From: Klebsiella oxytoca
GTDB taxonomy: Bacteria; Pseudomonadota; Gammaproteobacteria; Enterobacterales; Enterobacteriaceae
DNA length: 64,000 nucleotides
Direction: 5' to 3'
Assembly: GCF_009707385.1 (NCBI RefSeq)
Contig: NZ_CP046115.1
Span: 3,906,001 to 3,970,000 of the forward strand
Position numbers and translations under genes: made by a program
Shown here: positions 1 to 64,000 of the stretch, one piece after another
Layout of the letters: every line of letters begins with the position of its first letter
How positions within the stretch are numbered: position 1 is the stretch's first letter
The notes under the pieces: model-generated
What the model saw: only the letters and a program-made list of their open reading frames with translations
Database searches by the model: none
Told to the model about the DNA's origin: nothing

Positions 1-225
1 GTGTACGCCAAGGTAATAGGCAGACCCGCGGTGACCATCGTAACCGCCCATCACTGTGCCAACCACTTCGCCGTTAACCTCAGCAACCAGAAACAGGCTG
101 GCATCGTGGTTTAACTTACGTTCAATGTCCATCTCCGGATCGTTCCATGGACGCAGGAGATCGCAGCGCTCCCATAGGGTAATAACCTCTTCGAAATCTT
201 GCTGGCGAAAAACGCGAATCTCCAT
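1..225 (-). CDS. ypeA: YpeA, GNAT-family N-acetyltransferase (partial, 3' end outside window)
   Basis: The visible 75 codons are the N-terminal half of a small GNAT acetyltransferase. It begins [20 protein letters not shown] and continues through the beta-strand region around [17 protein letters not shown], typical of the acetyl-CoA fold. It closely matches E. coli YpeA, which is divergent from amiA exactly as here. The C-terminal part, including the pyrophosphate-binding loop, lies beyond the window start. The substrate of YpeA is not known to me. Confidence 0.9.
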
Positions 226-436
226 GGTATTGCCCACCATTGACGGTTAAAAACAGTGATTATGGCGCGATTGCGCCGGATAGCCAATATCAGACGCAAT
301 GAGCCGCAAAAAATGGCATAATATGACTTTGTCATGTATTGAAATGAAAAGTAAAACAATTCTTATTATGAATGGTCGTAACGGAAAACACGATACGATA
401 TAACATTAGTCACCACTTGTTTGCAATTCAGGCCGA

Positions 437-2211
<1,775 letters not shown>

Positions 2212-2234
2212 ACACGCGCTTCTCCGGCCGCTCA

Positions 2235-3287
2235 TTATGCCCACTGCTGCATCCGCTGATGCAGCGTGAGCGATGGTTTCTCGGCGAACAGCTGCTGATA
2301 ATCGGTAGCGAACTGCCCCAGGTGCCAGAATCCCCACTGCATCGCGGCATCTTTAACCGTAACGCTCTGCGACCACGGGCTGATTAGCTCCCGACGCACC
2401 GCGTTGAGCCGAATGCGCTTGAGCCACGCGTTCGGCCCAATCCCCAGAATCGCGTGAAAGGCGTTTTGCAGCGTGCGGCGGCTGACGTGCAGCTGATTGC
2501 ACAAATCAAGAACCGTCAGCGGCTCCGACATATTCTCCAGTACATACTCCCGCGCCCGGGACAACAGCCGACGGTAGCTCTGATGGCTGATACTCTCGGC
2601 GGTGACCATCGGCTGCGCCTCCTCCAGCATCGCCCCCATCGCCAGCAGCAGGTTATCCCCCAGCACTTTACGTACCGCGGGCTGATGCAGGTTTTCCGGC
2701 GTCTCGCTAAACGTCGCCAGCGCCTGCTGTACAAAGCGCCACAGCGCCGCTTTGTGCTGCTCTTTGACTTCCAGCGCCGACTGGTTACGCAGCATATGCA
2801 GCACGCGCTCCGGGTGATGCAGGAAGCTGGCCTGCCGGGAAATAACGTCCTCCGAGATAACGACCCCAAGAATGGTGTAATCATCCGGGGTATTAAGTTC
2901 AAACTCCGTACCGCCGGGACGGGTGGCGATTTCAGCGCTGCCAATACACTGTGAGCCAATGAATCCCTGTTCGCCGCGGGTTGCCGGAATACCGAACCAG
3001 AAGGAGTTCGGCCACACCAGGCAGGACTGACGCAGCGCCAGACCGGTATATTCGCGAAAGACCTGAATTTCATCGAGCAGGATTTCGGTAAATTCGCCGT
3101 GAAATTTCCCCGGATGAAGCTGGTCGTAAATCTGCTGCCAGGCGGTAATCGTCAGGGCATGTTCATAGACATCGGTGGTACGTCGCTGGTGGACGTTATC
3201 CACCTCGATCATCGGCGTCAGTTTAACGTCTTCGGGCAATGCTTCATGATAAAGATGGTGCAGGTTTGCCGGTTGTTTCTTTTTCAT
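2235..3287 (-). CDS. eutR: EutR, AraC-family activator of the eut operon
   Basis: Transcriptional activator that senses ethanolamine together with adenosylcobalamin and drives the eut promoter. The 350-residue protein has a unique N-terminal sensing half and a C-terminal AraC/XylS DNA-binding domain, with helix-turn-helix segments around [21 protein letters not shown] and the second motif near [20 protein letters not shown]. It is the last gene of the operon, downstream of eutK with a strong intercistronic hairpin between them. In Salmonella eutR has an additional weak promoter near eutK; I infer a similar arrangement but see no definite promoter. Confidence 0.97.
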
Positions 3288-3297
3288 GATCTTTTGA

Positions 3298-3323
3298 ACC
3301 GGGAGCGCTTTCGCGTTCCCGGT
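3298..3323 (-). terminator. Intercistronic hairpin between eutK and eutR
   Basis: Perfect 11-bp stem (one G-T pair) with a 4-base loop: accggga at 3298-3304 pairs with tcccggt at 3317-3323, and cgc with gcg inside. No U-run follows in the transcript direction, so it is more likely an attenuator, processing site or mRNA-stabilising hairpin than a full terminator. Confidence 0.6.
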
Positions 3324-3335
3324 ACCTCCGACTGG

Positions 3336-3818
3336 TTAGTTTTTTAAGCGATAGCGGCTACTGCGTTTACGCAACGCTCCGGCAGAAAACAGCTGCTCCA
3401 GCGCTTTTCTGGCTTCCTCAAGCGACCAGCCGAAATGCGCGGCCACTTCCCCTGCCGTCATTCCCTGACGGGTCGAAGCCAGCAGCGCCAGTAAGGGCGC
3501 TGATGATTCCGCTTTCACAGGCGGCTCGGGCGCTTGCGGCTGCCGTTGGAAACCGCCGATCAGCCGCTGGGTATCCTCTTCAGGGCGTCCAATCTCCCGA
3601 CGGCTGATAACGCGCCCGGTACGCTGCGCCGCAGCGCTTCCGGCATCCAGCGCCGCCCGGCATGCCGCCAGGTCGCCTTCCACCACCAGCGTCAGCCTGC
3701 CGGGGTCGAGGACCTGGTGGCTGAGCAAGCGCACGTTGGCCGCCTTCAGCATGGCATCCGCCGCATCAACGGCGGCGACCATACCGTCCACTTCCAGTAA
3801 TCCCAGGGCGTTAATCAT
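3336..3818 (-). CDS. eutK: EutK, microcompartment shell protein with C-terminal DNA-binding-like domain
   Basis: Shell component of the ethanolamine bacterial microcompartment (BMC). Residues 1 to about 90 form a single BMC domain (LGLLEVDGMVAAVDAADAML near the start). A proline-rich linker (about 92-105) follows, then a roughly 55-residue C-terminal winged-helix-like domain (MTAGEVAAHFGWSLEEARKA), a hallmark of EutK. The total of 160 residues is close to the Salmonella protein. Structural work on the E. coli domain suggested nucleic-acid binding; its role inside the compartment is unclear. It lies 11 bp downstream of eutL. Confidence 0.95.
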   Translation of the reverse strand: MINALGLLEVDGMVAAVDAADAMLKAANVRLLSHQVLDPGRLTLVVEGDLAACRAALDAGSAAAQRTGRVISRREIGRPEEDTQRLIGGFQRQPQAPEPPVKAESSAPLLALLASTRQGMTAGEVAAHFGWSLEEARKALEQLFSAGALRKRSSRYRLKN

Positions 3819-3829
3819 CGCTTCCCCCC

Positions 3830-4489
3830 TTACGCGCGCTGGATGGGATGACGGGCAATATCCAGAACGGCATCGGTGAAGGCGTTACAGGCGGCCTTAC
3901 AGGCGGCCTGGCTACCCGTCAAAAACGCGGCCGAATAGTTGGTTTCCGACGGCGGCGGCACGTAGGTCACCAGTTGAACGTCGGCCGATTTCATCGCCGC
4001 ATCGATGCCGAAGGTGGCCTCCAGCGGCGGCGCCACCAGATAGGCGATCGGATCGCCCAGTGCGATGCCAGAGGTAGACGAGAGATAAGAGCCGGTACGC
4101 GAAACTACGTGCGCCAGAAACGCCGAATCTTCGGCGTCGTTGGCCCACTGAAACGCCGCTCCGCCTTCAATATGCGCCATCATCGCATCCAGCCCGGCGC
4201 GAACCTCCGCCGGGTTCGGACCGCCCAGCATAATCAACACTTCACCGGCGGTTGGCGATGGGCCGTGAGCCGCACCGGCATAGAGAGAGCGGCCATACAC
4301 CACTTCGACCATCGCCTGTTTTGTCGCTTCGTCTGCGGCAATATAGGTCACATCATCAGAATCTGCCGTGATGAGTCCGAGGCTACGTATATGCGGCGGT
4401 AATTTAAGCTCGCGGGCAAAGCCGTCATTCACTGAAGCAATCACGCGCATGGCCGTCACCGAGGGGCGAATTAAATCTAATGCAGGCAT
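3830..4489 (-). CDS. eutL: EutL, tandem-BMC shell protein
   Basis: Pseudohexameric (trimeric) shell protein with two fused BMC-type domains, forming a gated pore thought to pass ethanolamine or bulky cofactors. The 219-residue length and N-terminus ([20 protein letters not shown]) match the family closely. The second half repeats the BMC pattern around [16 protein letters not shown] and [17 protein letters not shown]. It sits 9 bp after eutC in the operon. Confidence 0.97.
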
Positions 4490-4498
4490 GATGCCTCC

Positions 4499-5386
4499 TT
4501 AACGAGTCATGTTGATGCCGGAAGCTTTCTGCTCCAGCATGCGTTTGGCCAAATCGACGATCACCGCGGCGGCTTCTACCGGCGGCGTACCGCCCTGGTG
4601 AATATTGGAAATACAGGTCCGGTCCGCTTCGACGGTGGTCGCCACGCGCGGCGAATACACGGCGTAGCAGGAGAGGCTTTCCGACTGCCCCAGACCCGGA
4701 CGTTCGCCGACCAGCAGAATCACCACTTTCGCGCCAAGGATCTCGCCAATCTGATCTTCGATTTTGACCCGCCCGTAGCGCACGAAGAACGGCGTACCGA
4801 CCTTCAGCCCGGCCTGCTGCAGCCCCGACAGCAGCGGCGGCAGGATCTCTTCATAATTGACGGTAATCGCATCCGTGGAGAGGCCATCGGAAACCACCAC
4901 CTGAACGTCAGGATTCGCCACGCACTGAGTCTTCAGCGCCTCAATCGCTTCCGGACTCAGGCGACGGCCCATATCCGGGCGCGTCAGGTAGAGGTTCTTG
5001 TCGCTAATCTCGGAACGCACCTCGAGCAATCCCTGGTTTTTCACCCACTCTTCCGGCACCTCTTTCAGCACCGTATCCTTGGAGCGCGAGTGGTCGGCGA
5101 GGAAGCGCAGCAGCGCAAGGGTGCGCGGACGCGGACCGGCGCGACCGGTGCACACGCGCGCCGCCGTGCTGCGCTTCAGTTCGGCCAGCACTTCCGCACG
5201 ATGCGGCTGCTGTACGCCAATCCAGCCTTTCGCCTCCGGCGAGCCTAAATCCAGCGCGCAGCTTTCCGCCGTTATCTCACACTGGCTGGCGCATTTCGCC
5301 GCCTGGGGCGCAGGCGCCGCCGTTGGCGGTTGCCCCATTGACGCCATCACGCTACGTACAATTTCTTCAATCTGCTTTTGATCCAT
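4499..5386 (-). CDS. eutC: Ethanolamine ammonia-lyase small subunit EutC
   Basis: Small subunit of the adenosylcobalamin-dependent lyase that converts ethanolamine to acetaldehyde and ammonia inside the microcompartment. The amphipathic N-terminus ([16 protein letters not shown]) is the typical lumen-targeting peptide, followed by a low-complexity Ala/Pro linker and the conserved lyase body ([43 protein letters not shown]). Two ATGs are adjacent (5389 and 5386); the second matches the known family start and gives 295 residues. It lies downstream of eutB, as in all enteric eut operons. Confidence 0.97.
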
Positions 5387-5406
5387 CATGTGTCATCCCC
5401 GCGTCA

Positions 5407-6768
5407 TCAAAAGAACAGTGACGGATCGCCCGCCCGTTTGGTCAGACGACCGTTTGCCATAATGCCCATGGTTTCCAGCCAGCGTTCGAACTCCGGCGAC
5501 GGCCGTAGATTCAGCAGTTGACGGACGGTGGCGGTATCGTGAAACGCGGTGGTCTGATAGTTGAGCATGATGTCGTCGCCGAGCGGCATGCCCATGATGT
5601 AGTTACAGCCAGCGGTAGCGAGCAGAATCATCAAGTTTTCGTTGAGGTTCTGATCGGCATCGGCATGGTTGGTATAGCAGCAGTCGCAGCCCATCGAGAT
5701 GCCGCTGAGCTTGCCCATAAAGTGATCTTCAAGACCGGCGCGGATAATCTGCCGATCGTTATAGAGGTATTCCGGCCCGATAAAACCCACCACGGTGTTA
5801 ACGAGGAACGGATCGTAGTGCCGCGCCAGGCCGTAGTTGCGCGCTTCCATCGTCACCTGGTCGGCGCCGAAGTTCGCGCCAGCCGACAGCGCCGACCCCT
5901 GCCCGGTTTCAAAATAGAGGCAGTTTTCTCCGGCGATGCGGTTGAATTCGGCGCCCACCGCCCGCGCTTCATCGAGCATCGCCAGCTCCACGCCGAACTC
6001 TTTTAGTCCCTTTTCGCTGCCGCAGATGCTCTGGAAAATAAGTCCCCCCGGTGCGCCGCGGCGTATGGCTTCAATTTGCGTGGTGACGTGCGCCAGCACG
6101 CAGCCCTGGGTAGGAATACTGAATTTGTCGATAACGCCGTAGACGGTATTGAGGACGCGGGTCAGGTTCTCCACGTCATCGGTCACCGGGTTAACGCCGA
6201 TCACCGCATCGCCCGCGCCGAAAGAGAGCCCTTCATAGATTTGCGCGGCGATACTCTGCACGTCGTCGCGGGTATCGTTCGGCTGCAGGCGGCAGCTGAA
6301 GGTGCCCGGTAGACCGATGGTGGTGTTGGCTTTTTTAATCACCGGCATTTTCTTCGCGCCGTAGATCAGGTCGGCGTTGGAACAGACCTTCGCCACCGCC
6401 GCCACCACTTCCGAGGTCAGCCCTTTACGCACAAACGCAATATCGTCGCTGGTGACCTCATCGTTGAGTACGTATTCTCGCAGGTCGCTGATGGTCCAGT
6501 TTTTAATTCGGTGATAGGCGGTTTCGTTGACGTCGTCCTGAATCAGGCGCGTCACGCAGTCCTCTTCATACGGAATCACCGGGTTGTTACGAATATCGGC
6601 GACCGTCATATCGGAGAGCACCTGCTTCGCCGCCACGCGCTGCTGCGAACTTTCCGCCGCTACGCCCGCCAGCACATCCCCCGAACGCAGTTCGTTGGCT
6701 TTAGCCAGCACCTCTTTTACATCCTTAAACTGATAAACATTGCCGAACAATGTGGTCTTTAGCTTCAT
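5407..6768 (-). CDS. eutB: Ethanolamine ammonia-lyase large subunit EutB
   Basis: Catalytic TIM-barrel subunit of ethanolamine ammonia-lyase; with EutC it binds adenosylcobalamin and ethanolamine. The 453-residue length is standard. Highly conserved blocks are present, including GLPGTFSCRLQPNDTRDDV, VIGVNPVTDDVENL, LYFETGQGSALSAGANFGAD and SGISMGCDCCYTNHADADQN. It is intact, whereas E. coli K-12 is known for a prophage insertion in the neighbouring eutA-eutB region. The lyase is placed directly downstream of its reactivase gene eutA (11 bp gap). Confidence 0.98.
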   Translation of the reverse strand: MKLKTTLFGNVYQFKDVKEVLAKANELRSGDVLAGVAAESSQQRVAAKQVLSDMTVADIRNNPVIPYEEDCVTRLIQDDVNETAYHRIKNWTISDLREYVLNDEVTSDDIAFVRKGLTSEVVAAVAKVCSNADLIYGAKKMPVIKKANTTIGLPGTFSCRLQPNDTRDDVQSIAAQIYEGLSFGAGDAVIGVNPVTDDVENLTRVLNTVYGVIDKFSIPTQGCVLAHVTTQIEAIRRGAPGGLIFQSICGSEKGLKEFGVELAMLDEARAVGAEFNRIAGENCLYFETGQGSALSAGANFGADQVTMEARNYGLARHYDPFLVNTVVGFIGPEYLYNDRQIIRAGLEDHFMGKLSGISMGCDCCYTNHADADQNLNENLMILLATAGCNYIMGMPLGDDIMLNYQTTAFHDTATVRQLLNLRPSPEFERWLETMGIMANGRLTKRAGDPSLFF

Positions 6769-6779
6769 AAGTCGTTCCC

Positions 6780-8183
6780 TCAGGAAGGAAATGCGAGTGA
6801 TTTCACCGTCACCGGCACAACCGATCCGCCAAAAAGAGGCGTACCAATGTCGATATAGTCCCCCGCCCGCACGCTCACCTCATCGATGACCGCCAGCGGG
6901 AGCTGTTGTAACTTCGGGCGCAGCAGCATGCCCAGCGCCTTGCCAAAATCCTGCTCCGCCACCACCAGCAGGGGATGCGGATTGGGAAAGCGCGCGACGA
7001 ATGCGGTCAGCGCGTCAATAACCATGAGAAGTGCGGCGTAGCGCACAGGTAACGCTGCGGGGAGCGCCAGTACGTAAGCATCCGTAACAGGATCCAGATC
7101 GAGCTGCATCAGCGCCTGCTGCCAGGCGCTCAGCAGATCGGATACATCAAGCGGGATCGCTACCGGCAGATTGCGCAGCGGAAGCGCAACCCCCTCCAGC
7201 CAGATGGTGCTGCCCGAAAGCGAGAGCGTGTGCGCCCCGGCGCCAATCACCGTGGCGCGCACGGTTTGCGCCGGGAACTGCACGTTCATCTGGCGCAGGC
7301 GCGGATACTCGTGTAGCGCCGTCGCCAGCAGCGGCCCGATATCCGCAAAACAGAACGGGTCGGCGGGCTGGTGGCGGTAGCACTCGCCCACCCCGCCGGA
7401 AAGGGTAATCACCTCAGGTATCGCGCCTGCGGGCAGCAGGCCGGTTTGCATCAGCTTTTGCGCCAGCGGAGAGAGCGTGCCGTCGATGACTTCGACGATC
7501 AGCTCCGCCATCCGACGCGCCACCTGCGCCAGCTGCCCGGCGGTCAGCGTCAGAGCGTTGGTACCGGGGCCAAAAACTTCATCGACAATTATCTGTCCCG
7601 GCTGATGCGCATGAACCACCCGCCCCTGGCCGTCGGTCTCCAGCAGACGCCCGCCAACGTTGAGGCAGGCGGTGGCGCTGACTTTTCCCGCTTCAAATAG
7701 CGCGTAATTCGAGGTACCGCCGCCGATATCAATGTTCAGCACCCGGCACATCCGCTGTTCAGAGAGGGTCTGCGCCCCGGCGCCGTGACCGGCAATCACC
7801 GACTCCAGATGCGGCCCGGCGCTGGCCACCACAAAGTCGCCCAGCGACTGCGAGAGCGCCATCACTGCCGCCCTTGCGTTGCGGGTTTTCGCGCTTTCGC
7901 CGGTGATAATGATTGCCCCGGAGTCCACCGCTTCAGGAGCGATACCGGCGGCCTGATACTGCGCCAGAATCAGCGCCTTAAGTTCAGCCTCCTTCAGGCC
8001 GCCCTGCTTATCGACAGGGGTGAAGAAGACCGGGCTTTGCCAGCTAATTTCGCGTTTGATGAACTCGTAGCGCGGCACCTGCGACACCGCCGCACGGTTA
8101 ACCAGCTCCAGGCGGGAGAAGATCACCTGAGTGGTGGTGGTGCCGATATCGATGCCGACGCTCAGCAGCTGGCGAGTCTTCAC
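6780..8183 (-). CDS. eutA: EutA, ethanolamine ammonia-lyase reactivating factor
   Basis: Chaperone-like ATPase of the actin/Hsp70 fold that removes damaged cobalamin from EutBC and restores activity. The N-terminal phosphate-1 motif is SVGIDIGTTTTQVIFSR, and a second phosphate motif is VLNIDIGGGTSNYALFEAGK; a late adenosine motif reads VITLSGGVGECY. The 467-residue reading frame is continuous. The gene overlaps eutH by four bases (ATGA), suggesting coupled translation. Confidence 0.97.
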   Translation of the reverse strand: MKTRQLLSVGIDIGTTTTQVIFSRLELVNRAAVSQVPRYEFIKREISWQSPVFFTPVDKQGGLKEAELKALILAQYQAAGIAPEAVDSGAIIITGESAKTRNARAAVMALSQSLGDFVVASAGPHLESVIAGHGAGAQTLSEQRMCRVLNIDIGGGTSNYALFEAGKVSATACLNVGGRLLETDGQGRVVHAHQPGQIIVDEVFGPGTNALTLTAGQLAQVARRMAELIVEVIDGTLSPLAQKLMQTGLLPAGAIPEVITLSGGVGECYRHQPADPFCFADIGPLLATALHEYPRLRQMNVQFPAQTVRATVIGAGAHTLSLSGSTIWLEGVALPLRNLPVAIPLDVSDLLSAWQQALMQLDLDPVTDAYVLALPAALPVRYAALLMVIDALTAFVARFPNPHPLLVVAEQDFGKALGMLLRPKLQQLPLAVIDEVSVRAGDYIDIGTPLFGGSVVPVTVKSLAFPS

Positions 8184-9412
8184 GATTGCGCCTCCGCTTC
8201 GGTTTTCACCGCTGCCGGCGCATTTTCATCTTTTGGCACCAGCAGCATCGCCACGCCAATCGCGGTGACGCCGCCGATCAGCTTGCCGACAATCATCGGG
8301 AAGATCATGGCGTTCATATTGGCGGCGGCGAAGCCTAAATGGTCGCCCAGCGCGAATGCGGCGGAGACGGAGAACGCGCAGTTGATGACTTTGCCGCGAG
8401 TGTCCATATGCTTCATCATGCCGAACATCGGGATATTGTTGGCCAGCGTCGCCACCATCCCGCCTGCCGCCATATTGTTGATTTTCAGTAGGTTACCAAC
8501 GCGCATCAGCGGCTTTTCAAACCAGCGGGTCAGCAGCAGCACCATTGGATAAGCGCCGAGCAGCACGCAGGAGATGGATCCGATCACTTCGATGGCGCGC
8601 ATCACCTCGCCGGGTTGGTCGCCGGGGGCCATAAAGATCGGGTCGAGCCCCGGAATAAGATCCCAACCAAGCAGAAACTTGATCACCGCCGCCGACAGGC
8701 CAATGGTGATCAGCGCCACCAGAAATTTGGCGAAAACCTGAAAGCCGTTGATCATTTTTTCCGGAATAAACTTCAGCCCCAGCGCCACCAGCACCGCCAC
8801 AATAAGCACCGGGATCATGTTCATCAGGATCAGCGCGAAGGTGAACTCAACCGGCTGGCCGTTAATCTCCACGCCGGAGTACATCGCCACCAGACCGCCC
8901 GCGATACAGCCGACTGGAATCGTCACGATCCCGGCCAGCACGCCCAGCGCCAGGTAGCGGCGATCGGACGGTTCAATAATTCCCAGCGCAACCGGAATGG
9001 AGAACACCAGCGTCGGCCCCATCATCGCCCCGAGGATCAGGCCGGAATAGAGCCACGCCGCCACGTCGCCGCCCGCCAGCTCTTTGGCAAGGAAGAAGCC
9101 CCCCATATCGCAGGCCAGCAGCGTCCCGGCAAACATCGACGGGTTGGCGCCGAGCATTTCATACAGCGGAATAATCACCGGCCCGAGCAGGTGCGCCAGT
9201 ACCGGCGCCAGCGCGGTCATCCCGACCATCGCCAGGCCCAGCGCGCCCATCGCCATAAAGCCCTCTTCAAACTGGCCGCCGGAACCCTCAATGCTTTTAC
9301 CAAACTTGCCGAGGAAGCGCGCCGAACCGCCGAACTGCGACAGGATCCTGTCCACGGCGGCAATCAGCATAAAGAACATCATGATGTACATGATGATTTC
9401 GTTAATTCCCAT
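8180..9412 (-). CDS. eutH: EutH, ethanolamine permease
   Basis: Inner-membrane protein with about ten or eleven hydrophobic segments, assigned as the ethanolamine uptake facilitator. It helps at low pH or low ethanolamine concentration, where free diffusion fails. The 410 residues start MGINEIIMYIMMFFMLIAAV and end with a short charged tail. The PEPs around MGALGLAMVGMTALAP and CDMGGFFLAKELAGG are typical of the family. The upstream gene eutG is separated by an unusual 213-bp gap filled by REP-like palindromes. Confidence 0.96.
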   Translation of the reverse strand: MGINEIIMYIMMFFMLIAAVDRILSQFGGSARFLGKFGKSIEGSGGQFEEGFMAMGALGLAMVGMTALAPVLAHLLGPVIIPLYEMLGANPSMFAGTLLACDMGGFFLAKELAGGDVAAWLYSGLILGAMMGPTLVFSIPVALGIIEPSDRRYLALGVLAGIVTIPVGCIAGGLVAMYSGVEINGQPVEFTFALILMNMIPVLIVAVLVALGLKFIPEKMINGFQVFAKFLVALITIGLSAAVIKFLLGWDLIPGLDPIFMAPGDQPGEVMRAIEVIGSISCVLLGAYPMVLLLTRWFEKPLMRVGNLLKINNMAAGGMVATLANNIPMFGMMKHMDTRGKVINCAFSVSAAFALGDHLGFAAANMNAMIFPMIVGKLIGGVTAIGVAMLLVPKDENAPAAVKTEAEAQS

Positions 9413-9469
9413 AGCCCTTACTCCCTGTCATTTGTGATTTGTAAATTCTGTGGATGCCGGGTCATTAGC

Positions 9470-9580
9470 CGTACTCCGGGGACTTTCCCGGGTCGCGGCG
9501 TGAACGCCGTACCCGGGCTACGGAATAGCAGACGGCTGCGATCCTGTAGCCCGGCGAAGCGCAGCGCGAGCCGGGAAGGC
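9470..9580. repeat. REP/BIME-like palindromes inside the eut operon
   Basis: Two GC-rich palindromic units lie between eutH and eutG. The first (about 9471-9522) ends in ...acccgggctac; the second (about 9546-9576) starts gtagcccggcg and ends gagccggga. They face opposite ways, as in a BIME. They occupy most of the only long gap within the operon and could affect mRNA stability or downstream expression. Confidence 0.7.
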
Positions 9581-9625
9581 CACAGCCACATGCCTCCAGG
9601 ACAATCCGCCCGGGTTAACGCCGCA

Positions 9626-10813
9626 TCAGTACGCCGCCGCGTACAGCTCGATAACCTGCTCCCGGCTGGCGGTGCGTGGATTGGTGCGCAGACAAATGTC
9701 CTCCTGCGCCGCCTGCGCCCATGCGTCGAAATGTTCAGGCACGGCCCCGGCATCAGAGAGCCGTTTGCTCAGACCAACTTCAGCGATCAGTTCACACACC
9801 CTGGCAATCGCCTCGTGGTCATCGGCTTTTTTAGCGGTTAACGCCCGGCCGATATGGCTGAACCGTTCGCGGCATACCATCCGGTTAAACGTCATCACCG
9901 TCGGCAGCAGCATGGCGTTGGCCTGGCCGTGCGGAATATGCAGCGCCGCGCCGGGCTGATGCGCCATCGCATGACATAAGCCCAGACCGGCGCTGGAGAA
10001 GGCCATCCCTGCCATACAGGAAGCCAGCAGCATGCTTTCCCGCGCGGCAAGATCGTGACCGCAGCCAACGGCCTTCGGCAGCGCCTGGCCAATCATCGCA
10101 ATCGCGCCAATCGCCAGGCTATCGGTGAAGGGCGTGGCGTTGCGCGCGCTGTACGCTTCAACGGCGTGGGTCAGCGCATCAATGCCGGTCATCGCCGTCA
10201 CCGGCGGTGGAACGCCTTCAGTCAGAGCGGCGTCGAGAATAGCCACATCCGGCATCAATGACGCGTGCGCCAGTACCTGTTTGCGCCCGCTGACGGCATC
10301 GATAATCACCGTCACGTTGGTGGTTTCAGAACCGGTTCCGGCGGTGGTTGGCACCGCAATCAGCGGCAGACGCTGGCGCAGTACGCTGCTTTCCGCCATC
10401 GCGCTTAGCGTCTGCTCAGGGTTAGTGACCAGCAGCGCCACCGCTTTCGCCGCGTCCAGCACCGAACCGCCGCCAAAGGCCACTACGCCGTCACACTTCG
10501 CTTCGCGCAGCTGCGCCACCGCCGCGCAAACGTCGGTAATGCACGGCTCGCCCGGCGGGCACGGCCAGACTGTCATCGCTACGCCTTTCATCGCCAGGCT
10601 GCGCGCAAGCCCGGCGGTCATTCCCGCCTGATGCAGAAAACTGTCGACCATCACAAACAGATGGCTTACGCCGCGCGATTGCGCTTCCTGCCCGCAGGCG
10701 CTGAGCGCGCCCAGTCCGCACAGCGTTACCGGCGGCACGCTGAAGGTTTTCACCCGCTGCAGATTCAGGGTATCGAAGGCCTGAAAGAGCGCCGTCTGCA
10801 GTTCAGCTTGCAT
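9626..10813 (-). CDS. eutG: EutG, iron-dependent alcohol dehydrogenase
   Basis: Reduces acetaldehyde to ethanol inside the microcompartment, recycling NADH made by EutE. The 395-residue protein has an amphipathic N-terminal targeting-like helix (QTALFQAFDTLNL), the NAD-binding GGGSVLDAAKA motif, the TTAGTGSETTNVTVI segment and the Fe-ADH metal-ligand region (GLGLCHAMAHQPGA, HIPHGQANA). It overlaps eutJ by 11 bases. Confidence 0.96.
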   Translation of the reverse strand: MQAELQTALFQAFDTLNLQRVKTFSVPPVTLCGLGALSACGQEAQSRGVSHLFVMVDSFLHQAGMTAGLARSLAMKGVAMTVWPCPPGEPCITDVCAAVAQLREAKCDGVVAFGGGSVLDAAKAVALLVTNPEQTLSAMAESSVLRQRLPLIAVPTTAGTGSETTNVTVIIDAVSGRKQVLAHASLMPDVAILDAALTEGVPPPVTAMTGIDALTHAVEAYSARNATPFTDSLAIGAIAMIGQALPKAVGCGHDLAARESMLLASCMAGMAFSSAGLGLCHAMAHQPGAALHIPHGQANAMLLPTVMTFNRMVCRERFSHIGRALTAKKADDHEAIARVCELIAEVGLSKRLSDAGAVPEHFDAWAQAAQEDICLRTNPRTASREQVIELYAAAY

Positions 10814-11642
10814 AGATTCCCTCCGCTTTCTCTCTCCCGCTGTTGGCTATCGCCAGCGGGGTCATAAACAGACTGTGCTGCGGTAAATGCACCTGTAACT
10901 CCGGGAAACGCTTGCGAAACAGCGCATCCACGCCCGGCTGCATGCAGGAGCCGCCCGCCAGCCATAAATCAGCAATTCCCTGCCCTTCAATATGACGAGC
11001 AACGATCTCCGCCATTTTTTCGTACACCGGCTTCACCACCGGCCAGATCTCCTGCGCGTTGCTGCGCTTGTACTGCTCCGCCTCTTCCAGCGGGATGCGG
11101 CGGTTTCCGGCCAGAGTCAAGGAGATATGGTGGCCGCCGGTCGCCTCATCGGCGGAGTAGGTCACTTCCCCCTGCTTAACGATGGCGATCCCGGTGGTAC
11201 CGCCGCCGATATCTACCACCCCGGCGTTATCGAGCTGCAGCAGGTCCGCCACCGCGGTAGGTTCATCGAGTACGTGACTCACCTCTAACCCGGCGGACTC
11301 CAGCACGTTGATCGAAATACGCGGGTCGGTGCCCGGCGGGAATGAGGTGGCTGCATGGGTGAAGCGGCAGCCGAGCTGCCGTTCGAGCGCGTCGAGATGG
11401 CGGCGCACGATGGTGACGGCGCCGAAGAAATCCCAGACGATACCGTCGCGCACCACGTCGGCCCAGTCGAGGCACACTGCAACCGGCTGGCTATCGCCGT
11501 CGATCGCCATCGACACCACGTCGCAGGTGCCCAAATCCACGCCCAGCCATAGCGGCGAACCGCTGACCGCCGGCGTCTGGTTACACAGGGCGGCGGCTTT
11601 TTGCAGCCTGGGGGTGAGCCAAAGTTGTTCGTCGTGCGCCAT
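10803..11642 (-). CDS. eutJ: EutJ, Hsp70-fold accessory protein
   Basis: Predicted chaperone-like ATPase of the actin/Hsp70 superfamily (279 residues). Phosphate-1 motif: LWLGVDLGTCDVVSMAIDG; phosphate-2 motif: AGVVDIGGGTTGIAIVKQG; adenosine motif: IADLWLAGGSCMQPG. Its exact role in the Eut compartment is not settled; assembly or enzyme quality control is the usual suggestion. It lies between eutE and eutG, as in Salmonella. Confidence 0.95.
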   Translation of the reverse strand: MAHDEQLWLTPRLQKAAALCNQTPAVSGSPLWLGVDLGTCDVVSMAIDGDSQPVAVCLDWADVVRDGIVWDFFGAVTIVRRHLDALERQLGCRFTHAATSFPPGTDPRISINVLESAGLEVSHVLDEPTAVADLLQLDNAGVVDIGGGTTGIAIVKQGEVTYSADEATGGHHISLTLAGNRRIPLEEAEQYKRSNAQEIWPVVKPVYEKMAEIVARHIEGQGIADLWLAGGSCMQPGVDALFRKRFPELQVHLPQHSLFMTPLAIANSGREKAEGIYAS

Positions 11643-11652
11643 CTTTCATCCC

Positions 11653-13056
11653 TTATACAATGCGAAATGCATCCACCAGCACGCAGCGGCGCAGACGCAC
11701 AAAGGTGCGGGCGCTGGTCACCCCTTCTCCGGTTGGCGTGGTGATGGTCATGGTGGTCCAGCCTTCCCCGCCCAGTCCGAGCCCGGCGATACACGGCCCG
11801 TTTTTGACGAAAATGCTGGTATCAATGGCATTCGCCATCTGATTCATGTTGTCGATATTGCGCGAGTGCATCGCCGCCGTATGGTGGCAGCCGCCTTCCA
11901 GCTGCACCGCCAGGGCGATCGCCTCTTCAACGCTGGCCACCCGTACGACAGGGAGCACCGGCATCATCAGTTCGGTAACGGCAAACGGATGACAGGCTGA
12001 GGTTTCAACAAACAGCAGACGCGTCTGCTCCGGGACGTGCAGACCGATAGCCGCGGCAATTTTGCCCGCATCGCGGCCCACCCAATCGCGGCTGACGGTA
12101 CCTTTTCCGCGTTCATCGATATTCTTCAGCAGCACCGGCTGGAGCTGCTCGGCCTGAGCGGCGGTGAGCCTGACCGCCTGCTGGCCTTCCATCAGGCGCA
12201 TCAGTTCGTCGGCAACGCTGTCGACCACGATCAGCACCTTCTCGTCGGCGCAGATGATGTTGTTATCAAACGAGGCGCCTTTGACGATGGACCGCGCGGC
12301 GCGCGCCAGGTCAGCGGTTTCATCGACCACCACCGGCGGGTTACCGGCCCCGGCGGCAATCAGACGTTTGTTGGTATGCTTGCGCGCGGACTCCACCACC
12401 GCTTCTCCGCCGGTCACCACCAGCAGACCGATGCCGGGGTACTTAAACAGCCGCTGGGCGGTTTCAATATCCGGGTTCGCTACGGTGACCAGCAGGTTGG
12501 CCGGGCCGCCAGCGGCAATTACTGCCTGGTTGAGCAGCATAATCGCCCGCTGAGAGACCCTTTTCGCCGCCGGATGCGGCGCGAACACCACGCTGTTGCC
12601 CGCGGCAATCAGACTGATAGCGTTATTAATCACCGTCGCCGCCGGATTGGTGGATGGGGTGACCGAGGCCACCACGCCCCACGGCGCGTTTTCAATCAGC
12701 GTCAGGCCGTTATCGCCGGTCAGCACCTGCGGGGAGAGACACTCAACGCCCGGCGTACCGCGCGCCTGCGCCACGTTTTTGGCAAACTTATCGTCAACAC
12801 GTCCCATGCCGGTTTCAGTGACGGCAAGTTCCGCTAATTCTCTGGCGTGTTTTTCGCCAGCAAGACGAATGGCCTGAATCGCCAGCTGGCGCATCGCCAC
12901 GCTTTTCAGCCCCTGCTGGGCCACCTTTGCTGCCGCGACGGCATCATCCAGGGAGGCAAAGACGCCCATTTCATCAACAGCGCTGTCCGGCTGGCTGCTG
13001 TCTTGCATTTTCAGCAGTACCGCTTTCACCACCTGTTCAATATCCTGTTGATTCAT
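11653..13056 (-). CDS. eutE: EutE, CoA-acylating acetaldehyde dehydrogenase
   Basis: Oxidises acetaldehyde with NAD+ and CoA to acetyl-CoA in the microcompartment lumen. The 467-residue protein begins with the amphipathic encapsulation peptide (MNQQDIEQVVKAVLLKMQ) and a short linker. The ALDH body includes APWGVVASVTPSTNPAAT, the NAD-site region VVTGGEAVVESA and the catalytic-cysteine segment ASFDNNIICADEKV. It is located 11 bp downstream of eutN. Confidence 0.97.
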   Translation of the reverse strand: MNQQDIEQVVKAVLLKMQDSSQPDSAVDEMGVFASLDDAVAAAKVAQQGLKSVAMRQLAIQAIRLAGEKHARELAELAVTETGMGRVDDKFAKNVAQARGTPGVECLSPQVLTGDNGLTLIENAPWGVVASVTPSTNPAATVINNAISLIAAGNSVVFAPHPAAKRVSQRAIMLLNQAVIAAGGPANLLVTVANPDIETAQRLFKYPGIGLLVVTGGEAVVESARKHTNKRLIAAGAGNPPVVVDETADLARAARSIVKGASFDNNIICADEKVLIVVDSVADELMRLMEGQQAVRLTAAQAEQLQPVLLKNIDERGKGTVSRDWVGRDAGKIAAAIGLHVPEQTRLLFVETSACHPFAVTELMMPVLPVVRVASVEEAIALAVQLEGGCHHTAAMHSRNIDNMNQMANAIDTSIFVKNGPCIAGLGLGGEGWTTMTITTPTGEGVTSARTFVRLRRCVLVDAFRIV

Positions 13057-13067
13057 GATGTTCAGTC

Positions 13068-13355
13068 CTATTTATGGAAAATCACCTGGCCGCCAGCCAC
13101 CGCTTCATCGACGATCCCGATGACGCACAGATCGACAGGAGACGCGTCGCTGCGGTGTGCCTGTCGCGCCGAGCTACCGCTGACCAGCAGCACCCATTCA
13201 CCGGTACCCGCGCCGATGCTGTCGATGGCGACGGCGCACTGCCCGTCGGGCTTGCCTGCGGCATCAATCATCTCCACCATCAGCAGCTTGTCGTGCGCCA
13301 GTCCCTGATGGCGGACGGTACAGACAATTTGTCCCGTGACGACTGCCAGTTTCAT
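13068..13355 (-). CDS. eutN: EutN, pentameric vertex shell protein
   Basis: BMC-P (EutN/CcmL) protein that caps the vertices of the microcompartment shell. The 95-residue protein begins MKLAVVTGQIVCTVRH, the conserved family start, and includes GAGTGEWVLLVSGSSAR. A longer frame extends 18 codons upstream to 13409, but that extension runs through a REP palindrome and lacks family similarity, so ATG 13355 is chosen. Confidence 0.97.
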   Translation of the reverse strand: MKLAVVTGQIVCTVRHQGLAHDKLLMVEMIDAAGKPDGQCAVAIDSIGAGTGEWVLLVSGSSARQAHRSDASPVDLCVIGIVDEAVAGGQVIFHK

Positions 13356-13376
13356 ACCCGCCTCCGCGTTTTGTGT

Positions 13377-13425
13377 GCAGGCCGCATAAGCGCATCGCCA
13401 TCCGGCCAAGGCTGTCCGGGCCTGC
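13377..13425. repeat. REP element between eutM and eutN
   Basis: GC-rich imperfect palindrome bounded by gcaggc (13377-13382) and gcctgc (13420-13425), containing ataagcgcatcgccatccgg, the reverse complement of the classic enteric REP core. It lies just upstream of the eutN start, within the operon. Confidence 0.75.
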
Positions 13426-13433
13426 TATCCCAT

Positions 13434-13724
13434 TTAGATGTTGCTGTCGCCTTTGAAACTGATTGGGAACACCTCTTCCAGATCGCCGTGGGGGCGCGGA
13501 ATAACGTGTACCGAGACCAGCTCACCGATACGCTGCGCCGCCGCGGCGCCCGCATCGGTGGCCGCTTTACAGGCCGCCACGTCGCCACGCACCATCGCGG
13601 TAACCAGACCGCCGCCAATCTGCTTCACACCAACCAGCTTCACGCGCGCGGCTTTCACCATCGCATCAGAGGCCTCAATCAGCGCAACCAGGCCCCGGGT
13701 TTCAATCATTCCTAATGCTTCCAT
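13434..13724 (-). CDS. eutM: EutM, major hexameric shell protein
   Basis: Canonical single-domain BMC-H protein that tiles the flat facets of the Eut shell. It has 96 residues, beginning [20 protein letters not shown] with the [20 protein letters not shown] core and the pore-region glycine-rich turn. Length and sequence are near-identical to the Salmonella protein as I recall it. A short hairpin (ggtcc 13743-13747 with ggacc 13754-13758) lies just upstream, between eutD and eutM. Confidence 0.98.
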
Positions 13725-13760
13725 TGTGTTTTCCTCTCATGGGGTCCAGAACGGGACCGT

Positions 13761-14777
13761 TTATACAACCAGTGTTTGCGGGTCGTTTTCCCGACTCGCG
13801 TCAGTCTGGCGCGGCACGGCTGCCACTAACGCCAGTTCGATAATTTCCTGCAAGCTACAGCCTCGGGAGAGGTCGTGAAGCGGTGCGGCAAGCCCCTGAA
13901 TTAACGGCCCGACGGCGCGATAGCCGCCCAGCCGCTGGGCGATTTTGTAGCCAATGTTGCCCGCCTCCAGCGAGGGAAAAACCATCACGTTGGCCCGGCC
14001 CCGTAGCGGGCTGGCGGGCGCTTTTTGCGCAGCAACGTCCGGTACGAAGGCGGCGTCGAACTGCAGTTCGCCATCTACCATCAGCTGCGGGGCGCGCTGG
14101 CGAACAATCTCCGTGGCCTGCTGTACGTTGGCGACGTTAGGGTGACGGGCGCTGCCGTTGCTGGAGAAAGACAGCATCGCTACCCGCGGCTCTTCACCGG
14201 TGATGGCCCGCCACGTCCCGGCGCTGGCGATGGCGATATCCGCCAGCTGCGCCGCCGTCGGCTGCGGCACCACGCTGCAGTCGGCGAAGCCTAATGCCGG
14301 CCCGACGAACTGCGGCAGCATCAGGAAGATCGACGACAGCGTTTTGCAGCCAGGCTGAAGGCCAATAATGCGTAATCCGGCGCGCAGCACGTTAGCCGTT
14401 GACGAGAGATTGCCGGCAATGCACACGTCGGCCTTACCGGCGCTAACCAGTGCGGCGGCGAACATCAGCGGATCGTTGAGTTTTTCCTCCGCGTCCGGCG
14501 GCGTTTTTTCTCCGGCGCGGGCGAGCCAGCGCCGGGCAAACGCTTCGCGCATGTGCCGGTTGCTGTGCGGGTCAATGACCTGAATACCGTCCAGCGGCAG
14601 GCGGTGGCTGAGGGCAAACTGGCGCAGGGCAAAGGGGCTGGCGATCAGTATCGGTTTTGCCAGTCTCTGCTGCTGCAGGTAGTGCGCCGCTTTGAGGACA
14701 CGTTCGTCCAGCGCATCCGGAAACACCACCCGGGCGGGTGAACGCAAAGCCAATTGACGCGCGCGTTCAATAATCAT
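13761..14777 (-). CDS. eutD: EutD, phosphotransacetylase
   Basis: Converts acetyl-CoA from EutE into acetyl phosphate, releasing CoA inside the compartment and allowing ATP formation. The 338-residue protein belongs to the PTA/PTB family. Visible blocks include [15 protein letters not shown], the [17 protein letters not shown] region, [15 protein letters not shown] and [23 protein letters not shown] split across the substrate-binding domain. The start codon overlaps the eutT stop by four bases. Confidence 0.96.
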
Positions 14778-15577
14778 TGCTCTCCTCCCAGGCGTTGTTG
14801 CATCTGGCTGACGGTGAGCGGATGCTTCGTCACGCTTAAAATCATCATCACGTAGACGGTGCTGGAGAGACGGTTGAGCGCCTGCAGGATGTCCGGGCGT
14901 AAAACCTCAAAGCTGCGGGTAATAAAGACCTGCGCGGCGACCGTTTCCGTTTCACGAACCCGGGTGCGCAGCAGATTGAGCAGCGCGGCGTCACGGCCGT
15001 GGCTGGCTTCCGGTACCAGATGATCGTGATCGAGATAGCGTAGCGGCTGGTGGGAAAGCCGGTGCAGCTCATCCTCGTTCAGCCCGACGATAGACTGCGC
15101 CGCCAGTGCTTCATCCATTGCGTCGGCGCGCATAATATTGCCCAGCCGCGAACGGATATCCGCCAGCCACGGCTGCCAGGGTTCCGCCAGTTCGATTTGT
15201 AGCCATACCGCCAGGGCGATGGTGGCGTCGAGGGCGGCGCGAAAACCCAGCCGCGGGTCGCTTTTGGCGACCATTTTGTCCGCCGTCAGATGGGTCAGGG
15301 TGTCCGGTTTTTTCTCCACCGGCTGACGGCACAGTTCGCAGCAGGCCTGCGGATGCGCGTCGCTGCTGGTCAAACCGTGTACCGGCTGCGGCTGCTGCGC
15401 TTCATCATCGACAAACAGGCTCCCCTGCTCATCGATAAACTTAATGCGCAGGCGGCGGCTCTCCAGCAGCTCCCGGGCCGATGGCGTCAGACGCGCGTCG
15501 GCGGGCAGATGAATCTCTGCCCCTTCGCTGAGCGTATGGTTCGCTCTGAGCCAGGCTTCGGTAATGAAATCTTTCAT
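14774..15577 (-). CDS. eutT: EutT, ATP:cob(I)alamin adenosyltransferase
   Basis: Makes adenosylcobalamin, the cofactor of EutBC. The 267-residue protein carries the metal-binding signature H-X11-CC-X2-C: His67, Cys79, Cys80 and Cys83 are all present (segment ending HPQACCELC). The C-terminal half has the helical corrinoid adenosyltransferase region ([19 protein letters not shown]). It overlaps both eutQ and eutD by four bases, so translation is probably coupled through the set. Confidence 0.96.
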
Positions 15578-16266
15578 AGCGTTTGCCAGTTCGCAGGCCA
15601 GGCGACGTACAGGAAGCGCACGGTCGATGGGGTGCCGAACTCAATGCTGGAGCCTTTCGGGATAAACATCACGTCACCGGCTTTGGCAACCATGGTTTCA
15701 CCTTCATGACGCACGTGAAGCTCGCCCTCCAGCACCATGTCGACCTCGTCATAGTTCAGCGTCCACGGGAAAAAGGCGTTTTCCCACTGCATAAAGCCTG
15801 CAGCCATACTGCTGCCATCCTGTTCTGTCACCAGATCCGTCAAGCCGACGCAGTGCGGTTCGGCACCGTCGAAGCGGCCGAATTTCACGCTACTGCCATC
15901 AATGACTTTGACGCCGCCTTTACCGGTGACCGACTTAAAGCCCGGCTGCATCGCCTCAAGCCCCAGCGACTGTTTCTCCTTCATCACCTTTTCCATCAGC
16001 TGCGCCACCAGGCTTTCGGTAAACTGCCCTTCCGGCAGCTGCGCGATAATGGTTTCGCGAATGCGCTGGCTTTCGGTTTTTTCCGCGACTGCAGCTGTTG
16101 ACGCCGCTGGCGCAGACTCATCGCACTCTTTGATGACAACGCCCAGCAGCTCCGCCACTTCGCGAGCTTCCGGGGTGATGATGCTGGCGCGCAGGACCAG
16201 CGATATTTCCTGTTCGCCGCGTGCGTGGGCCGCACGAATATCGTTAGCTGTGATTAGTTTCTTCAC
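15574..16266 (-). CDS. eutQ: EutQ, cupin-domain protein with acetate kinase activity
   Basis: C-terminal cupin domain protein; Salmonella EutQ has reported acetate kinase activity and is needed for compartment biogenesis. The 230-residue product (GTG start at 16266) begins with KKLITANDIRAAHARGEQ, matching the family N-terminus. The cupin part carries VLEGELHVRHEGETMVAKAG and GDVMFIPKGSSIEFGTPS. The preceding frame up to 16296 lies wholly within eutP and has no family similarity, so the GTG is preferred; this leaves a 23-base overlap with the end of eutP. Confidence 0.93.
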   Translation of the reverse strand: MKKLITANDIRAAHARGEQEISLVLRASIITPEAREVAELLGVVIKECDESAPAASTAAVAEKTESQRIRETIIAQLPEGQFTESLVAQLMEKVMKEKQSLGLEAMQPGFKSVTGKGGVKVIDGSSVKFGRFDGAEPHCVGLTDLVTEQDGSSMAAGFMQWENAFFPWTLNYDEVDMVLEGELHVRHEGETMVAKAGDVMFIPKGSSIEFGTPSTVRFLYVAWPANWQTL

Positions 16267-16723
16267 CTGCCCCTTCCTCCTTTTGGCTGAGCTCATTCAA
16301 ATAATTCACCAGATGCGCTACGCTTTGCGGGTCGTGAGCGTTGAGCGCAAAAATCGGCTCCTGGAATCCCATCCCGTGCAGCAGCTGCCGAACCCTGGCG
16401 ACGTCGGCGTCCGGCAAATCCGTTTTGCTGATTGCGGCGATATGTCGTTTATTCGCGCCAATTTCCAATAGCCCGGCCGGCAGGCGACTTTCAGTATCAT
16501 TTGCCGCATGGACATAAATCAGCGTATCGATATCCTGTAGCGTGGTAATTAATGCGTGATACCAGCGGGGATGGCTGAAATATTCTCCCGGGGTGTCGAT
16601 ATCGCCTTTTTCATTAAATTCCACGGCCTGCGTTTTTCTGGCGAGGGAATAATTCCCCTGTAGCGCATTAAATAACGTTGTTTTTCCCGCGCCCACCGTT
16701 CCGACAAATGCAATACGCTTCAT
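16244..16723 (-). CDS. eutP: EutP, small P-loop NTPase
   Basis: Ras-like GTPase-fold protein of the EutP/PduV family; acetate kinase activity has been reported for one homologue. Walker A is FVGTVGAGKTTLFNALQG near residues 7-24 and the G4-like motif is AISKTDLPDADV. The 159 residues match the family. It is the second gene of the operon, 12 bp after eutS. Confidence 0.95.
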   Translation of the reverse strand: MKRIAFVGTVGAGKTTLFNALQGNYSLARKTQAVEFNEKGDIDTPGEYFSHPRWYHALITTLQDIDTLIYVHAANDTESRLPAGLLEIGANKRHIAAISKTDLPDADVARVRQLLHGMGFQEPIFALNAHDPQSVAHLVNYLNELSQKEEGAGEETNHS

Positions 16724-16735
16724 CGCAGCCTCTAA

Positions 16736-17071
16736 TTAGCTTTTAGTTAATTCGCAGAGGGTATAATTTAATAATCGACCGAGACCGCTTACCGTCTGCA
16801 GCAGCGCCTCTTCAACCGCCCCAACCGAACCATAAATCACCAGCGCGCCGCTAAAGCGGTCGAGAAAACCGATATGCACATCAGCGGCCTTCATCGCTAA
16901 ATCACCGGCGATCATCGCGGTTTCTCCTGGGGTTAAGGTCATAATTCCGATAGCGCCGGATTCAGGAACGCCGATTTTTTTCGCCAGCTCTGCGCCCGGG
17001 TGCGCAATCAGATGCGCCAGGGTGACCTGTTTGCCGGGTACAAATTCCTGAATGATGCGTTCTTTATCCAT
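16736..17071 (-). CDS. eutS: EutS, bent-hexamer shell protein
   Basis: Circularly permuted BMC-H shell protein whose hexamer is bent, suggested to form edges and to initiate shell assembly. It has 111 residues, starting [20 protein letters not shown], with the core [21 protein letters not shown]. As first gene of the operon it follows the regulatory region at 17072-17200. Confidence 0.97.
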
Positions 17072-17154
17072 GATTCGCCGCTCCGCTAAAATCTGGGCTT
17101 ATCGTGACAATTTCCGGCTGGAGTAAATAACAAAATTCGGCAAGTCGATTTGAA

Positions 17155-17172
17155 AAGTGAGGTAGATCACTT
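17155..17172. promoter_or_regulatory. CRP-like site upstream of eutS
   Basis: Dyad aagtga-N6-tcactt (17155-17160 and 17167-17172) has GTGA-N6-TCAC spacing as in CRP sites. It lies 83 bp upstream of the eutS ATG. CRP control of eut operons is known in enterics; occupancy here is inferred. No confident EutR operator was identified. Confidence 0.55.
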
Positions 17173-17205
17173 ATCCCCACAAGACTTTAATTTTCAGACA
17201 GGACG

Positions 17206-17320
17206 TATACAGCCAAAATAATTCGCGTTGCAGGAAGGCGGCAAGCGAGAAAGTTCCGATGAGCTTACTCAAGTAAGTGATTCAGGCGAACGAGCGTGCA
17301 ACTTGCAGTATGAAGAGTAT
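17206..17320. repeat. ERIC (IRU) element between eutS and maeB
   Basis: The stretch carries diagnostic ERIC segments: acagccaaaataattcgcgt, the ggaaggcggcaagcgag block, the core gagcttactcaagtaagtga, and the end gcaacttg...gaagagtat. Termini (atac/gtat) are inverted. At about 115 bp it is a little shorter than the 127-bp consensus, with part of the right arm missing. Confidence 0.9.
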
Positions 17321-17330
17321 AAAAAGAAAT

Positions 17331-17358
17331 AAAAAAAGCGCGGGAAGATTTCCCGCGC
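17331..17358 (-). terminator. Rho-independent terminator of maeB
   Basis: Stem gcgcgggaa (17338-17346) pairs perfectly with ttcccgcgc (17350-17358) around a 3-base loop. Seven A residues at 17331-17337 form the U-run on the minus strand, 20 bp after the maeB stop. Confidence 0.9.
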
Positions 17359-17377
17359 CTGAATTAAATAAATAAAA

Positions 17378-19657
17378 TTACAGCGGCTGAGTTTGCGCTT
17401 CAACAACCGCCAGCGCGACCATATTCACGATGCGCCGTACTGAAGCAATCGGCGTCAGAATATGTACCGGCTTCGCGACGCCCATCAGCACCGGTCCAAC
17501 GGTTACGCCTTCGGAGCTGGAGACGCGAAGTAAGTTGTAGCTAATACGCGCCGCTTCCATATTCGGCATCACGAGGATATTCGCCGAGCCTTTCAGCGGG
17601 CTGTCCGGCATCCGTTCATTACGAATGCTTTCCACCAGCGCGGCATCGCCGTGCATCTCGCCATCAATCATCAGCTCCGGCGACTGCGCCTTCACCAGCT
17701 CCAGCGCCTGACGCATTTTGCTGGCTGACGGGCAGTCTGAAGATCCAAAGTTGGAATGCGACAGCAGCGCCACTCGCGGCTCAATCCCGAAACGACGAAC
17801 GGTTTCCGCCGCCATCAGGGTGATTTCGGCAATCTGCTCCGGCGACGGATCGTGATTGACGTAGGTGTCAGCGATAAAGGTGTTGCCGCTCGGCAGCAGC
17901 AGCGCGTTCATCGCCCCGGCGGCGTGAACCCCTTCGCGGTAGCCAAACAGCGGCTGTATTACGCTGTAGTGCTCGTGATAGTCACCAATGGTGCCGCAGA
18001 TCAGCGCATCGGCTTCGCCGCGCTGCACCATGATCGCGCCAATCACCGTAGTATTACTGATCACCGCGCGCTGGGCCTGCTCCTGGGTGATCCCGCGGCG
18101 CTTCATCAGGTTGTAGTATTCGTTCCAGTACTCCTTAAAGCGCGGATCGGATTCGTTATTCACGATCTCAAAATCAACGCCGGCTTTAATCTGCAGACCC
18201 AGCTTCTGGATACGCATTTCGATAACGCCAGGACGGCCAATCAAAATCGGTTTCGCCAGCCCAAGAGAGACCAGTTCCTGAGTCGCGTGCAGCACGCGGG
18301 TATCTTCACCTTCCGCCAGCACCACCCGCTTCGGCTCTTTACGCGCCTGCGAGAAAATCGGCTTCATAAACAGGTTCGTTTTGTAGACGAACTCGCTGAG
18401 CTTCTCGATGTAGGCATCAAAATCCTCAATCGGGCGGGTCGCTACGCCGGAGTCCATCGCCGCTTTGGCCACCGCCGGCGCGATCTTCACGATCAGGCGC
18501 GGGTCGAACGGTTTCGGAATGATATATTCTGCGCCGAAGCTCAGGTCCTGATCGCCATAGGCGGAGGCCACCACTTCGCTCTGTTCGGCGTGGGCCAGTT
18601 CGGCAATCGCGTGCACCGCCGCCAGCTTCATCTCTTCGTTAATCGCCGTTGCGCCGACATCCAGCGCGCCGCGGAAGATGAACGGGAAGCACAGCACGTT
18701 GTTCACCTGGTTCGGATAGTCGGAGCGGCCGGTACAAATAATAGCGTCGGAGCGCACCTCTTTCGCCAGCGGCGGCAGAATTTCCGGCTCCGGGTTGGCC
18801 AGCGCCAGGATCATCGGCGCGCGGGCCATTTTCTTCACCATCTCCTGAGTCAGCACTTTCGGCCCCGAGCAGCCGAGGAAAATGTCCGCCCCGTCAATCA
18901 CGTCATCCAGCGTGCGTTTACCGCTGTCCTCTACCGCATAGGCCGCTTTGGTTTCCGCCATATTCGGCTCGCGGCCCTTATAGATAACGCCTTTTGAGTC
19001 GCAGACCACGATGTTGTGTTTCTGCATCCCCAGCGCCACCAGCAGGTTCATACAGGCAATCGCCGCCGCGCCCGCGCCGGACACCACCATCCGCACGTCG
19101 GAGATGTTTTTCTCCACCACCCGCAGACCGTTCAGAATCGCTGCGGTACTGATAATCGCCGTACCGTGCTGATCGTCATGGAATACCGGAATATTCATGC
19201 GCTCGCGCAGCTGTTGCTCAATGTAGAAGCACTCCGGCGCTTTAATATCTTCGAGGTTAATACCGCCGAAAGTCGGCTCCAGCGCCGCGACGACGTTGAT
19301 AAATTTGTCCGGATCCAGTTCATCAACTTCAATATCGAACACATCGATACCGGCGAATTTTTTAAACAGAACGCCTTTGCCTTCCATCACCGGCTTACCG
19401 GCGAGAGCGCCGATATTCCCCAGCCCCAGTACGGCCGTGCCGTTAGAGACCACCGCCACAAGATTGCCGCGAGCGGTATATTTATAGGCTGCCAGCGGAT
19501 CCTTCTCGATTTCCAGACAAGGGGCGGCGACGCCCGGCGAGTAGGCCAGAGCCAGATCGCGCTGGGTAGCAAGCGGTTTTGTCGGGGAAACCTGAATTTT
19601 GCCAGGGACAGGGAATTCGTGGAAATCAAGGGCGCTTTGTTTTAACTGCTCATCCAT
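17378..19657 (-). CDS. maeB: NADP-dependent malic enzyme MaeB
   Basis: Decarboxylates malate to pyruvate with NADP+, supplying NADPH and linking the TCA cycle to gluconeogenesis. The 759-residue protein has a malic enzyme half (residues 1 to about 430; [48 protein letters not shown]) fused to a phosphotransacetylase-like half (about 430-759; [43 protein letters not shown]), which is regulatory in E. coli (acetyl-CoA inhibition). It is divergent from tktB; E. coli has talA in between. Confidence 0.98.
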
Positions 19658-19860
19658 TTTATCGTTCCTTTCACGTATCTATCGTAGGGGGTGAAACGTA
19701 ATGGCGTACCTGGTGTTCACCCTAAAGGGCACCTAGTATCTCGCCTGACGGCTTCGTAAACTTTGAACACCGCCAAACTCTCGCCATAACAAAGTTATGT
19801 TTGTTATCGATTTATAATCGTTATGTAACTTAGTTTCGCGGGCAATGATAGCCCCATCTG

Positions 19861-19867
19861 CTATGCT
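19861..19867 (+). promoter_or_regulatory. Possible sigmaS-type -10 element upstream of tktB
   Basis: CTATGCT resembles the extended sigmaS -10 (CTATACT) and lies 79 bp before the tktB ATG. The talA-tktB operon of E. coli is sigmaS-dependent. There is no clear -35, which fits sigmaS promoters but makes this weak evidence. Confidence 0.35.
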
Positions 19868-19945
19868 TTTTAGTTATGTCTCTCATTACCCTCTCTATCC
19901 TAATCCAATAAAAACTCATGCAACGTATTGTTTCAGGAGCACATT

Positions 19946-21940
19946 ATGTCCCGTAGAGAACTAGCCAACGCCATCCGCGCCCTGAGTATGGATGCTGTTC
20001 AGAAAGCCAATTCCGGCCACCCCGGTGCGCCTATGGGGATGGCCGATATCGCTGAAGTGCTGTGGAACGATTTCCTTAAGCACAATCCAGAAAACCCCCA
20101 CTGGTACGATCGCGACCGCTTTATTCTCTCCAACGGTCACGCCTCGATGCTGCTTTACAGCCTGCTGCATCTGACTGGCTATGACCTGCCCATCGAAGAG
20201 ATAAAAAACTTCCGTCAGCTGCATTCAAAAACGCCGGGCCATCCGGAGATTGGCTATACGCCGGGGGTTGAAACCACCACCGGGCCGCTGGGGCAAGGTC
20301 TGGCCAATGCGGTTGGTCTGGCTATCGCCGAGCGCACGCTGGCAGCGCAGTTTAATCAGCCGGAACACGACATTGTCGACCACTTTACCTACGTGTTTAT
20401 GGGCGATGGCTGCCTGATGGAGGGGATTTCTCACGAAGTTTGCTCTCTGGCGGGGACATTAGGACTGGGCAAACTGATCGGCTTCTACGATCACAACGGC
20501 ATTTCTATTGATGGCGAAACCAAAGGCTGGTTTACCGATGACACGGCAAAACGCTTTGAGGCCTATCACTGGCACGTGGTGCATGAAATCGACGGCCACG
20601 ACCCGGAAGCCGTGAAAAAGGCGATTCTGGAAGCCCAGAGCGTGAAGGATAAGCCCTCGCTGATTATCTGCCGTACGGTGATAGGTTTTGGTTCGCCGAA
20701 CAAAGCCGGGAAAGAGGAGGCTCACGGCGCTCCGCTCGGAGAACAAGAAGTGGCGCTGGCGCGGCAGAAACTCGGCTGGCACCATCCGGCGTTTGAAATT
20801 CCTAAAGAGATCTACCGGGCCTGGGATGCGCGCGAAAAAGGACAAAAAGCGCAGAAAAGCTGGCAAGAGAAGTTTGCTGCCTATCAGCAGGCTTATCCTG
20901 AACTGGCAGCTGAATTTACGCGTCGCATGAGCGGCGGCCTGCCTGAATCCTGGGATGAAACCACGCAGCAATATATCGCTGAGCTGCAGGCTAATCCGGC
21001 CAAAATCGCCACCCGTAAAGCCTCGCAAAATACCCTTGATGCCTACGGCCCGCATCTTCCTGAGCTGCTGGGCGGTTCAGCCGACCTTGCGCCAAGCAAC
21101 CTGACCATCTGGAAAGGGTCAACGTCGCTTAAAGAAGATCCGGCGGGAAACTATATTCACTACGGCGTGCGTGAATTCGGGATGACCGCCATCGCCAACG
21201 GCATCGCGCACCACGGCGGGTTTGTCCCCTATACCGCCACTTTCCTGATGTTCGTCGAATATGCCCGCAACGCGGCGCGGATGGCGGCGCTGATGAAAGC
21301 GCGGCAAATCATGGTCTATACCCACGACTCCATCGGGCTCGGCGAAGATGGTCCAACTCATCAGGCCGTAGAGCAGCTGGCCAGCCTGCGCCTGACGCCA
21401 AACTTCAGTACCTGGCGTCCGTGCGATCAGGTGGAAGCCGCGGTGGCGTGGAAACTGGCGGTAGAGCACCACAGCGGGCCGACGGCGCTGATTCTCTCCA
21501 GACAAAACCTGGCGCAGATGGCGCGCACGCCGGAGCAGGTACAGAATATCGCCCGCGGCGGCTACGTGCTGAAGGACGCCGGCGGTAAGCCGGACCTGAT
21601 CCTCATAGCCACCGGTTCAGAAGTCGAGATCACCGTACTGGCGGCGGAGAAGCTGCTGGCCAGAGGAGTGAACGTGCGCGTGGTCTCCCTGCCATCGACC
21701 GACGTGTTTGATGCTCAGGACGAGGCTTATCGGGAATCCGTCCTGCCATCGGACGTCAGCGCCAGGGTGGCCGTCGAGGCCGGCATCGCCGACTACTGGT
21801 ATAAATACGTGGGCCTAAAAGGGAAAATTGTCGGCATGACCGGCTACGGCGAATCGGCCCCTGCCGATAAGCTGTTCCCTTACTTCGGCTTTACCGTTGA
21901 GAATATTGTCAGTATGGGCGATGAGATACTGAACGGGTAA
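19946..21940 (+). CDS. tktB: Transketolase 2 (TktB)
   Basis: Thiamine-diphosphate enzyme moving two-carbon ketol units between sugar phosphates in the non-oxidative pentose phosphate pathway. The 664-residue protein (start [15 protein letters not shown] caggag 8 bp upstream) shows the ThDP motif [18 protein letters not shown], catalytic-site blocks ([28 protein letters not shown]) and [16 protein letters not shown]. The sequence resembles E. coli TktB more than TktA. The end overlaps the convergent ypfG gene by 32 bases. The usual partner talA is absent upstream. Confidence 0.96.
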
Positions 21941-22976
21941 CCCATAGCGTGGGCCAGGCGTCTGGCCCCTGCCAGCTATCGCACTGCGGCTGCTGCGCGT
22001 GGCGAACAAGGCTAAACCGCTGGCCGTCATAGCGCCAGCGCGTTTGCGTCCCGCAGTCGCCGGAGGCGCGCGCTTTATCGAGGGTGACCAGTTCCTGGTG
22101 GCGATCGTCATAGCTGAGGTTTACCAGCTCAACTTCACGCGGGGCGTCGCCGGGCGGCTGGAACGGCAGCGTAAGGCGTACCGGGTGAGCGATATACGGG
22201 CGCTGGCGCGAAACCAGCCACGCCAGCCAAATGGTGTTGTAAGCGCCCGCTTCGCAGCTGGTCATCAAGAGCACTTTTTCGTCGGTCAGCGCGGCAACCC
22301 GCACCTCGCGGCGAAACGGATCCAGTGAACAGGCGCTGCTGTTCATTCGTTCGTTGCCGTAATCCATTAAATCGTTGAGTTCATCGCGGCCGAGAGGCAG
22401 CTGCGTCATATCGATTTTCGCTACTGAGCGCAGCGCCGGCGCAGGCGGAACGCTGCGCGACGGCTCTTCCCCCTTCTCTATCCACGCGGTTTCGCTGCCT
22501 ACTCGCTTTTGCCGACTATCGATAAACAGCAGGGCGGCTTTCAGCCCTTGCAAAGAAATAGTCTGGAGATCCCTGGCAAGCGTGATGCTCTGCGCGTCCT
22601 GCACCTGCTGTAAAAAAGCATCAATGGTGACGCCATCGTCAGTTTTCAGCAGTTTATCGGCAATCAGCCAGTGTTTATCGTCAACGGTCAGAGGCTTGCC
22701 ATCGAGCTGAAGGCGCGGTGCAATCGGCGCCAGCGCGGCAACGGGGTTGCTAACGCCGCCAAGTTCAATGCGCAGGCTCGCGCTGGTCGCCGCCCCGGCG
22801 CTGCGGGTAAGAGTCATCACCAGGCCGTGGTGTAACCCAACGTTGCGGGCCACGCAGAAGTTTTGATTGTTACAGGTCACCTGCCAGTCGCTGAACTGCT
22901 GTTGCGCCGGCGCCGCCCGAACCAGTGAGGTCGGCAGCAAACCGAAAAGTACAATAAAAATAACCCGATGCAGCAT
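21909..22976 (-). CDS. ypfG: YpfG, DUF1176 secreted protein
   Basis: Protein of about 355 residues with an N-terminal signal peptide ([21 protein letters not shown], cleavage after VRA) and a DUF1176 body. Cysteine pairs (CNNQNFC near the mature start, later CSLDPF, CEAG, CGTQTRW and CDSW) suggest periplasmic disulphides. Its function is unknown. A 23-codon upstream extension lacks signal-peptide character, so ATG 22976 is preferred although its SD is weak. The 3' end overlaps tktB convergently. Confidence 0.88.
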
Positions 22977-23054
22977 GAGCGGCACAACCCCGACGAATTC
23001 GCCATACACAGCGGCTATGTTCTCCAGCGGTGAGGTTTTACTCAATCGGATTTA

Positions 23055-23639
23055 TCAGAGATCCCTGGTCATCAGCCCGGAGGTTTGCAAATATTGCAGC
23101 AGGATCACCGCCTTGCCATCGCGGATTTCCCCGTTCGCCATCATCGCCAGCGCCTGGTTGAAAGGCAGCTCCAGCACCTCGATCTCTTCATCATCCACGC
23201 CGCCACCGCTGTTGGCCCGCTGGGCATCGCTGTATTCGGCGATAAAGAAATGGATAAGCTCGGTGACGCCGCCGGGAGACATATACAGCTCAAACAGCTT
23301 ACGCACCTCGCCGACTTCAAAGCCGGTCTCTTCAATGGCTTCTTTGCGCACGCACGCTTCCGGCTCATCGTTATCCAGCAGTCCGGCGCAGGTCTCAATC
23401 AGCATACCGTCTTCGTTACCGTTTACCCAGGTCGCGACGCGGAACTGGCGGACCAGCACCACGCTCTGCTTGCGGCGATTGTAAAGCATGATGGTCGCGC
23501 CGTTGCCGCGGTCATAGACCTCGCGTTTATGGCGCACCACGCTGCCGTCGCTGCGCGTCAGCTCATAGGTCATATTGCGTAAAACAAACCAGTTTTCGGA
23601 GAGGATTTTATCTTTGATAACGTTGATATTGAGTGACAT
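23055..23639 (-). CDS. nudK: GDP-mannose pyrophosphatase NudK
   Basis: Nudix hydrolase that cleaves GDP-mannose to GMP and mannose 1-phosphate. The 194-residue protein contains a Nudix box: G-X5-E-X7 followed by [11 protein letters not shown] (REUXEEXGU with Lys in place of Arg). Start [20 protein letters not shown] and blocks such as [14 protein letters not shown] match E. coli NudK. It lies between ypfG and aegA on the same strand, as in E. coli. Confidence 0.96.
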
Positions 23640-23697
23640 ACGGGCCCCACAGCGTGAAATGACGTTGCCATACTACGCTGCGGAACCCGCTTTGTCG

Positions 23698-25707
<2,010 letters not shown>

Positions 25708-25741
25708 CTATCTATTACCCGACAAATCGGTGCAGGAACAA

Positions 25742-25755
25742 TGTGCATTTGCACA
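25742..25755. promoter_or_regulatory. Perfect palindrome upstream of aegA
   Basis: tgtgcatttgcaca is a perfect 14-bp inverted repeat, 80 bp upstream of the aegA start. It looks like a dimeric regulator operator. The regulator is not identified. The rest of the 381-bp aegA-acrD gap shows no gene. Confidence 0.45.
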
Positions 25756-25953
25756 GGTCGCCGATTTTTTGGTAATAACCCGAGTTGGATCAATTTTTTT
25801 GACTTAAATGAAATTACGTTTTATTTAGCTAAGTGATAACTGGCTGCGCTTGAGCGGCTGTGACGACGCGCAGAAAGGATGACGCCGATAGAGATAGAAG
25901 GACGGTTCTTTACGCTGCCATAAAAGGCACACGATAAATTACACTATCTCCTT

Positions 25954-25971
25954 ATTTTCTCCACGATTGCC
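25954..25971 (+). promoter_or_regulatory. BaeR-like box upstream of acrD
   Basis: attttctccacgattgcc matches the published BaeR-box pattern TTTTTCTCCATDATTGGC with a few changes. It lies 72 bp upstream of the acrD ATG, where BaeSR is known to activate acrD in E. coli and Salmonella. Confidence 0.65.
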
Positions 25972-26043
25972 TGTAGGCTTACCGCTAGAGTGTCACAGGC
26001 TATGCAATAACAATAAAATGTGCAAAATGAGGTCCAAATTCTG

Positions 26044-29000
26044 ATGGCGAATTTTTTTATCGATCGCCCCATTTTTGCCTGGGTTCTGGCAATTCTCTTA
26101 TGCCTGACCGGTACGCTCGCAATTTTGTCGCTTCCCGTTGAGCAATATCCCGAACTTGCCCCGCCAAACGTGCGGATCACAGCAAACTATCCCGGCGCCT
26201 CGGCACAGACGCTGGAAAACACCGTCACGCAGGTTATCGAGCAGAATATGACCGGACTCGACAATCTGATGTACATGTCATCCCAGAGCAGCGGCACCGG
26301 GCAGGCAAGCGTAATGCTGAGCTTTACCGCCGGTACCGACCCGGACGAAGCCGTCCAGCAGGTGCAGAACCAGCTGCAGTCGGCGATGCGAAAACTGCCG
26401 CAGGCCGTACAAAACCAGGGCGTGACGGTGCGCAAAACCGGGGATACCAATATCCTGACCATCGCATTTGTCTCCACCGACGGCAGCATGGATAAACAGG
26501 ATATCGCCGACTACGTCGCCAGTAATATTCAGGATCCGCTCAGCCGGGTAAACGGCGTCGGCGATATTGACGCCTACGGCTCCCAGTACTCGATGCGCAT
26601 CTGGCTCGATCCGGCGAAGCTCAACAGCTTTCAGCTGACGGCAAAAGACGTCACCGATGCAATTTCTTCGCAGAACGCGCAGATCGCCGTCGGCCAGCTG
26701 GGCGGCACGCCGTCGGTAGATAAACAGGCGCTGAACGCGACGATTAACTCGCAATCGCTGTTACAAACCCCGGAACAGTTTCGCGCTATCACTCTGAGGG
26801 TGAATCAGGACGGCTCAGAGGTCACCCTTGGGGACGTCGCCACCGTCGAAATGGGCGCGGAAAAATACGATTATCTCAGCCGCTACAATCGCCAGGCGGC
26901 GTCCGGCCTGGGGGTTAAACTGGCGTCCGGCGCGAACGAAATGGCCACCGCCGAACGCGTCATCAGCCGGCTGAACGAACTCTCGCAATACTTCCCGCAC
27001 GGGCTGGAATATAAAGTCGCTTACGAAACCACCTCTTTTGTCAAAGCGTCGATTACCGACGTGGTGAAAACGCTGCTTGAAGCCATCGCGCTGGTGTTCC
27101 TCGTGATGTATCTGTTCCTGCAAAACTTCCGCGCCACGCTGATTCCTACCATCGCCGTTCCGGTAGTGCTGATGGGAACTTTTGCCGTCCTCTACGCCTG
27201 CGGCTACAGCATTAACACCTTGACCATGTTCGCGGTAGTGCTGGCGATCGGCCTGCTGGTGGACGATGCCATCGTGGTGGTGGAGAACGTCGAGCGTATC
27301 ATGAGCGAGGAAGGCCTCTCGCCGCGTGAAGCAACGCGAAAATCGATGGGCCAGATCCAGGGCGCGCTGGTCGGTATTGCCATGGTGCTGTCGGCGGTCT
27401 TTGTGCCGATGGCCTTTTTCGGCGGCACTACCGGCGCTATCTATCGCCAGTTCTCAATTACCATTGTTTCAGCGATGGTGCTGTCGGTTCTGGTGGCAAT
27501 GATCCTGACGCCTGCGCTGTGCGCCACGCTGCTAAAACCCATTCATAAAGGAGAAAGCCACGGACAGCGGGGCTTCTTCGGCTGGTTTAACCGCATGTTT
27601 AACCGCAACGCCAGCCGCTACGAATCCGCCGTGGGAAAAATTCTTCATCGCTCGCTGCGCTGGATAATGATTTACGTCCTGCTGCTGGGCGGAATGGTAT
27701 TTCTGTTCCTGCATCTGCCGACCTCCTTCCTGCCGCTGGAAGACCGCGGGATGTTCACCACCTCGGTACAGTTACCCAGCGGTTCGACCCAGCAGCAAAC
27801 CCTGAAAGTGGTACAGCAGGCGGAAGACTACTTCCTGAAAAATGAGAAAGAAAACGTCGAATCGGTATTCGCAACCATCGGTTCCGGCCCCGGCGGTAAC
27901 GGCCAGAACGTTGCGCGCATGTTCGTACGCCTGAAGGACTGGGACCAACGCGATCCCGCAACCGGCTCATCTTTTGCCATCATCGAACGCGCAACCAAAG
28001 CGTTCAGCAAAATTAAAGAGGCACGCGTCTTCGCCAGCAGCCCACCGGCTATCAGCGGGCTGGGCAGTTCCGCCGGTTTCGATATGGAACTGCAGGACCA
28101 CGCGGGCAACGGACACGAAGCGCTAATGTCCGCCCGCGATACCCTGCTTGAGCTGGCCGCCAAAAATAACCAGCTGACCCGCGTACGCCACAATGGCCTC
28201 GATGACAGTCCGCAGCTGCAGATCGATATCGATCAGCGTAAAGCGCAGGCGTTGGGCGTCGCCATCAATGATATCAACGATACGCTGCAAACCGCGTGGG
28301 GCTCAAGCTACGTCAACGACTTTATGGACCGCGGCCGCGTGAAGAAGGTCTATGTTCAGGCGGCGGCTCCGTATCGCATGTTGCCGGATGATATCAATCA
28401 GTGGTACGTGCGTAACAACAGCGGCAAGATGGTGCCCTTCTCCGCCTTCGCCAGCTCGCGCTGGGAGACCGGTTCACCGCGTCTGGAACGCTACAACGGC
28501 TACTCAGCGGTAGAAATTGTCGGTGAAGCCGCACCGGGCGTTAGTACCGGTACCGCCATGACGATTATGGAGGATCTGGCCCGACAGTTGCCGAACGGCT
28601 TCGGCCTCGAATGGACGGCGATGTCTTATCAGGAGCGCCTCTCCGGAGCCCAGGCCCCGGCGCTGTACGCTATTTCGCTGCTGGTGGTCTTCCTGTGCCT
28701 GGCGGCGCTGTATGAAAGCTGGTCGGTACCGTTCTCGGTGATGCTGGTGGTGCCGCTGGGAGTTATCGGCGCGCTGCTGGCGACCTGGATGCGCGGTCTG
28801 GAAAACGACGTTTACTTCCAGGTAGGCCTGCTGACGGTGATTGGCCTGTCGGCGAAGAACGCCATTCTTATCGTCGAATTTGCCAATGAGCTTAACCAGA
28901 AAGGTGAGGATCTGCTAATCGCCACGCTCTCCGCCTGCCGCCAGCGCCTGAGGCCAATTCTGATGACCTCGCTGGCGTTTATCTTCGGCGTGCTGCCGAT

Positions 29001-29157
29001 GGCTACCAGTACCGGCGCTGGTTCCGGCAGCCAGCACGCCGTCGGTACCGGTGTGATGGGCGGGATGATCTCCGCCACCGTGCTGGCTATCTTCTTCGTG
29101 CCGCTGTTCTTCGTACTGGTGCGCCGCCGCTTCCCGCTTAAGGAAAGGCCGCTCTAG
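26044..29157 (+). CDS. acrD: AcrD, RND multidrug efflux pump
   Basis: Inner-membrane RND transporter that works with AcrA and TolC to export aminoglycosides, bile salts and some amphiphiles. The 1037-residue protein begins [20 protein letters not shown]. It shows the duplicated 12-TM architecture, the proton-relay Asp pair in TM4 ([18 protein letters not shown]) and the periplasmic porter loops. The sequence is close to E. coli AcrD throughout, including [21 protein letters not shown] start 8 codons upstream (26020) is possible but unlikely. It is monocistronic, followed by a hairpin terminator. Confidence 0.97.
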
Positions 29158-29201
29158 CCCGGACATGCCCTGACGATATTTTCGCCGGGGCCAAATAACA
29201 G

Positions 29202-29228
29202 AAAAGGCGACCGGATGTGTCGCCTTTA
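29202..29228. terminator. Bidirectional terminator between acrD and ypfM
   Basis: aaaggcgac (29203-29211) pairs with gtcgccttt (29219-29227) around a 7-base loop. It is flanked by A and T tracts suited to both acrD (plus) and ypfM (minus). Confidence 0.8.
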
Positions 29229-29293
29229 TCATATGGTCGCTTCAACTGCATTAATATTCTGCTCGTGGAATCGCCAGCTTTTATTGCGGAAAA

Positions 29294-29353
29294 TTATTTA
29301 CGAAGCATACCTTCGATAAAGTCTTTCCAGTTCCCCAGCTCGTGTTCAATCAT
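29294..29353 (-). CDS. ypfM: YpfM, 19-residue small protein
   Basis: A 19-codon frame, MIEHELGNWKDFIEGMLRK, nearly identical to the short protein YpfM of E. coli, which has detected translation. It sits between acrD and yffB as in E. coli. A purine-rich stretch (gagaggcaatt on the minus strand) precedes the ATG. Function is unknown; the peptide looks like an amphipathic helix. Confidence 0.9.
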   Translation of the reverse strand: MIEHELGNWKDFIEGMLRK

Positions 29354-29384
29354 AATTGCCTCTCTTATTATTATGGGTGATTTT

Positions 29385-29474
29385 ATGCAAATTCATAAAT
29401 GGTTAAAAGCTTGTTTGCGCTATCGTTATGATTACTATAATGACCTCCTGCGGAATTCTCCCTTTCATTCGTAA
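29385..29474 (+). CDS. Candidate small ORF, 29 residues, opposite ypfM
   Basis: A short frame (MQIHKWLKACLRYRYDYYND followed by LLRNSPFHS) starts 31 bp beyond the ypfM start on the other strand, with gggtga 4 bases ahead of ATG 29385. An earlier in-frame ATG lies at 29373. It is basic and Tyr-rich. I do not recognise it; it could be chance. The rest of 29475-29738 holds no feature I can name besides the yffB upstream region. Confidence 0.25.
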   Translation: MQIHKWLKACLRYRYDYYNDLLRNSPFHS

Positions 29475-29738
29475 GTACTATGAGCTAATTTCGCGCAGTT
29501 TAATGTGACCAACAGCAACATTTAGCAACATTTGTTCATCGGCATAAATCGCAGGATCCGGCCAGATACCAGGGGACGCAGGGAGCCAGAGGGCAAAAAA
29601 CAGGTAAAATGTAACGCCGGGTGTATATAGCTGGGGAAAAAACGATATTTATTAAAGCAATTCACGTATCATTTATTAAAGGCTTATATATTCGGAATAT
29701 TCTCAGCAATCGTTTAATTCAACGGAAAAGGTTTAATC

Positions 29739-30092
29739 ATGCTCACGATGTACGGGATAAAAAACTGCGACACCATAAAAAAAGCCCGCCGCTGGCTGGA
29801 AGCCCATCAGATAGAATATCGCTTTCATGATTATCGTGTCGATGGCCTGGATCGCAATTTAGTCGATACCTTTATTGCTGAACTCGGCTGGGAAGCGCTG
29901 CTCAATACTCGGGGAACAACGTGGCGCAAGCTGGACGAAACGGTTCGTGCCGGTATCGATAACGCCGACGCCGCGGCGAAGCTGATGCTGGAAATGCCGG
30001 CAATCATCAAACGCCCATTGCTCTGTGCGCCCGGTCAGCCTATGCTGCTGGGTTTCAGTGAATCAAGTTATCAGCAGTTTAACGAGGTGTAG
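29739..30092 (+). CDS. yffB: YffB, Spx/ArsC-family thioredoxin-fold protein
   Basis: Small 117-residue protein of the ArsC/Spx family (thioredoxin fold). The start [20 protein letters not shown] carries the single conserved Cys at about residue 10 with no CXXC, and later IIKRPLLC is a family block. Real arsenate reductase activity is not shown for YffB. It is followed after 3 bp by dapE, so the genes form an operon with ypfN. Confidence 0.93.
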
Positions 30093-30095
30093 TCT

Positions 30096-31223
30096 ATGTC
30101 TTGCCCGGTCATTGAGCTGGCTCAGCAGCTTATTCGCCGCCCTTCCCTCAGCCCCGACGATGCGGGATGCCAGGCGTTGATGATTGAACGTCTGCGTGCG
30201 ATTGGCTTTACCGTTGAACCGATGGATTTCGGCGATACGCAAAACTTCTGGGCCTGGCGCGGGCGCGGGGAAACGCTGGCCTTCGCCGGCCATACCGACG
30301 TTGTTTCGTCAGGCGATGCCGATCGCTGGATCAACCCCCCTTTTGAGCCCACCATTCGCGACGGCATGCTGTTTGGCCGCGGCGCCGCGGATATGAAAGG
30401 TTCGCTCGCTGCGATGGTGGTTGCCGCCGAACGATTTGTCGCCCAGTACCCGGACCATAAAGGCCGACTGGCATTCCTCATCACCTCCGATGAAGAAGCC
30501 AGCGCCAAAAACGGTACCGTTAAGGTTGTAGAAGCGTTAATGGCCCGCAACGAGCGCCTGGACTACTGCCTGGTCGGCGAACCGTCCAGCACCGAGATCG
30601 TCGGCGATGTCGTCAAAAACGGCCGTCGCGGCTCGCTGACCTGCAACCTGACCATTCACGGCGTGCAAGGACACGTTGCCTATCCGCATCTCGCCGATAA
30701 CCCGGTACACCGCGCCGCGCCGATGCTGGCAGAACTGGTGAATATCGAATGGGATAAAGGCAACGAATTTTTTCCGCCAACCAGCATGCAAATCGCTAAC
30801 GTGCAGTCCGGGACCGGCAGCAACAACGTCATTCCCGGCGACATGTTCGTCCAGTTCAACTTCCGCTTTAGCACCGAGCTGACCGACGAAATGATCAAAG
30901 CTCGCGTTGTGGCGCTGCTGGAAAAATACGAGCTGCGCTACAGCGTTGACTGGTGGCTTTCTGGCCAGCCGTTTCTGACCAGCCGCGGTAAGCTGGTAGA
31001 TGCGGTGGTTAACGCCATTGAGCACTATAATGAAATAAAACCGCAGCTGCTGACGAACGGCGGCACGTCCGACGGGCGTTTTATCGCGCGTATGGGCGCT
31101 CAGGTGGTTGAACTGGGACCAGTGAATGCCACCATTCATAAAATAAACGAGTGTGTTAACGCAGCCGATCTCCAGCTGCTGGCGCGGATGTACCAACGCA
31201 TCATGGAACAGCTGGTCGCCTGA
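30096..31223 (+). CDS. dapE: Succinyl-diaminopimelate desuccinylase DapE
   Basis: Di-zinc M20 peptidase-family enzyme that removes succinate from N-succinyl-LL-diaminopimelate in the lysine and cell-wall DAP pathway. Zinc-site motifs are present: [27 protein letters not shown], and catalytic Glu in [12 protein letters not shown]; the late [12 protein letters not shown] and TIHKINECV supply other ligands. 375 residues is normal length. Lysine-pathway partner dapA is 6 kb away. Confidence 0.98.
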
Positions 31224-31252
31224 CGGCATCAAAACAGATAAGAGGTAAGCGC

Positions 31253-31456
31253 ATGGATTGGCTATCGAAATACTGGTGGATCCTGGTATTGGTATTTTTG
31301 GTGGGCGTAATGATCAACGTGATTAAAGATCTGACCCGCGTTGACCACAAAAAATTTCTTAACAACAAGCCGGATCTGCCGCCGCATCGCGACTTCAACG
31401 ATAAGTGGGACGATGATGATGACTGGCCGAAGAACGACCAGTCGAAGAAGAAGTAA
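31253..31456 (+). CDS. ypfN: YpfN, small UPF0370 membrane protein
   Basis: A 67-residue protein with one N-terminal TM helix ([20 protein letters not shown]), a conserved [19 protein letters not shown] segment and an acidic/basic tail rich in Asp and Lys. It matches E. coli YpfN. Function is unknown. It follows dapE by 29 bp. Confidence 0.93.
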
Positions 31457-31504
31457 CATCTTACTTCTGTTACGTCTCCGCGGTTTGCGCATCGCTGAGA
31501 CGGA

Positions 31505-31817
31505 CTACGGGTTTACAGCCCGTCTGCTCTGCGGGTCAAGTAGCCCGGACAGATGCGCAAGCATCGCCTCCGGGAAATTATTCCACTCTGCTCCCTTTTC
31601 CCCGGGGGCGGCGCTTGACGCGCCTTGCCCGGGCTACAGGTTCACCGCTGTGTGCGGACAGGTAGCCCGGACAGATGCGCAGCATCGCCTCCGGGAAATT
31701 ATTCCACCCTGCTCCCTTTTCCCGGGGGCGGCGCTTGACGCGCCTTGCCCGGTCTACGGGTTTACTGCCCGTCTGCGGGTCAAGTAGCCCGGACAGGCGC
31801 ATCGCGCCGCCTCCGGG
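31505..31817. repeat. Tandem 122-bp BIME array
   Basis: The motif tagcccggaca begins at 31541, 31663 and 31785, exactly 122 bp apart: two full units and a third cut after about 33 bp. Each full unit holds two inverted REP-like palindromes (tagcccgga...cctccggg and ccgggggcgg...gcccggg/tctac). The tail ctacgggttta...gcgggtcaag also precedes the first unit (31505-31540). The copies differ by a few substitutions and single-base indels. Confidence 0.88.
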
Positions 31818-31824
31818 TTTTTTA
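31788..31824 (+). terminator. Terminator formed by the last BIME unit
   Basis: cccgga pairs with tccggg and, inside, ggcgc with gcgcc around atc; a run of T follows at about 31818-31823. It would end dapE-ypfN transcription. The REP palindrome itself supplies the stem. Confidence 0.65.
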
Positions 31825-31825
31825 T

Positions 31826-32524
31826 TTACAGCAGTTCAATAATATCGCTGTCTTTCGGCGTACTGCCGCTGAGCGCTTCGTCAAAATAGTGCTTCGGTAT
31901 GGTAAAGCGCAGATGGTCGAGAGCAAACTGCATGCTGCGATCGTCAATCGCATGCCCCAGATCCTCGACGATATCCAGCGTCACGTCCCCGCCAGCCTGC
32001 TGCAGCGCCTCCTGCCCCGCAACCGCCCACGCCAGATCGATAACGCGATCTTCACCGCCGTGGATCAGGTGAATCGTAGTTGCCGTCGTCGCCGTCTCGG
32101 GCAGAGTCGCATAGCGGCCGTTAAATGCAATCACCCGCGATGCCAGATCCGGTTCGGCTTTAATGCTCTCCAGCGACATAATCGCCCCCTGCGAGAAACC
32201 AATCAGCGCCGTCGCCTGCGGACTAACGCCGCTTTGCTGCTGCCAGTAACGAACCGTCTTAATAAAGGTCGGCATAATCGCATCTACGCGCTGCTGGCGG
32301 TTTTCTTCGCTGACGCCCTGTACGGAAAACCACTGGCGTCCCGGAGGCGGGCCGCACGGCTCCGCGCCGCCGATGCTGACAATCAGCGCATCGGGAAACA
32401 GCGGCGCAAACCAGCTGCCGATCTGCCCCATGGACACCGGGTTATCGCCGACGCCATGAAACAGCAGCAGCAGTTGCTGTGCGGGTGTCGCTGGGCTTTG
32501 AACAATAAAATGGTCGTGTTTCAT
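31826..32524 (-). CDS. ypfH: YpfH, alpha/beta-hydrolase (carboxylesterase family)
   Basis: Cytosolic esterase of 232 residues. The nucleophile elbow is IGFSQGAIM (Ser catalytic), with Asp in HGGEDRVID and His in VEDLGHAIDD, giving the full catalytic triad. E. coli YpfH shows esterase activity on short acyl esters; the natural substrate is unknown. ATG 32524 (SD aaggaga) fits the family start MKHDHFIVQS; the longer frame to 32584 is not supported. Confidence 0.95.
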   Translation of the reverse strand: MKHDHFIVQSPATPAQQLLLLFHGVGDNPVSMGQIGSWFAPLFPDALIVSIGGAEPCGPPPGRQWFSVQGVSEENRQQRVDAIMPTFIKTVRYWQQQSGVSPQATALIGFSQGAIMSLESIKAEPDLASRVIAFNGRYATLPETATTATTIHLIHGGEDRVIDLAWAVAGQEALQQAGGDVTLDIVEDLGHAIDDRSMQFALDHLRFTIPKHYFDEALSGSTPKDSDIIELL

Positions 32525-32601
32525 GGCTGTCTCCTTAGTGTCTGCAAGAAAGTTTACGCCGCAGACGAAATATGACCATGCCATTTAACTGAAGGAGTTA
32601 G

Positions 32602-34605
32602 TTAAAAAAATTGCAGCATTTCGACCTGCCGGCGAAGATTGCTGGCGCGAACCGCATCCAGGCTTGATAACGCCTGAGCCGCCTCTTCGCGCAGCCTGAC
32701 GAGAAGCGCTTTCCGTCCGGACAGGCCCAGCGTACGGCAAAGTTCTGCCTCACCCTGATGCTTCAGACGAGCGCGCAGCGCCGGAAGCGGCAAATCCACC
32801 TGCATAAGCAGGCGATTCAGACTCCCGGCCGCCGTCAGCAGCGGACGATGGGCAAATGCAAAACCCGCGATCTCCAGCCAGTCCTCACCTGTAAGGATAG
32901 ACCCTTCTTCCTGCGCGGTCAGCGGCGAAGGATCATCTCGCCAGCCGCGCAGCCAGAACTCATCGCGCAAAAGACGCCGGGCCTCTTCGCTTGCCAACTG
33001 ACGGCCAGCCTCGCTGAGAGGATAAAGCGCCATCGCGGTATAACAGCCGCTGCTGGCTTCCCGATGAGTCCCCAGGCGCACCAGCGTAAAACCGCAGCGC
33101 TGCCAGAATCGCCACAGTTCGGGAGTGTAGCCAAAACTGACCGAGAGATAATCCCGATCCAAAGCCCGGCTGGCAGCCCATGTGACCAATCGCTGCCCCA
33201 GCCCCTCGCGCTGGCGGGCCGGGTGTACGGCAATACGGCTGATTCGCAGCCCCGTTAACGTTGCCGCCAGCGGACTACCGCCGTGCGCCGCCAGCGACTG
33301 CGCCACCAGATTACCGCGCGGGCGACGATAGCCGGCCCAAACTGCCTGGCTAAGCGACGGCTCAAGACCGCCCTCCTCCACCAGCCACAGCGCACCAGCA
33401 ATTCGCCGCTCGCTGCGGGCGCAGGTGAAATGCTGTCCCGGCGCATCCATCATGCGCCGTAGATCCAGCGGCGAAGTGCGATAGTGCGCGCCGGAGAGCA
33501 GCTGATACATCGCTTCCGCTAAAGCAGGCTGCCGCCGCCAGCTCTCCTGGCTGACGCTTTCCAGTACCGCTTCACCAGCTGGCGGGATCTGAAAGGTCTC
33601 GTCGTTGAACAGCAGCAGCTGAGCAATGGTCGTCTCCAGCGGGCAGCCGCTGGCCCAGCGGACAGGCGTCGTTAAGGTAAACTGCCGCAAATGCGCAAAA
33701 CTGGCGCAAAACTTAAGCAAAAAACCGCGTCCGGTACCTTCATATCCCTGTACGGTTGTGGTCAGCAGCGCCCTCGGGAAACGGGCGACAAGCTGGCGCA
33801 GCAGCGGGCCAGGGATAGCGGCGGCTTCGTCGACAATCAGCCAGCCTGCCTTACACTCTGACGCCAGTAATGCGTCGGGGGCCATAAAACGAAACCCCTC
33901 ACCGGCAAAAGCCGCCATCACCTCCGTCGCCCCGCGCGACGGTGCCGTGACGATGGCATCGCCTGCCAGCTGGCGAATCAGCATTCCCGCGAGGGCGGAC
34001 TTTCCCCGCCCGCGTTCGGCGGTCAGTGCTGCAATACCGGGAGGGAGGTCAGCCAGCTCAGCAAGAACGGCGGCCTGCTCCGCCTGCGGATGGCCATCCG
34101 CGTGGTGCCATCGCGCACGCGCGGGATATTCGGGCACCACCCGTTCATGGCCCTGCCGCCAGAGAACAGACGCGGTATCGGCCATTATCTGTTGGCAAAA
34201 GCGATCAACAAAATTCGGCGTGGGTATGGGGATGGGAGTGTCGCTCCAGCGCAGAGAATCCGCGTCGGGGCGGGCTGGCCATTGCGCAAAATCGGGAGTG
34301 AGCAATATCAGCCAGCTTCCGGCGCGCAGCGTACCGGCCAACGCGGCAAACGCCGCAACGTCAAAACCGTCACGAGCGTCGAAAAAGGCGTGCTGATATT
34401 CGCGACCCAGCAGCAATTTAAGAGCCGCAGACGAAACGTACGGCTCAGGCATCGGCTGCGGGCCAACCCACAGACCGTCGCCTGAGAGCGTAGTACGTAA
34501 CCTATGCGCCTGACGCAGGGTCCAGGCATCATCGCCGCTGAGTACCAGCAGACGACGAATGCCCTCGTGCACCATTTGCGCCGTCAGCTGAAGCAGTTCA
34601 TCCAT
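32602..34605 (-). CDS. tmcA: tRNA(Met) cytidine acetyltransferase TmcA
   Basis: Installs N4-acetylcytidine at wobble position C34 of elongator tRNA-Met, improving codon discrimination. The 667-residue protein has a helicase-like ATPase part (Walker A AERGRGKSALAGMLIRQL near residue 199; Walker B-like WLIVDEAAAIPGPLL) and a GNAT acetyltransferase part (RISRIAVHPARQREGLGQRL), with a C-terminal tail domain. Length compares with 671 in E. coli. It lies 12 bp after ypfJ on the same strand, so ypfJ-tmcA may be co-transcribed. Confidence 0.96.
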   Translation of the reverse strand: MDELLQLTAQMVHEGIRRLLVLSGDDAWTLRQAHRLRTTLSGDGLWVGPQPMPEPYVSSAALKLLLGREYQHAFFDARDGFDVAAFAALAGTLRAGSWLILLTPDFAQWPARPDADSLRWSDTPIPIPTPNFVDRFCQQIMADTASVLWRQGHERVVPEYPARARWHHADGHPQAEQAAVLAELADLPPGIAALTAERGRGKSALAGMLIRQLAGDAIVTAPSRGATEVMAAFAGEGFRFMAPDALLASECKAGWLIVDEAAAIPGPLLRQLVARFPRALLTTTVQGYEGTGRGFLLKFCASFAHLRQFTLTTPVRWASGCPLETTIAQLLLFNDETFQIPPAGEAVLESVSQESWRRQPALAEAMYQLLSGAHYRTSPLDLRRMMDAPGQHFTCARSERRIAGALWLVEEGGLEPSLSQAVWAGYRRPRGNLVAQSLAAHGGSPLAATLTGLRISRIAVHPARQREGLGQRLVTWAASRALDRDYLSVSFGYTPELWRFWQRCGFTLVRLGTHREASSGCYTAMALYPLSEAGRQLASEEARRLLRDEFWLRGWRDDPSPLTAQEEGSILTGEDWLEIAGFAFAHRPLLTAAGSLNRLLMQVDLPLPALRARLKHQGEAELCRTLGLSGRKALLVRLREEAAQALSSLDAVRASNLRRQVEMLQFF

Positions 34606-34617
34606 GACCGGCAGTAT

Positions 34618-35487
34618 TTACAGCGAGCTGCCGAAGGTATTGCACTGCGCCGGGTCACCGCTATCAAAACCGCGCTTAAACCAGGTGTAGCGCTGCTGCG
34701 ACGTACCGTGAGTAAAGCTGTCCGGCACCACGCGCCCCTGGCTCTGCTGCTGCAGGCGATCGTCGCCAATCGCCTCCGCGGCGTTCAGCGCTTCCTGCAG
34801 ATCGCCAGTCTCCATCACGTCCTGTTTCTGCATATTGTAGCCCCAGACGCCGGCAAAGCAGTCCGCCTGTAGCTCCATCTTCACCGACAGGCGGTTCGCT
34901 TCCGCCTGTGAAGCATTTTGCTGTAGCTGACGCACTTTCGATTCAATACCCAGCAGTTTTTGCACGTGGTGGCCAACCTCGTGGGCAATAACGTAGCCCT
35001 GAGCGAAATCGCCGCCCGCGCCGAGCTTAGTTTTCATTTCATCGTAGAATGAGAGGTCGATATACACCGTGCTGTCCGCAGGGCAGTAAAAAGGCCCCAT
35101 CACCGACTGCCCGGTGCCGCAGGCGGTGCGCGTTGCGCCGCGATACATCACCAGCTTTGGCTGCGGGTACTGGCGGCCCATATCTTTAAAAATTGCGCCC
35201 CAGGTGTCTTCCGTATCCGCCAGAACCACCTTAGTGAATTTCGCGGCTTCTTCATCCTGCGGGCTCAGGGAGCGTTGAGTGGTGGTTTGCTGTTGAGATA
35301 CCGGCTCACCGGTCAACATACCGGTTAAATCGACGCCGTAATATCCCGCCACCACGATAACAATCAGCAGCACAATGCCGCCTTTGCCGCTGGGGAGACG
35401 AAAACCGCCTCCTCCGCCCAGAGGAGAACCGGATTGACCACGACGATCTTCAACATTGTCGCTTTCGCGACGTCCTTGCCAGCGCAT
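34618..35487 (-). CDS. ypfJ: YpfJ, putative neutral zinc metallopeptidase
   Basis: Membrane-anchored protein of 289 residues: N-terminal basic/Gly-rich cytoplasmic stretch, one TM helix ([17 protein letters not shown]) and a periplasmic zinc metallopeptidase-like domain with HEVGHH (HEXXH) around residue 170. The downstream [13 protein letters not shown] block probably gives further ligands. The substrate is unknown. ATG 35487 is chosen over a start two codons earlier because it matches the family. Confidence 0.93.
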
Positions 35488-35606
35488 AAGCACCTCAATT
35501 CATCATATTAACCAATGAATAAGATCGTAGGCGGTTCAGCGAAGGATTACCACAGGAAACAGCAAGAAGAGCGCCAGAAGAAGCTATCTTCTTCTGGCGT
35601 CGGGGA

Positions 35607-36320
35607 TTAGTCGAGCTTAACGCCCAGGCGATGAGCAACTTCTTCGTATGCTTCAATCAGGCCGCCGAGGCTCTGACGGAAACGGTCTTTGTCCATTTTA
35701 TCCATGGTCTTTTTATCCCACAGGCGGCTGCCGTCCGGGGAGAATTCGTCACCCAGCACCACTTCACCTTTAAACAGACCGAACTCCAGCTTGAAGTCCA
35801 CAAGGATCAGGCCAGCATCGTCGAACAGCTTTTTCAGCACATCGTTAGCTTTGTAGGTCAGCTCCTGCATGCGCGCCAGGTTCTCTTTGCTCACCCAGCC
35901 AAAGGTTTCGCAGTAGGATTCGTTGACCATCGGGTCGTGCATGGCGTCGTTTTTCAGGAACAGATCGAACAGCGGCGGGTTCAGCTCAATGCCCTCTTCA
36001 ATCCCTAAACGTTTCACCAGCGAACCGGCGGCACGGTTACGCACAACGCACTCCACCGGCACCATATCCAGCTTTTTCACCAGACACTCGGTATCGGACA
36101 ACAGCGCTTCCATCTGGGTCGGGATACCCGCTTCCGCCAGCTTGCTCATAATGAAATGGTTGAACTTGTTGTTCACCATGCCTTTACGATCGAACTGCTC
36201 GATGCGAGCGCCGTCCCCTGCTGACGTATCGTTACGGAATTCGAGTATCAACAGATCCGGGTTTTCGGTGCTGTATACCGTCTTCGCCTTACCACGATAC
36301 AACTCAGCTTGCTTTTGCAT
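35607..36320 (-). CDS. purC: SAICAR synthetase PurC
   Basis: Joins CAIR and aspartate with ATP to make SAICAR in de novo purine synthesis. The 237-residue protein starts [20 protein letters not shown]. Conserved blocks include [41 protein letters not shown] and [13 protein letters not shown] 23-codon upstream extension is not family-like and covers the promoter region. A PurR box lies 51 bp upstream, and a terminator separates purC from bamC. Confidence 0.98.
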
Positions 36321-36370
36321 CTTTGTCACTCCAGTGATGATTAACGATAAAAATTTGTGCTTTTCTGCCG

Positions 36371-36386
36371 ACGCACACGTTTGCGT
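36371..36386. promoter_or_regulatory. PurR operator of purC
   Basis: acgcacacgtttgcgt (reverse complement acgcaaacgtgtgcgt) matches the PurR consensus ACGCAAACGTTTNCGT. It lies just upstream of purC. Confidence 0.85.
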
Positions 36387-36395
36387 CACTATACA

Positions 36396-36423
36396 TTAAA
36401 AAGGGCCGGATTGCTCCAGCCCT
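36396..36423 (-). terminator. Terminator between bamC and purC
   Basis: On the minus strand, agggctgga pairs with tccggccct around a GCAA tetraloop (36402-36423), with one G-U pair, followed by a U-run (36398-36402). It ends the dapA-bamC transcript. Confidence 0.8.
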
Positions 36424-36428
36424 GTTAA

Positions 36429-37463
36429 TTACTTACTTAATGCAGCCTGGAATACGGCGACCAGGGCATCGTTTTGCGACTGCGTCAGGGTATGGCCTTT
36501 CGGGTCGATGAACTGCAGGCTGCTGCGGTTATCGAGATCCCCTACCTGCAGTTTATAATCGCCGGAGGCCAGCTGCGGGTCGCGAGCGCCCAGATCTGTC
36601 CAGGCGCTGTCGGATAGCGGTTTGTAGGTCACGGAGAAGCTGCCCTGAGAACGGGAGCTATCGGTTACCTTCATGCCCACTTTTTCCAGCGCGCCCGGCA
36701 GGCGCTGCCACACCAGGTTAAACGGCGCGCGAACGACCAGCATCGGCAGCCCGGTATCATCAGCGCCGCTTTGCACGTCAAAGGTCGCCCCGGCATTTTT
36801 CTGCGCGGCGTTCTGTGCGCTGGTGGCGTTCAGATCCAGACCTTCGGAAATGACGTTCAGCATGGCAGTACTGTAGCGCTGTAGCGCAACCGGATCGGCA
36901 ACGGGTTTACCCGCCTGCTCCAGATTTACCAGCTTCACCACCACAGCCTGCTGATAGCCCTGCTGTTTAACTGAGATTTGATAGCGACCGCGGTACTGCT
37001 GGTCCTCATCGAGGCGATTCCACTCGACCCAGTCGGTAGTGAGCGTCTGGCTGGCATCGTCGCGTTTAGAAATGGTGTAGTTTTTCGACTGCACGATGCT
37101 TGCAACCTGCGCCCACAGAGAACCGCTGCGGCCGTTTTCCACCATCAGCGTCGCGGTATCACCGTTAAACTGCGTGCGTGCTCCGCTGACCAGCGCCAGA
37201 GGCTGAGCCGGCGGACGAATATCCAGTGCTTTGCCTACATTACCGGTGCTGGTCGCAACCGGAATATTATAGTCACCCACCTGAACCGGCAGAATCATTC
37301 CTGCCGGCGCGTGAAGTTCACTAAGCGGCGTAGCCTGCAAATAGGCCTCGTCGCCGCTAACCTGACGCTTGTAGCGCGAGTCAGAACTACAGGCCGCGAG
37401 GAGTAGAACCAGCGAAACACCCGCAACCTTCGCCAGGCGCGACTTCTGTACTGAGTAAGCCAT
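36429..37463 (-). CDS. bamC: BamC, outer-membrane assembly lipoprotein
   Basis: Lipoprotein of the BAM complex that inserts beta-barrel proteins in the outer membrane. The 344-residue protein has a lipoprotein signal peptide with lipobox LAACSS (Cys at about residue 25), the unstructured N-terminal lasso ([14 protein letters not shown]) that wraps BamD, and two helix-grip domains separated near residue 210. A TTG just before ATG 37463 is not the likely start. It lies 16 bp after dapA and is expected to be co-transcribed with it. Confidence 0.97.
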
Positions 37464-37479
37464 CAAATCTCCCTAAACT

Positions 37480-38358
37480 TTACAGCAAACCGGCATGCTT
37501 CAGCGCTGCGGTAACGACCTTAGTACCGTTTTCGGTAATCGGGGTCATCGGCAAGCGTAGCGTATCGGTCGCCACAAGACCCAACGCCTTACAGGCCCAT
37601 TTGACCGGGATAGGGTTGGGTTCGACAAATAATTTGGTATGCAATGGCATCAGACGCTGGTTAATCGCACGAGCTTCGGCAAATTGACCTGCTAGCGCCA
37701 GTCGGCACATCTCGGCCATTTCACGCGCCGCAACGTTAGTCGTTACGGAAATCACGCCATGACCGCCAAGCTGCATAAAGTCCATTCCGGTCGCGTCATC
37801 GCCGCTCAGCAGAATAAAGTCATCTGAAACCAGCTCTTTGATCTGATGAACGCGGCTTAAGTTCCCCGTTGCTTCCTTAATACCGATAATATTTTTGACT
37901 TCCGCCAGACGACCGACGGTTTCAGGCAGCATATCGCAACCGGTACGGGACGGTACATTATACAGGATTTGCGGCAGGTCAGTATGTTCTGCAATAGCTT
38001 TAAAGTGTTGGAACAAGCCTTCCTGAGTCGGACGGTTGTAATAAGGCGTTACCGTCAGGCAGCCAACCACACCGCTATCGTTGAACCGCTTGGTCAGGCT
38101 GATCGCCTCCGCGGTTGAATTTGCACCGGTACCGGCAATGACCGGGATACGCCCGTCGGCCAGTTCCAGCGTCTGCATAACCACGTCACCATGCTCTTCA
38201 TGGCTCAATGTTGCGGACTCTCCGGTAGTACCTACCGAAACGATCGCCGAGGTTCCGTTGGCGACATGATAATCAATCAGTTTTTTCAGGCTTGACCGGC
38301 AAACGTTGCCGTTTTCATCCATCGGCGTGACAAGCGCTACAATACTTCCCGTAAACAT
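37480..38358 (-). CDS. dapA: 4-hydroxy-tetrahydrodipicolinate synthase DapA
   Basis: Condenses pyruvate with aspartate semialdehyde, the first committed step to diaminopimelate and lysine. The 292-residue TIM barrel has Tyr in [12 protein letters not shown] and the Schiff-base Lys in [14 protein letters not shown] (about residue 161), with the substrate-binding GTTGESATL motif. It is divergent from gcvR, leaving a 153-bp shared promoter region. Confidence 0.98.
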
Positions 38359-38511
38359 GGGCCATCCTCAGAGCATAAGTGGGACAAGATTCTCAATGTT
38401 ACGTTTGGTGCCGCAATAAAAGCAAGAGACCCGATGCCATCAGGGATGTTGTATGCCGGTTTTTTTTATGCTTTCCTAACGTTACCTCACCTTTTTAAAG
38501 GAAGAACAGGT

Positions 38512-39081
38512 TTGACAGCCTCATTACAACACTATCTGGTTATTACCGCATTGGGTGCTGACCGCCCAGGCATCGTGAATACGATCACTCGTCACGTCAG
38601 CAGCTGCGGCTGTAATATCGAAGACAGTCGGCTGGCCATGCTTGGCGATGAGTTTACGTTTATCATGCTGCTTTCCGGCTCGTGGAATGCCATTAACCTG
38701 ATCGAATCAACTCTGCCGCTGAAAGGCGCCGAGCTGGATCTGCTTATCGTGATGAAGCGAACAACTGCGAGACCCCCTCAGGCGATGCAGAACACCGTCT
38801 GGGTTCAGGTTGAGGTGCCGGATTCGCCGCACATTATTGAGCGATTTACTGCTCTGTGCGATACGTGGAAAATGAATATTGCCGAACTGGTTTCCCGCAC
38901 TCAGCCGGGAGCAAACGACGATTCAGCACAGCTTTTTATCCAAATCACCGCCCACAGCCCGACTACGCAAAATGCATCAAATATCGAACAAGCGTTCAAA
39001 GCCCTATGTACAGAACTGAATGCACAAGGCAGTATTAACATCGTTAATTATTCACAGCATGATGAACAGGATGGAGTTTGA
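38512..39081 (+). CDS. gcvR: GcvR, ACT-domain repressor of the glycine cleavage system
   Basis: Regulatory protein that binds glycine and blocks GcvA activation of gcvTHP. The 189-residue protein has two ACT domains (ITALGADRPGIVNTITRHV, and a second beginning WVQVEVPDSPHIIERFTAL). The start is TTG 38512 with SD aaaggaag, as in E. coli gcvR; an in-frame ATG 26 codons upstream gives a sequence unrelated to the family. Its stop is three bases before the bcp ATG. Confidence 0.93.
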   Translation: MTASLQHYLVITALGADRPGIVNTITRHVSSCGCNIEDSRLAMLGDEFTFIMLLSGSWNAINLIESTLPLKGAELDLLIVMKRTTARPPQAMQNTVWVQVEVPDSPHIIERFTALCDTWKMNIAELVSRTQPGANDDSAQLFIQITAHSPTTQNASNIEQAFKALCTELNAQGSINIVNYSQHDEQDGV

Positions 39082-39084
39082 GTG

Positions 39085-39555
39085 ATGAACCCACTGAAAG
39101 CCGGTGATATTGCACCGAAATTTAGCTTACCGGACCAGGACGGCGAGGAAGTAAATTTGACCGACTTCCAGGGACAGCGTGTTCTGGTTTATTTTTATCC
39201 GAAAGCCATGACCCCGGGCTGCACCGTACAGGCGTGCGGTTTACGCGATAATATGGACGACCTGAAAAAAGCAGGCGTTGAAGTACTGGGCATCAGTACG
39301 GATAAACCAGAAAAACTCTCCCGTTTCGCCGAAAAAGAGTTGCTGAACTTCACCTTGTTGTCTGATGAAGATCATCAGGTTTGCGAGCAGTTCGGTATCT
39401 GGGGTGAAAAAACCTTTATGGGGAAAACCTACGATGGCATTCATCGTATTAGCTTCCTCATCGACGCTAACGGCAAAATCGAACATGTGTTTGATGATTT
39501 CAAGACCAGCAATCACCACGATGTGGTGCTGAACTGGCTGAAAGAAAACGCCTGA
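39085..39555 (+). CDS. bcp: Thiol peroxidase Bcp (peroxiredoxin)
   Basis: Thioredoxin-dependent peroxiredoxin (156 residues) that reduces hydrogen and organic peroxides. Peroxidatic Cys is in KAMTPGCTVQACGLRD, with the resolving Cys five residues on. Start ATG 39085 gives MNPLKAGDIAPKF, matching E. coli; a GTG codon just before is in frame. It follows gcvR by 3 bp, so the two are likely co-transcribed. E. coli K-12 has the hyf operon downstream; here perM follows directly. Confidence 0.97.
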   Translation: MNPLKAGDIAPKFSLPDQDGEEVNLTDFQGQRVLVYFYPKAMTPGCTVQACGLRDNMDDLKKAGVEVLGISTDKPEKLSRFAEKELLNFTLLSDEDHQVCEQFGIWGEKTFMGKTYDGIHRISFLIDANGKIEHVFDDFKTSNHHDVVLNWLKENA

Positions 39556-39570
39556 CGCTACAACAAACGC

Positions 39571-39609
39571 AAGACGCCGGGTCGTTATCAAACCACCCGG
39601 CGTCTTTTT
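39571..39609. terminator. Terminator after bcp (bidirectional)
   Basis: aagacgccgggt (39571-39582) pairs perfectly with acccggcgtctt (39595-39606) around a 12-base loop, followed by T residues. It lies between convergent bcp and perM. Confidence 0.88.
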
Positions 39610-39633
39610 CAGGAAATACTCTGCAGCTTTTCG

Positions 39634-40698
39634 CTAACTCTCTTCCACTGTCATGCCATCCGGCCAGGCATGCACCACCGCTTTGATTAACGTCGCCAGC
39701 GGGATGGCGAAGAACACGCCCCAAAACCCCCACAGACCGCCGAAAATGACCACCGACAGAATGATGACCAGCGGGTGCAGATTAACCGCTTCCGAGAACA
39801 GTACCGGAACCAGCAGATTGCCATCCAGCCCCTGAACGATCAGGTAAACCGCAAACAGGCTCCAGAACTCGGTTCCCGCGCCAAACTGAAACAGCGCCAC
39901 GCCAATTACCGGAATGGTGACCACAAAAGCACCGATATAAGGGATTAATACCGAGAACCCCACCAGCACCGCCAGCAGCAGCGAATAGTTGAGGCCAAAC
40001 AGGATAAAGCCAATCCACGTCGCCACTCCGACAACAACCATCTCCAGCACTTTGCCGCGGATATAGTTGGTAATTTGCTGGTTCATCTCTTTCCACACCT
40101 GCCCGGCGAGCCCGCGATTGCGTGGCAGCACCCGACGCACGGCGTTAAGCATCTGCTCTTTGTCTTTCAGCAGGAAGAAAACCATCAGCGGGACCAGCAC
40201 CAGGTAGACCGCCAGCGTCAGCAGCCCAACCAGCGAGGCCAGTGAATACTTCACTACCGAATCGCCGACGGTTAGCATCCGGCTGCGCATATTCTCCGCC
40301 ATCGCGTCGATAATTCCGGCATCCATTAAGGCCGGATAACGACGCGGCACCGTCGCGGCAAAATCAGAGAGTTTGTTTAGCATTCCCGGCATATCGCGAA
40401 TCAGATAAATGCCCTGCTGCCAGGCCACCGGCATCACCACAAACGCCATCAGGAGCAGAATACCGACGAACAGAATCAGAACGACCGAGGTAGCCCAGGT
40501 ACGTGAAAAGCCGATACGCTCCAGCCTGACGGTAGGCCACTCCAGCAGATAGGCCAAAACAATCGACACCAGCAGAGGTGCCAGCAGGCCGCTGAAGAAA
40601 AACATAATGCCGAAACCCGCCAGCAAAATGACCAGCAGCGCTATCGCCTCCGGATCGCTGAACCGTCGACGGTACCACTGCATTAACATCTGAAGCAT
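39634..40698 (-). CDS. perM: PerM, AI-2E family transporter homologue (YfgO)
   Basis: Inner-membrane protein of 354 residues in the AI-2E exporter/PerM superfamily, with eight or so hydrophobic segments and a central soluble stretch (MLNAVRRVLPRNRGLAGQVW). E. coli PerM is annotated as a putative permease; true substrate unknown. ATG 40698 (SD aaggg) fits the family start MLQMLMQWYRRRFSDPEA; a frame 35 codons longer is not supported. It diverges from bepA. Confidence 0.94.
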   Translation of the reverse strand: MLQMLMQWYRRRFSDPEAIALLVILLAGFGIMFFFSGLLAPLLVSIVLAYLLEWPTVRLERIGFSRTWATSVVLILFVGILLLMAFVVMPVAWQQGIYLIRDMPGMLNKLSDFAATVPRRYPALMDAGIIDAMAENMRSRMLTVGDSVVKYSLASLVGLLTLAVYLVLVPLMVFFLLKDKEQMLNAVRRVLPRNRGLAGQVWKEMNQQITNYIRGKVLEMVVVGVATWIGFILFGLNYSLLLAVLVGFSVLIPYIGAFVVTIPVIGVALFQFGAGTEFWSLFAVYLIVQGLDGNLLVPVLFSEAVNLHPLVIILSVVIFGGLWGFWGVFFAIPLATLIKAVVHAWPDGMTVEES

Positions 40699-40865
40699 AA
40701 AACCCTTCCCTGAAGAGCAAAGCTGTAATAATCCCAGGAATTGTATCGAAATGTCACAAAAAAGACTTCGCTTTTTATGGTTAAAACCACAAACATTAAC
40801 CACCGCGTGAATATGATATTTTCAATGACCTCAACGACAGCTAAACTCGCTGAACTTGCGGTCAG

Positions 40866-40893
40866 GGAACATTACGCCGCACAGTCGGTCAAA
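40866..40893 (+). promoter_or_regulatory. SigmaE-like promoter of bepA
   Basis: GGAACA (40866-40871), 16-base spacer, GTCAAA (40888-40893): close to the sigmaE consensus GGAACTT-N16-TCAAA. bepA (yfgC) is a known sigmaE regulon member in E. coli. It lies 31 bp before the ATG. Confidence 0.7.
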
Positions 40894-40923
40894 CTGGCAC
40901 ACCTACATGAAAGGACAGAGGTT

Positions 40924-42387
40924 ATGTTCAGGCAGTTGAAGAAAACGCTGGTGGCGACCGTCATCGCGTCGCTGACGCTGGGTTCAATATTACCTGCTTT
41001 TGCCGATACCGCAGACACCCTGCCGGACATGGGCACCTCCGCAGGAAGCACGCTCTCCATCGGTCAGGAAATGCAGATGGGAGATTACTACGTGCGCCAG
41101 CTGCGCGGTAGCGCGCCGTTAATCAATGACCCGCTACTGGTGCAATATATTAACGGTTTAGGCATGCGCCTGGTTTCACACGCCAATTCGGTGCGCACCC
41201 CGTTCCACTTTTATCTGATTAATAACGATCAAATTAACGCCTTTGCTTTCTTCGGCGGTAACGTCGTACTGCATTCGGCCCTGTTCCGCTACTCGGATAA
41301 CGAAAGCGAGCTGGCGTCGGTAATAGCGCACGAAATTTCTCACGTCACCCAGCGCCACCTCGCGCGCGCGATGGAAGACCAAAAGCGTAACGCCCCGCTA
41401 ACCTGGGTCGGTGCGTTGGGCTCAATTTTGCTGGCAATGGCCAGCCCGCAGGCCGGTATGGCCGCGCTGACCGGGACTCTGGCGGGCAGCCAGCAGGGGC
41501 TGATCAGCTTTACCCGCCAAAACGAAGAAGAGGCTGACCGCATTGGTATTCAGGTCCTTCAGCGTTCGGGTTTCGATCCGCAGGCAATGCCTGCATTTAT
41601 GGGTAAGCTGCTGGATGAATCGCGCTACTCGACCCGTCCGCCGGAAATGCTGCTGACCCACCCGCTGCCGGAAAGCCGGCTTTCCGATGCCCGCAACCGC
41701 GCGAACCAAATGCGCCCGGTTGTCGTACAATCCTCAGCTGATTTCTACCTGGCGAAAGCCAGAACGCTCGGAATGTATACCTCCGGCGACAATAAGCTGG
41801 GTAACGACCTGTTGAGCAGCTGGGAAAAAGGCAATATTCGCGAGCAGCACGCCGCGCAGTATGGCCGGGCTCTGCTGGCGATGGGCAACAACAATTTCGA
41901 TCTGGCGCGCAAAACGCTACAGCCGCTGCTGAGCGCCGACGCGCAGAACGCCTGGTATCTTGACCTCGCCACCGATATCGATCTGGGGCAAAAGAGAGCT
42001 ACGGACGCGATTAATCGCCTGAAAAGCGCCCGCGAGCTACGTACTAACCCGGTGCTGCAGTTAAACCTCGCTAACGCCCTGCTGGAAGGCGGGCAGCCGG
42101 CGGAAGCGGCGAATATCCTTAATCGCTACACCTTCAATAACAAAGATGACAGCAACGGTTGGGAGCTCCTGGCGCAGGCGGAAGCCAAACTGGGGAATCG
42201 CGATCAGGAGCTGGCTGCAAGAGCGGAAGGAATGGCGCTGGTTGGCCGCCTCGATCAGGCCATCACCCTACTCAGCAGCGCTAGTTCACAGGTGAAATTA
42301 GGCAGTTTGCAGCAGGCCCGCTACGATGCGCGTATCGATCAGCTGCGCCAGCTGCAAGAACGCTTCAAACCGTACCAGAAAATGTAA
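40924..42387 (+). CDS. bepA: BepA, periplasmic metalloprotease/chaperone for LptD
   Basis: Periplasmic zinc protease (M48 family) with a C-terminal TPR chaperone domain; it helps LptD assemble and degrades stalled LptD and BamA. The 487 residues start with a signal peptide ([16 protein letters not shown], cleavage after AFA). HEISH (HEXXH) at about residue 136 and the third ligand Glu in NEEEADRIG are present; TPR repeats run from about residue 310 to 480. The ATG 40924 has SD aggacagagg. A longer frame to 40741 covers the promoter and is rejected. Confidence 0.97.
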
Positions 42388-42396
42388 GGAGATCTG

Positions 42397-42756
42397 ATGT
42401 CCGATACGGTCAAAATCTACCATAATCCCCGCTGCTCCAAAAGCCGCGACACGCTGAGCCTGCTGAAGGCTAACGGCATCGACCCCGAAGTGGTGCTCTA
42501 TCTGGAGACGCCGCCGGATGCCGCCACGCTGCGCCAGCTGCTGAAAATGTTAGGGATGGCCAGCGCGCGCGAATTAATGCGCCAGAAGGAAGATCTCTAT
42601 AAGTCTCTGGATCTGGCGAATCCGCAGCTCAGCGAAGATGCCCTCATCCAGGCGATGATCGAGAATCCGAAGCTGATTGAACGGCCTATCGTTGTCAGCC
42701 ACGGCGAGGCCCGTATCGGCCGCCCGCCGGAGCAGGTTCTGGAAATCGTAAACTAA
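42397..42756 (+). CDS. yfgD: YfgD, ArsC-family arsenate reductase-like protein
   Basis: A 119-residue ArsC-type thioredoxin-fold protein. KIYHNPRCSKSRDTLSLLK holds the catalytic Cys (HNPRCSKS) as in true ArsC, and ELMRQKEDLYKSL plus LIERPIVV are family blocks with the Arg triad region (ERPIV). It probably reduces arsenate with glutaredoxin, but E. coli YfgD is not the main arsenate reductase. It follows bepA by 9 bp and likely shares its transcript. Confidence 0.92.
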   Translation: MSDTVKIYHNPRCSKSRDTLSLLKANGIDPEVVLYLETPPDAATLRQLLKMLGMASARELMRQKEDLYKSLDLANPQLSEDALIQAMIENPKLIERPIVVSHGEARIGRPPEQVLEIVN

Positions 42757-42783
42757 ATGCAGGATCCTCGAGCCGCAGCTTCG

Positions 42784-43485
42784 CTAAAGCTTGAGGATCT
42801 CTTTGACGAAAGGAATAGTCAGCTTGCGCTGAGCGGTAATCGAAGCGCGATCGAGCTGATCGAGCGTCATAAACAGCGAACGCATTTCACGATCTAAACG
42901 CTTAAGCAAAAACCGGCAGACGTCCTCCGGCATTTCGAAACCGCGCAGTCTGGCACGCAGCTGAAGCGCCTGAAGCTTATCTTCGTCCGATAGCGGCTGC
43001 AGCTTATAGATTTGCCCCCAGTCGAGACGCGACGCCAGATCCGGCAGGCCCAGCTGAAGCTGGCGCGGCGGCCGGTCGCCGGTAATCAGCAGCCGGGTTT
43101 TACCTGACTCAAGGATGCGGTTATAGAGGTCGAAGATGGCCATCTCCCACAGTTCATCGCCCGCCACGCATTCAATATTATCGATACACACCAGCGAGAG
43201 CTGCTCCATTCCGTCCAGCACTTCAGGAACAAACCACGTTCGTTTGTCCAGAGGAACGTAGCCCACCGCATCGCCGCGCTGGGAGAGTTCCGCACAGGCC
43301 GCGTGCAGGAGATGGCTGCGCCCCGCCCCTTCGCGTGACCAGATATAGATGTATCCGCTATGCTCCTGCCGCAGCACGTTCTGAAGGGCAGCAAGAAGAG
43401 AAGGGTTATCGCCCGGCCAGAAACTCGCGAAAGTTTCATCATCGGGAAGATACAGTGGCAAAGAGAGCTGTGCCGGTGCGTTCAG
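42784..43485 (-). CDS. hda: Hda, regulatory inactivator of DnaA (probable CTG start)
   Basis: AAA+ protein that, bound to the DNA sliding clamp, stimulates DnaA-ATP hydrolysis to prevent re-initiation of replication. The clamp-binding motif QLSLPL lies at residues 6-11, counted from a CTG codon at 43485; SD gagg is 7 bases upstream. Starts at later ATG/TTG codons would delete this essential motif. The E. coli protein also starts at CTG. Motifs: Walker A-like GAGRSHLL, sensor SLVCIDNIE, box VII-like LASRLDWGQ. Length is 233. Confidence 0.9.
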
Positions 43486-43580
43486 ATGGACCTCAACATA
43501 GGCTTTCAGAAAAACGCGGTGAGTTTAGCACAGAAATACACGAGGAGAGAACCGGGCAGGATCGCCGCCCGGTATAAGGA

Positions 43581-44870
43581 TCAATGTTTTGCTTCTTCGC
43601 TGTCCGCCGCGTCGAGGACGACCTCTTCCGGACGCAGGACGCTAATCAGCTTGAAGATCAGGCTCAGGCCGACGCCAACAATGGTCGCCAGCGCCATGCC
43701 TTTCAGCTCAGCGGCACCGATATGCACTTTTGCACCGCTCACGCCGATGATCAGGATAACGGAGGTCAGAATCAGGTTCTGCGCCTTGTTATAGTCCACT
43801 TTGGATTCAATCAGCACGCGAATACCCGATGCGCCAATCACCCCGTAAAGCAGCAGAGAGACTCCGCCCATTACCGGCAGCGGGATAATCTGGATCGCCG
43901 CCGCCAGCTTGCCGACGCAGGAGAGCAGAATCGCAATGATCGCCGCTCCGCCGATAACCCAGGTACTGTAGACGCGGGTAATCGCCATGACGCCAATGTT
44001 CTCGCCGTAGGTGGTATTCGGCGTTGAGCCAAAGAAGCCGGAGATCACCGTAGACAGGCCGTTGGCAAACATTGAACGATGCAGACCAGGATCGCGGATC
44101 AGATCTTTTTTGACAATGTTGGCCGTTACCACCAGGTGCCCAACGTGCTCGGCAATAACCACCAGCGCGGCAGGCAGAATGGTGAAAATGGCAAACCATT
44201 CAAAGCGCGGCGTGTAGAAGGTCGGCAGCGCAAACCAGTGGGCCTCGGCAATTGGAGTCGTATCGACAACGCCCATTACGAAGGAGAGCGCGTAGCCGAC
44301 CAGAACGCCGATTAAAATCGGGATAATCGCCAGGAAGCCGCGGAACAGTACCGAACCAAAGACCGTCACCGCCAGCGTCACCAGCGAAATAATGATGGTT
44401 GTGCTGTCCGGAGATTGTCCGTCAGCGGGCAGCAGGCCGGCCATGTTCGCCGCGACGCCCGCCAGTTCAAGGCCGATAACCGCAACAATCGCGCCCATCG
44501 CCGCCGGCGGGAACATCACATCCAGCCAGCCGGTTCCGGCTTTTTTAACAATAAAGGAGACGAGGCAAAACAGCACGCCGCACATAATAAAGCCGCCGAG
44601 AGCGACTTCGTATCCCAGCGGCAGCAGAAGCAGCACCGGAGAGATAAACGCAAAGCTCGATCCAAGATAGGCCGGGATTTTGCCTTTGCAGATGAAAAGA
44701 TATAGCAGCGTACCGATACCGTTAAACAACAGTACCGTGGCCGGGTTGATATGAAACAGAACGGGCACCAGTACCGTTGCGCCAAACATGGCGAACAGAT
44801 GTTGCAAACTAAGCGGGATTGTCTGTAAAAGCGGCGGTCTTTCACTCACCCCGATAGCACGGCGCGTCAT
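43581..44870 (-). CDS. uraA: Uracil permease UraA
   Basis: Proton-coupled uracil uptake transporter of the NCS2 family with 14 TM segments (429 residues). Substrate-binding motifs include VVIAEHVGHLVVTANIV (Glu241 and His245 equivalents) and TTYGENIGVMAITRVYS (Glu290 equivalent). It is the second gene of upp-uraA, with a stem-loop between the genes. Confidence 0.98.
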   Translation of the reverse strand: MTRRAIGVSERPPLLQTIPLSLQHLFAMFGATVLVPVLFHINPATVLLFNGIGTLLYLFICKGKIPAYLGSSFAFISPVLLLLPLGYEVALGGFIMCGVLFCLVSFIVKKAGTGWLDVMFPPAAMGAIVAVIGLELAGVAANMAGLLPADGQSPDSTTIIISLVTLAVTVFGSVLFRGFLAIIPILIGVLVGYALSFVMGVVDTTPIAEAHWFALPTFYTPRFEWFAIFTILPAALVVIAEHVGHLVVTANIVKKDLIRDPGLHRSMFANGLSTVISGFFGSTPNTTYGENIGVMAITRVYSTWVIGGAAIIAILLSCVGKLAAAIQIIPLPVMGGVSLLLYGVIGASGIRVLIESKVDYNKAQNLILTSVILIIGVSGAKVHIGAAELKGMALATIVGVGLSLIFKLISVLRPEEVVLDAADSEEAKH

Positions 44871-44924
44871 GGCATTTTCCTCTGAGAGTCGTTTGTTGAT
44901 TACTGTTGCTGTGTTTTATTCAAA

Positions 44925-44954
44925 AAAAAGCCGACTCTCAAAGTCGGCTTTTTC
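44925..44954. terminator. Intercistronic stem-loop between upp and uraA
   Basis: Twelve-base stem aaaaagccgact (44925-44936) with agtcggcttttt (44942-44953), 5-base loop, A/T flanks. It could terminate part of the upp transcript, lowering uraA expression. Confidence 0.75.
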
Positions 44955-44965
44955 TAATTCATCAT

Positions 44966-45592
44966 TTATTTCGTACCAAAAATCTTATCGCCGGCATCGC
45001 CGAGCCCCGGAATAATGTATCCGTGCTCGTTCAGACCCTGGTCGATTGACGCGGTGTACAGCTCGACGTCCGGATGCGCTTTCTCGAGCGCGGCAATTCC
45101 TTCCGGCGCCGCTACCAGAACCAGTACCTTAATGCTGGAGCAGCCCGCTTTTTTCAGCAGATCGATGGTGGCGATCATCGAGCCGCCGGTTGCCAGCATC
45201 GGGTCAACCACCAGCGCCATACGTTCATCGATATTGGAAACCAGCTTCTGGAAGTAAGGAACCGGCTCAAGGGTCTCTTCGTTACGATAGATGCCCACCA
45301 CGCTGATACGCGCGCTTGGCACGTGCTCAAGCACGCCTTCCATCATTCCCAGACCCGCGCGCAGAATCGGCACAACGGTAATTTTCTTGCCTTTAATCTG
45401 CTCAACTTCTACCGGGCCATTCCAGCCTTCGATAGTGACTTTTTCAGTCTCCAGATCGGCAGTGGCTTCGTAAGTCAGTAAGCTGCCAACTTCTGAGGCG
45501 AGTTCACGGAAGCGTTTGGTGCTGATGTCGTGCTCACGCATCAGGCCCAGCTTGTGTTTGACGAGTGGGTGTTTCACTTCCACGATCTTCAT
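44966..45592 (-). CDS. upp: Uracil phosphoribosyltransferase Upp
   Basis: Converts uracil and PRPP to UMP in pyrimidine salvage. The 208-residue protein (start [20 protein letters not shown]) has the PRPP-binding [19 protein letters not shown] motif and the C-terminal uracil-binding [18 protein letters not shown]. An upstream 32-codon extension of the frame lies in the leader and is not family-like. It forms an operon with uraA. Confidence 0.98.
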
Positions 45593-45728
45593 TCTCTTTC
45601 TCCTCTGAGGGGCAACCACAAAAAAAATCGCGGGATTATACCGCTTTTTTCCTTGCGCGCCATAGCCGATATGTTTGACCACGATCAACCAAAATGCTTT
45701 ACGCTGCCTGAGCCAGTATAAGACAAAA

Positions 45729-45752
45729 TAAAAAAACCCCGCGAATGCGGGG
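45729..45752 (-). terminator. Terminator of the 6-phospho-beta-glucosidase gene
   Basis: ccccgc (45737-45742) pairs with gcgggg (45747-45752) around gaat; an A-tract at 45730-45736 is the U-run on the minus strand. It lies 22 bp after the gene's stop. Confidence 0.85.
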
Positions 45753-45774
45753 CTGGACGGGGCTTAACGCCTAT

Positions 45775-47214
<1,440 letters not shown>

Positions 47215-47397
47215 CTATGCGCAGTCGCCGCTATGCGACCGGTATTGCTGATTGAAATGGTAAACGGTGCCCACCAGTCCGGCATCGTTGCCATGGCTGA
47301 CGGTATCGATATCGTCGGCGATGCCATACCAGGCCAGGTGTTCGCGCAGCAGGGCCAGAAAGCCCGGCCGTTCCGCTATTCCGCCGCCGATTATCAC
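47215..47397 (-). pseudogene. 3' remnant of a ROK-family kinase (beta-glucoside kinase-like)
   Basis: About 60 codons (IIGGGIAERPGFLALLREHL, then NDAGLVGTVYHF near the end) match the C-terminus of ROK sugar kinases such as BglK. The frame meets a TAA just before GTG-ATA at about 47398, so the N-terminal 230 or so residues are missing. The remnant ends 9 bp before the GH1 gene, suggesting a former kinase-glucosidase operon reduced by an internal deletion. Confidence 0.75.
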
Positions 47398-47424
47398 GGC
47401 TTAACTCTTCTGGCAGCAAAAAAA

Positions 47425-47438
47425 AGAAACCGGTTTCA
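47425..47438. promoter_or_regulatory. AscG/LacI-type operator 1
   Basis: agaaaccggtttca contains the perfect 12-bp palindrome gaaaccggtttc (47426-47437). It matches the AscG-type operator TGAAACCGGTTTCA at 13 of 14 positions. It lies upstream of the kinase remnant and GH1 gene. Confidence 0.6.
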
Positions 47439-47478
47439 TTGGCATGATGATTATTACCAGGTACGCTGGCAAGCATAA

Positions 47479-49307
<1,829 letters not shown>

Positions 49308-49313
49308 CCCATC

Positions 49314-49346
49314 GCCCTGCGTTTATCCCCGCGGGGCTTTTTTTTG
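49314..49346 (+). terminator. Terminator of purMN
   Basis: gccctgcg (49314-49321) pairs with cgcggggc (49330-49337), with one G-T pair and an 8-base loop, followed by nine T residues. Confidence 0.88.
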
Positions 49347-49394
49347 ATTAAAATCGTTTAACAATCAAGCATATTGAAGAAATAATTCTTCTTC

Positions 49395-49414
49395 CTGTCA
49401 TATTGTTGTGACAG
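49395..49414 (+). promoter_or_regulatory. Possible Pho box / dyad upstream of ppk
   Basis: ctgtcatattgttgtgacag begins with a perfect Pho-box half (CTGTCAT) and forms an inverted repeat ctgtca/tgacag. The second direct-repeat half is weak. It lies 72 bp before ppk, which is PhoB-influenced in some enterics. Confidence 0.4.
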
Positions 49415-49485
49415 AGTGAATCGCTATGCGGAAAATTTCGTCATAATAGTCTATGTCCTGTGAGTAAAACGGAGTGTGAGCTGTA

Positions 49486-51546
49486 ATGGGCCAGGAAAAG
49501 CTATACATCGAAAAAGAACTCAGCTGGTTGTCCTTTAACGAGCGCGTACTTCAGGAAGCGGCGGACAAAAGCAATCCGCTGATCGAACGCATGCGCTTTT
49601 TGGGGATTTACTCCAACAACCTCGATGAATTTTATAAAGTGCGCTTTGCCGAACTTAAGCGCCGCATCATCATCAGCGAAGAACAAGGCCGTACCGCACA
49701 CTCTCGCCACCTGCTGGGCAAAATTCAGGCTCGCGTCCTTAAGGCCGATCAGGAGTTTGACGGTTTATATAATGAACTGCTGCTGGAAATGGCGCGTAAC
49801 CAGATTTTCCTGATTAATGAACGCCAGCTCTCCGTCAACCAGCAGTCATGGCTGCGTAACTACTTCAAGCTGTATCTTCGTCAGCACATCACGCCGATCC
49901 TGATTAACCGCGAAACGGATCTGGTGCAGTTTCTGAAGGATGATTACACCTACCTGGCCGTCGAAATTATTCGCGGGGACACCATTAATTACGCGCTGCT
50001 TGAGATCCCCTCAGACAAAGTGCCGCGTTTTGTGAACCTGCCGCCGGAAGCGCCACGCCGCCGTAAACCGATGATTCTGTTAGATAACATCCTGCGCTAT
50101 TGCCTTGATGATATCTTTAAAGGTTTTTTCGATTACGATGCGCTTAACGCCTACTCGATGAAAATGACACGTGACGCCGAATACGATCTGGTGCACGAAA
50201 TGGAATCGAGCCTGATGGAGCTGATGTCCTCCAGCCTGAAACAGCGTCTGACCGCCGAGCCGGTGCGTTTCGTCTACCAGCGCGATATGCCGGACGCAAT
50301 GGTCGAAATGCTGCGCGATAAGCTCTCCATCTCCAATTACGATTCGATGCTGCCGGGCGGCCGCTACCACAACTTCAAAGATTTTATCGGCTTCCCGAAC
50401 GTCGGCAAAGCTAACCTGGTCAATAAGCCGATGCCGCGCCTGCGTCATCTGTGGTTTGATAAATTCCGTAACGGCTTTGACGCGATCCGCGAACGCGACG
50501 TACTGCTTTACTACCCGTACCACACTTTTGAACACGTTCTTGAACTGCTGCGCCAGGCCTCTTTCGATCCGAGCGTACTGGCGATCAAAATCAACATCTA
50601 CCGGGTAGCGAAAGATTCACGGATTATCGATTCGATGATTCATGCCGCCCACAACGGTAAGAAAGTCACGGTGGTGGTGGAACTACAGGCGCGTTTTGAC
50701 GAAGAAGCCAATATTCATTGGGCTAAACGCCTGACCGAAGCCGGCGTACACGTTATTTTCTCTGCTCCAGGGCTGAAAATTCACGCCAAGCTGTTCCTTG
50801 TTTCCCGTAAAGAAGGCGATGAAGTTGTTCGCTATGCGCATATCGGTACCGGCAACTTCAACGAGAAGACCGCGCGTCTTTATACCGATTACTCCCTGCT
50901 GACGGCTGATGCGCGCATCACCAATGAAGTCCGCCGGGTATTTAACTTTATTGAAAATCCATACCGTCCGGTAAGCTTCGACTACCTGCTGGTGTCGCCG
51001 CAAAACTCGCGTCGTCTGCTTTATGAAATGATCGATCGCGAAATTGCCAACGCGCAAAATGGTGAGCCATCAGGGATTATGCTGAAGCTGAACAACCTGG
51101 TCGATAAAGGCCTGGTAGACCGTCTCTACGCCGCTTCAAGCTCAGGCGTGCCGGTTAATTTGCTCATTCGCGGTATGTGCTCGCTGATCCCCGGTCTGGA
51201 AGGAATAAGCGAAAACATACGGGTGATCAGCATTGTTGACCGTTTCCTTGAGCATGACCGGGTTTATTGCTTTGAAAACGGCGGCGAAAAGCAGGTTTGG
51301 CTATCATCCGCCGACTGGATGACGCGCAATATCGACTATCGTATCGAAGTCGCCGCGCCGCTGCTGGATCCGCGCCTGAAACAGCGCGTGCTGGATATTT
51401 TCGATCTCCTATTCAACGATACTGTGAAAGCACGCTATCTTGATAAAGAACTGAGTAATCGCTACGTGCCCCGCGGCAATCGCCGCAAAGTCCGCGCACA
51501 GATGGCGATATACGACTACCTCAAATCACTTGAACAGCCCGATTAA
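49486..51546 (+). CDS. ppk: Polyphosphate kinase Ppk (PPK1)
   Basis: Membrane-associated enzyme that polymerises the gamma-phosphate of ATP into inorganic polyphosphate. The 686-residue protein begins [20 protein letters not shown]. It contains the phosphorylated His in [11 protein letters not shown] and the downstream [20 protein letters not shown] block. The N-terminal, head and two PLD-like C-terminal domains are all present. It is 4 bp upstream of ppx, forming the usual operon. Confidence 0.98.
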
Positions 51547-51549
51547 CCT

Positions 51550-53091
51550 ATGCCAATAAACGAAAAAGCCCCTCGACCGCAGGAGTTCGCCGCGGTCGAC
51601 CTCGGTTCGAACAGTTTTCATATGGTGATCGCCCGTGTCGTTGACGGGGCAATGCAGATCATCGGTCGTCTTAAACAGCGCGTACATCTGGCCGATGGTC
51701 TGGATGAAAACTCTGTACTGAGCGAAGAGGCTATTACGCGTGGGCTGAACTGCCTGTCGCTATTCGCCGAACGCCTGCAGGGTTTTGATCCGTCAAGCGT
51801 CTGCATCGTTGGCACGCACACCCTGCGTCAGGCGACAAACGCCGCCGAATTCCTCAAGCGCGCGGAAGAAGTCATCCCCTACCCGATAGAGATAATCCCC
51901 GGCAACGAAGAAGCGCGACTGATTTTTATGGGCGTGGAGCATACGCAGCCGGAGCGAGGCCGTAAGCTGGTCATTGATATCGGCGGCGGCTCTACCGAGC
52001 TGGTTATCGGTGAAGATTTCGAGCCTCGCCTGGTGGAAAGCCGCCGGATGGGCTGCGTAAGCTTCTCTCAGGCCTATTTCGCTGGCGGCGTCATCAATAA
52101 AGAGAATTTTCAGCGCGCGCGTCTGTCGGCCGTGCAAAAGCTGGAAACGCTGGCGTGGCAGTTCCGCATTCAGGGCTGGAACGTCGCCCTAGGCGCGTCG
52201 GGTACCATTAAAGCCGCTCACGAAGTGCTGGTGGCAATGGGCGAGAAAGACGGCTTCATCACCCCTGAGCGCCTTGAGATGCTGGTCGAAGAGCTGCTGA
52301 AGTACAAAAACTTCGACTCGCTGAGCCTGCCTGGGCTGTCAGAAGACCGCAAAGCCGTTTTTGCTCCCGGCCTGGCTATCCTGTGCGGAGTATTTGACGC
52401 GCTGGCGATTAAAGAACTGCGTTTGTCCGATGGCGCCCTGCGCGAAGGCGTTCTGTACGAAATGGAAGGACGTTTCCGTCATCAGGATATCCGTAGCCGC
52501 ACCGCGCAAAGCCTGGCTAACCAATATAATATCGACCGCGAACAGGCGCGTCGGGTACTGGAAACCACCACGCACATTTATGAGCAGTGGCTGGAACAAA
52601 ATCCCAAACTTGCCAATCCTCATCTGGCTGCGCTGCTGAAGTGGGCAACCATGCTGCATGAAGTCGGTTTAAATATTAACCATAGCGGTATGCACCGCCA
52701 TTCGGCTTACATCCTGCAAAACAGCGATCTTCCAGGCTTTAATCAGGAACAGCAGATGCTAATGGCAACGTTGGTTCGCTATCACCGAAAGGCCATCAAG
52801 CTGGATGATTTACCGCGTTTTACGCTGTTTAAGAAAAAACAGTTTCTGCCGTTAATTCAGCTACTGCGCCTTGGCGTCCTGCTGAATAACCAACGTCAGG
52901 CAACGACAACGCCGCCGACTCTCACGCTGAAAACCGAGGCGAACCACTGGACGCTCACGTTTCCGCATGACTGGTTTAGCCAGAATGCGCTGGTGCTGCT
53001 TGACCTGGAAAAAGAGCAGGAGTACTGGGAGGGCGTTCCTGACTGGTGGCTAAAAATCAGCGAAGAAGAGAAGCCTGACGCGGCTAGCTAA
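51550..53091 (+). CDS. ppx: Exopolyphosphatase Ppx
   Basis: Processively degrades polyphosphate from the ends and is inhibited by ppGpp during stringent response. The 513-residue protein has the ASKHA fold with motifs [33 protein letters not shown] and [20 protein letters not shown], and a C-terminal HD-like extension ([16 protein letters not shown]). Length equals E. coli Ppx. It is converging with pdeF. Confidence 0.98.
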
Positions 53092-53102
53092 TTTATCCCT
53101 TG

Positions 53103-53122
53103 TGGGCCGGACTTCCGGCCCA
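53103..53122. terminator. Hairpin between convergent ppx and pdeF
   Basis: tgggccgg (53103-53110) pairs with ccggccca (53115-53122) around actt. It has no strong T-run, so termination efficiency is uncertain. Confidence 0.5.
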
Positions 53123-53130
53123 TTCGCCTG

Positions 53131-55350
53131 TTAATCCTCAACCAACGCCTCCAGCGGAGCCGGTTTGCCGATATCATAACCCTGCATATAATCAATCCCC
53201 AGCGACACTACCGCCTGACGAATCTCCGGCGTTTCGACATATTCGGCTACCACCTGCATATTTCTCATCCGCGCAAGAAGGCAAATGGAAGCGACCGCCT
53301 GATAGTCCAGACTGCTGGAGACCAGATTACGAATAAAACTGCCGTCAATTTTCAGCAAATCCGCATTCATCGTTTTCAGCCGCGCATAGCTGGCATAACC
53401 GGTGCCAAAATCATCAATTGCCACCCGGCAGCCCAGCTCCTGAAGCTGCGCCAGGGTTTTCCGCGCTTGTTCAGGATTGGTCAGTGAATGGTTTTCTGTC
53501 AGTTCAAAAATAATCTGCCACGGCTCGATGTCATAGTGCTCCAGCAGCGTTTTCACCTGCTGATGAAAATGGCTGTTGCTCACCGAAAAAGGTGAAATAT
53601 TAATTGCCAGGCGCATTCCCGGAAGCTTCTTGCGCTGCTTGTCCATAAAGATAAGCGTATGTTCGAGAACCCAGCTATCAATACGTGCCGAAAGGCCAAA
53701 CTCGTACGCCACGGGTAAAAAAACCTCCGGCATGATGATTTCATCATTGTCGTTCAACATCCTGAGCAGAACTTCATGGTAGCAGTCCCCCCGGATACCC
53801 ACTATCGGCTGCGCCATCAGGACAAAGCGATCCTGATCCAGCGCCTTCACCAGCTGATTCATTATCGTGACTTTGTCTTTTAGTTCCTGCTGCAAAGTGA
53901 TGGCTCCGCGACGCTGCAAGTTCTCAGGGCTGCCGGTCGCCAGTGAAAGATCGGCCGCGCTGTTGAGCTCACCAAGCAGTAAATGCAGATGGATCACCGG
54001 GGAACGAACGTTGCAATAGCTAAATCCCACGGGCGGCTGCAGGGGCATCCCATTCCAGACAAAACGGAATTTTTTGAGGTGTTCATAGAGCAGAGGAATT
54101 CGCCGTTGATGCTCGTCACTGTTCAGACGGATCACCAGCTCATGCCCGGCCATTTGAAAGATATTTTCTCCGGGCTGCAGCAATCCGTGGAGTGATTCTG
54201 CCAGCATCTGTTTGTATTGAATACGCAACAGAACGCCATAATGGCGGCCCAATATTTCCAGCTCGGGAATACGTAAGAAGCACAGCGCTGACCAGGAAGA
54301 TTTATTTAATTCCCGGCTCAGCGCCCGGATGTTAGGCAAACGTACAACCGGATCAATGAAGGCCATTCTTCGCATTCGCGAATAAATCACCCGCTGTTGC
54401 GTCGCCAGCATCGCCGTATAGGCAATAATAAATGAAAAAACAAGGTAGCTGGAGGAAGTAATCGCCAGCTGATTATCATACATCGGCGAGTGGGGCAGAT
54501 ATTGATAATGAAAATGGATAATAACAATTAAAACTAGCGCCCATATCAATGAGATAGAACGATAGCCAAAACGCATTGCTCCCCATAGCATTACCGGCAT
54601 AAGCAATGACAAGGTATAGTTTGTACTAAAGATAGTACTTTGATTAGTTAGCGGCATTAAGAGTAAAGCCAGGAATATCAACAGCGTCGCTGCCCATAAT
54701 GCTATTTCAACACGCTTGATTTTTGGGTCGATTTGCAAGCGGACCTGAGAAATAAATCCGCGGATATACGTCGGATTTCTGATAATACGAATCAAAAAAT
54801 AGCATAACGGCACGCCCGTTAAGCATCCTACCATCAAGGCCTGAAACGTAATTAAAGAACGCAAACTCAATGGATTAACGCCAATCAACCCCGTGGCGCG
54901 CGGATGAATACCCAGATACTCAGCCAGCTGCGAAAGAATCAGAAAAATAGATGAGGGCAGAAACATTTGCCAGAACAGACGGTGAGGCATTAACCCTACA
55001 TTACCGTGTGATATTTGCTGCCTTCGCGGCACAAAAATTCGGTATCCGCCCCAGCACAGGACGGTCGGAATAAGAAAATGGAAAATAACCCCGATCGAAT
55101 CTTCCAGCGTCATGCCGCGCGTAATGGAAAGTAGTAAACCGAGAACGATACCCGGAATCGCAGCCCAGCCAAAAAACAGCATCAGGCTCAGAACTAATGC
55201 CAGGGGTAAGTAGTAAAGATAGACTTCATTGCCATCCAGCAACGCAGCAGTATTAGCCCATCGCGATATTGGAAGCAACAATGCCGGTAAGATAAGCGGT
55301 AGCGCCCACCATTTATCCCGATATTGCCTGTAAAGTTTAATTATGCTCAT
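53131..55350 (-). CDS. pdeF: PdeF (YfgF), cyclic-di-GMP phosphodiesterase
   Basis: Inner-membrane EAL-domain phosphodiesterase. Of 739 residues, the first 310 or so form a MASE1 sensory region with about eight TM segments. A degenerate GGDEF-like domain follows (around residues 330-470, lacking a GGDEF motif). The EAL domain (about 490-739) has EVLLRM in place of EAL, as in E. coli (EILLRM), and the conserved DDFGTGYASYARL, LKIDGSFIRNL and EYVETPE motifs. E. coli YfgF is FNR-regulated and needed under anaerobic peroxide stress; a perfect FNR box is present here. Confidence 0.95.
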   Translation of the reverse strand: MSIIKLYRQYRDKWWALPLILPALLLPISRWANTAALLDGNEVYLYYLPLALVLSLMLFFGWAAIPGIVLGLLLSITRGMTLEDSIGVIFHFLIPTVLCWGGYRIFVPRRQQISHGNVGLMPHRLFWQMFLPSSIFLILSQLAEYLGIHPRATGLIGVNPLSLRSLITFQALMVGCLTGVPLCYFLIRIIRNPTYIRGFISQVRLQIDPKIKRVEIALWAATLLIFLALLLMPLTNQSTIFSTNYTLSLLMPVMLWGAMRFGYRSISLIWALVLIVIIHFHYQYLPHSPMYDNQLAITSSSYLVFSFIIAYTAMLATQQRVIYSRMRRMAFIDPVVRLPNIRALSRELNKSSWSALCFLRIPELEILGRHYGVLLRIQYKQMLAESLHGLLQPGENIFQMAGHELVIRLNSDEHQRRIPLLYEHLKKFRFVWNGMPLQPPVGFSYCNVRSPVIHLHLLLGELNSAADLSLATGSPENLQRRGAITLQQELKDKVTIMNQLVKALDQDRFVLMAQPIVGIRGDCYHEVLLRMLNDNDEIIMPEVFLPVAYEFGLSARIDSWVLEHTLIFMDKQRKKLPGMRLAINISPFSVSNSHFHQQVKTLLEHYDIEPWQIIFELTENHSLTNPEQARKTLAQLQELGCRVAIDDFGTGYASYARLKTMNADLLKIDGSFIRNLVSSSLDYQAVASICLLARMRNMQVVAEYVETPEIRQAVVSLGIDYMQGYDIGKPAPLEALVED

Positions 55351-55480
55351 AGATGCTCAACGGATAACCCCAAATCCTGCAGGGTATATTCAGGCAGGCA
55401 TCCAACCGACCGTCACTATCGCGCCGTGAATAAAGACGCGGAACTGGCTGGTGATTTTAGTTGTCGGTGAAAACAGACGG

Positions 55481-55494
55481 TTGATATAAATCAA
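55481..55494. promoter_or_regulatory. FNR box upstream of pdeF
   Basis: ttgatataaatcaa is a perfect match to TTGAT-N4-ATCAA. It lies 130 bp upstream of the pdeF start, in the region shared with yfgG. Confidence 0.8.
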
Positions 55495-55584
55495 GAAATC
55501 ACCTAGCTAATATTAATAATACCTGTTTTTTAACATCTATTGCTCCTGAGCAGAAAGCATGTAAATACGAGGTTTATCTTATAT

Positions 55585-55600
55585 AACATTAATTAATGTT
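55585..55600. promoter_or_regulatory. 16-bp perfect palindrome between pdeF and yfgG
   Basis: aacattaattaatgtt is a perfect, AT-rich inverted repeat. It may be an operator; no regulator is identified. The rest of the 352-bp gap shows a -10-like tatact at 55683 for yfgG and no further gene. Confidence 0.4.
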
Positions 55601-55702
55601 TTAGCTCTGGGATTTTTACATCGTCATCAATTGACCCTTCCGCTTTCCTGTGCCTTAATACCCACATCGCCCATCCTCTGGGTATACTTTAAGGAACCTT
55701 TT

Positions 55703-55912
55703 GTGAGTCAGGCACCCAGTATGCGTAAACGACATCGATTTAACCGTCGCATGACCCGTATCGTACTGCTTATCAGCTTTATCTTTTTCTTTGGACGCTT
55801 CGTCTACTCCTCTATCGGTGCCTGGTACCATCATCAGGACAAAAAGCAATCGCAGCCATCAACTATCATCGTTGAACCTTCTGATTCACTGAAAACGCCG
55901 ATCCAAAAATAA
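55703..55912 (+). CDS. yfgG: YfgG, small single-TM protein
   Basis: A 69-residue protein from GTG 55703 (SD aaggaac), reading VSQAPSMRKRHRFNRRMTRI, close to E. coli YfgG (63 residues). One TM helix (VLLISFIFFFGRFVYSSIGA) follows a very basic N-terminus; the tail is polar. YfgG is associated with nickel/cobalt stress in E. coli. A longer frame upstream to 55631 is not family-like. Confidence 0.9.
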   Translation: MSQAPSMRKRHRFNRRMTRIVLLISFIFFFGRFVYSSIGAWYHHQDKKQSQPSTIIVEPSDSLKTPIQK

Positions 55913-55927
55913 GCGCGCAGCGCCTGC

Positions 55928-56818
55928 CTAATTGCTTACTACTCGCGACAGCAAACGCAGAAGCTCAGCAATACCTTTGCTGATGATTTTATCCTGCCTC
56001 ATTACGATGCCTAGCTGACGATACAATAGCGGAGTCAAGGATTGCACATTTAAGCCGATGCGATCCTGCTCATGCTCTACCGCCGTACGCGGTACAATGC
56101 TGTATCCCAGTCCCGCACATACCATACGTTTGATAGCCTCAATACTGCCTAACTGCATTACGGGCGCAATCCTCCGCCCGTCTGCGAGAAACCAGCTATC
56201 GATCAGATCCCGGGTTCCGCTCCCCGATTCAAACGCGATAAACGGCAGCATCTGCAAAACTTCAGGAGTCAGCGCTGACGGCAAAACATCCCTATCGCTA
56301 GCCAGAATACCGACAAACTCTTCATCCATAACTGCCGTCACAGCCAGGTTACGTCCGCTCACCGGGAGCGTAACTAACCCTAAATCAAGGCGATTTTCTT
56401 CAACAGCTCGAACAATATCCAGAGTATTACCGGTGGCGACTCCAACGGTCAGTAGCGGATGCTGTTCGCGCAGCTTTAACAACAGCGGTGGCAAAAGATG
56501 GATACAGGCCGTTGCGCCGGTACCCAGCGTTATCGAGCCGCTGACTTCACGATTAAACTCGCTAACTGATTGCACCGCGGCGTTCACCGCCTGTTCAATC
56601 TGCTCGCTATGCGCCAGCAGCGCAACTCCTGCCGCCGTCGCTTTGATACCTCGCCCCGTTCGCTCAAGCAGTCTGGTCTGCAGAAATTGCTCCAGCTGAC
56701 GCACCTGCAGGCTCACCGCAGGCTGCGACAGCCCCAGCAGGTCAGCAACTGCTGAGAAGCTTCCACGCTGTACGACCAGGCGGAACGTCGCCAGATTTCC
56801 CAGATTGAGCATCGTCAT
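55928..56818 (-). CDS. LysR-family transcriptional regulator
   Basis: A 296-residue LysR protein: N-terminal helix-turn-helix (GNLATFRLVVQRGSFSAVAD and LLGLSQPAVSLQVRQLEQFL, residues about 5-45) and the usual two-lobed effector domain (LTVGVATGNTLDIVRAVEE). ATG 56818 is chosen; ATG 56812 is equally possible, and frames further upstream enter the operator. Divergent from the MFS gene 98 bp away, so it most likely controls that transporter. Effector unknown. In E. coli, yfgH/yfgI occupy this place. Confidence 0.88.
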   Translation of the reverse strand: MTMLNLGNLATFRLVVQRGSFSAVADLLGLSQPAVSLQVRQLEQFLQTRLLERTGRGIKATAAGVALLAHSEQIEQAVNAAVQSVSEFNREVSGSITLGTGATACIHLLPPLLLKLREQHPLLTVGVATGNTLDIVRAVEENRLDLGLVTLPVSGRNLAVTAVMDEEFVGILASDRDVLPSALTPEVLQMLPFIAFESGSGTRDLIDSWFLADGRRIAPVMQLGSIEAIKRMVCAGLGYSIVPRTAVEHEQDRIGLNVQSLTPLLYRQLGIVMRQDKIISKGIAELLRLLSRVVSN

Positions 56819-56831
56819 CACAAAGTTTCTC

Positions 56832-56846
56832 TTATAAGGGTTATAA
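56832..56846. promoter_or_regulatory. Probable LysR operator between lysR and MFS gene
   Basis: ttataagggttataa is a 15-bp dyad (ttataa-ggg-ttataa) in the 98-bp divergent gap, close to the regulator start, as expected for a LysR autoregulatory site. Confidence 0.5.
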
Positions 56847-56916
56847 ATGTACCGGACTGCCCGCACATTAGCGCGCGGGGTATGCTGCCGACAACAGCGT
56901 AACAAAATGGAAACTC

Positions 56917-58161
56917 ATGAATACACCTGCAAAATTACTCGCTGCACCGCGCTTTGTCACTCTTACCGCCGGATGCAATCAGCTTATTAACTGGGGAATA
57001 TCGTTTTATATGCCCGGTACTTTCGCCAGGTCTATCGCTCAGGAAACCGACTGGGCCATAGCCGAAATCTACTTAGGTCTTACTCTTGCTATGTTCATGA
57101 TGGCGATTATCTCCCCGTTTGTCGCCAGGCTACTGGCCCGCTTTGGCGGCCAACGGGTCGTCGTGACCGGTACCCTGATGATTTCAGCAGGCTGTCTGAT
57201 AATGGCTTACGTCCATAGCCTGACGGGCTGGTACGCCGCCTGGCTCCTGACCGGTGTCGGTATGAGGCTGGCGCTTTACGACGCGCTTTTCGCCGCGCTG
57301 GTAAATATCTATGGACAGCGCGCCAGGTTATCCATCTCGCGCGTGACTCTGGCCGGAGGATTGGCCTCGGCTCTGTTCTGGCCGCTTGGCGCATGGTTAC
57401 TGACGCAGACGGACTGGCGGCACGCTCTCCTGATGTATGCCCTGTTCGGCGTGCTTAGCGCTACGCTGCTATGGGGAATGCCGAATACCAAATTACCGTT
57501 GCCGATAAGGGTGAAAAAAAGCCAGCGGCTTTCAAAGCACGATCGACGTCCGGCTCTGCTTTACGCATCGTTAATTGCGCTGATTACCTTCGTCTCAAAC
57601 GGCACGTCGACGCATCTTCCGGAGTTTATCGCCAGCTTCGGGCTGCCTGTCGCAGTGGGGATGCTGTGGGGAATTGGGCAAACGGGCGCTCGTTTTCTCG
57701 AAGTCGTGTCGGGTTCCATACTAACGCCGCTGAAGCTAACGATATTGACGACCTTTTTGATGCCTCTCTGCTTCGTCGTTGGTCTGAGTGGGCCTTATCT
57801 CTCCTGGTGCGCAGGAGCATTTGTATTAGGCTACGGCGCGATCAATGGCCTGACAACCGTATTTAAAGCCACTCTACCGCTGCAGCTTTTTGCCGCCGAG
57901 GATTATGCCCAGCGGACCGGTGTTCTTTTGATTCCCGCCCAGCTTCTGGCCGCCATATCGCCGTTTGCCTACGCATGGATGAATCATTATCTTGGGATGT
58001 CAGGCAGCTTAGCGGTCTCTGCCGCTCTGGCGCTGCTGGTGACAGGGTTAGCAATAATGATTGCTATCAATCAATACAGAGTAACAGCGGCCGCCCGGCA
58101 AAATGAATTGATAGAAAATGACGCCAATAACCCAGAGACTCTAACTCAACCACAGGATTAG
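56917..58161 (+). CDS. MFS transporter of unknown substrate
   Basis: A 414-residue major facilitator protein with about 12 TM segments. The conserved loop 2-3 pattern appears as RLLARFGGQRVVVTG, and a central loop around residue 195-215 (KKSQRLSKHDRRPA) separates the two halves. C-terminal tail is polar. It is paired with a divergent LysR gene and is likely induced by its substrate. I cannot name the substrate; the family includes many uncharacterised proteins. Confidence 0.88.
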   Translation: MNTPAKLLAAPRFVTLTAGCNQLINWGISFYMPGTFARSIAQETDWAIAEIYLGLTLAMFMMAIISPFVARLLARFGGQRVVVTGTLMISAGCLIMAYVHSLTGWYAAWLLTGVGMRLALYDALFAALVNIYGQRARLSISRVTLAGGLASALFWPLGAWLLTQTDWRHALLMYALFGVLSATLLWGMPNTKLPLPIRVKKSQRLSKHDRRPALLYASLIALITFVSNGTSTHLPEFIASFGLPVAVGMLWGIGQTGARFLEVVSGSILTPLKLTILTTFLMPLCFVVGLSGPYLSWCAGAFVLGYGAINGLTTVFKATLPLQLFAAEDYAQRTGVLLIPAQLLAAISPFAYAWMNHYLGMSGSLAVSAALALLVTGLAIMIAINQYRVTAAARQNELIENDANNPETLTQPQD

Positions 58162-58591
58162 AATTCCCTATTAAGTCCCCTCTGTCATACCTATTAAAAA
58201 TGGTCAAAGTGGAGCAATCAATACAGATAAAAAATTAGCAAAATAAAATTAGTCAATATTCAAGATTATTTTAAACGTTAAGATAAAGATACTCTATATT
58301 TGCTCTACTAAAAAATCTAAAACTAATCTCTCAGCAGATAAAAAATCACTCAGACAGACGCAGGAAAATAAAAAAACGATGTTACATATAGTAAATAAAT
58401 CTGATTTTATTGCAGGAAATCACTCCATAAATTATTCATTGCCATCAAAAACCAATTATTATCAATAAGTTACTGTTAAGCAACAAACAACCCTCCCGGT
58501 TAGCTCAATGTGCTTGCCTGTAAACCTGTAGTACATATATTTCTTTTTTGATACTTTACGCCCATTAGTAATTTGGTCCATGGAGGACACC
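58162..58591. other. AT-rich gap before the accessory module
   Basis: About 430 bp between the MFS gene and the lipoprotein, strongly A+T-rich, with no gene that I can support. A -10-like tatact/gatact motif near 58550 could serve the lipoprotein gene. The composition suggests horizontally acquired, H-NS-bound DNA (inference). Confidence 0.5.
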
Positions 58592-58969
58592 TTGAAGAAG
58601 CTTCCAGTCATTATAATTGCGCTATCAGTACTCTTTTTACAGGGGTGCGCTAAACCAATTAAAAAAAGCCCCGAAAAACTGAGCGAGCAACCACCAAAAA
58701 TGTTGAAATTTCAACGTTGCATCACTGATGCGAAAACCTTATCCCAATTGGATAATAAATATGAGAAAAGCACAAAAGAATTATATACGTTAGTTAATAA
58801 TGCAAAATTTTATGCTTCTATTGCTGATGAGTCGTCTACCAACGTGAGTTCAACAATAACGCCTTTCTTTGATTATAAATTAAATGAAATATGTAACAAT
58901 ATATCTCTTATGTTAATTGAAGAATTTCAAAAGAACACTATTAATTCTATCAGCAAAGCCAAGAGCTAG
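58592..58969 (+). CDS. Small putative outer-membrane lipoprotein
   Basis: A 125-residue lipoprotein starting at TTG 58592: signal LKKLPVIIIALSVLFLQGC with lipobox LQGC (Cys19) and Ala at +2, which predicts outer-membrane sorting. The SD ggagg (58582-58586) is 5 bases before the TTG, better placed than an ATG at 58580 that would precede it. The mature part is Lys/Ser-rich, with an amphipathic helical stretch (KCLNEKISKE-type) and two further Cys (CITD, CNNI). I recognise no family. It is followed after 22 bp by the coiled-coil gene, so the two probably form an operon. Confidence 0.75.
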   Translation: MKKLPVIIIALSVLFLQGCAKPIKKSPEKLSEQPPKMLKFQRCITDAKTLSQLDNKYEKSTKELYTLVNNAKFYASIADESSTNVSSTITPFFDYKLNEICNNISLMLIEEFQKNTINSISKAKS

Positions 58970-58991
58970 AAACAAGGATGTTTGATTTCAT

Positions 58992-60560
58992 ATGAGAAGA
59001 TTGAATAAACTAACAATCGTTTCATTATTAGTATTCATTGCTCTGAATAAAACAGCATCAGCTGAAGATAGTGAATTCATTAATGCGATTAAAAACCTCA
59101 ACTTACAAACTATTGATACTAATGAAAATTCAGAATCAGCAGATAACAGATCGCAGAGTATTAATAGTGAAACCAGCATCAATGATAAGTTAGAACAAAA
59201 AAATAAAAAGCTTCAAATGAAGTATGAAAAATTATTGGGTTCGTACAATGAGATAAAATTAAAAGGCGACTCTGGTAATGCAGAATCCCAAAAATCAACC
59301 CTCTCCGCGCTCTCTAAAGAAAAAGACAAACTTAACGCCGAAAATATCGCGTTACGCAAACAGCTGGCTGATGCCACTTCCACACTTTCCGCGCTGCAGA
59401 AGCAAGGAGAGCAGTCCCTCACCAGTCAGAAGAAAGAGCTGAACTCTCTGGGGAAGGAAAACGCCCGCCTGCTCAACGAATCTGAAGCCACGCGCAAACA
59501 GCTTGCCGAGGCCACTGCGCAGCTCGCCGCCCTGCGTCAGCAAAATGAACTCTCCGTCGCCAGCCAGAAGAAAGAGCTGAACGCTCTGGGCCAGGAAAAC
59601 GCCCGCCTGCTCAGCGAATCTGACGCCACGCGCAAACAGCTTGCCGAGGCCACTGCGCAGCTCGCCGCCCTGCGTGAGCAAAATGAACTCTCCGTCGCCA
59701 GCCAGAAGAAAGAGCTGAACGCTCTGGGCCAGGAAAACGCCCGCCTGCTCAGCGAATCTGACGCCACGCGCAAGCAGCTGGCTGAAGCCACTGCGCAGCT
59801 TGCCACCCTGCGTCAGCAAAATGAACTCTCCGTCGCCAGCCAGAAGAAAGAGCTGAACGCTCTGGGCCAGGAAAACGCCCGCCTGCTCAGCGAATCTGAC
59901 GCCACGCGCAAACAGCTGACCGAAGCCACTACTAAGTTGGCCAAAATGGAGAATGATTCACAAAAATCAGCTACTTTAAAAACCAAATTGTTAAAAACTA
60001 CTGAAGGCAAAAACTCCTATTCATTAGGTGTTTTTTATTATGATAAGATCAACGCTGAATTTGAAAAAATCACTAAAAACAACATTAAGCTTACTCCTTC
60101 GTTGATGATCGATGGTATGAATGATGCCTTCAATAAATCACTTAAAATCAAAAAAGCGGAGATAATGGAAAATGTAGTCAAAATTGATCGAATCGTGCAA
60201 AGTATTAATAGCGACTACGCTAAAAAGATCCTAAAGATAATTAACAAGAAAAAATATGAAGTACTTGCGAATGGTTCATTTTTAGTTACGGACAAATCGA
60301 CGTCAAAGAAATATGGTGAGAATGAGATAGTAACTTTTGATATGCTGGAGAAAAACCTGAACGGCAAGCCAATACTTAACACCATGAATACTAAGGTTAA
60401 CTTTAATCAAATTCATGACCCGTTGCTTAGAAAAGTCGTTTCAGAGGGTGGTAAAGGCGGTGCAATGACGCTGTATGGCAAGGCGGATATCTTATATAAA
60501 ACTATACCAGACAACGTTTCTGCGGAAAGTCTTGTATCTATAACCTTTATGTTAAAGTAG
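58992..60560 (+). CDS. Secreted coiled-coil repeat protein with degenerate FKBP-like C-terminus
   Basis: A 522-residue protein with a signal peptide (LTIVSLLVFIALNKTASA, cleavage before EDSEF). Residues about 60-325 are predicted coiled coil. Residues 146 to about 316 hold near-identical 46-residue units (QKKELNALGQENARLLSESD plus ATRKQLAEATAQLAAL). Residues about 338-430 resemble an FKBP N-terminal domain (NSYSLGVFYYDKI, LTPSLMIDGMNDAFN), and about 431-522 an FKBP fold (GENEIVTFDMLEKNLNGKPI ... LVSITFMLK). The isomerase residues FD and W are replaced, so I expect no catalysis. It has AT-rich ends and a GC-rich repeat core. Probably periplasmic; function unknown. Confidence 0.8.
   Translation: MRRLNKLTIVSLLVFIALNKTASAEDSEFINAIKNLNLQTIDTNENSESADNRSQSINSETSINDKLEQKNKKLQMKYEKLLGSYNEIKLKGDSGNAESQKSTLSALSKEKDKLNAENIALRKQLADATSTLSALQKQGEQSLTSQKKELNSLGKENARLLNESEATRKQLAEATAQLAALRQQNELSVASQKKELNALGQENARLLSESDATRKQLAEATAQLAALREQNELSVASQKKELNALGQENARLLSESDATRKQLAEATAQLATLRQQNELSVASQKKELNALGQENARLLSESDATRKQLTEATTKLAKMENDSQKSATLKTKLLKTTEGKNSYSLGVFYYDKINAEFEKITKNNIKLTPSLMIDGMNDAFNKSLKIKKAEIMENVVKIDRIVQSINSDYAKKILKIINKKKYEVLANGSFLVTDKSTSKKYGENEIVTFDMLEKNLNGKPILNTMNTKVNFNQIHDPLLRKVVSEGGKGGAMTLYGKADILYKTIPDNVSAESLVSITFMLK
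59427..59930 (+). repeat. 138-bp tandem repeat array (46-residue coiled-coil units)
   Basis: Units begin with cagaagaaagagctgaac at 59427, 59565, 59703 and 59841, exactly 138 bp apart; the last is partial (about 90 bp). Units 2 and 3 are nearly identical, indicating recent duplication or gene conversion. A degenerate unit may precede the first. The repeats are GC-rich, whereas gene ends and flanks are AT-rich. Confidence 0.9.
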
Positions 60561-60648
60561 AGAATACATACAGGAAATTATCAGTAAAAGCATCCTGCAT
60601 ATTTATAATATGGTGGTATGCATGTTTCCTGTTGTTGAATATCACAAG

Positions 60649-60688
60649 CGGCTGTGGTGGCATATCCTTATCCCCTGCCAGCCGTTTT
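60649..60688 (+). terminator. Possible terminator after the coiled-coil gene
   Basis: cggctg (60649-60654) pairs with cagccg (60679-60684), followed by tttta. The inner part pairs poorly, so this is a weak candidate. The rest of 60561-60771 shows no gene. Confidence 0.35.
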
Positions 60689-60771
60689 ATCAACCTCCCT
60701 TCTCTGCCATAATTAATTATCGCACCAGATAAACCAATAACACTTAGCGGCTATTTTCACTATCGACTACA

Positions 60772-61251
60772 TCAGTGCTTTATACAAAAAAATATCGGCA
60801 TATTACCACTTGTAATAACATAATTATCGTTTAAAGGATAAAGGTAAAAAAAGGTACTAACCCCTTCTTTTATTAATACATCAGCAAGAAAATTACTCAG
60901 CACTTTCGAATGATTTAAGCTTTCCGGTAAAATTGACACTTGTTGTGAAGTAAAGTTATAGGCGAAATTATTCCTTGCAACTTCAAAGTGATTTCTAAGC
61001 TTGAAAAAATACACATTTGCATTGCCATCAGTAATACGGCCATCCATCATTATAGTACCGTACCTGCCATTAATAACAAGGCTGCTTTTAGAAACCAGAA
61101 GCTTACCAGATTTTCTTGCCGAATATGTAGCATCACAGCGAAAATGAGTGTTTTTGTAGCTGACATAATAAAACATCAATACTGGAACAGTAATTGATAT
61201 CAAAACAGTAACTAAGATTATAAGTCTACTATTTTTAAAATACATTTTCAT
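60772..61251 (-). CDS. FidL-like membrane protein
   Basis: A 159-residue protein with one N-terminal TM helix (LIILVTVLISITVPVLMFYY) and a periplasmic domain starting NTHFRCDATYSARK, resembling the FidL-like family (Salmonella SPI-3 FidL). It overlaps the 3' end of the preceding ToxR-like regulator by 17 bases. In SPI-3, fidL follows the CadC/ToxR-like regulator gene marT in the same arrangement. By analogy with ToxS it may modulate the partner, but no function is proven. AT-rich codon use. Confidence 0.7.
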   Translation of the reverse strand: MKMYFKNSRLIILVTVLISITVPVLMFYYVSYKNTHFRCDATYSARKSGKLLVSKSSLVINGRYGTIMMDGRITDGNANVYFFKLRNHFEVARNNFAYNFTSQQVSILPESLNHSKVLSNFLADVLIKEGVSTFFYLYPLNDNYVITSGNMPIFFCIKH

Positions 61252-62029
61252 CTCTCAAGTCCATGACTTCACATTTTTTTGGTCTCAAATTTATAGGTCT
61301 ATCGCACGAAATAACTGAGATATTAGGTGAATAGGGGAGTATGGTTACATAAACAAAATATTGATGCTGACATTTCAAAAATGATAAATTCAAAATAGAT
61401 AATCGGTCTTTACCATTTTTGGGAGATAGAAAAAACTTACACGCACTCCCGGGCATAAAAACTGGACCGCTGTAGTTTTCAAAGAATTTGTAGCCTCTTG
61501 TTTGTGTACCATATATTTCAAAAGTTAACGTACCTGACATCATCATGATAATTAGTATAAATGCCATTGTTGTAAAGTGAGTTAGCTTTCTGTTTTGGTA
61601 AATCACGGGTTCAACAGTTTGATCTGATGTATCTATTCCATTCTCATTTTTTTCACAGTCCCCCTCGTTAAAATCCTGCATTTTAGCCAACACGGTTACC
61701 GTTGGGTTTAGTCGAAAGCCTTTCCTGGTTTCAGTCAGAATATAATCAGTCTCATTTTCACATATCTCTCTGAATGCCCGACGAATGACAGATATGCTCT
61801 GATACAAAGTATTAGGTGATGGGATAAACCCACTCCCTTGCCAGGCATACTCATAGAAATCATTTTGTAGCACCAGGTCTTTTCTGGAGAGCAATAACTC
61901 CAGGCAGCGAGCTGAAGGGCCTGTTAATTGCACTTTTTTACTTCTATCAGACACGCACGACAAAAGATTCCGTTCTGGCCAAAATATGACTGAATCATTT
62001 AATACATAAATATTCTGCATACAAAACAT
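61235..62029 (-). CDS. ToxR/MarT-like membrane-anchored transcriptional regulator
   Basis: 264 residues: an N-terminal winged-helix domain (residues about 5-105; LTGPSARCLELLLSRKDLVL, LYQSISVIRRAFREICENE, ETRKGFRLNPTV) of the OmpR/CadC type without a receiver domain, a cytoplasmic linker, one TM helix (TMAFILIIMMMSGTLTFEIYG) near residue 170, and a small periplasmic domain with Cys residues (GSACKFFLS, KCQHQYF, SCDRPI). ATG 62029 has SD gagg 5 bp upstream; a GTG at 62035 and an ATG at 62020 are alternatives. It is followed by a FidL-like gene, overlapping. It probably senses periplasmic conditions and controls nearby genes. Confidence 0.82.
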   Translation of the reverse strand: MFCMQNIYVLNDSVIFWPERNLLSCVSDRSKKVQLTGPSARCLELLLSRKDLVLQNDFYEYAWQGSGFIPSPNTLYQSISVIRRAFREICENETDYILTETRKGFRLNPTVTVLAKMQDFNEGDCEKNENGIDTSDQTVEPVIYQNRKLTHFTTMAFILIIMMMSGTLTFEIYGTQTRGYKFFENYSGPVFMPGSACKFFLSPKNGKDRLSILNLSFLKCQHQYFVYVTILPYSPNISVISCDRPINLRPKKCEVMDLRDENVF

Positions 62030-62540
62030 CAACACCTCAAAATCAAATTAATAACAATAAAGTTACATGTTAAGTAACAACCATTAGGATACATATAAAA
62101 AATCTTCTATAAGATTATATAAGACAAAACAAAAACCTTCACAATTTTCATTAACCAATTGATTTTAATGAAAATTAAAACAATAGCGAATTCATTTCAA
62201 TTTCATAACATATTTTTTATGCTTATGAATAAGTTCCTCAAATGAAAATTCTTAAATTTATCAAACAACTCCCTATAATTGATTCATACCAAAAACGTAA
62301 TATAAAAATATCTTACGCAGAGTATTAACTACTTAGTATCTAAAGATGGGTGAATTTAATGAGGAGAAACGCAATAAAAGGATTAAAAAACCAAAAAAAC
62401 AATAAAAATTAGATTTTAAAACTACTTATAAATCAATAAATAGCTATTAATCGTCACATATATGTCTGATTGATTAATCATTTTTAACATATAGAATGCC
62501 ACAACATGGATAAGGCAAAGGTAAAAGGAGATCATTTTCA
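62030..62540. other. AT-rich divergent regulatory gap
   Basis: About 510 bp between two divergent regulator genes, very A+T-rich, with no supported gene. A 10-bp palindrome tgattaatca lies at 62471-62480, 61 bp before the winged-helix gene. It is likely the shared promoter and regulator-binding region. Confidence 0.45.
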
Positions 62541-62984
62541 ATGACGCAGAACCCAAGAAAATTAGATCATCACCTTTATGGATATTGCATTGGGGATAAT
62601 CTTGAGTTCAGGATATCACCGGCCTTATTAGTAAATACATTGACAGGAATCAGCATTCGTCTGCGGCCAACAATGGCGCGACTGCTTTCTTATATCTTAA
62701 ATCACTCAGATGAAAGAATGATTGAAGATGAGAAAATAATGCGGGATGTTTTTGAGAATTATGGTCTCAAGTGTAACAAGCAGCGACTATGGCAGGCCAT
62801 TAATTCGCTAAAAAAAACTCTGGCAAAGTGTGGTTTCAGCCGCTTTATTATCTACAGAGTAAATAACAATGGTTTTTTAATTTCCAATGTGAGAATTGGA
62901 ATGTTGTTATGTTACGCCCTTAACAGCTCTCACCTTGAGATGTTTGAGACTGCTAAGCCAGAAAAACATGACCAGCAAATATAG
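62541..62984 (+). CDS. Winged-helix DNA-binding protein without a membrane anchor
   Basis: A 147-residue protein with a CadC/ToxR-type wHTH domain (residues about 25-110; ISIRLRPTMARLLSYILNHS, KCNKQRLWQAINSLKKTLAKC, IYRVNNNGFLISN) but no TM helix and a short tail. SD aaggag precedes the ATG. It lies 184 bp upstream of the fimbrial subunit gene in the same direction and is a strong candidate regulator of that operon. AT-rich codon use like the other regulators here. Confidence 0.75.
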   Translation: MTQNPRKLDHHLYGYCIGDNLEFRISPALLVNTLTGISIRLRPTMARLLSYILNHSDERMIEDEKIMRDVFENYGLKCNKQRLWQAINSLKKTLAKCGFSRFIIYRVNNNGFLISNVRIGMLLCYALNSSHLEMFETAKPEKHDQQI

Positions 62985-63035
62985 ATACATGTAAGTTAAA
63001 CAGCGGCAAATTATATAACCGAATTATTTTTTAAA

Positions 63036-63051
63036 GTTGTGTTTACACAAC
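63036..63051. promoter_or_regulatory. Inverted repeat upstream of the fimbrial operon
   Basis: gttgtg-ttta-cacaac is a perfect 6+6 bp dyad in the leader, 118 bp before the fimbrial ATG. It may be an operator or a weak terminator of the wHTH gene. A second dyad, tctctc-c-gagaga, lies near 63080. Confidence 0.4.
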
Positions 63052-63168
63052 CTGATAAAGCTATTTTTCTAAACTTCTCTCCGAGAGAGACACAGTACTC
63101 ATGATGCTGTGACGATGTATTTCGTCGAAATCATGTAAAACCAAAAGTAATCAATTAAGGATAATTTT

Positions 63169-63729
63169 ATGAAAAAGTCAGTCGTCAGTACCTCAATCTT
63201 TGCTGTTTTCGCTCTCGCAGCATTTTCCGCCCAGGCAGCTTCCACCGGGACCATTACTTTTAACGGTGAGCTGACCGACACCACCTGCGAAGTGGATATT
63301 AACGGCCAGGGCTCCGACGCGACCGTCATCCTGCCGACCGTCGGCGTGAACCAGCTGACCGCCAGCGGCGACACCACCGGTCGTACTTCCTTCAACATGA
63401 ACATCTCCGACTGCGTGATTGGCACCGAAGGCGGCCACTCTAAAGTCTCGGCGTTCTTCCAGCCGGGTAACACCGTTGATCTGAGCACCGGTCGTCTGAA
63501 AAACGTCGGCGGCAGCGCCACTAACGTTGACCTGCGCCTGCTGGATGCTTCCAACAGCTATGCGCCGATTAACGTAGGTAACACCGATCAGGTTGATGGC
63601 ATGGCCTATGTCGACATCAACGCTGACGGTACCGCACTGCTGCCGTACGCCGTTGAATACTTCGCGAATGCGCAGACCACCCCGGGCACCGTCACCAGCA
63701 GCGTCGTTTATAACCTGCAGTACAAGTAA
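63169..63729 (+). CDS. Type 1-like fimbrial major subunit
   Basis: 186-residue pilin with a signal peptide (MKKSVVSTSIFAVFALAAFS, cleavage after AQA). Mature features are typical of FimA/chaperone-usher pilins: GTITFNGELTDTTCEVDING, second Cys in NISDCVIG (disulphide), and the C-terminal beta-zipper pattern ending SSVVYNLQYK with the penultimate Tyr. The chaperone gene follows. Codon use and GC are host-like, unlike the AT-rich regulators just upstream. The exact fimbrial type is not clear. Confidence 0.92.
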   Translation: MKKSVVSTSIFAVFALAAFSAQAASTGTITFNGELTDTTCEVDINGQGSDATVILPTVGVNQLTASGDTTGRTSFNMNISDCVIGTEGGHSKVSAFFQPGNTVDLSTGRLKNVGGSATNVDLRLLDASNSYAPINVGNTDQVDGMAYVDINADGTALLPYAVEYFANAQTTPGTVTSSVVYNLQYK

Positions 63730-63739
63730 TAAGGAATTT

Positions 63740-63760
63740 CAGGGGGAGTCGCTCCCCCTG
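63740..63760 (+). terminator. Stem-loop between major pilin and chaperone genes
   Basis: caggggga g on the left (63740-63748) pairs with ctccccctg (63752-63760): a 9-bp perfect stem with a 3-base loop, 11 bp after the pilin stop. No T-run follows, so it is probably a partial terminator or RNase barrier that makes pilin mRNA more abundant than chaperone/usher mRNA. Confidence 0.75.
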
Positions 63761-63776
63761 TCACACAGGAGCCCCC

Positions 63777-64000
63777 ATGATACCGTTATCCCTTATCCGG
63801 ACATTCGCTAAAGTCACCTGTATTGCCGCTGCCGCCGTGGCCTGGTCATCCCACGCCAGCGTTATCGTCAACGGGACCCGCGTCATTTACAACGGAAATG
63901 AAAAGGAAGTGTCTGTCCGGCTTACGAATACCGGCACGCTCCCGGTTCTGGTACAAAGCTGGATTGATGAGGGCGATATGAACGCCAGGCCGGATCGTAT
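63777..64000 (+). CDS. Fimbrial periplasmic chaperone (partial, 3' end outside window)
   Basis: The first 74 codons encode a signal peptide (LIRTFAKVTCIAAAAVAWSS, cleavage after SHA) and the start of a PapD/FimC-type chaperone: SVIVNGTRVIYNGNEKEVSV, then LTNTGTLPVLVQSWIDEG. The conserved early Arg (TRVIY) that anchors the subunit C-terminus is present. SD acaggag is 7 bp before ATG. The window ends here; an usher and adhesin should follow. Confidence 0.9.
   Translation, partial: MIPLSLIRTFAKVTCIAAAAVAWSSHASVIVNGTRVIYNGNEKEVSVRLTNTGTLPVLVQSWIDEGDMNARPDR

Follow-up and report, generated by a model that had tools for sequence, protein, structure and literature searches.

FkpA, the periplasmic FKBP-type isomerase and chaperone of E. 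coli, and Mip of Legionella each consist of a dimerisation part, FKBP_N, with an FKBP fold behind it. The same order is found in an exported protein encoded in the 64,000 nt stretch of Klebsiella oxytoca DNA analysed here (the window), but this protein adds a long repeat tract before the domain, has a lipoprotein partner gene and has lost the isomerase pocket. An FKBP-type subunit is also part of the type 9 translocon, an unrelated secretion system for which we know of no such repeat rod or paired lipoprotein. Lpp and OprI are small helical lipoproteins, as is the partner described here. In spanins (Rz/Rz1) a membrane-anchored coiled coil is combined with a lipoprotein whose gene is nested or downstream, within a lysis cassette. 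Regulator genes next to the pair resemble MarT/FidL, VtrA/VtrC and ToxR/ToxS, and in PMC9214523 MarT/FidL, a co-component regulator pair, activates a neighbouring adhesin gene. A search of the open-licence PMC literature found no paper describing the lipoprotein/rod pair.

The preliminary description of the window had placed five AT-rich genes between a LysR/MFS pair and fimbrial genes; all five are in the window's ORF list at the positions given there, and the base composition agrees. GC is 0.315-0.383 in the genes of the block and 0.24-0.31 in the gaps; outside the block, LysR/MFS has 0.54 and fimA 0.57. Within the block only a repeat tract in the rod gene departs from this pattern (GC 0.61). 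No RNA element was matched in an Rfam search of 58000-64000, and no near-DNA match of the block was present in E. coli genomes.

The small lipoprotein gene (58580..58969, plus strand, 129 aa) is followed directly on its 3′ side by the gene for the exported, coiled-coil/FKBP-like rod (58992..60560, plus strand, 522 aa). Positions 58992..59063 cover a signal peptide, recognised by eye, and then a clade-specific conserved N-terminal segment, as seen in the N-termini of 69 family members. Tandem repeats of 138 bp (46 residues) occupy 59415..59930, with 3.7 copies, 94% matches and a score of 906. Residues 61-335 are free of Pro, Cys, Trp and Phe, a rod-like composition, and the rod would be long and helical, probably a coiled coil. 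A periodicity test gave no significant coiled-coil signal (the best period, 3.55, had a power of 60, with the 99% point of shuffled sequences at 72), and this counts against the mechanism proposed below. Across 69 compared pairs the rod protein ranges from 301 to 1,845 residues, and lipoprotein and rod distances co-vary. Among close homologues of the K. oxytoca group the length differences are whole 46-residue units, with natural forms of 384, 430, 476 and 522 residues, and strains of this group carry a head domain 93-94% identical to that of the window. Current database names of rod homologues include "hypothetical protein", "TolA" and "Chromosome partition protein Smc".

The C-terminal part of the rod protein (59961..60557, plus strand) is an FkpA/Mip-like domain consisting of FKBP_N and a degenerate FKBP fold, as identified by a structure model (pLDDT 88.2), Foldseek and a family profile. 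FkpA is the best Foldseek match at 1.1e-10, and Mip was matched too. The family profile finds E. coli FkpA with an E value of 4e-35 over 204 of 208 positions and Legionella Mip with 1e-15. Pfam FKBP_N is present in 26 of 28 family members and FKBP_C in six of the 28. The window protein alone gave no FKBP match in Pfam, NCBIfam or single-sequence searches, and a PDB search with the sequence of its head domain returned only an unrelated chain (E 0.046). Thus the rod protein belongs to the FkpA/Mip family by homology, and the earlier guess that it is FKBP-like holds. FkpA superposes on the head model in two separate parts only (TM 0.41, rmsd about 19), a further observation that counts against the proposal. 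For the FKBP part taken separately the top structural Z, 11.5 over 115 residues, is to the translocon subunit (PDB 6h3i). Two positions, which we take to be the equivalents of the FKBP12 pocket residues Asp37 and Trp59, have Asp in none of 79 members (two have Glu) and Trp in one, and the equivalent of Tyr82 is kept in 75; the window protein has Leu, Leu and Tyr. Judged from these residues, the isomerase pocket is degenerate.

The lipobox of the partner is LQGC with Ala after the Cys, and from this motif and the sorting rule for lipoproteins it is presumably placed in the outer membrane. In 20 aligned lipoproteins the lipid Cys23 and Cys105 are invariant and Cys47 is found in at least 90%. The predicted structure has three helices (pLDDT 79.3), and a PDB structure search with the model gave no match at E ≤ 0.001. 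NCBIfam Ala_zip_lipo scores 15.4 bits, far below its cut-off of 43; by this measure the lipoprotein falls outside the Lpp/OprI type, from which it also differs in its conserved Cys pair and its partner protein.

Homologous lipoprotein/rod pairs recur across Enterobacteriaceae, which bears out the early view of the two genes as one unit. The comparison is based on 80 loci hand-picked among the matches listed, in most cases a single locus from each genome or site, with contig ends avoided. An FkpA-like gene lies directly downstream in 46 of 77 lipoprotein loci; its absence there in the other 31 counts against the proposal. The pairing seen for the 20 lipoproteins of the A3 profile is by construction, because that profile was drawn from rod-adjacent lipoproteins. 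A tally of FkpA-like ORFs in 271 of 392 genomes includes short ORFs taken as FkpA itself. A pattern scan of genome contigs confirmed at least eight loci. A pattern search of viral contigs had 41 matches, with no relatives among them, and a viral origin was rejected.

When every locus whose stretch contains an FkpA-like gene, at whatever position, is taken as a rod locus (53 loci, of which 46 have it directly behind the lipoprotein gene), an usher was found in the stretch at 19. The expected number, 2.0, was derived from per-genome usher counts (in part among the best 19 candidates listed) and not by sampling random stretches, and the profiles used to detect ushers and chaperones came from few sequences of the studied loci themselves. 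When three loci known beforehand to be near ushers (L225, L226 and L029) are excluded, ushers are present at 16 of 50 loci and in 7 of 22 settings. The fae operons lie beside the pair in all six E. coli regions inspected. Ushers are enriched near the pair, but the linkage is not constant: at 34 of the 53 rod loci the stretch is free of ushers, and several conserved chromosomal sites of the pair are also without one. An obligate fimbrial partnership is thus unsupported. The suggested link to fimbriae or adhesion stands in part, on the usher enrichment and on plasmid pKO190245_2, where the same gene types and fim occur together in a different order; it does not extend to most loci of the pair.

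In the window the pair lies in a fimbrial island between the MFS gene and guaA (58162..64000, continuing to about 69,999). The left boundary is placed no more finely than the MFS stop, and the island is up to ~11.8 kb. The site is empty in seven of seven relatives, where 11 island proteins have no BLAST match; homology resumes at about 69,999 in two of five relatives and at the guaA stop in three. One K. oxytoca genome that was compared is without the island at this site. The fimbrial genes within the window are a fimA-type major subunit (63169..63729, plus strand, Pfam FimA 4.1e-13) and a periplasmic chaperone gene (63777..64000, plus strand) cut by the window end, beyond which lie the usher and the remaining operon. 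Two Klebsiella plasmids carry this type of fimbrial operon. A second copy of the operon in the window's own genome is without the lipoprotein/rod pair, an observation also counted against the proposal.

A ToxR-like regulator gene (61235..62035, minus strand, 266 aa) matches Pfam Trans_reg_C at 28.4 bits, above the cut-off of 26.2, and overlaps by 17 nt a gene for a 159 aa membrane protein (60772..61251, minus strand). As in MarT/FidL, VtrA/VtrC and ToxR/ToxS (PMC9214523), this is a winged-helix regulator, here with one membrane segment seen by eye, whose gene overlaps a small membrane gene; in the product of the latter one Cys, also seen by eye, lies near each end of the periplasmic part. In contrast to MarT/FidL, the small partner has no match to the FidL family or to any other in Pfam or NCBIfam. 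Thus the ToxR-like half of the control part first described stands, and the FidL-like label is without sequence support. Weak homologues of the 159 aa protein occur in 6 of 60 other genomes, and the two inspected (L111 and L114) are both also behind a ToxR-like gene; the similarity to the counterpart on pKO190245_2 (E 6e-4) covers 17 residues only. The protein is a candidate periplasmic partner of the regulator. The wHTH gene (62541..62984, plus strand) reaches only 18.3 bits for Trans_reg_C, under the cut-off, but is directly before fimA in the window, on the two Klebsiella plasmids and in the second operon copy, and is a probable fimbrial regulator. All three genes would fit regulators of fimbriae.

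Among 109 loci examined, two of which are the window locus itself, homologues of the 159 aa and wHTH proteins are found only at the window locus, with the sole exception of a weak wHTH match at L186, and ToxR-like matches (28-31%) are found at two others. The five genes are therefore two systems, the pair (58580-60560) and the regulators (60772-62984). The idea of one self-contained five-gene module was abandoned because the pair and the regulators occur independently of each other.

Computation shows the gene pairing, the homology to FkpA, the lost pocket, the variable length, the island and the usher enrichment, and the anatomy is on firm ground; anchoring, rod assembly, binding between the two proteins, client role and regulation are inferred. 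The favoured reading, which is tentative and which we hold somewhat short of probable, is that 58580-60560 encodes a two-protein device for aiding surface-protein assembly, in which a lipoprotein would anchor a rod in the periplasm and the rod would bear an FkpA-type head that does not catalyse. The lipoprotein in the outer membrane would hold the N-terminal end of its exported partner, which would form a rod with its length set by the repeat number and end in an FkpA-type dimer head. Since the fold is kept and the pocket lost, the head would bind or dock instead of catalysing. With the rod end held by the lipoprotein, the head could therefore reach clients near the outer membrane, such as fimbrial subunits, ushers or autotransporters. 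At this site the pair would travel in the fimbrial island, with the ToxR-like/membrane pair and the wHTH protein regulating fimbriae. Surface-appendage assembly cannot be the sole role, because of the 34 loci and the several chromosomal sites without ushers.

A somewhat unlikely alternative is that the rod is a structural tether or spacer, similar to Lpp or TolA, bridging or spacing the outer membrane and the wall or inner membrane, with the head as a dimerisation cap or contact and no chaperone. The composition of residues 61-335, the lipoprotein partner, the lost pocket, the many loci without ushers and the weak alanine-zipper match are consistent with this, but rod lengths of such range suit no single periplasmic distance, neither an inner-membrane anchor nor a wall-linking end is seen, the FkpA fold is retained, and the usher enrichment is left unexplained. 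That enrichment, the two plasmids and the fae operons would instead fit a dedicated accessory confined to chaperone-usher fimbriae, where it could act as an additional periplasmic chaperone or as a scaffold for the usher. Such an exclusive role is unlikely in view of the usher-free majority of rod loci, although a distant usher in the same genome could still serve, and of the second operon copy, which is without the pair. A function like that of phage spanins or another mobile-element function, in which coiled coil and small lipoprotein disrupt or guard the envelope, is very improbable. The pair does occur on islands and plasmids, and Pfam LysC (Rz1-like) matches 2 of the 20 lipoproteins (best 1.7e-5), but the gene order is reversed with the lipoprotein upstream, the rod starts with a signal peptide where spanins are anchored in the membrane, nothing in spanins corresponds to the FkpA head, the pattern matches in viral contigs include no relative, conserved chromosomal sites exist, and the window locus is not surrounded by a lysis cassette.

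The anchored rod with a docking head can also be stated in a general form that is possible although doubtful, as a widespread unnamed device in which an outer-membrane lipoprotein leashes a rod of evolvable length with an FkpA-derived, non-catalytic, client-binding head. Adhesin and other surface systems would each recruit their own copy, and the repeat number would tune periplasmic reach even within one species group. Forms with a near-identical head and length steps of 46 residues would make the importance of reach directly testable. If this is true, a class of poorly named Enterobacteriaceae proteins would be an envelope system of two partners derived from an FkpA that has been disabled, and a housekeeping chaperone would have been turned into an accessory of surface structures that is anchored and varies in length.

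The window (positions 3906001-3970000) belongs to a single-contig genome of 5.39 Mb, in which an island of up to ~11.8 kb separates the MFS gene from guaA. In order, the island genes encode a lipoprotein (129 aa, 58580-58969, + strand), a rod protein (522 aa, 58992-60560, +) with 46-residue repeats and a C-terminal FkpA/Mip-like head, a 159-aa membrane protein (60772-61251, −), a ToxR-like protein (61235-62035, −), a wHTH protein (62541-62984, +), FimA (63169-63729, +), a chaperone, an usher, a 232-aa protein, an adhesin-like protein and a second chaperone. The first five are all present as a preliminary description had them, and the AT-richness it claimed is borne out by their low GC content, with the exception of the rod gene repeat tract. 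That tract (59415-59930) has a GC content of 0.61 and both flanks within the gene are at 0.34-0.36, as if the repeats were of other origin or separately homogenized. At the same site in seven same-genus relatives, BLAST comparisons with the 11 island proteins gave no match in any of the seven; six display the order YfgG or YfgF, LysR, MFS, GuaA, and in the seventh (locus L124) YfgF adjoins GuaA, without LysR and MFS.

The lipoprotein and rod genes are one unit. A lipoprotein gene is found directly upstream of all ten rod genes from Klebsiella genomes, including a second pair in the window genome; the third pair of that genome, at 978 kb, is more distant. Adding 20 more rod loci, drawn from 392 family genomes, brings this to 26 of 30, and the four exceptions are two loci that begin near a contig end (L076, L079), a 10-kb contig in which the rod gene is cut (L084) and a broken rod gene (L078). 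The E. coli plasmid pEC21Z048-116K also has the lipoprotein gene, though unannotated, and the end of this gene overlaps the rod start. The gene (L036:10367-10867, numbered within the fetched locus) contains an extended run of Asn-Thr dipeptides in frame, so that the same pair has another kind of repeat as well. Over 69 pairs, distances among the lipoproteins track those among the rods (Spearman 0.63, where 1,000 permutations reached at most 0.19), and the nearest neighbour is common to both proteins in 38 of the 69. The value owes part to shared species history, but several genomes carry more than one pair.

A lipoprotein profile search matched 109 of the 392 genomes, and the ORF was recovered in 77 of 80 fetched loci. 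An FkpA-like gene follows directly in 46 of the 77 and not in 31, thus the family of the lipoprotein extends beyond the pair. In L206:10407-19901 a lipoprotein relative precedes an open frame of >3,165 residues in place of the rod gene, possibly another partner type. All of 20 lipoprotein rows keep the lipid Cys and Cys105, and at least 90% keep Cys47, a pattern that suggests a disulfide. The predicted structure has three helices (pLDDT 79.3), with no match in the PDB at E ≤ 0.001, and any one Pfam or NCBIfam family matches at most 2 of 20 members.

The named relatives most similar to the rod protein belong to the Klebsiella oxytoca group. Among its 109 closest homologues (best 120 of 380 listed), lengths of 384 (n=26), 430 (n=46), 476 (n=33) and 522 (n=2) residues represent steps of 46, with single exceptions of 401 and 470; over the 69 pairs the range is 301 to 1,845. 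Composition and the Pfam coiled-coil matches of relatives favor reading the rod as a coiled coil; a periodicity test for coiled coil in the rod was not significant.

The five genes had been proposed as one self-contained module, a view that does not hold, as the pair separates from the control genes. Across 109 loci, two of them the window locus itself, BLAST gave no further match to the 159-aa gene, one weak further match to the wHTH gene and two to the ToxR-like gene. In plasmid pKO190245_2 the pair lies at the opposite end of the fim operon from the control genes (compared with the window, ToxR-like 24% identical, small partner marginal, wHTH 57%, FimA 82%). Because of these BLAST results and this arrangement, the control genes are assigned to the fimbriae, and the pair is taken as a cassette of its own. 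The window genome also contains another copy of the fimbrial operon, which has its own wHTH gene and no lipoprotein-rod pair. This copy (L126:986-8414) is 99.5% identical in fimA, 98% in the 232-aa protein, 95% in the second chaperone and 65% in the adhesin-like protein, which would fit a divergence or an exchange of the tip. The window genome has 20 usher matches in all, and four of its seven ToxR-like matches are within 10 kb of an usher. Seven Klebsiella compared have 9 to 24 usher matches, and the ratio in the window genome (20 per 5.39 Mb) was called second highest.

The ToxR-like and 159-aa genes share a 17-nt overlap, a layout that fits the co-component systems of Kinch et al. 2022 (PMC9214523), where MarT/FidL activates the neighbouring adhesin MisL. 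The 159-aa partner has no Pfam or NCBIfam match, and thus its earlier label, FidL-like, is positional only.

Of 53 loci with an FkpA-like gene anywhere in the fetched stretch (~10 kb per side), 19 also have an usher there; per-genome usher counts predict 2.0, and 200,000 simulations never exceeded 11. For pairs with the FkpA-like gene directly after the lipoprotein gene the count is 16 of 46. Collapsed by common flanking genes, the loci form 25 settings, ten with an usher (nine by majority) against an expectation of about one (mean chance 0.039); minus three loci known beforehand as near-usher, 16 of 50 loci and 7 of 22 settings remain. Loci without a rod gene have an usher nearby in 3 of 27 (0.96 expected). 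The plasmid pair region matches 26 of 5,426 E. coli genomes, three over at least 80% of it; a K88-like fae operon precedes the rod gene in all six E. coli regions read, with an S6-family peptidase gene between in two. At L096 and L098, on two E. coli chromosomes, the fae-like operon is separated from the pair by an EAL-domain gene and by a gene for an S6-family peptidase of autotransporter type. On two Klebsiella plasmids the pair accompanies a fimbrial operon of the window's type. A strictly fimbrial accessory is nonetheless unlikely, since no usher is found in the fetched stretch (~10 kb per side) at 34 of the 53 rod loci. On the rice plasmid pBDA134-6 (L034:13783-25692) a cellulose (bcs) gene set directly adjoins the pair.

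The head is of the FkpA/Mip family by descent, but unlike FkpA/Mip it is without isomerase features. A pair serving as a spacer, with no chaperone role, is a doubtful reading, though ahead of the fimbrial accessory, and a spanin-like unit is very improbable. We tentatively favor a lipoprotein-held rod with a non-enzymatic FkpA-type head serving surface-protein clients. The anatomy of the pair is well supported; the client role would follow from ancestry and neighbourhood. In the open-licence papers searched, no description was found that combines an FkpA/Mip-type head with both a repeat rod and a partner lipoprotein. The lipoprotein, probably in the outer membrane, would hold the rod by its N-terminal end, and the head may bind surface-protein clients close to the outer membrane, its reach being set by rod length.
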